Source: Verrucomicrobiota bacterium (GTDB lineage Bacteria; Verrucomicrobiota; Verrucomicrobiia; Verrucomicrobiales; DEV007). From it: DNA of 42,774 nucleotides. Position 1 is the first letter of the stretch. Every line of letters starts with the position of its first letter. This document shows positions 1 to 42,774 of the stretch, piece by piece. The notes under the pieces were generated by a model. That model searched no databases. It was not told the origin of the DNA and was given only the letters and a program-made list of their open reading frames with translations. A program made the translations under genes and the position numbers. The stretch lies in contig DAOUQC010000039.1 of NCBI GenBank assembly GCA_030625775.1, positions 1 to 42,774 on the forward strand, given 5' to 3'.

Positions 1-1199
1 CCGTGATTCTCCTTGGTCAACTTCCCTTGTGAATAAATCGTCCGCCCAAATTCCCCACCGCAAACAATCAAGGTATCTTCAAACATACCGCGCTGTTTGA
101 GATCCTTGATCAATCCCGCACAAGCCTGATCCACATCCTCACACTGCATACGGATTTTTCCTGGCAAATTGTTGTGCTGATCCCATCCGCGATGAAACAA
201 CTGGATAAAGCGCACCCCCTTCTCTGACATGCGCCGCGCACGCAAACAATTCGACGCAAAAGTTCCCGGCTTCCTCGCATCCGGCCCATACATATCGACG
301 ATGTGATCCGGCTCGTCTTTAATATCCATCAGCTCCGGTGCCTCCATCTGCATCCGGTAAGCCATTTCATATTGTGCGATACGGCTCTGCGTTTCCGGAT
401 CCCCGAAACGATCAAAATTTTCCTGATTCAACTTCTCCAATCCATCAAGCACCCGGCGACGGGAAGAACGATCGATGCCCGGAGGATTCGACAAATACAA
501 CACCGGATCCCCCGCGCTGCGCAGATTCACCCCCTGGTACTTCGACGCCAGAAACCCGCTCGCCCACAGCCGCGCATACAATGCCTGACTGTTGCCGCGT
601 CCTTTGGAAATCATCACCACGTATCCAGGCATGTTTTCATTCGGACTGCCCAAACCGTAATTCAACCAGGCCCCCAGACTCGGTTTACCCGGTTGCTGTG
701 CACCCGTATTAATAAAAGTGATCGCCGGATCGTGATTGATCGCTTCCGTGTTCACCGACTTGATGATGGTGATGTCATCCACGATCGAAGCCGTGTGCGG
801 CAGCAGTTCACTGACATAAGTGCCATGTTTGCCGTATTTTTTGAAATCAAACATCGGAGCCACACAGGGGAACTCTTTCTGTCCGCTGGTCATCCCCGTG
901 ATGCGTTGCCCGTTGCGCACCGATTCCGGCAATTCCATACCGTGAATTTTCCTCACCTCAGGTTTGTAATCGAACATGTCGATGTGCGAAGGGCCACCAG
1001 AGAAAAACAAGTAGATCAAACGCTTCGCTTTCGGTGCGAAACTGGGAAAGTGCGGCAACCCGGCATTCCCGCTGGCTTTACTCGCGAGCAAGTCAGGGTT
1101 TAACAAGGTACTCAGCGCCACCGCACCCAAACCGTTGCCGGATTTGAGCAAAAATTGACGCCGGGATTCGGTTCGCAAATGTTGTTCGAAAGGGTTCAT
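1..1199 (-). CDS. DUF1501 domain-containing protein, Tat-exported (3' end beyond window)
   Basis: The reading frame is open from an ATG at 1199-1197 to the left edge (399 codons), so the C-terminus is missing. The N-terminus carries a twin-arginine motif, [10 protein letters not shown], at about residues 12-21, followed by a short hydrophobic stretch, so Tat export is likely. Family landmarks are the segment [20 protein letters not shown] near residue 60, the later GWDQHNN, and GGEFGRT near the cut end. These match the DUF1501 family, an alkaline-phosphatase/sulfatase-like fold common in Planctomycetota and Verrucomicrobiota, whose substrate is not established. It lies 129 bp downstream of the PSD1 gene on the same strand, the usual pairing, so the two probably form one operon acting outside the cytoplasm. 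No clear Shine-Dalgarno sequence precedes the ATG. Confidence 0.88.
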
Positions 1200-1204
1200 G
1201 GGAA

Positions 1205-1322
1205 GGAGTTAGAAGTTAGGAGGCGAGAATTATGAGATGTGAAGCAGTAGGTTTTAAATTGAGCGAAAGTATCTTATGAGTATTTCCGAATTTATTCATT
1301 CTATCTCCTACCTTCTAACTCC
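1205..1322. repeat. Long-arm inverted repeat between the PSD1 and DUF1501 genes
   Basis: GGAGTTAGAAGTTAGGAG at 1205-1222 is the reverse complement, with one mismatch, of CTCCTACCTTCTAACTCC at 1305-1322. The arms are 18 bp and about 82 bp apart, and they fill most of the 129-bp gap between the two genes. In RNA they could form a long hairpin, which might limit read-through or stabilise the upstream message. This is structural evidence only; no known element family is recognised. Confidence 0.5.
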
Positions 1323-1328
1323 TCTCTC

Positions 1329-4300
1329 CTATCCCCGAATAAGGACTTCGTCCAAATTTAGCATCAAATTGCCAAGCACGGTCCACGCGGCGTGTTCGGC
1401 TGGGTCAAGGGATTCTGTTCGTTTTGAATCTCCGACTTCTAGAAATTGTTTGGCCTTGTCAGGCTGGGCGCGAAACTCTTTCAGCTGTTTTTTGTAAATA
1501 CCGTCAAGCACCTTCACTTCCGATGGGCGCACCTTGCGACCGAGCAGCAGACGGTAACCGTAATCGAGGCGCTCACTGAATGTCTTTCCTCCATCGGACA
1601 TCATACGCTCGGCGAGGGCTCGTGCAGCCTCGACAAATTGCGGATCATTCAAGGTCACCAGAGCCTGCAAAGGTGTGTTGGTTTGCTGCCGCTGAATGAC
1701 GCACTTCTCACGACTCGGCGCATCAAAGGCAATCATCGCCGGCTGGGGGGCGCTGCGCTTCCAGTAAGTATACATACTGCGACGATAAATATTATCCCCT
1801 TTGTCCTGCACAAATTTCACATTGGCCGACAGAGCCACTTCATTCCACAGGCCGGGCGGCTGATAAGGCTTCACGCTGGGGCCACCTACTTTATTCACCA
1901 GCAGTCCGCTGACAGCCAGAGCATTGTCGCGAATGAATTCCCCCTGCAATCGAAAACGCGGACCACGTGCCAGCAGACGGTTCTGTGGATCGCGCTCGTT
2001 CATTTCGGGGGTCACTTTGGATTGCTGGCGATAGGTCGCCGAGGTAACGATCTGCTTGATGGTGCGTTTCACGTTCCAGCCATTGGCAGTAAAATCCATC
2101 GCCAACCAATCGAGTAATTCGGGATGACTCGGAGGCTCGCCCTGCGATCCGAAATCGGAAACCGATTTCACCAGACCGGTGCCAAAAAACATCATCCAGT
2201 AACGGTTCACCGCTACTCTCGCCGTCAAGGGATGATCCGCCTGCATCAACCACTGAGCCAAGCCCAGACGAGTTGCAGGGGCATCGGCTGGCAAGGGTGG
2301 AAGAATGGCAGGAACCCCGGCCTCAACCGGCTGTTCCTTGTCAGGCGCATCGTAGGCGCCGCGATTAAGCACGTAGGTGATCCGCTTTTTCTTCGCATCG
2401 TTGTCCGCCATGATCATCGACGACAACTTGGCATCCTCGATTTTTTTCAACTGCGCTTCGACCTTGCCTTTGGCGGTCAGCAAATCGTTGTAGGGCTTGT
2501 CATTGGTGGTCAGGAAATACTCCTCCAGTTTTTTTTGCTGTTCCGGTGTGCGCTTAGCCGGATCGAGAGCCAGAATCATGTCAGCCGGATTATTGCCCAG
2601 ACTCTGCACTTCCGCTTCGCTCAGAACCTGACGATAAATACGCAAATCATCGACTTCGCAAGTCGTCGCATTGCTATTGGATCGCCCACCGATTTTCAGC
2701 GGCACAGTAGGCGTGATCGACGCCGTCAGCCCATCACTTTCGACTTTGGTTTTCACCTTTTTGCCGTCCACCCAGATCGTCATGCCTGCCGCCTTGCCTT
2801 TACCATCATAAGAGACAACCACATGATGCCAGACATCCGGTTTGAGTGGTTTGGCAGTGACCACCTTCACCGCATTCACCGGCCACTTGTGAATCAGATG
2901 GGAACCGATGTGGTTATTCTGCAGCCAGAAATCGTATCCTCGATAATCCTTGGTAACATCCATGCGGGCAAAAATCGCTCCATTGGCAGCTTTTTTCGGT
3001 ACCTTCACCCACGCGGCAAAGCTGAGTGGTTTGTCGAACTCGAGAGCGTCTGGCTTTTCAAAAATGGCATTGTTCTTGGCATCAAGCTTCAGGCCCGTCT
3101 CCCCTTTATCCCTATTCGCAGCAGCAAGCTTGCCGCTGAATTTCGCCCGCCGCCCGGTGACACGTTCGGTGAGTTCTTTCCCCTTGGTTTCATCCAGCGG
3201 GAAATGATGCACCAGGTTCTTTGGCTCCGCCGCCCCCTGCGCAACTCCCTTCGCTCGTGAATCATCATGCCAAGCCGCGTAAGCCTTGATTGCTTCCACC
3301 CGACGTGCGCCCAGTTTGGTACCAGCGTCCGTCAGGGCTTTTCCGACCTTGGCTTTTTCCTTTTCCTGTTCGGGTGAAAAGAAAGACGCAATGGGAGCCT
3401 GATTGCCACGCCTCGACTGCATGCCGGGATCGGCGTTGTTATTGAAATAAGCGAATAGCTGATAATATTCACGTTGCGAGACCGGATCGAATTTATGATC
3501 GTGACACTGTCCGCATTCCATTGTCAGCCCCATCCACACATTCGATGTGGTCTGCACCCGATCGACGATGTATTCAATGCGCAACTCTTCGGCAATCGCC
3601 CCGCCTTCATCCGAACTTGCGTGATTGCGATTAAAACCCGTGGCGATCTTTTGATCCAGAGTTGCGTCCGGTAGCAGGTCTCCGGCCAACTGTTCAATAG
3701 TGAATTGATCAAAAGATTTGTTGCCGTTGTATGCCTTGAGCACCCAGTCGCGCCAGGGCCACATTTGGCGCGGCCCATCGGCATGCATCACTGAGCTGTC
3801 ACCGTAACGAGCCAGATCCATCCAGGCGAGAGTCATTCGTTCGCCGTAAGCATCACTGGCCAGCAGGCGATCTACCAGTCGTTCATACGCTGCTGGTTTA
3901 CTGTCAGCGAGGAAATTTTTCACTTCGTCGAGAGTCGGCGGCAAACCTGTCAGATCAAAAGTGACCCGGCGAATCAACGTTTCTCGTGAGGCTTCCGGTG
4001 AGGGCTTCAGCTTTGCCGCAGCGAGACGCTTACGAATAAACTCGTCGATACTGTGCGCGCCTGCTGTTGTTTCAGCCGGAACAAAGGCCCAGTGCTCCGC
4101 CCAGTTCGCGCCCTTCTCGATCCACTGTTTGAGTAAGGCCTTGTCTTCGGGCGTAAGACGTTTGTGAGATTTCGGCGGAGGCATGAGATCATCGCGATCA
4201 CTGGTTCCGATCCGCGCCAGCAAGCTGGAAGCTAAGGGATTTTTTATATCAATGGCACGCTCGCCATCGTGCTCAGCCGTCGCCCCTTCGAAGGTATCCA

Positions 4301-4493
4301 GACGCAGATCTGCTTCCCGGTGATTGGCATCAGGTCCATGACAGGCAAAGCAATTTTCAGAGAGAATAGGGCGGATCTGACGATTAAAATCAATTTCCTG
4401 TGCAGCCAGTGGCAACAAGGTTCCGACACCAATAAAAACCCCAGCAGCAATGATTGAGGTCTTGTGAAAATTGCGTCTATTCATCTCTATCAT
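1329..4493 (-). CDS. PSD1 (DUF1549/DUF1553) protein with cytochrome-c-like N-terminus and LamG domain
   Basis: This 1054-residue protein has the planctomycete-type PSCyt layout. The N-terminus carries an RRNFHK twin-arginine-like motif at residues 6-11 and a hydrophobic segment ending in AAQ near 32. A CFACH haem-c type motif follows at 48-52, with the PSCyt1 landmark [12 protein letters not shown] near 103-114. DUF1549 spans roughly 145-350 and contains a second CxxCH (CGQCH, 327-331). A LamG/concanavalin-like domain is inserted at about 430-630, and DUF1553 runs from about 770 to 1020. Such proteins are widespread beside sulfatases and DUF1501 genes in Planctomycetota and Verrucomicrobiota and are thought to act in periplasmic polysaccharide or redox metabolism, but the reaction is not known. 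Met4 is an equally good start. It is the first gene of the left-hand minus-strand pair. Confidence 0.9.
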
Positions 4494-4553
4494 TCGAAAC
4501 TGTTTCGCCTTTCAACGTTCAAAATACGTAATGCCCCTTATTTACTCCAGAAA

Positions 4554-4575
4554 AGAGTGAAATCTTATGGAGAAA
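4554..4575 (+). repeat. Copy 1 of a 22-bp intergenic repeat
   Basis: The core AGAGTGAAATCTTATGGAG plus AAA matches the sequence at 7050-7071 at 21 of 22 positions; the only difference is T/C at the fifteenth base. It lies 61-82 bp before the PSD1 start, in reverse orientation relative to that gene, and about 470 bp before tetR in the same orientation as tetR. Confidence 0.6.
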
Positions 4576-5015
4576 ACAACACACCCCCTACTTCTCCTCT
4601 CCTATCCCCCCCTCTTATTCGCGTTTATTTGCACGCTCCGCTCGACCTTTCAGGTCGCCTGTCTCGTTGCACTCGGCTGTGTCCATTTGCCTCCGGCTGT
4701 CTCGCTTCGCTCGACTGTGGTTCAAATCCACTTCACTTCGACTGGAATATCTTGCTTTCAATCACCACCTCGTTCCTTCAACAACTTCAGACCAAGGCCA
4801 GACTGATCCCCGTCGCCTTGAGGAATTTTCGCCTGTTAACAGAACTGATCGCAGCATCACTCATGCAACAATAAACGACACCGATCCAATCGAATCAAAC
4901 AATTCATCCCCTGGAACACTTACGCAATCACGTGAGTAGCAGCTTCTGAGGTCAGACACGAGTTCAGCAATTGTTAGTTCTCCATCGGGATTTAATTACA
5001 CCAAAAAACATCTTG

Positions 5016-5029
5016 ACCGACCGGTCGGT
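5016..5029. promoter_or_regulatory. TetR-type operator upstream of tetR (copy 1)
   Basis: ACCGACCGGTCGGT is a perfect 14-bp palindrome that ends 18 bp before the tetR ATG. An identical palindrome lies at 5681-5694, just after tetR and ahead of the next gene. A perfect palindrome with a GACCGGTC core repeated on both sides of a TetR-family gene is strong evidence for the binding site of its product and for autoregulation. Confidence 0.85.
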
Positions 5030-5047
5030 TTTCTTAAGAGTATAACC

Positions 5048-5635
5048 ATGTCCCAAACAGCAGTAAGCGCAAAACCTAAAAGAGAAGAGATCCTCGATAT
5101 TGCCTCACGGCTTTTTTATCAACAGGGTTACGGGGCGACGGGCATCAAGCAAATCATCGATGAAGTGGGCATTGCCAAAGGCACCTTCTACTCTCATTTC
5201 ACCTCGAAAGAAGAACTTGGTCTGGCCTGGTTGCGCAGTCGCCATGAGCTATGGACCAGATGGCTGGAAGACGCGATCCGCGATAGCGATAGTCCCGCAA
5301 AGAAGATTCTTACCACTTTTAACTTTCTCGAAAAATGGCTGGTGGACTATGATTACCGGGGATGCGCTTTCATTAATACGATGGCTGAAGTGCCTGACTA
5401 CGATAACCCGCTCAGAAAAGAAGTGGAGAATCACAAGCGCTCTCTGCATGAACGGTTCCAGGATCTCGCTGCTGAGCATTTCAAAGGCGGAAAGATGAGC
5501 ACTAAAAATGCCCGCCAGACAGGCACCACCATCTACCTGCTCTTCGAAGGCGCCGTGGTGGAAGCCCAGAACTTCCATGAGCCGTGGCCGATCCACACCG
5601 CTCACAAAGCAAGCAAAGCCCTGCTTGCCTCCTAA
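5048..5635 (+). CDS. TetR/AcrR-family transcriptional regulator
   Basis: A 195-residue protein of normal TetR length. The N-terminal DNA-binding domain covers about residues 12-60, with the helix-turn-helix landmarks LFYQQGYGATGIKQIIDEVG and KGTFYSHFTSKEELG. The C-terminal ligand domain contains GCAFINTMAEVPDYDNPL (about 109-126), typical of the YxaF/LmrA/NemR-like branch that often senses flavonoids, quinones or electrophiles. The ligand here is unknown. Identical 14-bp palindromes at 5016-5029 and 5681-5694 flank the gene, so it very likely represses itself and the three plus-strand genes that follow (61-residue membrane protein, DUF1348 protein, flavin-binding protein). An ATG start at 5048 is consistent with the operator lying in the promoter. 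Confidence 0.93.
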   Translation: MSQTAVSAKPKREEILDIASRLFYQQGYGATGIKQIIDEVGIAKGTFYSHFTSKEELGLAWLRSRHELWTRWLEDAIRDSDSPAKKILTTFNFLEKWLVDYDYRGCAFINTMAEVPDYDNPLRKEVENHKRSLHERFQDLAAEHFKGGKMSTKNARQTGTTIYLLFEGAVVEAQNFHEPWPIHTAHKASKALLAS

Positions 5636-5680
5636 AAATATATCATGAAATTCGTAAGATCTTTTTATCGCTAACGTCAG

Positions 5681-5694
5681 ACCGACCGGTCGGT
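5681..5694. promoter_or_regulatory. TetR-type operator ahead of the target genes (copy 2)
   Basis: A second perfect copy of ACCGACCGGTCGGT lies 45 bp after the tetR stop codon and 45 bp before the ATG of the 61-residue membrane protein. Its position suggests that the 5740-7012 genes have their own TetR-controlled promoter rather than only reading through from tetR. Confidence 0.85.
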
Positions 5695-5739
5695 TGTTTT
5701 AATGTCCACCGCCCCACTCCAACCCTTAAAAATACTATC

Positions 5740-5925
5740 ATGACCAAGCATCCAATACCGATTGTCGATTTGAACATAGAAATAGTCTCTGATCGATTTA
5801 TCTCGGCATTATGCATAGCCACGGGGGCAGTGCTCATCGCACTCATCGCCGTGATCACATTTGCCTCCGGGGAACCTGAACCCTCAAAAGCACCTGTAGA
5901 AATGACTTACTCAATTCACCACTGA
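5740..5925 (+). CDS. Small single-helix membrane protein in the TetR module
   Basis: A 61-residue frame starts at an ATG 45 bp after the second operator. The product has a short polar N-terminus, one strongly hydrophobic helix at about residues 21-43 (containing ATGAVLIALIAVITFA) and a short tail. It ends six bases before the DUF1348 start at 5932. I do not recognise a family. Support for a real gene comes from its placement in the TetR-controlled run and its clean membrane helix. A role in anchoring or assisting the two soluble proteins downstream is only a guess. The frame can be extended upstream but that would run through the operator. Confidence 0.6.
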   Translation: MTKHPIPIVDLNIEIVSDRFISALCIATGAVLIALIAVITFASGEPEPSKAPVEMTYSIHH

Positions 5926-5931
5926 TCCAAA

Positions 5932-6390
5932 ATGGAAACAATGCGCACCACCAATATGAAAACGACCACCGAAACCAATATATCACGCCCTCCCCTGCCA
6001 CCATTCACTGCCGAGAGCGCCATTCAAAAAGTCCAGGCTGCTGAGGATGCGTGGAATACCCGCGACCCGGAACGCGTATCGATGGCATACACTGTGGACA
6101 CTGTATGGCGAAACCGGTCCACCTTTCTTAATGGGCGCGGTGAAGTGCGGGCCTTCCTTGAAGGCAAGTGGGACAGGGAACTCGATTACCAACTGAAAAA
6201 AACGCTGTGGAGTTTCACTGACAACAGGATCTCAGTGAAATTTGAATACGAATATCATGACGAAGCCGGCCAATGGTTCCGTGCCTACGGCAATGAACAA
6301 TGGGAGTTCGCACCAAACGGGCTGATGCAAGTTCGTGAAGCCAGCATCAATGATCTCCTGATCGAGGAATGCGATCGCAAGTTCCTCTAA
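5932..6390 (+). CDS. DUF1348 family protein (NTF2-like fold)
   Basis: This 152-residue protein matches DUF1348 along almost its whole length. Landmarks are [20 protein letters not shown] (about 21-40), [52 protein letters not shown] and [13 protein letters not shown]1348 proteins have a SnoaL/NTF2-like cone fold that commonly binds or converts small hydrophobic molecules. No precise reaction is established. Several in-frame ATGs lie near the start (5932, 5944 and one a few codons later), so the N-terminus is uncertain. It sits between the small membrane protein and a flavin-binding protein, under likely TetR control, in what looks like a detoxification or small-molecule response module. Confidence 0.9.
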
Positions 6391-6439
6391 TAAGTTAACA
6401 CCGGCTTTCATTTTCATTCAAATCTAAACAAACAAGACC

Positions 6440-7012
6440 ATGGGACAGAATTTTTCTACTTTCACATTCACAGACAGCGTCAAGGCGGCTCAGATGCGCT
6501 ACGGTTCACGCAAGAACTACGAAGAAGACGAACAGGATCCTGATCGCTTTATCCTCGGCGAAAAGGAAATTTCCTTCATCGAATCCCGGGATAATTTTTA
6601 TATGTCCACAGTTGGTGAAAACGGCTGGCCTTATATGCAGTTCCGTGGTGGGCCTCAGGGATTTTTTAAAGTAATGGGAGAACGCACCATTGGCTTCGCC
6701 GATTTTCGCGGCAATCGACAATACATCAGCACGGGCAACCTGAATGCAGAGAAAAAAGCCATGCTCTTCCTGATCGACTACCCCACCCGCCAGCGTTTAA
6801 AAATCTGGGCGACGAGTGAGGTGCGCGATGTGGACGAGGTTCCCGAACTGGCTAGCCAACTCATCGTCCCTGACTATCGGGCAAAGGTAGAGCGCTTGAT
6901 CGTATTCACCATTCAGGCTTACGACTGGAATTGTCCGCAACATATCACTCAACGTTACTCACTGGAGGAAATCAAAGCCGAGATAGAAAAACAGAACCCG
7001 GATTTTCTATAA
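6440..7012 (+). CDS. Pyridoxamine 5'-phosphate oxidase-like FMN-binding protein
   Basis: A 190-residue protein of the PNPOx-like split-barrel flavoprotein superfamily. The segments FYMSTVGENGWPYMQFRGG (about 53-71), IGFADFRGNRQYISTGNL and KAMLFLIDYPTRQRLKIWA form the usual FMN-binding barrel. The C-terminal part, YDWNCPQHITQRYSLEEI, with the WNCPQHI motif, is typical of the subgroup often found beside TetR regulators. Members usually reduce or bind small electrophilic molecules; vitamin B6 synthesis is not implied. It follows the DUF1348 gene by 49 bp and is the last gene of the TetR-flanked run. Confidence 0.9.
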   Translation: MGQNFSTFTFTDSVKAAQMRYGSRKNYEEDEQDPDRFILGEKEISFIESRDNFYMSTVGENGWPYMQFRGGPQGFFKVMGERTIGFADFRGNRQYISTGNLNAEKKAMLFLIDYPTRQRLKIWATSEVRDVDEVPELASQLIVPDYRAKVERLIVFTIQAYDWNCPQHITQRYSLEEIKAEIEKQNPDFL

Positions 7013-7049
7013 ATCCACTCAATGCATGGCTTGGTGTAATCTCGGGAAC

Positions 7050-7071
7050 AGAGTGAAATCTTACGGAGAAA
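7050..7071 (+). repeat. Copy 2 of the 22-bp intergenic repeat
   Basis: AGAGTGAAATCTTACGGAG plus AAA, 21/22 identical to 4554-4575. It lies 89-110 bp upstream of the sulfatase start and in the same orientation as that gene. Both copies sit in front of genes typical of polysaccharide degradation in this phylum. Confidence 0.6.
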
Positions 7072-7159
7072 GTGCACGGATTATACAAAAATCTGTCCAA
7101 ACACACGATAAACGGCTCTAAATAGATGAACAGCTCATGACAATTTCGTTTCTCTGAAT

Positions 7160-8605
7160 ATGAAAACCATTCTTTCCTTACTCATTGCTGGCTGGCCTTG
7201 TTTCACTGTAATTACAGCCCACAGCGAAGTCCCACGTCCCAACATCCTGTGGATTGTTTCCGACGATCTTGGAATTGAGCTTTCCTGCTACGGTGAAAAA
7301 GCAGTCGCCACCCCGAATATTGACCGCCTCGCATCAGAAGGGGTTCGTTACACGCGCGCTTTTGCCACTGCCCCCGTCTGTTCATCATCACGGACGGCTT
7401 TCATCACCGGGATGTATCAAACCACTCTCGGGGGCCACCATCATCGAACCCGGAGATTGAAAGCCCTGCCCGAAGGAGTGAAAACGCTGGGCGAATATTT
7501 CCAAGATTCGGCTTATCATGTAAGCAATACCAGCGGGAAAACGGGCGGCCGGGGGAAAACAGATTACAACTTCCAAACAAACAAAAAACTCTATACCCGT
7601 TCTGATTGGATCCAACGCAACAGCGGGCAGCCTTTTTTTGCCCAGCTCCAAATTTATGAACCCCATCGCCCTTTTGTTAAAAATACAGCTCCTGATCGAG
7701 TTAAAAAAATCACCCTCCCTCCTTATTACCCCGATCACCCGGTCACCCGCGCCGACTGGGCAAACTACCTGGCTTCAATCGAAGAACTGGATCGAAAAGT
7801 CGGGATAGAACTCAACCGTCTGGATAAAGCCGGGCTTACTGATAATACCATCGTTTTTTTCTTTGGTGATCATGGCCGCCCTCATAGCCGCGGCAAACAA
7901 TGGCTCTATGAAGGAGGCATTCATATTCCTCTCATCATCCGCTGGCCCGAAAAATTACAAGCTGGAAAAATTGACGAGAGAATGGTCAGCATGATCGATT
8001 TTGCCCCCACCGTTCTGGCTGCAGCTGGTCTGAATATTCCAGACAGCATGCAAGGTACAAATATATTTGCTCCTGATTTCAAAGGACATGAGTTCATCTA
8101 CGCCGCCCGGGATCGTTGCGGGGATGCCGTGGACCGTATACGCTGTGTGCGCACCGAACGATTCAAATACATTCGCAACTTCATGCCGGAAACTCCATAC
8201 ACGGTCTATAGCGGATACAAAAAACTGCAATATCCGGTGACCACCCTGATGAAACTCATGCATGGGCAAGGTCGACTCACCCGCGAACAGGCTCTATTCA
8301 TGGCTGCAAGCCGACCAGGCGAGGAGCTCTATGACCTCAAAAGCGACCCCTTTGAGCTTAACAACCTTGCAAGTGATCCGTCTCAATCCCGCACCCTGGA
8401 AAAACTCCGCCAAAAGCTGGATGTGTGGATTGAGGAAAGCAATGACCAAGGTCAATTCCCGGAAGGCGACGAAGTTTACATGCAAAACTTGCTGAATGGT
8501 AAAAAAGCCTATTTCGAAAAGGCGATGAAAAAGCGTGGTCTACAGCCTGCTCTTTCAGATCGTGCCTACCTGGACTGGTGGAAAAAACAGTTGAGCGTAA
8601 ATTAG
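7160..8605 (+). CDS. Secreted family-1 sulfatase
   Basis: A 481-residue protein with an N-terminal signal sequence (cleavage probably near residue 21, TAHS). Metal-site residues DD at 35-36 lie in the family signature RPNILWIVSDDLG. The formylglycine site region is APVCSSSRTAFITG, with Cys74 as the residue to be converted. The second metal and substrate region is FFGDHGRPHSRGKQWLYEGG, near residues 234-253. Together these place it in the family-1 (alkaline-phosphatase-fold) sulfatases, nearest to the sulfamidase/heparan-sulfatase-like group common in this phylum. The third motif position is Ser rather than the usual Pro or Ala. Such enzymes remove sulfate from marine or mucosal polysaccharides. 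It may be a single-gene unit; its end is 14 bp from the convergent DUF59-like gene. Confidence 0.93.
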   Translation: MKTILSLLIAGWPCFTVITAHSEVPRPNILWIVSDDLGIELSCYGEKAVATPNIDRLASEGVRYTRAFATAPVCSSSRTAFITGMYQTTLGGHHHRTRRLKALPEGVKTLGEYFQDSAYHVSNTSGKTGGRGKTDYNFQTNKKLYTRSDWIQRNSGQPFFAQLQIYEPHRPFVKNTAPDRVKKITLPPYYPDHPVTRADWANYLASIEELDRKVGIELNRLDKAGLTDNTIVFFFGDHGRPHSRGKQWLYEGGIHIPLIIRWPEKLQAGKIDERMVSMIDFAPTVLAAAGLNIPDSMQGTNIFAPDFKGHEFIYAARDRCGDAVDRIRCVRTERFKYIRNFMPETPYTVYSGYKKLQYPVTTLMKLMHGQGRLTREQALFMAASRPGEELYDLKSDPFELNNLASDPSQSRTLEKLRQKLDVWIEESNDQGQFPEGDEVYMQNLLNGKKAYFEKAMKKRGLQPALSDRAYLDWWKKQLSVN

Positions 8606-8619
8606 AACTTCTTGCATTT

Positions 8620-9024
8620 TTAAAGGCCCAAAGCTCTTCTTCCTTTGTTGGAAACCCGGTTAACATCCCATCCGGGTTCCCAGGTAAAATCCACCACCAC
8701 GTTGCGAATCCCCTTCACTCGCTGCACATTTTCCTGAATCCCCTCCTCGACCCGTCCGCCACCTGCGGTCACCAGGAATTCATAAACCGGTCGTCCGCGA
8801 TGAGGTATCGTCACCAGGATGTAAGCTACGCCGTCCTCCACGCTCTCATCGTCGACATAACCCAAGTCGACAATACTGATCTTGAGCTGATAAAGCTGAT
8901 TATCACGCCCTTCGTCCAGGGCTTTCCAGACCACATGTTTGAGATCACTGCCCTCCCAGGTTTCACCCAACCTCGCCAAACGCCCAGTCGATTTTGCTTC
9001 CTTTAATTCTTCGAGTGATAACAT
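8620..9024 (-). CDS. MIP18/DUF59-family-like protein lacking cysteines
   Basis: A 134-residue product starting at the ATG at 9024; a GTG one codon upstream is the alternative. The central part, YQLKISIVDLGYV, followed by VAYILVTIPHRGRPVYEFLV and ending KGIRNVVVDFTWEPGWDVNR with NKGRRALG, follows the MIP18/DUF59 (PaaD/SufT-like) pattern, in which the end normally reads V-x-W-D-P-x-W-x-x-x-R-x-S. The usual cysteine in the T-x-P-x-C-P segment is absent, and the whole protein has no cysteine. An Fe-S transfer role therefore cannot be assumed. It follows the lactonase gene by 110 bp on the same strand. The family call is by pattern only. Confidence 0.65.
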   Translation of the reverse strand: MLSLEELKEAKSTGRLARLGETWEGSDLKHVVWKALDEGRDNQLYQLKISIVDLGYVDDESVEDGVAYILVTIPHRGRPVYEFLVTAGGGRVEEGIQENVQRVKGIRNVVVDFTWEPGWDVNRVSNKGRRALGL

Positions 9025-9134
9025 CACAGTTGCGTCTTTTTGTGAACGGGCATGAAGGATGGAATGTCACTTCGTCTACTTCGAAAGGCGTCAAACCAAC
9101 GGACCAGCAATCCATTTCACCTTTAAAATCACCT

Positions 9135-10265
9135 TCACTTCACCCAACGGATGCAGGAGGGCATGGGGATTTCGATTGTTCCATCATTTGCGGTAAGCTT
9201 GCCGTTTTCCTTGTTGATCTGAAAAACGATCACATTGTTGCCAGGCATATTGGCACAGACCAGCCAGCCCCCGTCAGGTGTGATCAGAAGATTCTGCGGA
9301 CCTTTGCCCAGACTCTCCTTGATCTCGACCAGCGTCAGCTTCCCGTCGTTACCAATTCGATAGACGGCCACACTGTCATGACCACGATTGCTTCCGTAAA
9401 GAAAACGACCATCAGGTGTGATTTTCAAATCGGCACAGTAGCTGGTACCCGTGAAATCAGCAGGCAGTGTTGAAATCGTCTGCCGCTCACTCAGCTTTCC
9501 TGATTCCACCGCATAGTCAAAAAACGTGACTGTATTCGATAATTCGTTGATCACATACACATGCTTTTCATTGGGATGAAAGGTCAGGTGCCGCGGACCA
9601 GAGCCTGGCGTAATTTTCACAAAAGGCTGCGCTTCACTCGGAGTGAGTTTTGACTTGCTTGCATCAAGCTGGTAAATCTGAACCTTATCAATCCCCAGAT
9701 CAGCAGAGAGAGCGAATCGGCCATCCGGGCTGATTTCAATACTGTGGGCATTCGGCCCCTTCTGGCGCTTGGGATCGATGCTGGATCCGCTGTGCTGTAC
9801 AAAAGATGCTGCCTCACCTAGCGATCCGTCCTTCTGAACTGGTAGCGCAGCCACACTACCCGATGAATAGTTTGCGACCACCACGGTTTTTCCGCTGGGA
9901 TCGACATCCAGATAGCAGGAAGCCGTGCCGTGAGTTGATTGTTTGTTCAGGCGATTGAGTTTCCCTGATTCCCTCTCAATCGTAAAAGCGGCGACAACAT
10001 CATTCTCCTTGTCACCAAAATTTGGAGTATCGATCGCATACAACGTTTTGCTATCCGGGGAGACAGCGAGAAAAAAGGCGTTCGAAATCCCCTTGTTCTG
10101 ATGCAGCGATTTTAGCATGCCTGTTTTAGTGTCAAAACGAAACGCATGAACCGACCCTTCTTCACCGGCAACAAAGGAAGTGATAAAAACGAGTGATTCT
10201 TCCGCCTGGGCGTTTGAGGAAATCTGTGTCATAAAGATAATGAGTATTGAGATGAAAAATCGCAT
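9135..10265 (-). CDS. Secreted lactonase-family beta-propeller (6-phosphogluconolactonase type)
   Basis: A 376-residue protein with a signal peptide at residues 1-21 (ending SSNAQA). The rest is a seven-bladed propeller of the Pgl/YbhE lactonase family. Repeated blade phrases are LAVSPDSKTLYAID, LDVDPSGKTVVVANYSSGSV, IEISPDGRFALSADLG, LTFHPNEKHVYVINE, LKITPDGRFLYGSNRG and LLITPDGGWLVCANM. NYSSGSV and GSGPRHL are family signatures. Cytosolic members hydrolyse 6-phosphogluconolactone. This one appears exported, so its lactone substrate is more likely extracytoplasmic and is unknown. It is divergent from smc across a 354-bp regulatory gap and may be co-transcribed with the DUF59-like gene. Confidence 0.9.
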   Translation of the reverse strand: MRFFISILIIFMTQISSNAQAEESLVFITSFVAGEEGSVHAFRFDTKTGMLKSLHQNKGISNAFFLAVSPDSKTLYAIDTPNFGDKENDVVAAFTIERESGKLNRLNKQSTHGTASCYLDVDPSGKTVVVANYSSGSVAALPVQKDGSLGEAASFVQHSGSSIDPKRQKGPNAHSIEISPDGRFALSADLGIDKVQIYQLDASKSKLTPSEAQPFVKITPGSGPRHLTFHPNEKHVYVINELSNTVTFFDYAVESGKLSERQTISTLPADFTGTSYCADLKITPDGRFLYGSNRGHDSVAVYRIGNDGKLTLVEIKESLGKGPQNLLITPDGGWLVCANMPGNNVIVFQINKENGKLTANDGTIEIPMPSCIRWVK

Positions 10266-10348
10266 GGTGTTTTTTTAAGGCAGTTTCCATCTATTTTCGA
10301 GAGATTTGACTGTTTGTCGTATTTTTTCAGTGCTTTTGCTACTGAATT

Positions 10349-10365
10349 CCCCTTGTCACAAGGGG
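10349..10365. promoter_or_regulatory. Perfect palindrome, possible operator
   Basis: CCCCTTGTCACAAGGGG has 8-bp perfect arms around a single C and is followed on the plus strand by CTTTTCTCC. It resembles a terminator, but no plus-strand gene ends here, so an operator serving the lactonase promoter is the better guess. It lies about 85-100 bp upstream of the lactonase start. Confidence 0.4.
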
Positions 10366-10460
10366 CTTTTCTCCCCCTTTTCAGACAGTCCCTTCGATCA
10401 AATTATGGCTCAAAACTGATAATTCCATCCCCACTCTCATTCCCTGGACAAAACCATCAA

Positions 10461-10508
10461 AAACTACATCTTGTGGCATTTTGATATTGACACCACTACA
10501 TCTTGTGG
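10461..10508. promoter_or_regulatory. Tandem NrdR-like boxes with an embedded -35 hexamer, upstream of smc
   Basis: Two 16-bp boxes, AAACTACATCTTGTGG (10461-10476) and CCACTACATCTTGTGG (10493-10508), are in direct orientation with centres 32 bp apart. The second is palindromic at 12 of 16 positions. Tandem boxes of this kind, with an ACTACATNTTGT-like core and a spacing of about three helical turns, are what the ATP/dATP-sensing repressor NrdR binds at ribonucleotide reductase promoters. TTGACA at 10487-10492 lies between the boxes, so box 2 would cover the promoter spacer, a repressing arrangement. No nrd gene is present; the nearest downstream gene is smc. Confidence 0.5.
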
Positions 10509-10619
10509 CCATTCTCATGCCTGAGTCTCAGCGAGGCCCTTCTCTATCAAATACAATAATCGCAAATCAGTCCAACAGCTGCTGCTGCTGGCGTGATCAA
10601 AACCGCCTTTTAAAACACT

Positions 10620-13600
10620 ATGATCCTCAAATCTCTCGACATCCATGGTTTCAAATCATTTGCCGACCGAACCAAGCTCGAATTTCATGATGGGGTGACC
10701 GGCATCGTCGGTCCCAACGGATGCGGAAAATCAAACATCGTGGACGCCATTCGCTGGGTGCTGGGAGAAACTTCAGCCAAAGCCCTGCGAGGGGGAGAAA
10801 TGGCAGATGTTATTTTCAATGGCACTGAAAAACGTCAGGCGGTTAATATGGCCGAAGTAACCCTCACCCTATCCGGTTGCGGAGAAAAGCTGTCTACAGA
10901 GTTCGACGAGGTTTCAATCGGGCGCCGGGTTTTCCGCGATGGCAAAAGCGAGTATCTACTCAACAAACGCTCCTGCCGACTAAAAGACATCACCGAGCTG
11001 CTGATGGATACTGGAATCGGCCGTACCTCCTACTCCATCATGGAGCAGGGTAAAATCGACATGCTATTGAGTTCCAAGCCCGAGGATCGCCGTTCGGTCT
11101 TCGAAGAAGCTGCTGGCATCACCAAATTCAAGGCACAAAAAAAAGAAGCCTTGAGAAAACTCGACTACACCGAAGCCAATCTGGTTCGTCTTGCCGACAT
11201 CATCGCCGAAGTCGAACGCCAGATGCGCTCCCTCCAGCGACAGGCGGGAAAAGCACGACGCTTCAAAACCCTGCACACCGACCTCAAAGTCCTTGATCTG
11301 CACTACAGTCATCGCACCTGGAGAGAGCATCAAGCTGAACGCTCAGAGCTGGACAACTCCATTCGCTCCCTTCGTGAAGCTCAATCACTTCTGGAAACAG
11401 AGATCGAACAAGGTCAGGGAGGCCTCACTGAATCCCGAAACGAATACCAGCGCATCGAATCAAAAATTGGTGAAACCCAACGGGCTGTCGCCGAGCAGGA
11501 GAACGCTGTCCACTCCGCTCAAAGCCGGATTGAGTTCAATGCCGAACGCGCCAAGGAATTGGGCACCCTGATCGAACAAAACACGGCTGATATTGAAACT
11601 ACCACTAACAAGCTAAGCCAACAAGAGCTCGACCTGGAAGATACCAACAGCATGCTTCAGGCAATCGATGAAAAAATCGCCAAACAGCAGGTGCAGGTGG
11701 CCGACTATGAGCAAAGCTCTCGCCAGGCCCGGGAAGAACGCCATACCATTTCAGAAACCCTTTCCAAAACACGTGACACCAGAAACGCTTTGGAAAGCAA
11801 GCTTGCATCTCTCGACGCCCGCATCGAAAACAATACCCGTCATCTAGCGGCGGATCAGCAACGCTTCATCCAACTGGACGAAGAAATCCAACGGCTGCAA
11901 AAGGATGAGCAAAACAGGAATGCTGAAATAGAAACTCTGGTCAAAGATGTAACTGAGCATCGAAAGGCAATCGATGAACTGGAAAAACAAAGACAGGGTG
12001 CCGATCGTGAATACCAGAAATCCCGCACTGAACTCGAAGAGCTTCGCCAGCAATTGGCTACTTTGCACCGAGCTCACTCAGAAAAAACTTCTCGCCTGGA
12101 AGTTTTGCGCCAACTTGTAGCTGAAGGTGAAGGCCTCGCCAAAGGCACTCAGGCCGTGCTCAAAGGGCTCGACCAACCTGAACTTTTCCAATCTTCGGTA
12201 CGTGGAGCTCTGGCCTCGTTTTTCGAAGTGGACTCCGAGTATATCCCGGCGCTCGAAGCGGCCCTGGGCAACCACCTGCAGACCATCATAGTCGCCGATA
12301 CGCTGGTAGCAGAAAGCATGATCGATTCCCTCAAAAAAGGACAACTTGGTCAAGCCTCGCTCGTTGCGGAAAACTCATCCAATGGAGCTGATGACCGCCA
12401 GATTCTCTCCATCCCCGATGGTGCCATCGCCTGGGCACTCGACCGAATCAAATGTGACGGAAAGATCAGCGGGCTGGTGGACCGCTTACTCTCCACCGTC
12501 TTGATCGTCCCCGATCTCTCCACTGCCTTGCGCTTACGCAATGAAATGGGTGACAGCACTTCCTTTGCCACTCTGACCGGGGAATTTGTCTCCTGTGAAG
12601 GAATCATCAACGGTGGCTCCGGCTCGGAAGAAGGCAGCTCTTTACTCCGCCGGGAATCAGATATTCGCGAACTCAGCACAGTCACCCAACAATTGGAGAA
12701 TGAGCTTACAGCTGCAGAAAACTATGTCAGCACTCTCACCCGGAATGTCGTTGACCTCGAATCCAATGCCCAAAATGCACGTGAAAAATTACAACAAAAG
12801 CAAGTTCAATTTTCTACTCTCGAAGGACAATTGGCAATGATGCAAAGAGACCTGCAACAAGTGGAAAACAAATTGCAGGGATTGAAATGGGAGCAGACTG
12901 AGGTAGCTCAACGCCAGGACGAAGTGGATGAAGAACTGCAAAGTTCCACTAAAGAAAAAGCCGAAACTGCTGAAAAACTTGCCAATTTTACAACTGAATT
13001 GGACGAACTGAAAAACCGCCTGCAATTGGCAGAAAGTCGTGAATCCGAAGCTGCTGAATCCCTCAACGAAATTCGCACGGGACTCGCTGTCGAAAAACGT
13101 GCCCGTGAAGCCGTGGAAAACCAACGTTCTCCGATGACCAGCCGCTTGAACGAATTACGTGAATTGCTCGACCGACGCAAAAACGAAATTGACGGCTATG
13201 AAAACCGGATCAACAGCGCCACTAGCGATACGGACGGACTCCATGAAAAAATAAAAACGGCAACTGAAGAAGCCCAACGCTTAAGCACATCCCTGGAAAC
13301 GATCCGCAACGAACGCACAGAAAAACGTGTCGCCATCGACAAAAGCGAAGAGGTGCTTACGGCAAAACGGAAACAGGCTCACCAGATGAATGAACAGCGC
13401 AGCAATGAAGAAATTGCTTCGACCCAGATTGATCTGCGAATCGAGAATCTCGAAAACACAACTCGTGAGCGTTATCAAATTGACCTCGACCGTTTTGAAC
13501 CTGATAGCCATGCACTGCTGAATGCTATTGAGGATCAACGCAAAGCAATGAACCGCAGTGCCAAACGCAAAACTTCCACTGAAGCATCAGGGGATGAAAG

Positions 13601-14399
13601 CGAAGCTCCGGAAAACGATGAAATTGAGACTGTTAGTGAAACGGTGAATAGCAAAGAAGCTGAAACGGAAGTAGAATCTGTCGAAGTGCCTGATGCGTCC
13701 GAACCCGACTGGGGGTTTGTCGAGGAAGTGGTTGTTTTTCTGCGCGGGAAACTGGAATCAATCGGCCCGGTCAATTTGGATGCCATTGATGAGTTTGATG
13801 AGCTTCAAGAACGGTATACTTTTCTGCAGGAGCAACACGATGACCTCATCAACGCCAAGGAGGAACTCATGAGCGTGATCGCCAAAATCAATCGCGACAC
13901 CAAAAAAATGTTTGCTGACACATTCGAACAAATCCGCAAAAATTTCAGCGAAATGTTCATCGAACTTTTTGGTAAGACGGCGAAAGCCGATCTCATTCTC
14001 GCAGATGAAGGAGACCCCCTGGAAAGCGGCATTGATATCATTGCCAAGCCACCTGGAAAAAAACTCCAAACTATCTCACTGTTATCCGGGGGGGAACGTT
14101 CAATGACTGCTGTGGCTCTGCTCTTTGCAATCTACATGGTCAAACCCTCCCCCTTCTGTGTGCTCGACGAACTCGATGCTCCGCTGGATGAATCCAATAT
14201 CAGCCGCTTTCTAAAAGTTCTGGACCGTTTCATCGGTGACAGCCAATTCATCATCGTCACCCACAGCAAGCGAACCATGAGTCGTGCCGATGTGATGTAT
14301 GGTGTCTCGATGGAAGAGTTTGGAGTCTCCAAAACACTAGGCATGCAGTTCAAATCATCCAGGAAAGAGGACCAGCCGAAAGAGAAAGCTTCCGTTTAA
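10620..14399 (+). CDS. smc: Chromosome segregation ATPase SMC
   Basis: A 1259-residue SMC with the full five-part layout. The N-terminal head contains the Walker A motif GPNGCGKSN at 31-39. Long coiled coil runs from about 170 to 500. The hinge is at about 505-670 (KGTQAVLKGL, VRGALASFF, ALEAALGNHLQTIIV). Returning coiled coil follows, then the C-terminal head with the signature LLSGGERSMTAVALLFA and Walker B FCVLDELDAPLDESN. SMC compacts and segregates the chromosome with ScpA and ScpB. An acidic, low-complexity insert of roughly 55 residues (about 975-1030) lies just before the C-terminal head. The gene stands alone with a 110-bp leader after a tandem NrdR-like box pair. Confidence 0.97.
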   Translation: MILKSLDIHGFKSFADRTKLEFHDGVTGIVGPNGCGKSNIVDAIRWVLGETSAKALRGGEMADVIFNGTEKRQAVNMAEVTLTLSGCGEKLSTEFDEVSIGRRVFRDGKSEYLLNKRSCRLKDITELLMDTGIGRTSYSIMEQGKIDMLLSSKPEDRRSVFEEAAGITKFKAQKKEALRKLDYTEANLVRLADIIAEVERQMRSLQRQAGKARRFKTLHTDLKVLDLHYSHRTWREHQAERSELDNSIRSLREAQSLLETEIEQGQGGLTESRNEYQRIESKIGETQRAVAEQENAVHSAQSRIEFNAERAKELGTLIEQNTADIETTTNKLSQQELDLEDTNSMLQAIDEKIAKQQVQVADYEQSSRQAREERHTISETLSKTRDTRNALESKLASLDARIENNTRHLAADQQRFIQLDEEIQRLQKDEQNRNAEIETLVKDVTEHRKAIDELEKQRQGADREYQKSRTELEELRQQLATLHRAHSEKTSRLEVLRQLVAEGEGLAKGTQAVLKGLDQPELFQSSVRGALASFFEVDSEYIPALEAALGNHLQTIIVADTLVAESMIDSLKKGQLGQASLVAENSSNGADDRQILSIPDGAIAWALDRIKCDGKISGLVDRLLSTVLIVPDLSTALRLRNEMGDSTSFATLTGEFVSCEGIINGGSGSEEGSSLLRRESDIRELSTVTQQLENELTAAENYVSTLTRNVVDLESNAQNAREKLQQKQVQFSTLEGQLAMMQRDLQQVENKLQGLKWEQTEVAQRQDEVDEELQSSTKEKAETAEKLANFTTELDELKNRLQLAESRESEAAESLNEIRTGLAVEKRAREAVENQRSPMTSRLNELRELLDRRKNEIDGYENRINSATSDTDGLHEKIKTATEEAQRLSTSLETIRNERTEKRVAIDKSEEVLTAKRKQAHQMNEQRSNEEIASTQIDLRIENLENTTRERYQIDLDRFEPDSHALLNAIEDQRKAMNRSAKRKTSTEASGDESEAPENDEIETVSETVNSKEAETEVESVEVPDASEPDWGFVEEVVVFLRGKLESIGPVNLDAIDEFDELQERYTFLQEQHDDLINAKEELMSVIAKINRDTKKMFADTFEQIRKNFSEMFIELFGKTAKADLILADEGDPLESGIDIIAKPPGKKLQTISLLSGGERSMTAVALLFAIYMVKPSPFCVLDELDAPLDESNISRFLKVLDRFIGDSQFIIVTHSKRTMSRADVMYGVSMEEFGVSKTLGMQFKSSRKEDQPKEKASV

Positions 14400-14507
14400 C
14401 ACACGTTCACCTTTAAAATCAGGTGAGTAACAAATCGGGAGTTTTTCAAGAATTCCGTTGCCTCAGTCACCCGCCAACGTTTAAGTTCGCTCGACAAAAC
14501 ATCCAGC

Positions 14508-15545
14508 ATGGCAGAGGCCAAAATTAAAGGCTCCAAAAACAAATATTGTGATTCCGAAAGCCGCTATCGAGCAGCCTTTCGTTACATGCTGCTGGCCAGG
14601 GTTTTTGAGGAACGAACGGCCAATCTCTATCGAGCAGGCAAGATCGTTGGAGGCGTTTTCATGGGTAAGGGGCAGGAAGCCTTCAGCGTTGGACTGGCAC
14701 TTGCCCTGGATAAAAACCGTGGTGATGTTTATGGCCCTCTGATCCGGGATCAAGCTGGCCGCCTGGCATTTGGCGAAGCCCTTCTTGATGCCGCCCGCAC
14801 CTACCTGGGATCCATCGAAGGCCCGATGAAAGCCCGTGAAGGAAATGTCCATCGCGGAAACATTCCTATGGGCATCATCCCGATGATCAGCCATCTGGGC
14901 AGCCATATTTCTGTTGTCAGCGGCAGACTGATCGGCAAACGTTTTTGCGGGCAAAAAGATGCCATCGGAGGAGTTTGCATTGGAGATGGAGGAACCTCGA
15001 CCGGAGCTTTTCACGAAGCCCTTAATCAAGCTGCCGTCGAAAAACTGCCTCTGGTTGTTGCCGTGGCTAATAACCAGTTTGCTTACTCCACCCCCACCGA
15101 CCGCCAATTTGCCTGTGACGACTTGGTGGATCGTGCGATCGGCTATGGAGTAGAAGGCCACAGCATTGATGGCACTGATCTTTCCCTTTGCCTGGATACC
15201 TTTCAAAAAGCCGCCACCAGAGCCCGCGAAGGCTACGGGCCACAACTGGTCATTGGCCACCTACTGAGATTGTGCGGTCACGGCGAACATGACGACGCCT
15301 CTTACATTTCCGAAAAACATAAGCAGGGAGTTTTCGGCAGGGACTGCGTCGATGTTGCGCAACAATATTTAATCAGCTCAGGATGGTCGAACCTAGCTGA
15401 AATCGAGCAGTGGACTGCCGAGATTCAGAAAGAAGTCGAAAAGGCCACCTCGTGCGCTCAACGGGAATCGGGGCCAGACCCATTCCAGGAAACCTGGCAA
15501 GCACTTGCCACCACTCGACTTGCAGAAGGGAATTCCACGGCATGA
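14508..15545 (+). CDS. 2-oxoacid dehydrogenase E1 component, alpha subunit
   Basis: A 345-residue thiamine-diphosphate enzyme subunit. The cofactor motif runs from GDG at 159-161 (GDGGTSTGAFHEALN) to NN at 188-189 (VVAVANNQFAYSTP). The N-terminal RYMLLARVFEERTANLYRAG and the later LRLCGHGEHDDASYI are typical of the PDH/acetoin/branched-chain E1 alpha family. It decarboxylates a 2-oxoacid and passes the acyl group to the lipoyl arm of E2. Its stop overlaps the E1 beta start (ATGA), so the pair is translationally coupled. The sequence alone does not separate pyruvate, acetoin and branched-chain specificity. pdhA is the likeliest role if this is the cell's main complex, but no symbol is assigned. 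Confidence 0.93.
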   Translation: MAEAKIKGSKNKYCDSESRYRAAFRYMLLARVFEERTANLYRAGKIVGGVFMGKGQEAFSVGLALALDKNRGDVYGPLIRDQAGRLAFGEALLDAARTYLGSIEGPMKAREGNVHRGNIPMGIIPMISHLGSHISVVSGRLIGKRFCGQKDAIGGVCIGDGGTSTGAFHEALNQAAVEKLPLVVAVANNQFAYSTPTDRQFACDDLVDRAIGYGVEGHSIDGTDLSLCLDTFQKAATRAREGYGPQLVIGHLLRLCGHGEHDDASYISEKHKQGVFGRDCVDVAQQYLISSGWSNLAEIEQWTAEIQKEVEKATSCAQRESGPDPFQETWQALATTRLAEGNSTA

Positions 15546-16507
15546 GTATCACCTACCTAGAAGCCATTCAGGCAGCTCAGGACAGGGCTCTTGCTGAAAA
15601 TGAATTCGTCTATATTTATGGACAGGATGTGGGCTCTTTTGGCGGGGCATTCAAAGCGACCAAAAATCTAGCTGCAAAATACCCGGGACGAGTCATCGAC
15701 GCTCCCATCAGTGAAGATGCCATGGTCGGAAGCGCTATCGGAGCCACCGCCGAAGGCATGCGCCCCATTCTGGAAATGCAATTTGCCGATTTTTCGACTA
15801 TCGCCATCAACCAGATTTGCAATCAAGCAGCCACTCAGTTCTGGCGCACAGGCATCCCCTGCCCGATTACTGTTCGTCTGCCCTCCGGTGGCACCGAGGG
15901 CGGTGGCCCATTCCATTCGCAAAGCATGGAGGCCATTTATGCCCAATACCCCGGGTTGATTGTGCTGACTCCCGCTACGGTGGAAGATGCCTATTCGATG
16001 CTTCTCGAGGCTGTCACCATCGACGACCCGGTCGTATTTTGTGAGCACAAATACCTCTACTACCACCTGAAAGCAGATCAACTGCCGGACAAAAACCTAC
16101 CCGTGGGCAAAGCTCGTATCGCCCGCACCGGAAAACACGCCACGGTTGTCACCTACAGCGCCATGGTTCACGAAGCTCTGCGTGCTGCTGACACGCTGGA
16201 AGAAGAGGGCTGGGAAATAGAGATTGTCGACCTGCGCTCAATCAAACCGATCGATACGGATACTGTTCTGGCTTCCGTCGCAAGAACCGGGCGGCTGCTT
16301 TGTGTCAGTGAAGCGTTCCCTTGGGGAGGTGTGAATGCCGAAGTGATTTCGCGTGTCACTTCCGAAGGTTTTCACCTTCTCGACGCCCCTCCGAAACGGC
16401 TCAACGCAAAAGACACTCCCATTCCCTTTCACCCCAATTTGTGGAAAGCCCATCGACCCGCATCACAGTCGATTGCATCTTCGCTACGCGACTTGTTGCG
16501 CTATTAA
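15542..16507 (+). CDS. 2-oxoacid dehydrogenase E1 component, beta subunit
   Basis: A 321-residue product starting at the ATG at 15542, which shares four bases with the E1 alpha stop. The frame is open further upstream, but that would overlap E1 alpha by more than 130 bp, so the short start is preferred. Family landmarks are MSITYLEAIQAAQDRAL, the cofactor glutamate region DAPISEDAMVGSAIGA, LEMQFADFSTIAINQICNQA, RLPSGGTEGGGPFHSQSME and VVFCEHKYLYY. The C-terminal transketolase domain includes EIEIVDLRSIKPIDTDT. It forms an alpha2-beta2 E1 with the preceding gene and precedes E2 by 33 bp. Confidence 0.95.
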   Translation: MSITYLEAIQAAQDRALAENEFVYIYGQDVGSFGGAFKATKNLAAKYPGRVIDAPISEDAMVGSAIGATAEGMRPILEMQFADFSTIAINQICNQAATQFWRTGIPCPITVRLPSGGTEGGGPFHSQSMEAIYAQYPGLIVLTPATVEDAYSMLLEAVTIDDPVVFCEHKYLYYHLKADQLPDKNLPVGKARIARTGKHATVVTYSAMVHEALRAADTLEEEGWEIEIVDLRSIKPIDTDTVLASVARTGRLLCVSEAFPWGGVNAEVISRVTSEGFHLLDAPPKRLNAKDTPIPFHPNLWKAHRPASQSIASSLRDLLRY

Positions 16508-16540
16508 CACAAATACTCACCTCACACCATTTCCACTACT

Positions 16541-17800
16541 ATGGCTCTCATTCCCATTCAAATGCCACAACTCGGCGAATCGATTGCCGAAGCCGTGATT
16601 GTCGAAATTAATATTGAGATTGGCCAGCAAGTGACTGCTGACCAGGAAGTTTTCCAGGTGGAAACCAACAAGGCCATCATGGGAGTCACTATCCCTGTAG
16701 AAGGCATCATCAACAAAATCGAGGTAATCAGAGATGAAAGCTATCTGGTAGGAGCCACCTTGGGTTGGTTGGAAATTTCAGAGGAAAATGCCAAGCAACT
16801 TGGTGTCTCGGAAAGCTCAAGCACCCAAACTCACGTAAGTGCTGTGGACAAACAAAGTCCACCCTCACCCAGCGATCCCAGTGCTCCTGGGCTCAAATCT
16901 GATTCAGCCCGGGAAACATCTGAGTCCCAAGGCCCACTCACCGTGCAACCCACGATCGAAGGACTACCAGTTCCTGCAACCGCTACCGGAGCCACCTACC
17001 TCTCCCCTCGCATGAAAGCGCGGATGGAAGAACTAGGGCTGCACGCTGCCGATCTCTCAGGCATCGCCGGAAGCGGAGGCGCTGGCCGGGTGACCATAGA
17101 CGATTTTGAGCGCTTCATCTCCGAGATTGATCAAAAACACCGCACTGACGCATCACCGATGCGAATCGCTGTGGCTGACTCTATGCGCCGCTCCTGGACC
17201 CGGCCACTGGCGACCGTAGGCTCACCGGTTCAACTGGATATTTTGCTCGAACACCGGAAAACCAGGCAACCAAAACCCGGCCCCACCCTCTACATTATCC
17301 GGGCGCTCGCCATTGCCCTGGCTGAAAACACGGCTGTTGCCGGACGCCTGGTGGGCAAACAAATCGTTCATCCCGATGCTATCGACATCGGCTTTGCGGT
17401 AGAAGTAGACGATGGGGTGCTCGTTCCCGTCATCCGTGACGTCGACAAAAAACCACTGGCTGACATCGTTGATGAATACAGTATCTTAGTCGAGCAAGCC
17501 CGCCAAAGACGACTCCCCCCGGACAACAGCCAGCGTGGCCCGGGCATTGCCACGGTGACCAACTTTGGTGTATTCGGCATTGTCTGGGCAACCCCCATTC
17601 CTCTGCCTGAACAAAATCTGGTTCTCGGGCTGGGCCGTGGTATCAAGTGGCCGGTGTGGGACGAAGATCAGGAAAAATTTATCCCTGCCACGGAGGCCGT
17701 CATGACCTTGAGTTTTGACCACCGAATCCTCGATGGCGGAGCGGCAGGGCGTTTGCTGGGAAGAATTTCCGAGCTACTGCAAAAACCTGACTCGCTTTGA
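16541..17800 (+). CDS. 2-oxoacid dehydrogenase E2 component (dihydrolipoyl acyltransferase)
   Basis: A 419-residue E2 with one lipoyl domain (about 1-78). The lipoylated Lys44 sits in QVETNKAIMGV, where most relatives have E-T/S-D-K-A. A Ser/Pro-rich linker follows. The peripheral-subunit-binding domain at about 147-188 reads YLSPRMKARMEELGL and GSGGAGRVTIDDFERFI. The catalytic domain at about 205-419 has the active-site motif SFDHRILDGG. It transfers the acyl group to CoA and forms the core of the complex. No E3 (dihydrolipoamide dehydrogenase) gene is nearby, so E3 must be encoded elsewhere. Third gene of the E1 alpha-E1 beta-E2 operon. Confidence 0.95.
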   Translation: MALIPIQMPQLGESIAEAVIVEINIEIGQQVTADQEVFQVETNKAIMGVTIPVEGIINKIEVIRDESYLVGATLGWLEISEENAKQLGVSESSSTQTHVSAVDKQSPPSPSDPSAPGLKSDSARETSESQGPLTVQPTIEGLPVPATATGATYLSPRMKARMEELGLHAADLSGIAGSGGAGRVTIDDFERFISEIDQKHRTDASPMRIAVADSMRRSWTRPLATVGSPVQLDILLEHRKTRQPKPGPTLYIIRALAIALAENTAVAGRLVGKQIVHPDAIDIGFAVEVDDGVLVPVIRDVDKKPLADIVDEYSILVEQARQRRLPPDNSQRGPGIATVTNFGVFGIVWATPIPLPEQNLVLGLGRGIKWPVWDEDQEKFIPATEAVMTLSFDHRILDGGAAGRLLGRISELLQKPDSL

Positions 17801-17843
17801 GCAAGGGGTTTCAATCCTTTAAAAGAGGACTTTGTTTCCCCAC

Positions 17844-17867
17844 GGTTGTCTTATTTATAAGACAACC
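17844..17867. terminator. Hairpin between convergent E2 and pterin dehydratase genes
   Basis: GGTTGTCTTA at 17844-17853 pairs perfectly with TAAGACAACC at 17858-17867 across a 4-base loop. It lies in the 80-bp gap between two gene ends that face each other. There is no good T-tract on either side, so a bidirectional terminator or 3'-end stabiliser is suggested rather than shown. Confidence 0.5.
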
Positions 17868-17880
17868 CAAGCTCGAAAAA

Positions 17881-18165
17881 TCAATCGAGCAAATTATCAA
17901 TCCGTCCGGCAAGCTCAAAATCAAGGGATGTCACACCACCCTGATCATCAGTGGTCAATCGAAGGGTTACCGTAGTACCGACAACATTGATCTCCGGGTA
18001 GTGCTGTGCTTCTTCCGCAATCTCAGCAACGCCATTCACAAAATCAATCGCATCCATGAAATCATCGTATTCAGCCACCCGACTGATGCTGTCATCATCA
18101 GATTCCCACTCAGGCACCCTCTTCATCCACACCTCAATCTCTTCTTCACCAATCAACTCTGACAT
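17881..18165 (-). CDS. 4a-hydroxytetrahydrobiopterin dehydratase (PCD/DCoH family)
   Basis: A 94-residue product. The start at 18165 is chosen because AAAGGAAT lies just upstream and the protein then has normal family length; a longer in-frame start at 18243 is unlikely. Landmarks are WMKRVPEWESDDD, the catalytic-site segment EEAQHYPEINV (His55-Tyr56-Pro57), VTLRLTTDDQGGVT and DFELAGRID. The enzyme dehydrates pterin-4a-carbinolamine, which recycles the pterin cofactor of aromatic amino acid hydroxylases. The usual histidine of the T-H-D-x-G-G segment is Asp73, so activity may be weak or changed. No phenylalanine hydroxylase gene is nearby. Confidence 0.88.
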   Translation of the reverse strand: MSELIGEEEIEVWMKRVPEWESDDDSISRVAEYDDFMDAIDFVNGVAEIAEEAQHYPEINVVGTTVTLRLTTDDQGGVTSLDFELAGRIDNLLD

Positions 18166-18419
18166 CGCTATTCCTTTGTTTCGTCTAAATTCGTTTAGTT
18201 CAAAAAACTTTCTTCCTTTAAGCACACGTCTCCCCAAGCGCAAGCCCCATCTTGCTCAATGATAGCAATTTCCTGTAAATTCGTCTTGCGCTACCATCGA
18301 ACAAACTATAAAAACTAACTTCTTAAAGTCGCTAGGACTGCATAAAAACTGAACTATCCAGCCCTGACTGCCTCAAAACAAACAAGTCAGATTTCAACCC
18401 TGAAACCAATCGAATAGCC

Positions 18420-19406
18420 ATGCGTGGAAAAATTTACAATAATATCGTCGAAACTGTCGGTGATACCCCACTAGTCAAACTTAACCGGGTCAGCGAAGGC
18501 CTGGATGCCACTATCGCACTCAAATGTGAATATTTTAATCCTCTCGGGTCTGTAAAAGACCGAATCGGCATGGCGATGATCAATGCCGGTGAAGAGCAAG
18601 GACTGGTCACCAAAGACACTGTCATCGTCGAACCGACAAGTGGAAACACCGGGATTGCGCTGGCTTTTGTCTGCGCTGCCCGTGGGTATAAATTGATTCT
18701 AACCATGCCAGAGACAATGAGTCTCGAACGGCGCACCCTGTTATCCTTACTCGGCGCTGAACTGGTGCTCACTCCAGGGCCCAAAGGTATGAAAGGTTGC
18801 ATTGAAAAGGCTGAAGAGATCGCGGCATCCACTCCAAACTCGTGGATCCCCTCCCAGTTCACCAACCCCGCCAACCCCGCGATTCATAGCAGTACCACTG
18901 CTGAAGAAATCTGGAATGATACTGATGGTGCTGTCGATATTATTGTAGCGGCAGTAGGCACTGGAGGAACAGCAACAGGTTGTGCCGAAGCCCTGAAACC
19001 TCGCAAAGAGAGCCTGCAGGTCGTCGTTGTCGAACCCCAGGATTCTCCGGTCATCTCGCAAACAATGAGCGGTGAAGAACTGACACCCGGGCCACACAAA
19101 ATCCAGGGAACCGGTGCCGGCTTTATTCCTGAGAATTTGCATTTGAATTCAAAAAGTGGAGACCCTCTCATCTCTGAATGCCTGAAAGTTTCAAATGATG
19201 ACGCTTTCGCCATGGCTCGCCGTCTGGCCAAAGAGGAAGGACTGCTGGTAGGCATCAGCTCCGGAGCCAATGTTTGTGCTGCAATTGAACTGGCCAAACG
19301 CCCGGAAAACAAAGGCAAACTGATCGTCACCGTGGCCTGCTCCACTGGTGAACGCTATCTGAGCACTCCGCTGGCCGACGAAGCCCGCTCTGCTGTCGGT
19401 GCCTGA
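18420..19406 (+). CDS. cysK: Cysteine synthase A (O-acetylserine sulfhydrylase)
   Basis: A 328-residue PLP enzyme. Lys46 in [11 protein letters not shown] is the PLP Schiff-base lysine. [15 protein letters not shown] forms the substrate-binding loop, GTGGTATG the phosphate-binding loop, and GISSGAN the C-terminal active-site segment. [20 protein letters not shown] is a typical CysK N-terminus. It makes cysteine from O-acetylserine and sulfide. CysM and cystathionine beta-synthase are related, but length and motifs favour CysK. The gene has its own strong terminator at 19431-19462, so it is probably monocistronic. I see no clear regulatory element in the 254 bp upstream. Confidence 0.95.
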
Positions 19407-19430
19407 CCTTGCAGAAAAAGCATTTTTTAC

Positions 19431-19462
19431 AGGGTATCTCGTCCGGCACGAGGTACCCTTTT
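19431..19462 (+). terminator. Intrinsic terminator of cysK
   Basis: AGGGTATCTCGT (19431-19442) pairs with ACGAGGTACCCT (19448-19459) with one G-U wobble and a 5-base loop, followed by TTTT. It begins 25 bp after the cysK stop and is a strong rho-independent terminator. Confidence 0.88.
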
Positions 19463-19543
19463 CATTTACAAGTTTCCCCTTGAATAGAATTGGAACGATA
19501 TTCTCATTCGATTTTTGCATTAATTGGTGTATCTAAGGAACTC

Positions 19544-20503
19544 ATGACGGAAAAACCAGAACATCCCGCATCCACAGCAGTACCTGTAGCTGAAACGACA
19601 GAGGAAATATCCGATGTCATTTCCCAGCTTGAAACTCACAAAAAGACCGTAATCGTCGCTATTCTGGGTACCACGATTATCCTAAGTGCAGTGATCATTT
19701 TCCGTGGGCTCACGAGTGAGAAACACCTCGCTGCTGCCGAAGCTTACTCTCAAGCTGCCAGTTCTCGCACTGTGGAAAATTTGGATCAAGTGATTGCCGA
19801 CTATCCACAATCTGTCGCTGCGGGAAATGCCCTGCTCACAAAAGCCGAACTGCAACTAACCTCGGGAAAATCCGAAGATGCTCGCATCGCCCTTCTGGCC
19901 TTCATTGAGAAATACAACAGCCATCCTCGCTACAGCCAGGGTTTGTTCGCCATGGGCAACCTTTATCAAGTGGCAGACGATAATGACAATGCCGCCAAAT
20001 ATTACGCCCAAATCCTCAAGGAAGATCCAAAATCGGATTTGGCGCCTTTTGCCATGATCCGCCAGGGGGATCTACTGCTCGCCGCAGGAAAAAAAGATGA
20101 AGCACGCCAAAAATATGAATCCATCATGCCTGCCTACCGCGGCACTTCATTCTTCTTGAAAATTGAAGAAAAAATCAAATTATTGGAAGTTGAAAAATTG
20201 CCCTTGGTAAAGGAACCCAAAAAACCAACTCCTGCACCAATTTCAAAAACTGCCATCAAACCAGCAGCAAAGGCAGCAGCCAAAGTAAATCCAAAACCTG
20301 GGCCCAAGCCTGCAAAACCGGCACCTAAAGCCGATGCCCCGCCAGCAGCTAAAAAGGCAGCAGCAAAGCCAGATACGTCAGCAAAAAAACCTGTGCAATC
20401 GCCTCCTCCAACGCCCTCTGCAAAGAAAAAAGAGAAGGCTCCTGCAAAACCAGCTGCCCCGGCAGCTGAAAAAAAATCTACTTCAACAGAGCCAAAAAAA
20501 TAA
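19544..20503 (+). CDS. Membrane-anchored TPR protein with a Lys/Ala/Pro-rich tail
   Basis: A 319-residue product. The start at 19544 is chosen because TAAGGAA lies just upstream; the frame opens 18 codons earlier without such support. One transmembrane helix lies at about residues 36-55 (VIVAILGTTIILSAVIIF). TPR-like repeats follow (about 65-215), with AGNALLTKAELQL, YSQGLFAMGNLYQVADD, NAAKYYAQILKEDP and MIRQGDLLLAAGKKDEARQK. The C-terminal ~95 residues are low-complexity Lys, Ala and Pro. The first part resembles the YfgM/TolA-like membrane TPR scaffolds. The cationic tail could bind cell wall, nucleic acid or membrane. Its function is unknown. It ends in a terminator that overlaps the convergent SulP gene. 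Confidence 0.85.
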   Translation: MTEKPEHPASTAVPVAETTEEISDVISQLETHKKTVIVAILGTTIILSAVIIFRGLTSEKHLAAAEAYSQAASSRTVENLDQVIADYPQSVAAGNALLTKAELQLTSGKSEDARIALLAFIEKYNSHPRYSQGLFAMGNLYQVADDNDNAAKYYAQILKEDPKSDLAPFAMIRQGDLLLAAGKKDEARQKYESIMPAYRGTSFFLKIEEKIKLLEVEKLPLVKEPKKPTPAPISKTAIKPAAKAAAKVNPKPGPKPAKPAPKADAPPAAKKAAAKPDTSAKKPVQSPPPTPSAKKKEKAPAKPAAPAAEKKSTSTEPKK

Positions 20504-20508
20504 CTTCT

Positions 20509-20531
20509 TCAGCTATTCAGCTGATTTTTTT
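20509..20531 (+). terminator. Intrinsic terminator of the TPR gene, inside the 3' end of the SulP gene
   Basis: TCAGCT (20509-20514) pairs with AGCTGA (20519-20524) across a 4-base loop, followed by seven T. It lies just after the TPR stop and overlaps the last codons of the opposite-strand SulP gene, where the T run is read as Lys-Lys. Confidence 0.7.
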
Positions 20532-22348
20532 GAGGGATCGTAGAAAATTTTCACATCAGCCTCCGTGGTGCCCAGTAACTCCTGGGCTCGCAGCAGAGCA
20601 TTTCTTGTTGAAAGGTTGGGCCGTCTTGGGGAATTGAGGAAAATATTAGACCTGCCCACCTCGTCTACCAAACCCGAATCTCGGAGCACTCGATAAACTT
20701 CTTTGGTAGCCCCACTGATGATCAGGTCACGATTGGTTGAACGGAGAAAATAAATCAACTCTTCCAATGCCAACACACTCGTTGCATCCAGATGGCGGGC
20801 ATTTTTCAGGCGGAGAATAACAATCCTCAAATTCGGATCCATACAAGTTTTCTGAATCTGCGAGCGAAACAGCTCCGCCGCACCAAAAAACAGCTCGCCT
20901 TCGACATGAACAATGGAAATCGAAGGGGTGGGGCGTACCCCTTTCTCACTAGCCTCAGCCAATTGTCCGTCCTCCATGAACTCATATTCAGTCAGATGGG
21001 GACGACTGGCTTTACGCAAATACAATACAATTGATATCCCAACCCCCACAAAAATTGCCACATTCAGAGGAGCGACCAAAGCTGTGACAAAAGTAGCCAC
21101 CAAGACCACCGCATCTGAGCGAGTGGATCGTAAAGCCACGCGAATGTGCCGGCGATTGATCAAAGATCCCGCCACACAAATGACAAGAACAGCTAGTGCC
21201 GTCTTGGGCACGTAAGCCATTAAGCGCCCTAAGGCCACCGCCCCCAGGGCCACCAGCACCCCACTGATGACGCTGGACAAACGGCTCACTGCGCCACTAG
21301 TGAAATTCAAGGATGAGCGAGTCAGCGAACCCGAAGCCGGCATGCCGCCTGTCATCGAACACGCTAGATTGGAAATACCGACACTCAACATATCCTGATT
21401 CATGTCGGGTCGATCTCCTACCCGGCTTGCCAGGGTTTTTGACATCAGGGAGTTCTCCAGTGCTGCAAGAAAGGCAACTGAAAATGCCACCCCTAAAAGC
21501 TGACTAACGTCATTAAACATGCCCGCCTCCGAAAACCGGGGAATCGAGGGTTTTAAATCGGCAAGACTGAAAGCTTCAAAGGTCTCGAAACTAAATCCTG
21601 CGTATAGCCGTAATACGACCGAAATTACCGATACCAGTAAAAGTGTGATCGCAAAAACGGGTAAGGTTTTAAACAAACGCGACAAAATATACCAAATCAC
21701 AAAGGTCAAGGCACCCAATATCGCGGGATCCCGATGCATCCGAGGAATGGCTTCCACCGTGGATTTTAAAATACTGACAAAAGTCCGGGCCGCCGTCTCC
21801 CCTCCCTCTACCTGTAAATCCACCCCCATCACATGCCGCAGCTGATTGACAATAATCAACACCGCCGCCGCCGTGATATACCCAACCACCACACTGCGGC
21901 TGATAAACTGGATCAGATCCGCCACTCGTAAATAGGCACCAATCACCAACATCGCCCCCACCATGAATACCAACAGAGGCATCAACGCCAACATATACAG
22001 ATGCGGGTAAACTGCAAAATAACTGAACAGCATGAATGCCGTCGCATTGGTCGGCCCCAGAACCGTATGCCGCGACCCCGAAAACAAAGGGGCCACGATG
22101 GCTGCCACCGCCCCGGTCACGATGCCATAATAAATGGGCAGTTCAGCTATCACCGCATAAGCCATGCCCTGCGTGAAGGATAACAGTGCCACGTTGAAGC
22201 CTGAACGAGCGTCCGCCTTAAAGCCTGCCAAGGAGTAATCCTTGAAGTCTTTACGGATCGGCAAAGGATCCAACTCGTTATCCCTGACAAATGACGCCAA
22301 GGCATGCCTCGCGTTTCTCGCAATCAGCCTGGTTCGTCTCCACTTCAC
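20513..22348 (-). CDS. SulP-family anion transporter with STAS domain
   Basis: A 611-residue inner-membrane protein. The SulP signature region reads FNVALLSFTQGMAYAVIAELP (about 51-71), followed by GSRHTVLGPTNATAF and about a dozen hydrophobic helices. ALENSLMSKTLASRVGDRPDMNQ and MTGGMPASGSLTRSSLNFTSG are conserved core segments. A C-terminal STAS domain (about 455-560) contains IVILRLKNARHLDATSVLALEEL. SulP proteins carry sulfate, bicarbonate or dicarboxylates; the substrate here is not determined. The start at 22348 is a GTG. No ATG occurs before about residue 60, so GTG or a similar start is needed. It follows ccoI by 87 bp on the same strand and might be read through from the cbb3 operon. 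Confidence 0.9.
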   Translation of the reverse strand: MKWRRTRLIARNARHALASFVRDNELDPLPIRKDFKDYSLAGFKADARSGFNVALLSFTQGMAYAVIAELPIYYGIVTGAVAAIVAPLFSGSRHTVLGPTNATAFMLFSYFAVYPHLYMLALMPLLVFMVGAMLVIGAYLRVADLIQFISRSVVVGYITAAAVLIIVNQLRHVMGVDLQVEGGETAARTFVSILKSTVEAIPRMHRDPAILGALTFVIWYILSRLFKTLPVFAITLLLVSVISVVLRLYAGFSFETFEAFSLADLKPSIPRFSEAGMFNDVSQLLGVAFSVAFLAALENSLMSKTLASRVGDRPDMNQDMLSVGISNLACSMTGGMPASGSLTRSSLNFTSGAVSRLSSVISGVLVALGAVALGRLMAYVPKTALAVLVICVAGSLINRRHIRVALRSTRSDAVVLVATFVTALVAPLNVAIFVGVGISIVLYLRKASRPHLTEYEFMEDGQLAEASEKGVRPTPSISIVHVEGELFFGAAELFRSQIQKTCMDPNLRIVILRLKNARHLDATSVLALEELIYFLRSTNRDLIISGATKEVYRVLRDSGLVDEVGRSNIFLNSPRRPNLSTRNALLRAQELLGTTEADVKIFYDPSKKSAE

Positions 22349-22435
22349 TACTGGTAATCTTGACTCACCTGCCCTTCCTTACAAGGAGAAAGCCCAATTC
22401 ACTCCTTTTAAAGCATATCACCATTCTGCGGTCCC

Positions 22436-24862
22436 TCACACCCTGATTGTATTGGCCAGAAAAAGTGCTGCCAAAGAACTGAGTGGCATCAGGACAGAGG
22501 CTAAAAGGGGGTTCATCCAACCCGCCAGGCAAATTGCCACAGCCAATACATTGTAGGTCACCGAGACGGTCATGATTAAGGCAATGGTTTGCCGACGCTG
22601 ATGAACCAGCTTGAGCAGTTCGCGAATGGCATGCAAACCACGACCGAGAAAATAAAAATCGGCACGACTTTCCAATATCCCAGTTCCAACAGCTGGTGTG
22701 CCACGACAAGCAGCTGCATCAAAAGCGAGGCTGTCGTTAGCTCCATCCCCAATGTAGAGGATGCTCCCGGGATTATGATGGCAGATCCAATCCGCTTTTT
22801 CCTCGGGAGTGAGTCCCGCCAAAACGTTATTGGTATCAATACCCAACGTTTTGGCAACGCGCATGACGCGCTCATCCTGATCCCCGCTCAAAATCCCCAA
22901 TTCATATCCCATGTGGGAGAGCGCACTAACTTCTTCACAGGCATCTTCACGAAGCGCTTCTTCAAATTCAAAAGCTGCAATCCGGATACCATCACAGGTG
23001 AAGACACTCGTTGCGGCACCTTCAAGCTCTTCTCTTTCTTGCCAGCCAGGCTTGCCCAGACGCCAGGTTATTGTCGGTTTATCGCTCCACTCCACTCCAC
23101 AACCTACAGTTTCTTTTACACTGTGATCTACTGACTTCCCATCAATCAACCACCACCCACGGGATGCCATCTCCTCCTTAAGCGCACGCGCGATGGGATG
23201 GTAACTGCCTTCCAATAAGTTCACCAAGGCGGACCTCTGCTCGGCACTCAAATGATCCAAAACCTCGGAATTCATCAACTTCGGAGAGTCGAGAGTCAGT
23301 GTTCCCGTCTTATCAAATACTACCCGGCTCACTCGTTTCAACCTCGACCACATAGAAATTTCCTGAATAAAAACTCCGGACCGGCGCAAACGCGATACAA
23401 TCAGTTCATCCAGAAAGGGCAAAGCGAGTCCCAAAGCACAAGGACAAGAAACGACAAGAACTGAAATAAATACCTGAAATGCTCGTGCCCCATCATGAGC
23501 CCAGCCTAACCAGGCCAGAGCTCCCGCCACAGCTGTCACCAGCACGACGATGAGATACCATTGTAAGACTCTCACAAGATCGCGGCTCGTTTCGGCCACA
23601 TCGCCCCCTCCTGTCATCAGTTTTTCCAAGCGCGATCCAGCAAAAATATTGATAGCCTGCAAAGGTAGGGTTTCTCTACCCACATTCATCGCTCCTCCTG
23701 GAATCTCAGCACCACATCGCAGGGTTCGGGCTTCAGGCTCCCCGTTGATCCATTCAAAACTGAACTCACCATCACTCCGGTTCAGACGGGCATCGACTGG
23801 ACTGGGCTCTCCTGGTTTCAATAAAAAGTATTCTCCCTCTTTCAGTTCCTCCACAGCTACCAGTCGTGTATTCCCCTCATCATCCTCAATCAGCACCTCG
23901 CGTAAAGAGAGGTCACCACTCAATACCCGCTCTCGATTTTTTTCCAATGCCGCTTGTTGGAGCCAACGTCCTGCCAGCATCAGAAAAGCAAATACGGCAA
24001 CAAAATCAAAGTATTTCAGTGACTCCATCCCGCTCAACCATCCAACTAGCGAACCAACATAAGCCGTGATCAAGCCTATGGAAATCGGTAGATCCATGTG
24101 CAGAGATCCCGCCGCCATGGCCCGCCATGCCCGCCCAAAGAAAAAACCTCCCCCCACAAAAAGCGCAATACTTGCCGATGCCAGGGTAATCAGGTCAAAC
24201 ACTCCAGCCAATAAAAAATCCGCTTCCATCCCCAGGTATCTTGGTAAGGTGAATACCATCGCATTCAAAGCCAGTGCTCCACTCACTCCTACTCTAGTCG
24301 CCAACTCCCGCGTCTGGGATTGCTGCTCTCTTGTCCCCTCACCTACCGCTCCCACCACATAACCAAACTTCAACAGCTCCCGGGCAAAATCAGTCGCAGC
24401 AAATTCGCCCGCCTGCCACCACAGGGTCACCCTCCCTCGCTGGCTATCCACCACAATACGCAAAGCCCCCTGCTGACGCTGAAACAACTTTTCTATCAGC
24501 CACACACAAGCCACACAGGACAAACCTTGCATCTCAAAAACCCGCTTGGCCGCCGCACCGCGCTCCACCCCCGCCTCGGCCAGTTCCACCTCGGCCACAA
24601 GCCAGCTCCAATCTCTTTCCTGAAAAGCGAGAGATTTAACCGGAGCCAGTGCCTCACCCCCTTTCAGGTGATAAAAACGTTCCAGGCCCTCCTTATCAAT
24701 CAGCTGATAGACAAATCGGCACCCGGCACAACAAAAATCCTTGTCAGTCCCCTCCCGCATGCGGAAGCGAGTTCCACAATGAAGGCATTCCACATGAGAC
24801 CCCTCCCCGGCGTTCCCCAAGTTTCCTGAAGCTGCGCCTGTCACCACTATTGCCATTATCAT
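22436..24862 (-). CDS. ccoI: cbb3 oxidase assembly copper-transporting P-type ATPase CcoI (FixI)
   Basis: An 808-residue P1B-type ATPase. The FixI-specific N-terminal cysteine cluster reads VECLHCGTRF with DFCCAGCRFVYQL. An HMA-like metal site GLSCVACVWLIEKLF follows. The membrane copper motif is SCPCALGLALP (about 470), the phosphorylation site FDKTGTLTLDSP (about 514) and the hinge IGDGANDSLAF (about 704). In the actuator domain the usual TGE is NGE (about 371). CcoI brings copper across the membrane for the CuB site of cbb3 oxidase. The ATG at 24862 falls seven bases after the preceding stop. A longer frame exists only from a TTG at 24916 that overlaps the TauE gene, so it is rejected. Last assembly gene of the operon. 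Confidence 0.92.
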   Translation of the reverse strand: MIMAIVVTGAASGNLGNAGEGSHVECLHCGTRFRMREGTDKDFCCAGCRFVYQLIDKEGLERFYHLKGGEALAPVKSLAFQERDWSWLVAEVELAEAGVERGAAAKRVFEMQGLSCVACVWLIEKLFQRQQGALRIVVDSQRGRVTLWWQAGEFAATDFARELLKFGYVVGAVGEGTREQQSQTRELATRVGVSGALALNAMVFTLPRYLGMEADFLLAGVFDLITLASASIALFVGGGFFFGRAWRAMAAGSLHMDLPISIGLITAYVGSLVGWLSGMESLKYFDFVAVFAFLMLAGRWLQQAALEKNRERVLSGDLSLREVLIEDDEGNTRLVAVEELKEGEYFLLKPGEPSPVDARLNRSDGEFSFEWINGEPEARTLRCGAEIPGGAMNVGRETLPLQAINIFAGSRLEKLMTGGGDVAETSRDLVRVLQWYLIVVLVTAVAGALAWLGWAHDGARAFQVFISVLVVSCPCALGLALPFLDELIVSRLRRSGVFIQEISMWSRLKRVSRVVFDKTGTLTLDSPKLMNSEVLDHLSAEQRSALVNLLEGSYHPIARALKEEMASRGWWLIDGKSVDHSVKETVGCGVEWSDKPTITWRLGKPGWQEREELEGAATSVFTCDGIRIAAFEFEEALREDACEEVSALSHMGYELGILSGDQDERVMRVAKTLGIDTNNVLAGLTPEEKADWICHHNPGSILYIGDGANDSLAFDAAACRGTPAVGTGILESRADFYFLGRGLHAIRELLKLVHQRRQTIALIMTVSVTYNVLAVAICLAGWMNPLLASVLMPLSSLAALFLANTIRV

Positions 24863-24869
24863 AAATCGG

Positions 24870-25571
24870 CTACGAATGTGGCAATCCGCATCCACAGTCA
24901 GCAGCCTGGTCGACAAACCACAACATCCCCCTGAACCTCCACGTTAAAGCCACTGCTGCTAACAAGGCCACCCCACGTTGAATGTGCTGGATCCTCACTG
25001 GAGAAATTTTCTTCTGCCAAAAACCAGCCCCGCTCTGCATCAGCCACAAAAGAGGAACCGTCCCCAGTCCAAATGCCAACATTAATTCGGCACCCTTGAC
25101 GGGTGACCCGCTTAACAAACCGATGCCCAACATTGCATACAAAGGCCCGCAGGGCAGCAGCGGCGTAGCCAACCCCATCATCAATCCCCTTCGGGCACGG
25201 GAGCCACTAGTCAAACGCCGCCGAAAACGCTCAATCATTTTATCCATCCACGAAATAGTCGGCAAATACCGCTCTGCCCCTAAACCCACCAACACTAAAA
25301 ATACAATCAACACCCAAGGCACCAGATTGCCCCCGTTTCCCATCAACCTGCTGACCGGATAATAACCAAGGGCTCCAGTCACAATCCCAAGAATCATATA
25401 CGCCAACAAGCGGCTCGCATGATAGGCACTGACCCCTCCAATTCGATCACTTCCACCTGCAATCCCCAAACCACAAGTCAATAGGCCACACATGCCTGCA
25501 CAGTGCACACTCGTCACTAATCCTGCAACAAAGGCCCCCGCTGTCCCGTTGATTGATTCAATTCCCGTCAT
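24870..25571 (-). CDS. TauE/SafE-like membrane protein of the cbb3 assembly cluster
   Basis: A 233-residue polytopic protein. The N-terminal AGLVTSVHCAGMCGLLTCGL, with a HCAGMCG Cys/His motif, and the central GLATPLLPCGPLYAMLGIGL identify the TauE/SafE (UreH-like) family member commonly encoded beside ccoI. The C-terminus ends in DCGCGLPHS, adding two more cysteines. The family is thought to act in copper handling or cytochrome assembly, although the Pfam name suggests sulfite export. It overlaps the preceding 54-residue gene by 14 bp and ends seven bases before ccoI, so all three are probably translationally coupled. Confidence 0.88.
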   Translation of the reverse strand: MTGIESINGTAGAFVAGLVTSVHCAGMCGLLTCGLGIAGGSDRIGGVSAYHASRLLAYMILGIVTGALGYYPVSRLMGNGGNLVPWVLIVFLVLVGLGAERYLPTISWMDKMIERFRRRLTSGSRARRGLMMGLATPLLPCGPLYAMLGIGLLSGSPVKGAELMLAFGLGTVPLLWLMQSGAGFWQKKISPVRIQHIQRGVALLAAVALTWRFRGMLWFVDQAADCGCGLPHS

Positions 25572-25722
25572 CCTGTCCGCCTTTCTCCCCCGCTTGAATT
25601 ACAGGTATCACCTCGGGCTGGTTTTCTTTCGCAATCTTGATCAACACGATCCAAGCCGCAATCAACAATACAAAAGTCACCACAATCCAAATCCAGGGCT
25701 GCTCTCGTATCCAAGCAATCAT
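25558..25722 (-). CDS. 54-residue one-helix protein in the ccoH/fixH position
   Basis: Translating the 25558-25722 gap by hand gives a 54-residue frame. It begins MIAWIREQPWIWIVV, has one membrane helix at about residues 10-30, and ends in a charged tail (QAGEKGGQDDGN). Its ATG overlaps the ccoG stop (ATGA) and its end overlaps the TauE-like start by 14 bp, so translation of all three is coupled. In standard ccoGHIS clusters this is where ccoH (fixH), about 150 residues, lies. The Trp-rich start PWIWIVV resembles the N-terminal helix of FixH, but the periplasmic domain is missing. It could be a minimal CcoH or an unrelated small subunit. Confidence 0.72.
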   Translation of the reverse strand: MIAWIREQPWIWIVVTFVLLIAAWIVLIKIAKENQPEVIPVIQAGEKGGQDDGN

Positions 25723-27140
25723 TTTGCTACCTTTTCTACAGTACTCTCACGAATGACATAAGCACTTGGCCCTAAAAATTTTACAGATTTGGTCAATTCA
25801 TCATTTCCAGGCATTGCCTTAATCAGCAACTTCAACTCAAACTGCCCGGCATACTTATCTGTTGGAATCATTGCCAAAAACGGACGCACGCCTTCACTCT
25901 GTGCTTCCAGAATGATCTCTTCATCAAATCCACTCAATACCAGGCCATCCGGCGCATCCACCACCTGTATTCTGAAAGTAGTTGGCTCATTCAATTTGGT
26001 CATCAGCCGGATTTGATACTGGTTGCGCACACCTGCTTCCGTCACGTAGTAAGGTTGCCCCTTCATCCGGTTCACATCAGCAAACACTGAGTGCAACCCG
26101 GACAACAAATAAATCATTGCCAAAAATCCCAAAACCAAGGCCACCGTATAAACAATCACACGGGGACGAAGGTAACGTGTTCGCCCACCATTCAAACCAA
26201 CCAGGGAATCATAACGAACCAATCCCTTGGGGCGGTCAAGACGTTTCATGATGGCATCACAAGCATCCACACAAGCAGCGCAACCTATACATTCCATCTG
26301 CAAACCATTGCGAATATCAATCCCTGTCGGGCACACCTGCACACAACGTTGACAATTCACACAATCACCATAACCGGAATCCTCCCCCCGCCCCCTCGGC
26401 TCCCCTCGACGGGTGTCGTAACCAATCACCATGGTATTGTCATCCGTCAACGCCGATTGAATCCGGCCATAGGGGCATATGATGATACAAAATTGTTCCC
26501 GAAACCAGGAAAAGCAAAAATACAAAGCCAGAGTCAGAAACATCACCACACCAAAAGCTTTGGCGTTCTCCAAGGGAGGACGTTTCACATATTCATAAAG
26601 ACTGGACAAGGATACAAAATAAGACAGAAAAACGTTGGCGATTATCAATGCAACAAGAATGAAAAGGCTGTGTTTGACCACTCGCTTCACCACTTTGTCC
26701 CCTGTCCAGGGAGCTTGCTCCAGTTTGCGTCTGGCCGCAGCATCCCCCTCTATCCACCGTTCAATCCGCCGATAAACATGTTCAAGAAATACCGTGTAAG
26801 GACAAGCCCAACCACACCACAAACGACCAAACATCGAGGTCACATAAAAAAGACCCAGACCAAGTCCGGCAATCACAAAAAAAGCCAACCACAAATCCTG
26901 AGCCAGGAAAGTCAGGCCGAATAAGTGAAACCTTCGATGCGCCAAGTCAAAGAACAGCGCCGGGTAACCTTTGATTTGAATCCACGGCAATGCGACATAA
27001 ACCACCAACAAAATCAATCCAAACCAACGACGCATTGAAGTGAACCTCCCTTTCACGTCCGCCGGTTGCGGACTGAAATGGGAGCCATCTACGTTAATCG
27101 TAGTGACGGAATCCAGATTCGGCTTTTTCAGTCGTGCCAT
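25719..27140 (-). CDS. ccoG: cbb3 oxidase accessory ferredoxin-like protein CcoG
   Basis: A 473-residue membrane protein. Membrane segments lie near 40-55, 83-103, 157-175, 195-212 and 327-345. Two [4Fe-4S] cluster motifs are at Cys260/263/266/270 (GDCVNCQRCVQVCPTGID) and Cys284/287/290/294 (MECIGCAACVDACD). Other CcoG landmarks are WCGWACPYTVFLEHVYRRIE and CIIICPYGRIQSAL. The C-terminal ~110 residues form the Ig-like FixG domain. CcoG is a copper(II) reductase needed for copper delivery to cbb3 oxidase. It is coupled by a 4-bp overlap to the next small gene. Confidence 0.96.
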   Translation of the reverse strand: MARLKKPNLDSVTTINVDGSHFSPQPADVKGRFTSMRRWFGLILLVVYVALPWIQIKGYPALFFDLAHRRFHLFGLTFLAQDLWLAFFVIAGLGLGLFYVTSMFGRLWCGWACPYTVFLEHVYRRIERWIEGDAAARRKLEQAPWTGDKVVKRVVKHSLFILVALIIANVFLSYFVSLSSLYEYVKRPPLENAKAFGVVMFLTLALYFCFSWFREQFCIIICPYGRIQSALTDDNTMVIGYDTRRGEPRGRGEDSGYGDCVNCQRCVQVCPTGIDIRNGLQMECIGCAACVDACDAIMKRLDRPKGLVRYDSLVGLNGGRTRYLRPRVIVYTVALVLGFLAMIYLLSGLHSVFADVNRMKGQPYYVTEAGVRNQYQIRLMTKLNEPTTFRIQVVDAPDGLVLSGFDEEIILEAQSEGVRPFLAMIPTDKYAGQFELKLLIKAMPGNDELTKSVKFLGPSAYVIRESTVEKVAK

Positions 27141-27187
27141 TTTTTTATCCCGCAGACAGCCGTATCTCTCGATTCAACAACTGCAGT

Positions 27188-27826
27188 TCACTTTCCTTTG
27201 GGCTGAGCCGAACCATCACTTTTTGGCTCGTGATAACTCAGTATATAAGCTACCGTTTCTACTACCCCTTTGGCACCAAGCTGACCCTCAAAGGCAACCA
27301 TGCCCTTGGTGATGTCCGGAGACCCCTTCATCACAATATTATAAATACCCATCGGAGTGCCTTCACCATACTTCCATATGGCATCATTCAAAGGCTCACC
27401 AGGTAGTTTATTCCCCGCCATTGTTGCCGACAAATCCTTACCATGACAAGCAAAGCAGACCGTCTGGAAAGTTTTTTCACCTGCCGCCACCACCGCTGTA
27501 TCCTGGGACATTTTCCACAAAGCGGTATCATCCAGATTCTCTGCCACTTTCTCCAGCTCTCTCACTTGGGCTGCCTTGACAACCGCCATGCCTTCATCAA
27601 GTCGCTCGACATCGCTTTTTATCCATCCGAACTGGTAATAAGCAACCCAGTAGCCAATGAAAAATACGATCATGATGTATAGAGTGAACAACCACCAATT
27701 CGGCAGGCGTTGATCATACTCCCGAATACCGTCATAGACGTGATCCCGCAAAATCACCCCTTCAGGTAATTGTTCGAGCTCCACCTTTGTCTTTGTTTCC
27801 GCTGTATTGTCTTTTTCTTCAGCCAT
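27188..27826 (-). CDS. ccoP: cbb3 oxidase subunit III (CcoP) with a single haem c
   Basis: A 212-residue protein. The N-terminal region DHVYDGIREYDQRLPNWW (about 28-45) is the CcoP signature, followed by one membrane helix (TLYIMIVFFIGYWVAYY). Only one haem-c motif, CFACH (about 125-129), is present, followed by the methionine-containing VMKGSPDITKGMVAF. Standard CcoP is about 290-310 residues with two haem-c domains, so this protein lacks one domain. It accepts electrons for the oxidase from soluble cytochromes. It is separated by one base from the ccoQ-like gene. Confidence 0.93.
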   Translation of the reverse strand: MAEEKDNTAETKTKVELEQLPEGVILRDHVYDGIREYDQRLPNWWLFTLYIMIVFFIGYWVAYYQFGWIKSDVERLDEGMAVVKAAQVRELEKVAENLDDTALWKMSQDTAVVAAGEKTFQTVCFACHGKDLSATMAGNKLPGEPLNDAIWKYGEGTPMGIYNIVMKGSPDITKGMVAFEGQLGAKGVVETVAYILSYHEPKSDGSAQPKGK

Positions 27827-27827
27827 T

Positions 27828-28025
27828 TCACTTCAGGTCAGAATATTTATTATTTCGCTGCAATCCATCATCTTTGAGCAAGGGCAAACTTGCCATATGC
27901 TCGGATTGTTTTTTCCCCATCAACAAGGCCTTGACTGACAGCACCAGAAACACAGCAAAAGTCAATAGAAACGCCACCACAGGTATCAGCATATGCCAGT
28001 CTTCGAGTATCAATCGTTTGAACAT
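27828..28025 (-). CDS. ccoQ: Small cbb3 oxidase subunit IV-like protein (CcoQ)
   Basis: A 65-residue protein with one membrane helix at about residues 13-35 (LIPVVAFLLTFAVFLVLSVKALL) and a polar tail. It lies between ccoNO and ccoP, the standard ccoQ position. TAGGAG lies seven bases before its ATG, one of the clearer ribosome sites in the window. CcoQ stabilises the oxidase. The sequence is too short and divergent to prove homology, so the call rests on position and topology. Confidence 0.78.
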   Translation of the reverse strand: MFKRLILEDWHMLIPVVAFLLTFAVFLVLSVKALLMGKKQSEHMASLPLLKDDGLQRNNKYSDLK

Positions 28026-28051
28026 AATCTTGCTCCTAATCTATTTGGTTT

Positions 28052-30574
28052 TTACTTTTCTGGTTCAGCCGGAGTTTTCTCAGGCACCACTGTTGCCGGT
28101 TTTTTGTCAGGTCTGTAAGTATCGGGCAACCCTGGTTTGATGGTTGCAGGCTTGTGCCCTGCTGCCCCTTCCGGTGTCACCTCTACATAGGTGCCTAGCT
28201 TTTGAAGATAAGCGATCAAAGCCACAATCTGTTTCTTTTGCAGATATTCCTTCGCAGCCTCACTTGAAGGAAGCTCCACGCCCGCTTTTTCCGGAATAGA
28301 AACCTGGGCATCAATCAAACGTGAAGCGATTTCCTGTGCCTGTTTTTTTGCTTGATCCAAAATTACATTTTTTGTCATCGCCTCATAGGGAACCCCCAGT
28401 CGTCGTTGCACCGCTATTTTAGAAGGCAATGCCTTGATATCGGTGTCTTTATGAGCCAGCCAAATATAGTTAGGCATACGGGATTGACTGTTCAGACTGC
28501 GCGGATCCATCATATGTGCAAAATGCCAGTCATCTCCCCTCTTACCCGCTTCACGTGCGAGATCGGGCCCGGTTCGCTTTGATCCCCATTGGTGAGGAAA
28601 GTCATAAATGGATTCTCCCAGCCGGGAATAATCACCATAGCGCATCACTTCGGGAACCAGGGTCCGGATCATTTGCGAGTGACAATTGTAACAACCCTCA
28701 CTGACATAAATATCACGTCCGGCAAGTTCCAGCGGGGTGTAGGGAACCTGTAAACGATCCTCTATATTTTTTGCCCGGTTCACCGTGACCGTAGGAATAA
28801 TCTGGATTGCCCCGCCAATGGCCATTGCAATAAACACCAATACTGTGAAAGGCATATAGTTCTCCAACAAATGCTCATACCACCCGGCCCACGTATTTGT
28901 CGATTTCTTAAAGGCCCTGACTGCCAACCAGGTCAATATCAATGTAATTCCCAGCGCCATCCAGTTGGCATAGGGAGGAAGAAAGAACCATAACAGCATG
29001 AAAACAATGATCCAGAAAGTGTAAGCAATCGGATCATTACGAAACACTTCGCTCCAGGTCATGCCATCCTGTTTTTTCTTCTCTTCAACAAACACCTCGA
29101 CGGTGCCATTGGTCGCCTGGCCCGAACGAGCTGTTTTGTAAATATTGACCGCCAATAGAATAAATCCTACCAGGAACAAGGTCCCTCCCAAGGCCCGGGC
29201 AAAAAGCAACAAATTGATCTTGTCCACCGTCTCGGCAAATTCATAAATCAATCGGGTTCCCGTCTCGTCGGTCTCGTTGAGCAGCAGCCCCTGCATGATA
29301 CCGGCCACCCACATCGATCCGACGTAGAGCAAGATACCTATCAAGCCAACCCAGAAGTGCATGTTGGCCAATGATTCCGACCACAGCTTGGTCTTCCACA
29401 AACGGGGGGCCATCCAATAGAACATTCCAGCAGCCAAAAAGCCATTCCAGCCCAGGGTTCCACTGTGTACATGACCAATCGTCCAGTCGGTGTAATGCGA
29501 CAAAGCATTCACCGAACGAATCGCCAACAGCGGCCCCTCAAAAGTGCACATGCCGTAAAAAGTCACCGCTGCCACAAAAAACTTGATCACCGGGTCAGTG
29601 CGCAACTTGTCCCAGGCCCCACGCAAGGTCAGCAAACCATTCAACATCCCCCCCCAGGACGGAGCCCATAGCATCAAGCTGAAAAACATCGCCAGCATTT
29701 GAAGCCATTTGGGCAGTGCTGTATTGAGCAAGTGATGGGGGCCCGCCCAAATGTAAATGAATACCAATGACCAGAAGTGAATAATCGACAGGCGATAAGA
29801 ATACACTGGTCGATCTGCCGCTTTGGGCAGGAAATAATACATGATCCCCAACATCGGTGTGGTCAGGAAAAATGCGACGGCATTATGCCCATACCACCAC
29901 TGAACCAAAGCATCCTGCACCCCGGAAAATACCGGATAGGCATGGGTCAAACTGGTCGGAATCTGCAGGTGGTTAACCACATACAAAACCGTGATCGTAA
30001 TGATCGTCGCGATATAGAACCACAGTGCCACATACAGAGAAGGCTCATTACGCTTTTTCAGCGTCCAGAGGAAATTGAAAGCAAACACCAACCAGATCAC
30101 TGCTACCGCAATATTGATCGGCCAGATCAACTCTGCGTATTCCTTACCTCTCGTCAATCCGATCGGCAAAGTAACCGCTGCCCCCACAATGATCAGTTGC
30201 CACCCCCAAAAATGTATTCTCGAGAGCAAATCAGATGCTGTCCGGCATTTACACAAACGCTGGGTCGAATAATAGATCCCTGCAAACATCATGTTGCCTA
30301 CAAAGGCAAAAATCGCTGCGTTGGTATGCAAGGGCCGCAATCGACCAAATGTGATATACTGCAGCCCCTCGGTCTTGAACGCCCCGAAAGTGATCCACTC
30401 CAGAAACTTGCCGTTTACTTGCCAAAAGTTCAGTTGAAAGGCGATGATCACCCCAACCAACATCGCTACCAGAGCCCATACGATGGAAGCTCCCATGAAC
30501 CACCTCACCGACTTGTCATCAAATTCAATGGTCTGCTTCAACCCTGCTTTTTGCGTACTCATTCCGTCTGTCAT
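28052..30574 (-). CDS. ccoNO: Fused cbb3 oxidase subunits I and II (CcoN-CcoO)
   Basis: An 840-residue fusion. The first ~480 residues are the twelve-helix catalytic subunit CcoN: FGRLRPLHTNAAIFAF, the haem and CuB histidine region WWYGHNAVAFFLT, WAGPHHLLNTALP, and the distal HYTDWTIGHVHSGTLGWNG. A linker at about 485-510 leads into CcoO. Its membrane anchor is followed by the mono-haem cytochrome c region, with CYNCHSQMIRTLVPE near 626-640, YDFPHQWGSKRTGPDLAREA, and WHFAHMMDPRSLN. It reduces oxygen with high affinity. Met5 is an alternative start. It follows the ccoS-like gene by 87 bp. Such fusions are known in some Bacteroidetes and related groups. Confidence 0.96.
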   Translation of the reverse strand: MTDGMSTQKAGLKQTIEFDDKSVRWFMGASIVWALVAMLVGVIIAFQLNFWQVNGKFLEWITFGAFKTEGLQYITFGRLRPLHTNAAIFAFVGNMMFAGIYYSTQRLCKCRTASDLLSRIHFWGWQLIIVGAAVTLPIGLTRGKEYAELIWPINIAVAVIWLVFAFNFLWTLKKRNEPSLYVALWFYIATIITITVLYVVNHLQIPTSLTHAYPVFSGVQDALVQWWYGHNAVAFFLTTPMLGIMYYFLPKAADRPVYSYRLSIIHFWSLVFIYIWAGPHHLLNTALPKWLQMLAMFFSLMLWAPSWGGMLNGLLTLRGAWDKLRTDPVIKFFVAAVTFYGMCTFEGPLLAIRSVNALSHYTDWTIGHVHSGTLGWNGFLAAGMFYWMAPRLWKTKLWSESLANMHFWVGLIGILLYVGSMWVAGIMQGLLLNETDETGTRLIYEFAETVDKINLLLFARALGGTLFLVGFILLAVNIYKTARSGQATNGTVEVFVEEKKKQDGMTWSEVFRNDPIAYTFWIIVFMLLWFFLPPYANWMALGITLILTWLAVRAFKKSTNTWAGWYEHLLENYMPFTVLVFIAMAIGGAIQIIPTVTVNRAKNIEDRLQVPYTPLELAGRDIYVSEGCYNCHSQMIRTLVPEVMRYGDYSRLGESIYDFPHQWGSKRTGPDLAREAGKRGDDWHFAHMMDPRSLNSQSRMPNYIWLAHKDTDIKALPSKIAVQRRLGVPYEAMTKNVILDQAKKQAQEIASRLIDAQVSIPEKAGVELPSSEAAKEYLQKKQIVALIAYLQKLGTYVEVTPEGAAGHKPATIKPGLPDTYRPDKKPATVVPEKTPAEPEK

Positions 30575-30584
30575 TCTTGTATAG

Positions 30585-30593
30585 TTATACGAG
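30585..30593 (-). promoter_or_regulatory. CTCGTATAA element before ccoNO, possible -10
   Basis: On the minus strand CTCGTATAA is followed by CTATAC. An identical CTCGTATAA lies before the ccoS-like gene (30837-30845), where it forms a TATAAT -10 hexamer. A transcript starting here would leave almost no leader before the first ccoNO ATG. I find no convincing -35 for either copy. Confidence 0.3.
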
Positions 30594-30661
30594 CTTATCC
30601 CTACTACGATTACAATCCTGTTTTAGATGCGTCAATACTCGGAAAAACCAATCTATTTAAT

Positions 30662-30817
30662 CTACTCTTGCCTTTTCCCCTCATCATCATCCAGAGGCAG
30701 CAGCGCCTCCTGATCCAAGCTGCCACTCTCACGCTTCTGCTGGTCGCGCAAAAAAAGAACCACAAACAGGATCGCCAGCAAGAGACTAATAAACAATGTA
30801 AATATCAAAACTTCCAT
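30662..30817 (-). CDS. ccoS: cbb3 oxidase assembly protein CcoS-like
   Basis: Found by translating the gap. The 51-residue frame starts MEVLIFTLFISLLLAILFVV, a single N-terminal membrane helix, and continues with a short tail containing SGSLDQEALLPLDDDE. CcoS proteins have exactly this form: about 50-60 residues, one helix, then an S-G-x-x-D-D-x-x-x-P-x-x-x-x-L-x-D-D pattern. CcoS is needed for insertion of haem and copper into CcoN. Here it is the first gene of the operon, 87 bp before ccoNO, whereas in proteobacteria it is normally last, after ccoI. The tail match is loose. Confidence 0.78.
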   Translation of the reverse strand: MEVLIFTLFISLLLAILFVVLFLRDQQKRESGSLDQEALLPLDDDEGKRQE

Positions 30818-30836
30818 GGATCCAGCTACTCGCAGA

Positions 30837-30845
30837 TTATACGAG
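30837..30845 (-). promoter_or_regulatory. CTCGTATAAT -10-like element before the cbb3 operon
   Basis: On the minus strand CTCG is followed by TATAAT (30841-30836), a consensus -10 hexamer about 19 bases before the ccoS-like ATG. No good -35 is visible at the right distance, and no FNR-type TTGAT-N4-ATCAA site is seen. It is a plausible operon promoter. Confidence 0.4.
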
Positions 30846-31090
30846 TGAGTTTCATAGCAATTCTACAGTTTGCACCGCATTATTTGTTGTGTTTATCCTT
30901 TTTTTTATTTTAGCCACGGAAATACTCTCGCTTTTCGGAAAAAATGGCTTAAACCTGGATAGCTGTCTAGCTATATTTAGTGTTTGGCGATTTTTCTGTC
31001 TTGCCCAAGAGCCAAAAATCTGTAAATCAAGCAGGTGTAATCATGATATCTTTCATCACCAGTCATTCTGAATCCAAGCATCGCCCTACC

Positions 31091-31549
31091 ATGAAAAAAA
31101 AAGCTCTCCTTGCCCTCACCGCCTTAAACCTACTCGTTTTATCACTAAGTTCGTGCGCCAACAGACCTGACCTCATTAAAACCGATGACTCTCTGGCTGC
31201 TGTCGAAATCCGTAATTCCACTGAAACGGATATCCGCTATGCAGTCATCGAAACCTTTCTCACCAACGGCTACCAGCGCGAGAGCCACTATGGACTCACC
31301 TTCATCAAAAAAGGCAATATTCTCCGACAAGTCGAATACGCCTCTTACATGGGAGGCGCCGCGCGAATGAGAGTCAAAGTCCGCATCGACCCCATTTCGG
31401 CTAGCTCACACCTAGTCAAAATCAACGCCTACACCATGACCAACCAAGGATCTCGTTTTGGTGACCAGGAAAGAAAGGTTCGCGGTCTCAGAAAAGGTCA
31501 TTACAAAAACCTTCTTCAGGAAGTCAGCGATCGACTCCAGCAGTACTAG
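31091..31549 (+). CDS. Small lipoprotein of unknown function
   Basis: A 152-residue product starting at MKKK (31091). The open frame extends further upstream, but only this start gives a normal lipoprotein signal: KKK, a hydrophobic core, then a lipobox LSSC with Cys22. The mature part is a small mixed alpha/beta domain, with AAVEIRNSTETDIRYAVIET, YGLTFIKKGN and MRVKVRIDP. This resembles the periplasmic lipoprotein domains that carry a conserved strand-rich core, but I cannot name a family. It is divergent from the cbb3 operon and convergent with the desaturase. Confidence 0.8.
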   Translation: MKKKALLALTALNLLVLSLSSCANRPDLIKTDDSLAAVEIRNSTETDIRYAVIETFLTNGYQRESHYGLTFIKKGNILRQVEYASYMGGAARMRVKVRIDPISASSHLVKINAYTMTNQGSRFGDQERKVRGLRKGHYKNLLQEVSDRLQQY

Positions 31550-31561
31550 GCTGGGGATATA

Positions 31562-31639
31562 CCTCCAATTTCAGTTTTGCAAAACTGACGCCTGTCTTAG
31601 TTTAATTGGAGGACCGCTCAAGCCATCTGGGCTTGAGCG
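31562..31639. terminator. Compound inverted-repeat structure between convergent genes
   Basis: Three nested or adjacent inverted repeats lie here. CCTCCAATT (31562-31570) pairs with AATTGGAGG (31604-31612). Inside it is a perfect 18-bp palindrome, TCAGTTTTGCAAAACTGA (31571-31588). Next to it CGCTCAAGCC (31615-31624) pairs with GGCTTGAGCG (31630-31639) and covers the desaturase stop codon. It probably ends or protects the two converging transcripts. No clear T-tract follows. Confidence 0.55.
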
Positions 31640-32784
31640 TAGAAGTGGGCATTCTTCCACTCTTCAAACATTTCCTGCACATGGTGCGATGCCTCCTGAG
31701 CCTCCTTTTTCAGCTCGGCGATTTGATGCCGCGAGGTCTCGATTTGTTTCCCCACCGCCAACTGGTATTGTTCTTTTTTGACTGCCCATTCCTTCATCGC
31801 CAGGCTCAGGCGATCCTGACTGGCATGTAAGGACTCAAGGATTGAATCCGGCAGTGAACTCCCCTGTGCATCCAGGTGCTCATCAAATCTTTTCTGTTGC
31901 TCACGAATTTCAGCCTGAAGAATTTTTTCAGCGGACACCCGGCGCAATCCGGAAGCCATTCCCACTTTATCCAATGCCCATATCATCCATTTGGTAGGAT
32001 CGTAGCCCCAGGGCTTGATCGCATTGCGGTAGTCATGTTGAAACTGGTGGTGATAGTTGTGGTAGCCTTCCCCATAAGTGAACAAAGCCATGATCGCACT
32101 GTCACGAGCCGTATTGTCGGTAGAGTAAGGACGGGTTCCGATCATGTGGCAAAACGAATTGATAAAAAAGGTGAAATGCTGCACGACCACCGCACGCAAA
32201 AGACCGGAAATTAATAAACTGGCCAGAGCCGCACTGCCCGCACCAATACCCGTCCAATATCCCCAAAGCCCGCCGATCAGTGCAGGCAAACCAAATCCCA
32301 TGGCAAAAGCCAGTGGCACATAATAACGGTGTTGGAACATCAACAATCGGGATTTCTTCAGATCATCCACGTTATCCATGGGCGTCGCTTCGGTAGGAGC
32401 GAACAACAGCCAGCCGATATGGGCATGGAAAAAACCCTTGTTGATATCATAAGGATCCCCATCGGTGTCCACATGTTTGTGATGGCGGCGATGATCAGCT
32501 GACCACTCCAGCACGGACCCTTCAAAAGCTCCCGCCCCAAAAAATACGGTAAACCACTTCACTGACGACTTGGCTTTGAATGCCAAATGAGAAAACAGAC
32601 GGTGGTAACCCAAGGTAATGCTCATCCCTGTAGCAAAATAGAAAAAGATAAACAGCAGCACCTGGAAAAGATCGATGCCATGAGTCCAGAGATACCACGG
32701 CACAATAACCACCGCACCTATCAATGTAGAAACCAAAAAGGTCGTGTTCGGCCAGTTCATCTGGTTCAAAATATTTTTAGACAT
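31618..32784 (-). CDS. Acyl-CoA (delta-9 type) fatty acid desaturase with coiled-coil tail
   Basis: A 388-residue membrane di-iron enzyme with the three histidine boxes of the desaturase family: HRLFSH at 61-66, HRRHH at 98-102 and HNYHHQ near 244. Hydrophobic segments lie before the first box and between the second and third. It introduces a cis double bond into saturated acyl chains, adjusting membrane fluidity. About 100 residues after the catalytic core (roughly 290-388) are charged and heptad-like (EKILQAEIREQQKRFDEHLD, AELKKEAQEASHHVQEMFEE), an addition not found in typical family members. It is probably a single-gene transcript. Confidence 0.93.
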   Translation of the reverse strand: MSKNILNQMNWPNTTFLVSTLIGAVVIVPWYLWTHGIDLFQVLLFIFFYFATGMSITLGYHRLFSHLAFKAKSSVKWFTVFFGAGAFEGSVLEWSADHRRHHKHVDTDGDPYDINKGFFHAHIGWLLFAPTEATPMDNVDDLKKSRLLMFQHRYYVPLAFAMGFGLPALIGGLWGYWTGIGAGSAALASLLISGLLRAVVVQHFTFFINSFCHMIGTRPYSTDNTARDSAIMALFTYGEGYHNYHHQFQHDYRNAIKPWGYDPTKWMIWALDKVGMASGLRRVSAEKILQAEIREQQKRFDEHLDAQGSSLPDSILESLHASQDRLSLAMKEWAVKKEQYQLAVGKQIETSRHQIAELKKEAQEASHHVQEMFEEWKNAHFYAQAQMA

Positions 32785-32932
32785 GGTATTTTATATAACT
32801 AGGGAATTTATGTATAAATGATGACGCCGCTCACAACAAAACCGATTATTTAACCTAAAACGACCTGCAAATCAACCTCACACTCAAACTGCTTTCAGTT
32901 AAATTAACGCCTCATTTGGTATGAAGCAGCCC

Positions 32933-33259
32933 TCACCGGCGTTCATAGACCTCGAAACTGTCAAAAACCACCTCTTCCGACGAAGACGCCTGAAGGGCAA
33001 TCGCATCGTAATGGACCTGGTCTTCTTCCGTTTGCCAGGGAACCTCATTATAAAGGCTGACAAATTCGACAAATTCGATGCCCAGTTTCCTCCCGGCAAA
33101 CTCCAACTGGAACTGATCCATCGCATCACGGGCATCCACCCCCTGGACAAAACAATACACCCAGCCACCTGCGAATTCACCATGGTGTTTCGAACCCTGC
33201 TGGTAGCTAAATTCTATATTCGCCCAGTAAACCAGGCGGTTGGGATCAGGTGAAAACAT
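32933..33259 (-). CDS. Hypothetical protein
   Basis: A 108-residue protein with a mixed, soluble composition: YWANIEFSYQQ, HHGEFAGGWVYCFVQGVDAR, AMDQFQLEF, LGIEFVEFVSLYNEVPW. AAGGAAG lies 11 bases before the ATG at 33259, and the composition looks like a folded acidic domain. An opposite-strand frame of similar length (32921-33253) has a poorer, Arg/Lys-rich composition and is taken as its shadow. No family is recognised. It stands between the desaturase and purH on the same strand, 125 bp after purH. Confidence 0.6.
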   Translation of the reverse strand: MFSPDPNRLVYWANIEFSYQQGSKHHGEFAGGWVYCFVQGVDARDAMDQFQLEFAGRKLGIEFVEFVSLYNEVPWQTEEDQVHYDAIALQASSSEEVVFDSFEVYERR

Positions 33260-33383
33260 GGATAGATCGACTTCCTTACCAATTTGAGCGAAAAAACAAT
33301 TTCACGCAAAACAATTTGTCAGATTATTTGCATCTACAAAATGGTCTGCATTGCCAGTATCTGTAAAATGCCGCTACCCGCGA

Positions 33384-34922
33384 TCAATGCAAAAAGTGAC
33401 GATGGCCGGTGAAGACCATTGCAATGCCCCGCTCATTCGCAGCGGCAATCACTTCTTCATCGCGAATGGAACCACCAGGTTGAATAATCGCCGTTGCCCC
33501 CGCATCTGCTGCTGCAATCAAGCCGTCGGCAAAAGGGAACATCGCGTCACTTGCCGCGACACTTCCTTCTAAGCTCAAGCCGGCTTGCTTGGCTTTCCAT
33601 ACGGCTAGACGCCCGGCATCAACCCTGGCCATCTGCCCCGCACCGATCCCCAAAGTGCGGTCATTGCTTGAAAATACGATGGCGTTGGATTTGACATGCT
33701 TGACTACTCGCCAGGCAAATCGCATCGCTTCGATTTCTTCAGCCGTAGGAGGACGGTCGGTTACTACCTTTTCCTCGATTTTATCCAGCCCTAGAGCCAC
33801 GGGGTCGGCATCCATCACCATCAATCCTCCCGGCACCGAGCGGATCGTAGGATCTTTCAAAGTGGCCGCAAAACTATCATTCACCTGGATCAGCCGCAGG
33901 TTTTTCTTTTTCTGCAAAACCGCACGGGCATCACTCTCGAATTCAGGGGCAATAATCACGTCAGTGAAAATTTCTGAAATCACCCGGGCCAAATTAACCG
34001 TCAAGGGACGGTTGCAGACGATCACTCCACCAAAGGGAGCCTGTTTATCTGTTTCAAAGGCTTTTTCCCAGGCCGCTCGCAAGTCTTCATCATCTGCACC
34101 AAGCCCGCAAGGGTTGGTGTGTTTCAAAATTCCCACTGCAGGACGGCGGAACTCGTGGATCAACTCAGCCGCGGCACCTATATCCAGCACATTGGTGTAA
34201 GAAAGTCCCTTACCCTGCAGTTGTTTGAAATGATCACTGAAATTTCCATAGAGGGAGGCTTCCTGATGAGGGTTCTCCCCGTATCGGAGCACCGTGTCCA
34301 AAGGCAGCGAAACAGAGAAAGAACTCTCGGTCTCCTGACTTTCATTCAAGTAGGCCGCAATCACACGGTCATAAGTGGCCGTACGTTGAAAAACTTTAAT
34401 CGCCAGCCTCTCACGGGTTTTCAGGGTGCTTTTCCAGTCATTGCCATCAAGCTCCACCAGAATACCTTCGTAATCTTCAGGATCAACCACCACCGTCACT
34501 GACTGATAGTTTTTGGCCGCAGATCGCAACATGGAAGGACCTCCGATATCGATTTGTTCAATCGCAACATCCAGGGTCACATCTTCTTTTGCTATGGTTT
34601 CTTCAAAAGGATAGAGATTAACCACTACCATATCGATCGGCTCGATCTCGTTTTTTTCAGCCTGCTCCACATGGCCCTCGTCATCCCTGCGATAGAGCAA
34701 GCCCCCATGAACCTTGGGATGAAGCGTTTTGATTCGGCCCTCGAATAGTTCAGGGAAGCCAGTGAATTCCGATACGTCTTTCACCGGGATATCGAGTTTT
34801 CGAATGAAACCCGCTGTCCCTCCGGTAGAAAGAATCTCAACCCCCTTTTCATGCAGCCGTCGAACCAGAGGCTCCAGACCAGACTTGTCAGACACAGAAA
34901 TCAATGCACGCTTTATGCTCAT
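33384..34922 (-). CDS. purH: Bifunctional AICAR formyltransferase/IMP cyclohydrolase
   Basis: A 512-residue protein of normal PurH length. The start at MSIKRALISVSDKSG (34922) is chosen because PurH usually begins this way; the open frame continues 42 codons upstream without protein-like sequence, and another ATG lies at 34946. The N-terminal IMP cyclohydrolase (MGS-like) domain has VEILSTGGTAGFI, FPELFEGRIKTLHPKVHGG and IGGPSMLRSAAKN. The C-terminal transformylase has LRYGENPHQEASLYG, LKHTNPCGLG, KHVKSNAIVF, GIGAGQMARVDA and SDAMFPFADGL. It carries out the last two steps of IMP synthesis. It is divergent from rplM across a 263-bp gap and appears monocistronic. Confidence 0.96.
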   Translation of the reverse strand: MSIKRALISVSDKSGLEPLVRRLHEKGVEILSTGGTAGFIRKLDIPVKDVSEFTGFPELFEGRIKTLHPKVHGGLLYRRDDEGHVEQAEKNEIEPIDMVVVNLYPFEETIAKEDVTLDVAIEQIDIGGPSMLRSAAKNYQSVTVVVDPEDYEGILVELDGNDWKSTLKTRERLAIKVFQRTATYDRVIAAYLNESQETESSFSVSLPLDTVLRYGENPHQEASLYGNFSDHFKQLQGKGLSYTNVLDIGAAAELIHEFRRPAVGILKHTNPCGLGADDEDLRAAWEKAFETDKQAPFGGVIVCNRPLTVNLARVISEIFTDVIIAPEFESDARAVLQKKKNLRLIQVNDSFAATLKDPTIRSVPGGLMVMDADPVALGLDKIEEKVVTDRPPTAEEIEAMRFAWRVVKHVKSNAIVFSSNDRTLGIGAGQMARVDAGRLAVWKAKQAGLSLEGSVAASDAMFPFADGLIAAADAGATAIIQPGGSIRDEEVIAAANERGIAMVFTGHRHFLH

Positions 34923-35064
34923 CGTTTTTGAAATGTTCTTTGCCATGGAAAAATGGCGATGGCCAGAATTACCACGGAACCCAATGGGTGCAAGACCAAA
35001 GTCACCGCAAAGAACAAAGATTAGCAAATATAAACAAATATCGAGCAAATTCCCTCAGAGTGGG

Positions 35065-35092
35065 TTGACAACGCGCCCTAGCCCTCTAAAGT
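35065..35092 (+). promoter_or_regulatory. Sigma-70-like promoter of rplM-rpsI
   Basis: TTGACA at 35065-35070 and TAAAGT at 35087-35092 are separated by 16 bases. The pair lies about 93 bp before the rplM ATG, in the divergent gap with purH. The -35 is perfect and the -10 is fair. Confidence 0.5.
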
Positions 35093-35185
35093 TGCGCTCC
35101 TCGTCATCGAACCTTTACAGAAACAGGGTTGGTGAAGATAAAAGCCGTATTATTGAGAATATTTTCTCCTGCACTTACGCCGCAA

Positions 35186-35626
35186 ATGAAAGCTACAAAA
35201 ACTTTTTCAGCCAAAGCCGAAGAAATCGACCGCAAATGGTATGTGATCGATGCTGACGGACAAATCCTCGGAGACGTCGCCGTCAAAGCCGCCAACCTTC
35301 TACGTGGTAAAGGGAAGCCCCTTTTCACCCCTCATTGTGACTGTGGAGACTTTGTGGTCGTCATCAATGCGGAAAAAGTCACCTTGTCCGGCAAAAAGGA
35401 AGAAAAGAAGATCTACACCAGCTATTCTGGCTATGTCGGTGGACAAAAAACCGAAACGCCGCGCTCAATTCGTGAAAGACATCCCGAATTGCTGATTGAA
35501 AAAGCTGTCACCGGGATGATCCCGCACAACCGTCTTGGACGCGCTATTCTTAAAAAACTGAATGTTTATGCCGGCAACGAGCATCCACATGCAGCACAAA
35601 ACCCAGAAGCATACAGCCTCACCTGA
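35186..35626 (+). CDS. rplM: 50S ribosomal protein L13
   Basis: A 146-residue product starting at MKATKTFSAK (35186); the frame opens earlier, but this is the standard L13 N-terminus. Landmarks are RKWYVIDADGQILGDVA, NLLRGKGKPLFTPHCDCGDF, VVVINAEKVTLSGKK, ERHPELLIEKAVTGMIPHN and LGRAILKKLNVYAGNEHPH. Part of the large ribosomal subunit. It precedes rpsI by 28 bp, the usual bacterial rplM-rpsI operon. Confidence 0.97.
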   Translation: MKATKTFSAKAEEIDRKWYVIDADGQILGDVAVKAANLLRGKGKPLFTPHCDCGDFVVVINAEKVTLSGKKEEKKIYTSYSGYVGGQKTETPRSIRERHPELLIEKAVTGMIPHNRLGRAILKKLNVYAGNEHPHAAQNPEAYSLT

Positions 35627-35654
35627 TTTTACTGATACTGATCCCTATTTATTT

Positions 35655-36050
35655 ATGAGCACCGCTACTCTTGCAACTGCCACTGGCCGCCGTAAAAACG
35701 CTGTCGCCAGAGTTCAACTCAAATCTGGTTCCGGTAAGATTACCGTCAACAACCGCCCGATGGAAGAGTACTTCCCGACTCTGGCACTGCAGAATCAACT
35801 GATTGAGCCGCTGCAGGTTGCCCAGGTAAACAATCAATACGATATCGACGTGAAAGCTCACGGCGGTGGAGTCACCGGACAAATCGGAGCAATCAAGATG
35901 GGCATTTCCCGTGCCCTGACTGATATTGACTCCGAACTGCGTCCCCCACTTAAAAGCAAAGGTTTGCTCAGGCGTGACAGCCGCATGAAAGAACGTAAAA
36001 AACCAGGACAACCCGGTGCGCGCAAACGCTTCCAGTTTTCCAAACGTTAA
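35655..36050 (+). CDS. rpsI: 30S ribosomal protein S9
   Basis: A 131-residue product starting at the ATG at 35655. Landmarks are ATGRRKNAVARVQLKSGSGK, GGGVTGQIGAIKMGISRALT, and the C-terminal tail LLRRDSRMKERKKPGQPGAR ending in FSKR. The tail reaches the tRNA-binding P site. Second gene of rplM-rpsI. A strong terminator follows 23 bp after the stop. Confidence 0.97.
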   Translation: MSTATLATATGRRKNAVARVQLKSGSGKITVNNRPMEEYFPTLALQNQLIEPLQVAQVNNQYDIDVKAHGGGVTGQIGAIKMGISRALTDIDSELRPPLKSKGLLRRDSRMKERKKPGQPGARKRFQFSKR

Positions 36051-36073
36051 TCGGCAAAATACAGCCACTTTTC

Positions 36074-36103
36074 AAAAGGAGCCGCATTCCGGCTCCTTTT
36101 TTT
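36074..36103 (+). terminator. Intrinsic terminator of rplM-rpsI
   Basis: AAAAGGAGCCG (36074-36084) pairs perfectly with CGGCTCCTTTT (36090-36100), loop CATTC, followed by TTT within a seven-T run. A classic rho-independent terminator. Confidence 0.92.
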
Positions 36104-36211
36104 GTGTCTTTAAAGCCAGACCCGGTAATTCATCTTCCCGCCACATGGATTCCATTGACGGATGCCCTGCTTGGCGACTTATTAAGCAGGGTGAAATATC
36201 CCGTCAGTATC

Positions 36212-37177
36212 ATGAAAAAAACTTTCCGTATTTTCTCACTTGGCAGCATGGGTATCACCATTTTCTACCTTTGCCTGGTTCCCCCTGTTTCTGCTCAATC
36301 GGATCCTTCAAAGCCGTCCACAAGCCCTTGGATCGCTGACTTCCAAGCAGCCAAAAAAAGAGCTGCTGCCGAAAAAAAGGATATCGCTCTGCTTTTTACT
36401 GCCAGTGACTGGCTCGATCTGGCAAAAACTTTTGATGAAAAAATCCTCTCCCAGCCAAGTTTCCTCAATTTGGCAAGTCCCCAATACATGCTCGTTCGAC
36501 TTGATTTTCCTGAGAATGCCAACCAGCAAAGCAAGCAAACCACCGCTCAAAACCAACTGTTGATGCGTGCCTACCGGGTCAGGGGTTTGCCCACTCTCGT
36601 TTTGACCGATGAGCTGGGACGCCCTTATGCGATCACGGGTTACCATGGCGGAGGCCTGGAAGCCTGGCTTGAGGAGTTCAATCAACTGCACCAGACCCGG
36701 GAAAAACGTGACCGCCTCTTTGCCGAAGCAAAAAAAACCGCGGGTGTCGAACGAGCCCAATTACTTGCCCAGGCTCTGCCCGACTTGCCAGGCAACATCG
36801 CCGCCAGATTTTATCAAAATATCATGAGTGAGGTTATCAAGCTTGATCCTGAAAACCAGACCGGACGAGTCGTTTATTACCAATCGCTCATTGCCGACGT
36901 GCAGTACGCTGACCAAATGCAAAAACTTGCCCGCGAAGGCAGCGACGCAAAAATGCTGAAGCTTAGCGATTATTACCTCAAAACCGGAAACCTCAGTAAA
37001 ACATCACGACAAATTGTGCTTTTTAACAAACTTAGCGTCTACAAAAAACAGAGAGCCACAGAATTGGTAACAAAAACCCTGCTGGAAATTATAAAAACGG
37101 ATCCCAGCACCTCGCAGGGAAAAGAGGCTGCCATGTTACTCAAAAAAAACGGCCCCAATTCAGAAAAAAATAATTAG
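36212..37177 (+). CDS. Secreted thioredoxin-fold protein lacking the CXXC pair
   Basis: A 321-residue product starting at MKKT (36212). The longer open frame upstream is not protein-like at its beginning. The signal peptide ends near PVSAQ (25-29). The thioredoxin-like domain at about 40-165 contains LFTASDWLDLAKTFDEKI and the cis-proline region RVRGLPTLVLTDELGRPYA. Relatives in this phylum read S-D-W-C-x-x-C-K. Here both cysteines are replaced (Leu68-Asp-Leu-Ala71), so no thiol-disulfide exchange is possible at that site. A helical region follows (about 180-310), perhaps TPR-like. It is separated from rpsI by a terminator, so it has its own promoter. Confidence 0.82.
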   Translation: MKKTFRIFSLGSMGITIFYLCLVPPVSAQSDPSKPSTSPWIADFQAAKKRAAAEKKDIALLFTASDWLDLAKTFDEKILSQPSFLNLASPQYMLVRLDFPENANQQSKQTTAQNQLLMRAYRVRGLPTLVLTDELGRPYAITGYHGGGLEAWLEEFNQLHQTREKRDRLFAEAKKTAGVERAQLLAQALPDLPGNIAARFYQNIMSEVIKLDPENQTGRVVYYQSLIADVQYADQMQKLAREGSDAKMLKLSDYYLKTGNLSKTSRQIVLFNKLSVYKKQRATELVTKTLLEIIKTDPSTSQGKEAAMLLKKNGPNSEKNN

Positions 37178-37249
37178 CCGAACCTCCATCCCTATAACGC
37201 AATGATCACCACTTCCGCATCCCGGACAAAATCTGAACATGTAATACCT

Positions 37250-37828
37250 ATGCGTCGTATTTCTTTGCTGATACTTTCTGCAATACTCCCCATGCTAAGC
37301 CAATGCGGAGGAATCGGTGGATACAAATCGATTTCCTATTCCAAAGGCAAACTGGCAACTCCTCCCACCACCCTCTCCCAGCGGGACTACCCCTTTGACT
37401 CAAAGGGCCGCTACCGCACCGACTGGGTTAAGAGCGGATCCACTAAAAAACGATCTAAATCTTCTTTTGTTACCGCCGCGGCACCTCCGGCCCAGCCAAG
37501 CGTAGCCCAAAGCCCCCCGAAAACCAGCTCCCGCAAAAGCAAATCCAAACAGTCCAGCAAAACGATGACGGTGGCGTCAAATACAACGCGCAGCTCAAAA
37601 CCCAAGTCTCCCCCACCTCCGGTTTACACGCCCCCCCCTGCACCCACCCTGCCAAAACCCAAAGCCTCCACTCCAAAAAAACCGCAAGCCCGCTACCACA
37701 ATATAGCCAAAGGAGATACCCTGTGGGGTATCAGCCGACGTTATAAAGTTAGCATTCCTGCCATCAAAACAGCTAACGGATTAAGCTCCGACTTAATTCG
37801 TCCCGGCCAAACCCTGCGCATCCCTTGA
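37250..37828 (+). CDS. LysM-domain cell-wall protein (copy 1)
   Basis: A 192-residue product starting at MRRISLL (37250); the frame opens 16 codons earlier. A hydrophobic leader ends in PMLSQCGG, a possible lipobox with an unusual Gln at the -1 position, so lipidation is uncertain. A long Ser/Lys/Pro-rich linker (about 65-148) leads to one C-terminal LysM domain, KGDTLWGISRRYKVSIPAIK and ending in RPGQTLRIP, which binds peptidoglycan. The 39-residue LysM segment is closely similar to that of the gene at 38657. It is convergent with the SET gene 18 bp away. Confidence 0.87.
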   Translation: MRRISLLILSAILPMLSQCGGIGGYKSISYSKGKLATPPTTLSQRDYPFDSKGRYRTDWVKSGSTKKRSKSSFVTAAAPPAQPSVAQSPPKTSSRKSKSKQSSKTMTVASNTTRSSKPKSPPPPVYTPPPAPTLPKPKASTPKKPQARYHNIAKGDTLWGISRRYKVSIPAIKTANGLSSDLIRPGQTLRIP

Positions 37829-37831
37829 CGG

Positions 37832-37856
37832 GGAGCCGGCACGGCTTCACTTTTTT
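37832..37856 (+). terminator. Intrinsic terminator of LysM copy 1, overlapping the SET gene end
   Basis: GGAGCCG (37832-37838) pairs with CGGCTTC (37842-37848) with one G-U wobble and a 3-base loop; six T follow (37851-37856). It overlaps the last codons and stop of the convergent SET gene, where the T run is read as Lys-Lys. Confidence 0.72.
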
Positions 37857-38425
37857 CTACCCTTCTTCTTTTTCCGATCCTTTTCCAGCCGCTTAATTTC
37901 CTTCTGCTCTCTCTTCTTCAGCTTGGCCAAACGCTTCTTTAGCTTTTTATGCAAGGCAGGCCAATACTCTTCTCCGGCTATAAAACCCACACAGCTATCC
38001 GTTCCGCAACGACAGGGGTGATCGTCGTAATTTTCCAAGTCAAAACCATAGTTAAAACCCAACTCATCACCTTTCTCAATCCCCCTCAAAGCAACGATCC
38101 ATATTTTTCCACGGATCACCTGGGCTTCACAGTTGGGTTCACAGGTGTGGTTGATCAAGCGGGCGTCATTCCACGACACATCACCGTCAATGTCATAGCG
38201 CTTGTTCAAAATAAACAAATAAACCGCGGCATCCCCGGTTTTTTTAGCCTTTTCAAACTGAGCCCAACCTCTCCGATCCGATTCCTTCTTGGTAATTTTT
38301 TCACCCAGATATTCTAAAATACGCGCCCCTTCGGGAATATCACTAAGAGCAAAAACTCCATTGCCGTGAACTTTCGACTTGCGAATTTTATGCCAAACAA
38401 GCGGATCTCCTGAAATTTTTGTCAT
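37847..38425 (-). CDS. SET-domain protein (putative protein-lysine methyltransferase)
   Basis: A 192-residue protein. SET landmarks are KSKVHGNGVFALSDIPEGA (about 17-35), the cofactor and active-site motif RLINHTCEPNC (89-99), and GDELGFNYGFD (119-129) with the catalytic-type Tyr126. A post-SET zinc cluster has Cys99, Cys138, Cys140 and Cys145 (HPCRCGTDSCVGFI). The last ~40 residues are Lys-rich. The family transfers methyl groups from S-adenosylmethionine to lysine. In bacteria the targets are mostly unknown; histone-like or ribosomal proteins are candidates. It lies between two LysM genes on the opposite strand. Confidence 0.9.
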   Translation of the reverse strand: MTKISGDPLVWHKIRKSKVHGNGVFALSDIPEGARILEYLGEKITKKESDRRGWAQFEKAKKTGDAAVYLFILNKRYDIDGDVSWNDARLINHTCEPNCEAQVIRGKIWIVALRGIEKGDELGFNYGFDLENYDDHPCRCGTDSCVGFIAGEEYWPALHKKLKKRLAKLKKREQKEIKRLEKDRKKKKGRKK

Positions 38426-38656
38426 ATTGAAATTTGATGGCTATTTTTTCCAAAGCACAAGGGCTCGCATCTATCGAGTCTGCTTGCCTGCAATTTTGAT
38501 CAATTCGGAACACCTCACAACAGCTGCCTAAGTTCACCACAGGCGCCCCCTTTGGCAAGCACTTCAATTACACCAAAACAATACAATACAAAGACTTGCA
38601 TTATTATTTCGGATATCTTAACTTTTTCCGCATTCACTCAACACACTACGACTCAA

Positions 38657-39061
38657 ATGAACCATTCCCGCATCATCCGCAGTCTGCTATTCCTCACTGT
38701 GACACTCGTTTCAGTGTCTTGTATAACCAAGCAGAGTTCCGACCCCTATTCCAACAGCAATCCCTACTACGGCCCCCAAGGTGCCTACGGCGACAATAAC
38801 GCAGGGGCACAGCCTGTTCCTGATTCCAGTGGCTACGTAGCTCCCGCCCCGGCTGAAGCCAATTATTCAGCTCCACCTGCAGCTGCCTACAAAGCTCCTG
38901 CCAGCAGTGGCGGTGGTGGTTCTAAATCGCACACCGTTTCCAAGGGCGACACTCTCTATGGATTGGCACGCCGCTACGGCACCTCGGTTAATGCCATCAA
39001 AAACGCCAATGGACTTAATTCCGACCTCATCCGCCTGGGCCAGAAGTTGAGAATCCCTTAA
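38657..39061 (+). CDS. LysM-domain lipoprotein (copy 2)
   Basis: A 134-residue product starting at [13 protein letters not shown] (38657); the frame opens 35 codons earlier without protein-like sequence. The leader ends in LVSVSC, a plausible lipobox with Cys22. The mature protein has an Asn/Tyr/Pro/Gly-rich linker and one LysM domain (about 92-134), [20 protein letters not shown] and ending in GQKLRIP. It probably anchors in a membrane and binds peptidoglycan. It is a paralogue of the gene at 37250, with the SET gene between them. Confidence 0.88.
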
Positions 39062-39080
39062 ACCACTCTTAGCAAATTCA

Positions 39081-39123
39081 TCCCCCTGTCACACCATCTC
39101 GGTTGTGGCAGGGGATTTTTTTT
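39081..39123 (+). terminator. Intrinsic terminator of LysM copy 2, spanning the eboD stop
   Basis: TCCCCCTGTCACA (39081-39093) pairs with TGTGGCAGGGGA (39104-39115) with one bulged C and one G-U wobble, followed by eight T. The hairpin spans the stop codon of the opposite-strand eboD, where the T run is read as Lys-Lys. Confidence 0.78.
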
Positions 39124-40279
39124 GTTCATCACTCATCGCCGGCAAACGGTCAAACGAACGCTTTTTTAAATCTGCCAGAGCTTTTGCCACCGCCACTTCA
39201 TCCATGGTATGAACCTCCAGTTTTTCACCGATCGCAGGCACCAGGGTGATCGTCAGCTCTCCTCCCAGGTGTTCGCGAAACTCTTCAATCCCCTGCAAAA
39301 CCACCGACTCTCCGTCCGGGCCCGGTATCTCCAGAAAATTCGACCATAAATCGAAACCCACTCCTTCAATCAAACCGAGAATCCGTTCCGCCGTGCTTTC
39401 ATCCAAAATTCCAACCCGCACCGAATACAGCAGATCAACCGCCATACCGATCGCCACCGCTTCGCCATGACTGACGGCAAATTTCGACAGCTGCTCCAAT
39501 TTGTGCGCCACCCAATGACCAAAATCCAAAGGACGCGCCGAACCATACTCAAAAGGGTCGCCACCGGTCGCAATGTGCTCTACATGCAACTCCGCACTAC
39601 GACGAATTGCCATTTCCATGGCCGCCGGCTCGAGTTGGGCAAGCTGTTCACGACTCGATTCCAAATCCTCGTAAAATACCCCGTCACGAATCAAGGCCAC
39701 CTTGATCGCTTCGATAATCCCATCCCGTCGATCCCGCTCCGACAAAGAAGTCAAAAAATCAAAGTCATTGATCACCACATGAGGCACTGAAAAAGTTCCC
39801 ACCCAATTCTTTTTACCAAACTGATTCACCCCGTTTTTCACCCCTACACCTCCGTCTCCCTGACTCAGCGTCGTCGTTGGCACACGCACCAGGCGCACCC
39901 CCCGGTGAGCCGTCGCCGCTCCAAAACCAACCATGTCGAGAAAAGCCCCGCCCCCAATAGCCACCACATAGGAATGGCGGCACAATCCGTAACGATTGAT
40001 CTCATCCCACACCGATTCAACCAAACGCCATTCGTTTTTACACGCTTCTCCCCCAGGCAAAATCACCGGACGTGCGACCAGTTCAAGGCTATTCGAATGG
40101 ACCGAAGCATAAGTTTCGATCGCCTCCATCAAAGCTCCATTTTCCCGCAGTAAACCTTCGTCGATAAATACCAGTATCCGGCTTCGCCCTTCCTTCCCGT
40201 CCGCCAGCTCATCGGCCAGGATTGGGTTGTCGGCAGCAAACACCCCGTGGGTAAAAACCACGCGGTGTCGATAATCCAT
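39089..40279 (-). CDS. eboD: EboD, 3-dehydroquinate synthase-like enzyme of the Ebo cluster
   Basis: A 396-residue product starting at MDYRHRVVFTHGVFAADNP (40279), where AAAGGA lies about 10 bases upstream. The open frame runs to 40378, and an ATG at 40300 is the alternative. EboD-specific phrases are ILPGGEACKNEW, LCRHSYVVAIGGGAFLDMVG, FGAATAHRGVRLVRVPTTTL, GDGGVGVKNGVNQFGKKN and EAIKVALIRDGVF. The three metal ligands of the dehydroquinate-synthase fold are present (Glu in IIEAIK, His in DFGHWVAH and in VSHGEAVAIG). It is NAD- and metal-dependent; the product is unknown but is a cyclitol by family analogy. It follows eboC by about 100 bp. The call rests on the neighbouring eboC and eboE as well as the motifs. 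Confidence 0.9.
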   Translation of the reverse strand: MDYRHRVVFTHGVFAADNPILADELADGKEGRSRILVFIDEGLLRENGALMEAIETYASVHSNSLELVARPVILPGGEACKNEWRLVESVWDEINRYGLCRHSYVVAIGGGAFLDMVGFGAATAHRGVRLVRVPTTTLSQGDGGVGVKNGVNQFGKKNWVGTFSVPHVVINDFDFLTSLSERDRRDGIIEAIKVALIRDGVFYEDLESSREQLAQLEPAAMEMAIRRSAELHVEHIATGGDPFEYGSARPLDFGHWVAHKLEQLSKFAVSHGEAVAIGMAVDLLYSVRVGILDESTAERILGLIEGVGFDLWSNFLEIPGPDGESVVLQGIEEFREHLGGELTITLVPAIGEKLEVHTMDEVAVAKALADLKKRSFDRLPAMSDEQKKSPATTEMV

Positions 40280-40378
40280 CTGGATATTCCTTTCAATCAT
40301 CTCGTTGATCTGGGGGCAAAAAGAAAGCGTCGCCCGAGATTGCACCAGCGTCAAGAAAGTCGAACGACGAAAGCACAC

Positions 40379-41254
40379 TCAAGTTGCTGGAATCCACCGC
40401 TGCGCCAACAGAGTTATTACTAAAAGACCAGCACAAATCGGCCAGAAAATAATGCCGAACTGAGCCAGGGCAATGAGATCCACCAGGATAATTCCCGCCA
40501 ATAAAGCAGAGACAAATTTTCCGATACGGTCGGGGCGAGTGGAACGCAATTGTCTCGAAGCGTAAAGCATCCAAATTACAAATAAAGCCATCGCACCTAT
40601 TTCACTCGCAAGCATTCCTTCGCCCCCCCCTTCACTCATTACCACTAAACCTATTAATATCGGTATAAACAACAGTCTTTTCCCCACCCTGCCCACCTTG
40701 CCGCCAGTGCTTTCCCCACGAGCCGCAATGGTGATTCCTACTATGTAAGTGAAAAGGCCTGTAGCAAAGATGAGCACTTCACTAGAAATTTTATCTCCAC
40801 CGTCAACCGCCGCTGAAGCCGCCACCACATAAACCAAAAACCGACAGGCCCCCATGGCCAGCACGGCCCCTTTCCACCGCTTGTGGGTCCAATCGTATAA
40901 AATAATTGCATACACCAAAGCCAATGAAAAATACCAAACGGCATCAGTGAAAAGAATGATCAGCAAAATCCCTGCTAACATCTGCCCCCAGCCCAAGCGC
41001 CACACCGCCGTCACTGAAATCGCCCCCGCTGGCACTGGCCGGTCCACCGCGTGTTTTGTATCCCACTCCACATCAAAGGCATCGTTCAAAGTCATCCCCC
41101 CGACATAGAGCAAACTCACCCCCGCCATCATCCACCACAATTCTCCGGTCCAGGATCCTCCTGCCAGAAACCAACCCGCCATCACATTGGTCCACACCGT
41201 CGGCAGATTCGACATCCGCCCAAGCACCAGAATGGTTCGCAGGTGTTTTAACAT
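40379..41254 (-). CDS. eboC: EboC, UbiA-like prenyltransferase-family membrane protein
   Basis: A 291-residue product starting at MLKHLRTILVLGRMSNLPTV (41254), where TAGGATC lies just upstream; an ATG ten codons earlier is the alternative. About eight membrane helices are visible. The first aspartate-rich motif of the UbiA superfamily is present as NDAFDVEWD (57-65), followed by DRPVPAGAIS. The second region reads YDWTHKRWKGAVLAMGACR, the EboC-like form of the usual DxxxD site. UbiA-fold enzymes attach prenyl groups to aromatic or cyclic acceptors. EboC works with EboD and EboE in moving or modifying a metabolite. It sits 33 bp after eboE. Confidence 0.88.
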   Translation of the reverse strand: MLKHLRTILVLGRMSNLPTVWTNVMAGWFLAGGSWTGELWWMMAGVSLLYVGGMTLNDAFDVEWDTKHAVDRPVPAGAISVTAVWRLGWGQMLAGILLIILFTDAVWYFSLALVYAIILYDWTHKRWKGAVLAMGACRFLVYVVAASAAVDGGDKISSEVLIFATGLFTYIVGITIAARGESTGGKVGRVGKRLLFIPILIGLVVMSEGGGEGMLASEIGAMALFVIWMLYASRQLRSTRPDRIGKFVSALLAGIILVDLIALAQFGIIFWPICAGLLVITLLAQRWIPAT

Positions 41255-41287
41255 ATTAGATCCTATCCCGAACTCCCTATCCACATT

Positions 41288-42463
41288 TCAAATCTCAAAT
41301 TTTCCCAAACACCACTCATACTCCTTTACGATCTGATCCACTACATCCCCGGCCCGCATGGCCTCCGGCATCACCGCCCAGGTATAAGTCTCGATTTCAA
41401 AATGCGAACACAATCCAGGATCCGCTGCCAGCACATCCATCGTCGCCAAAATGTGATCCCGGGTGTCTCCAAACAAAGCCTCTGGCTGGGCATGCACCGG
41501 CACATGGAAATGTACCCGCCATTCATCACCAATCTCTGCTGCTTCCTCATCCGCAAAAGCCAAGGCATCAGGCAGATCCCGAAATCTCCTTGCAACTTCT
41601 TTTCCCTTCCTGATCACCACCTGGTGCAGGTAAACATCCTCCTCGAAAGCCTTTAGTCTTTCCCGCGCTTCCGCTGTCGGCTGCAAGCACAAAGCTGAAC
41701 TCAAATGGATTTTACTGATCCGAATCCCTGACGATTTTAACCTTCCAAGCGCTTCGCCTGCTTCTTCATACTCCACCGCCAAATGACAGGTATCATAATT
41801 CACCCCGATATTCTGCAATACCTCACTCTCATCCAAATCCTCCGCCCTTGCTGCCACCAGCAGTCGCTTGAAAAAACCCACCGTCTCCCCACTGGTTTCA
41901 AAATAACCCAGCGGTTCGGGTTCCAAACCCAGATGCAAATCCTGCCCCGTCTTGTCACGCAAGGCTTGAACATGCCGGTGGCATTTCAGCAAGTTGCCCA
42001 CCATCACCTCCCCCTGTACAGCGTCATCAAGAATAAACTCCTTAAATGAACCCGGCAGAGTGCTCACGCTGCCACTTATTCCCCCAGGCAGCAACTCACT
42101 CAGCAAATCAAACAACAGGCAAGTGTAGTCCAGGCGCTCCTGAGTGGTCCAGTCCGGCACATAGACCTGCTCCTTCACCCGTTCACCATGAAAAATCCCA
42201 TAGGGAAAACCATTGATTGTAAAAACATAACAAGAATTATCGTCCAACCATTCTTGAAAGCATTGCAGCGTCCCCTCGCCAGACCTTAGCTCTCCCGCCG
42301 CATCTGCACTCAGACGCAAACCAATCCCATAAGGTCGATCCGGACACACCTGGTCCTTCACCCGCAGAGTGTAGTTCTTCAGTGCCTCGAATGTCTCCTC
42401 CCAGGTCTCCCCGCGATGAATATTCGTGCAATACCCCAGATGCATTCCATGACCAATTTCCAT
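41288..42463 (-). CDS. eboE: EboE, TIM-barrel metabolite-traffic protein
   Basis: A 391-residue protein. The N-terminus MHLGYCTNIHRGETWEETFE, then PYGIGLRLSADAAGEL, FTINGFPYGIFHGE, VKEQVYVPDWTTQERLDYT and LLPGGISGSVSTLPGSFKEF are characteristic of EboE. Later segments, LHLGLEPEPLGYFET and NIGVNYDTCHLAVEYEEAGE, fit a xylose-isomerase-like TIM barrel with metal-binding acidic residues. In cyanobacteria EboE helps carry a scytonemin precursor to the periplasm; it is a barrel enzyme whose reaction is unknown. Met7 (42445) is an alternative start. It is the first Ebo gene of the three on this strand; the 72-bp gap upstream separates it from the kinase fragment. Confidence 0.9.
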   Translation of the reverse strand: MEIGHGMHLGYCTNIHRGETWEETFEALKNYTLRVKDQVCPDRPYGIGLRLSADAAGELRSGEGTLQCFQEWLDDNSCYVFTINGFPYGIFHGERVKEQVYVPDWTTQERLDYTCLLFDLLSELLPGGISGSVSTLPGSFKEFILDDAVQGEVMVGNLLKCHRHVQALRDKTGQDLHLGLEPEPLGYFETSGETVGFFKRLLVAARAEDLDESEVLQNIGVNYDTCHLAVEYEEAGEALGRLKSSGIRISKIHLSSALCLQPTAEARERLKAFEEDVYLHQVVIRKGKEVARRFRDLPDALAFADEEAAEIGDEWRVHFHVPVHAQPEALFGDTRDHILATMDVLAADPGLCSHFEIETYTWAVMPEAMRAGDVVDQIVKEYEWCLGKFEI

Positions 42464-42535
42464 CCATCACTTTCGCACCCTATGCCTCCACTTCAACAGT
42501 CAACAATTCTGGCTGCTGAATTCTGAATTCCCTCC

Positions 42536-42774
42536 TTACTCAACACTCAAAGCTCTCCCTGCTTGTGGAAGTCCTGCTTTTTTCTCTGCATCAAGCCACT
42601 CGACAAACTGGTTCGAGCAATCACAAATCCCTCTCAGAGCCGCCGCCTCCTCTTCAGGAATCCCATCCTCCATCAAAATCAAATCGGTGAACCCTCTGAT
42701 CGAAGCCAGAATATTGCGAAAATCATGCCTGACTTCACGGTCCCGCAAACGACTCGCCTGTTGATCCGGTTCAT
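42536..42774 (-). CDS. C-terminal end of a protein with a histidine-kinase-type DHp helix (5' end beyond window)
   Basis: The frame is open to the right edge on the minus strand; only the last 78 codons are visible, ending at TAA (42536-42538). It contains REVRHDFRNILASIRGFTDL, a typical phosphoacceptor H-box with its histidine, followed by a second helix and then the stop. No N, G1, F or G2 boxes of the ATPase domain follow, so the protein ends just after the dimerisation-phosphotransfer helices. It could be a histidine-phosphotransfer partner, or a protein whose kinase domain lies upstream of the DHp. The apparent TTG-started short frame is only part of it. Confidence 0.65.
   Translation of the reverse strand, partial: EPDQQASRLRDREVRHDFRNILASIRGFTDLILMEDGIPEEEAAALRGICDCSNQFVEWLDAEKKAGLPQAGRALSVE

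Follow-up and report, generated by a model that had tools for sequence, protein, structure and literature searches.

We asked what occupies the CcoH/FixH position of a cbb3 oxidase operon in a Verrucomicrobiota bacterium (the window, a stretch of 42,774 nucleotides), where the gene directly after ccoG encodes just 54 residues. A sequence-only reading of this DNA had noted a 54-residue frame overlapping both neighbors by 4 bp and 14 bp, with one membrane helix and lacking the roughly 100-residue periplasmic domain of FixH, and had left two options, that FixH can be reduced to its helix in this lineage or that another small subunit has taken its place. A one-helix protein in this slot raises the possibility that what the oxidase requires of CcoH is chiefly its helix.

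The genes form a minus-strand run in the order ccoS-like, ccoNO fusion, ccoQ-like, ccoP, ccoG, small frame, DsbD_2 and ccoI-type ATPase. The small frame (25558..25722, minus strand, ATG start) is preceded immediately by ccoG (25719..27140, minus strand, 473 aa; Pfam Fer4_18 and FixG_C) and followed immediately by a membrane protein gene (24870..25571, minus strand), with coordinates that bear out the overlaps of 4 bp and 14 bp at its two ends. The downstream neighbor had been placed correctly and labeled TauE-like, a label replaced here by Pfam DsbD_2 (PF13386). Beyond it lies a heavy-metal P-type ATPase gene (22436..24916, minus strand), named ccoI because of where it stands in the operon and because it carries an ATPase-cat_bd domain, and after this on the same strand a SulP-type sulfate permease with a STAS domain (20513-22348). 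On the other side of ccoG are ccoP (27188..27826, minus strand; FixP_N and Cytochrome_CBB3) and a fused ccoN-ccoO of 840 aa (28052..30574, minus strand; COX1 and FixO), the CcoN part of which is the presumed docking partner of the small protein. Fusion of ccoN and ccoO was also common in the other phyla examined.

Two further small genes belong to the run. The CcoQ/FixQ place between ccoO and ccoP is taken not by the small frame but by another gene of 65 aa (27828..28025, minus strand), called ccoQ-like from its position and LPL-type tail in the lack of a Pfam FixQ match; for this name the usual operon order was assumed. A ccoS-like gene of 51 aa (30662..30817, minus strand) opens the run ahead of ccoNO, with a weak FixS match under the cut-off, and the best FixS match of the genome falls at 30749-30814. 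In model operons ccoS presumably follows ccoI, unlike the arrangement in the window. CcoS (PF03597) resembles the small protein in having about 50 residues and one helix, and differs in that the small frame gave no FixS match; with candidates for both CcoS and CcoQ located elsewhere in the operon, either identity was rejected for the frame between ccoG and DsbD_2.

Scans of the 54-aa protein against Pfam and NCBIfam matched no family. Its AlphaFold2 model (mean pLDDT 78, 8-row alignment) was a single long helix spanning residues 9-33, in agreement with the one membrane helix noted earlier, and the periplasmic domain is indeed absent, because just 21 residues come after the helix. Four positions (W10, F17, W24, A31) were nearly invariant in a 46-row alignment, and their spacing of seven residues places them in one stripe along the helix, where conservation was periodic near 100 degrees (equally strong in 0 of 5000 permutations). 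The N-terminal flank was more positively charged than the C-terminal flank in 37 of 46 members and less so in 6, a bias that suggests a cytoplasmic N-terminus. The FixH-type topology of one helix with the N-terminus in the cytoplasm is thus predicted from the AlphaFold2 model and the charge bias.

Conservation was examined within the order and the class. ccoG was sought in 57 related genomes and found in 31, the window's own included. Thirty loci of the order were returned, two of which end at a contig edge and were excluded, and the remaining 28 were aligned; all 28 readable loci, the window among them, carried a short one-helix frame after ccoG (44-104 aa when counted from the most upstream start). 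The dN/dS ratio was 0.03-0.24 in 8 of 8 pairs, with synonymous changes dominant, three sequences used twice and dS near saturation in some pairs, while reading the window pair in its two other frames gave 1.8 and 2.6. The 54-aa frame is thus confirmed as a gene, and the small protein is under purifying selection. A spurious ORF or a functionless decaying remnant, which the shortness of the window copy and its want of a family match might suggest, is hardly credible against these ratios, against the presence of the gene in 35 of the 36 class genomes that have ccoG, and against the relatives lacking ccoG, in five of six of which the small protein had no counterpart at E <= 0.1 (the sixth, E 0.037).

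The class figures come from a draw of 240 genomes that samples the phylum, 52 of which have ccoG. In the 36 class genomes with ccoG the small gene was observed beside ccoG in 33 and elsewhere in two, and one genome was unreadable (G209, where a contig end cuts the locus). The two displaced copies (G168, L313 near 8574; G183, L314 near 6546) are distant from ccoG, and no cco genes were recognized around them in the stretches read. FixH over the Pfam cut-off was found in 0 of these 36 genomes and in all 16 of the ccoG genomes from outside the class, which are the only genomes of the draw to have it. It lies within 234 nt after ccoG in 15 of the 16, with a 4-bp overlap in 11; the other (G135) has FixH and ccoG on separate contigs. 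The comparison across Verrucomicrobiota proposed by the sequence-only reading therefore gave a short frame in the class and full FixH in the same slot in other classes. The outcome that would have spoken against it, a full-length ccoH elsewhere and no conservation of the short frame, was not found: a FixH search of the window's own genome (96.4% complete) came back empty at a threshold of E <= 10, and the short frame is conserved at the protein level. The class rule is not absolute, since one Limisphaerales MAG assigned by NCBI to the class Verrucomicrobiia (L179) carries a full-length FixH next to a divergent ccoG (37% identical); these genes were possibly transferred or mis-binned.

Likeness to CcoH/FixH (PF05751) was measured with profiles. 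Among 46 relatives of the small protein FixH was the commonest Pfam match (9 of 46 at E <= 10), with a best E of 9e-4, about 20 bits and below the FixH cut-off of 23 bits. Ten proteins were scanned singly, and the five that matched FixH all scored under 23 bits and covered profile positions 1-38. The second most frequent match, Anthrone_oxy (6 of 46), presumably arose by chance. A search with a single HMM proved weak in separating FixH from other membrane ORFs (AUC 0.60, p 0.007), with CcoQ and spurious ORFs also ranked high; it was set aside as proof of FixH homology and profile-profile comparison with permutations was used instead. In hhalign the class profile matched a profile of 68 FixH proteins with probability 88 (p 3.4e-6), compared with 65 for CcoQ (p 6e-5) and 2 for CcoP. 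The trimmed alignment gave probabilities of 60 for FixH (p 8.6e-5), 38 for CcoQ and 1 for CcoP, scores that were reached by 0, 7 and 229 of 300 column permutations, respectively; over two comparisons the CcoQ score was reached by 7 and 9 of 300. Against 25 short FixH proteins of Myxococcota the probability rose to 92 (p 6.4e-7, 0 of 300 permutations). The helix of the small protein is therefore a moderate match to the N-terminal helix of FixH, with CcoQ second; hhalign set it against residues 5-37 of a FixH, pairing the two along the length of the helix and at the Trp with which it starts.

The second option, in which an unrelated subunit with one helix (a CcoM-like protein or a duplicate of CcoQ) moved into the slot after the loss of FixH and stabilizes the oxidase, is weakened by these scores, and we regard it as unlikely. 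It draws on the weak similarity to the CcoQ profile, on the family-less window protein (taken alone, this protein still belongs to no Pfam family) and on the Myxococcota that are sister to the class on the ccoG tree, which mostly have no such gene after ccoG. CcoQ is alike in being small, with one helix, in the same operon; it differs in having a separate CcoQ-like gene already present there and a match weaker than that of FixH, whose score no permutation reached. Slot and inferred topology are those of FixH, and one locus in the sister group (L214, with low support inside that group) encodes at this position a short protein resembling FixH. CcoM of the Pseudomonas cbb3 oxidase, named in PMC8267372, is likewise a small single-helix oxidase protein, a likeness of general description. 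When PDB was searched with the 28-row profile, two matches came back, both at chance level (E 0.48 and 5.1).

The small protein shares with FixH its slot, directly after ccoG in a cco operon, and one N-terminal helix. A start that overlaps the ccoG end by a few bases was seen, using the most upstream starts, in 28 of 62 class loci, 11 of 22 short Myxococcota loci and 44 of 110 full FixH loci. It differs in lacking the periplasmic domain of about 100 residues and in falling under the FixH gathering cut-off, with no match at all for the window protein, and because both of these fail it is not filed as a FixH member. We name it a helix-only CcoH-type protein. Probably, then, the frame encodes a CcoH reduced to its transmembrane helix, the helix that would dock on CcoN. 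Slot, helix profile, inferred topology and truncations in Myxococcota favor this reduction, which the sequence-only reading had confined to one lineage; the reduction is supported and the confinement is not, since short FixH proteins also occur in Myxococcota.

A total of 107 of 188 Myxococcota genomes had ccoG, and 90 loci from these were examined. Forty carried full FixH, 22 a short protein and 6 a DsbD_2 gene directly after ccoG, 21 were unclassed (mostly unrelated frames after ccoG) and 1 was cut. Six of the unclassed loci (L271, L272, L285, L287, L289, L290) were taken as short by eye for the tree. The short Myxococcota proteins have 41-84 aa, and in many of them the terminus is still DxxY-like, a FixH trait; mid-helix they often have Asn where the small protein has Trp. 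FixH was the top Pfam match in 8 of 10 that were scanned, and one of 67 aa (L262) exceeded the FixH cut-off (29.5 versus 23 bits) over positions 6-58 of 150, with a ccoI-like frame directly after it by inspection.

A set of 157 ccoG loci was also classed, with 70 full, 64 short, 12 having none, 6 unclassed and 5 cut off; two of the short loci (L060 and L095) are repeats of L073, which leaves 62. The slot protein had 41-116 aa in short and 140-255 aa in full loci (most upstream starts), the gap between 116 and 140 aa being partly by construction, as the length classes were set by us (short, under 110 or 130; full, at least 110). Encoding of the missing domain past a frameshift was rejected: in the forward frames of the 900 nt after ccoG a C-terminal FixH signal showed up in 0 of the 89 short loci, some of which have little DNA past the frame (L265, 166 nt after ccoG), and in 110 of 110 full loci, many of which belong to the C-terminal FixH model itself. 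We also rejected compensation for the lost domain by the ccoN-ccoO fusion, since 48 full-FixH loci are fused as well. N and O were separate best-hit frames in 11 of 13 short-FixH Myxococcota loci with upstream DNA, with one unsure row (L295) in which the two frames overlap.

The history of the slot was traced on ccoG trees of 128 and 192 rows, thinned by rule, which are trees of ccoG and not of the small gene. Just 2 changes suffice for the labels full, none and short on the 128-row tree, where the class with the short gene is gathered in one group (support 98) adjoining Myxococcota without the gene. With more Myxococcota added, on the 192-row tree, at least 6 changes between full and short are required and short proteins appear in seven groups, and a single short clade was rejected (p-AU 3e-51, on 66 hand-picked rows). 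These changes and this rejection make the reduction of FixH seem recurrent, as judged from the ccoG sequences, and some of the changes could be regains or gene transfer. We incline, by a narrow preference, to the broader proposal that the essential part of CcoH/FixH is its membrane helix and that the periplasmic domain has been repeatedly discarded, so that an assembly factor became an oxidase subunit of 40-60 residues; this form would have been fixed once throughout almost all of the class and a second time in a large group of Myxococcota.

Published work on CcoH guides the proposed mechanism. In PMC7876108, the R. capsulatus bc1-cbb3 structure has an extra helix beside CcoN TMH9, tentatively CcoH, and co-evolving contacts are described only between CcoN and the N-terminal helix of CcoH. 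PMC8267372 reports that Rhodobacter capsulatus and Campylobacter jejuni require CcoH for the assembly or the activity of cbb3, and it relates from Pawlik 2010 that where CcoH was absent the complex went undetected, whole or as sub-complexes, and that CcoH binds CcoP through its transmembrane domain. PDB entry 9G6B contains CcoN, CcoO and a FixH protein. We infer docking on CcoN through the stripe because of these reported contacts and this structure. The small protein, its N-terminus on the cytoplasmic side, would pack W10, F17, W24 and A31 on CcoN transmembrane helix 9, as modeled for the Rhodobacter capsulatus CcoH helix, would aid assembly or stability of CcoNO/CcoP, and would remain as a small subunit. 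The periplasmic domain of FixH would then be an accessory part, dispensable in these lineages.

The overlap of the small frame with both ccoG and DsbD_2 in the window, and the description of CcoG as a cupric reductase in PMC8475189, could instead point to a helix that serves CcoG or DsbD_2 in copper or redox handling, not the oxidase, with its place reflecting co-translation. We consider this very improbable: in the two genomes with a displaced copy the small gene is away from ccoG, most short Myxococcota loci have a ccoI-like frame next and no DsbD_2 motif was seen there, and the contacts of CcoH in the literature, as far as the sources consulted go, are CcoN and CcoP. Under the favored reading of a CcoH reduced to its helix, natural helix-only versions separate the two parts of CcoH and predict that the CcoN-docked helix carries the essential function. 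Within the literature collection searched, we came across no account of a CcoH that is truncated or reduced to its helix. The reading also fills an annotation gap, as neither Pfam nor NCBIfam has a family for the window gene and such a cbb3 operon otherwise appears to be without CcoH.

A DsbD_2 gene directly after ccoG was observed in twelve loci, mostly from Myxococcota or Bdellovibrionota (L125-L129, L132, L134, L139, L141, L151, L157, L178). A whole-genome FixH search for these gave none over the cut-off in 11 of 12, which suggests that some cbb3 oxidases may do without CcoH entirely. One of the genomes searched (L128) had a single borderline FixH match, at profile positions 68-141.
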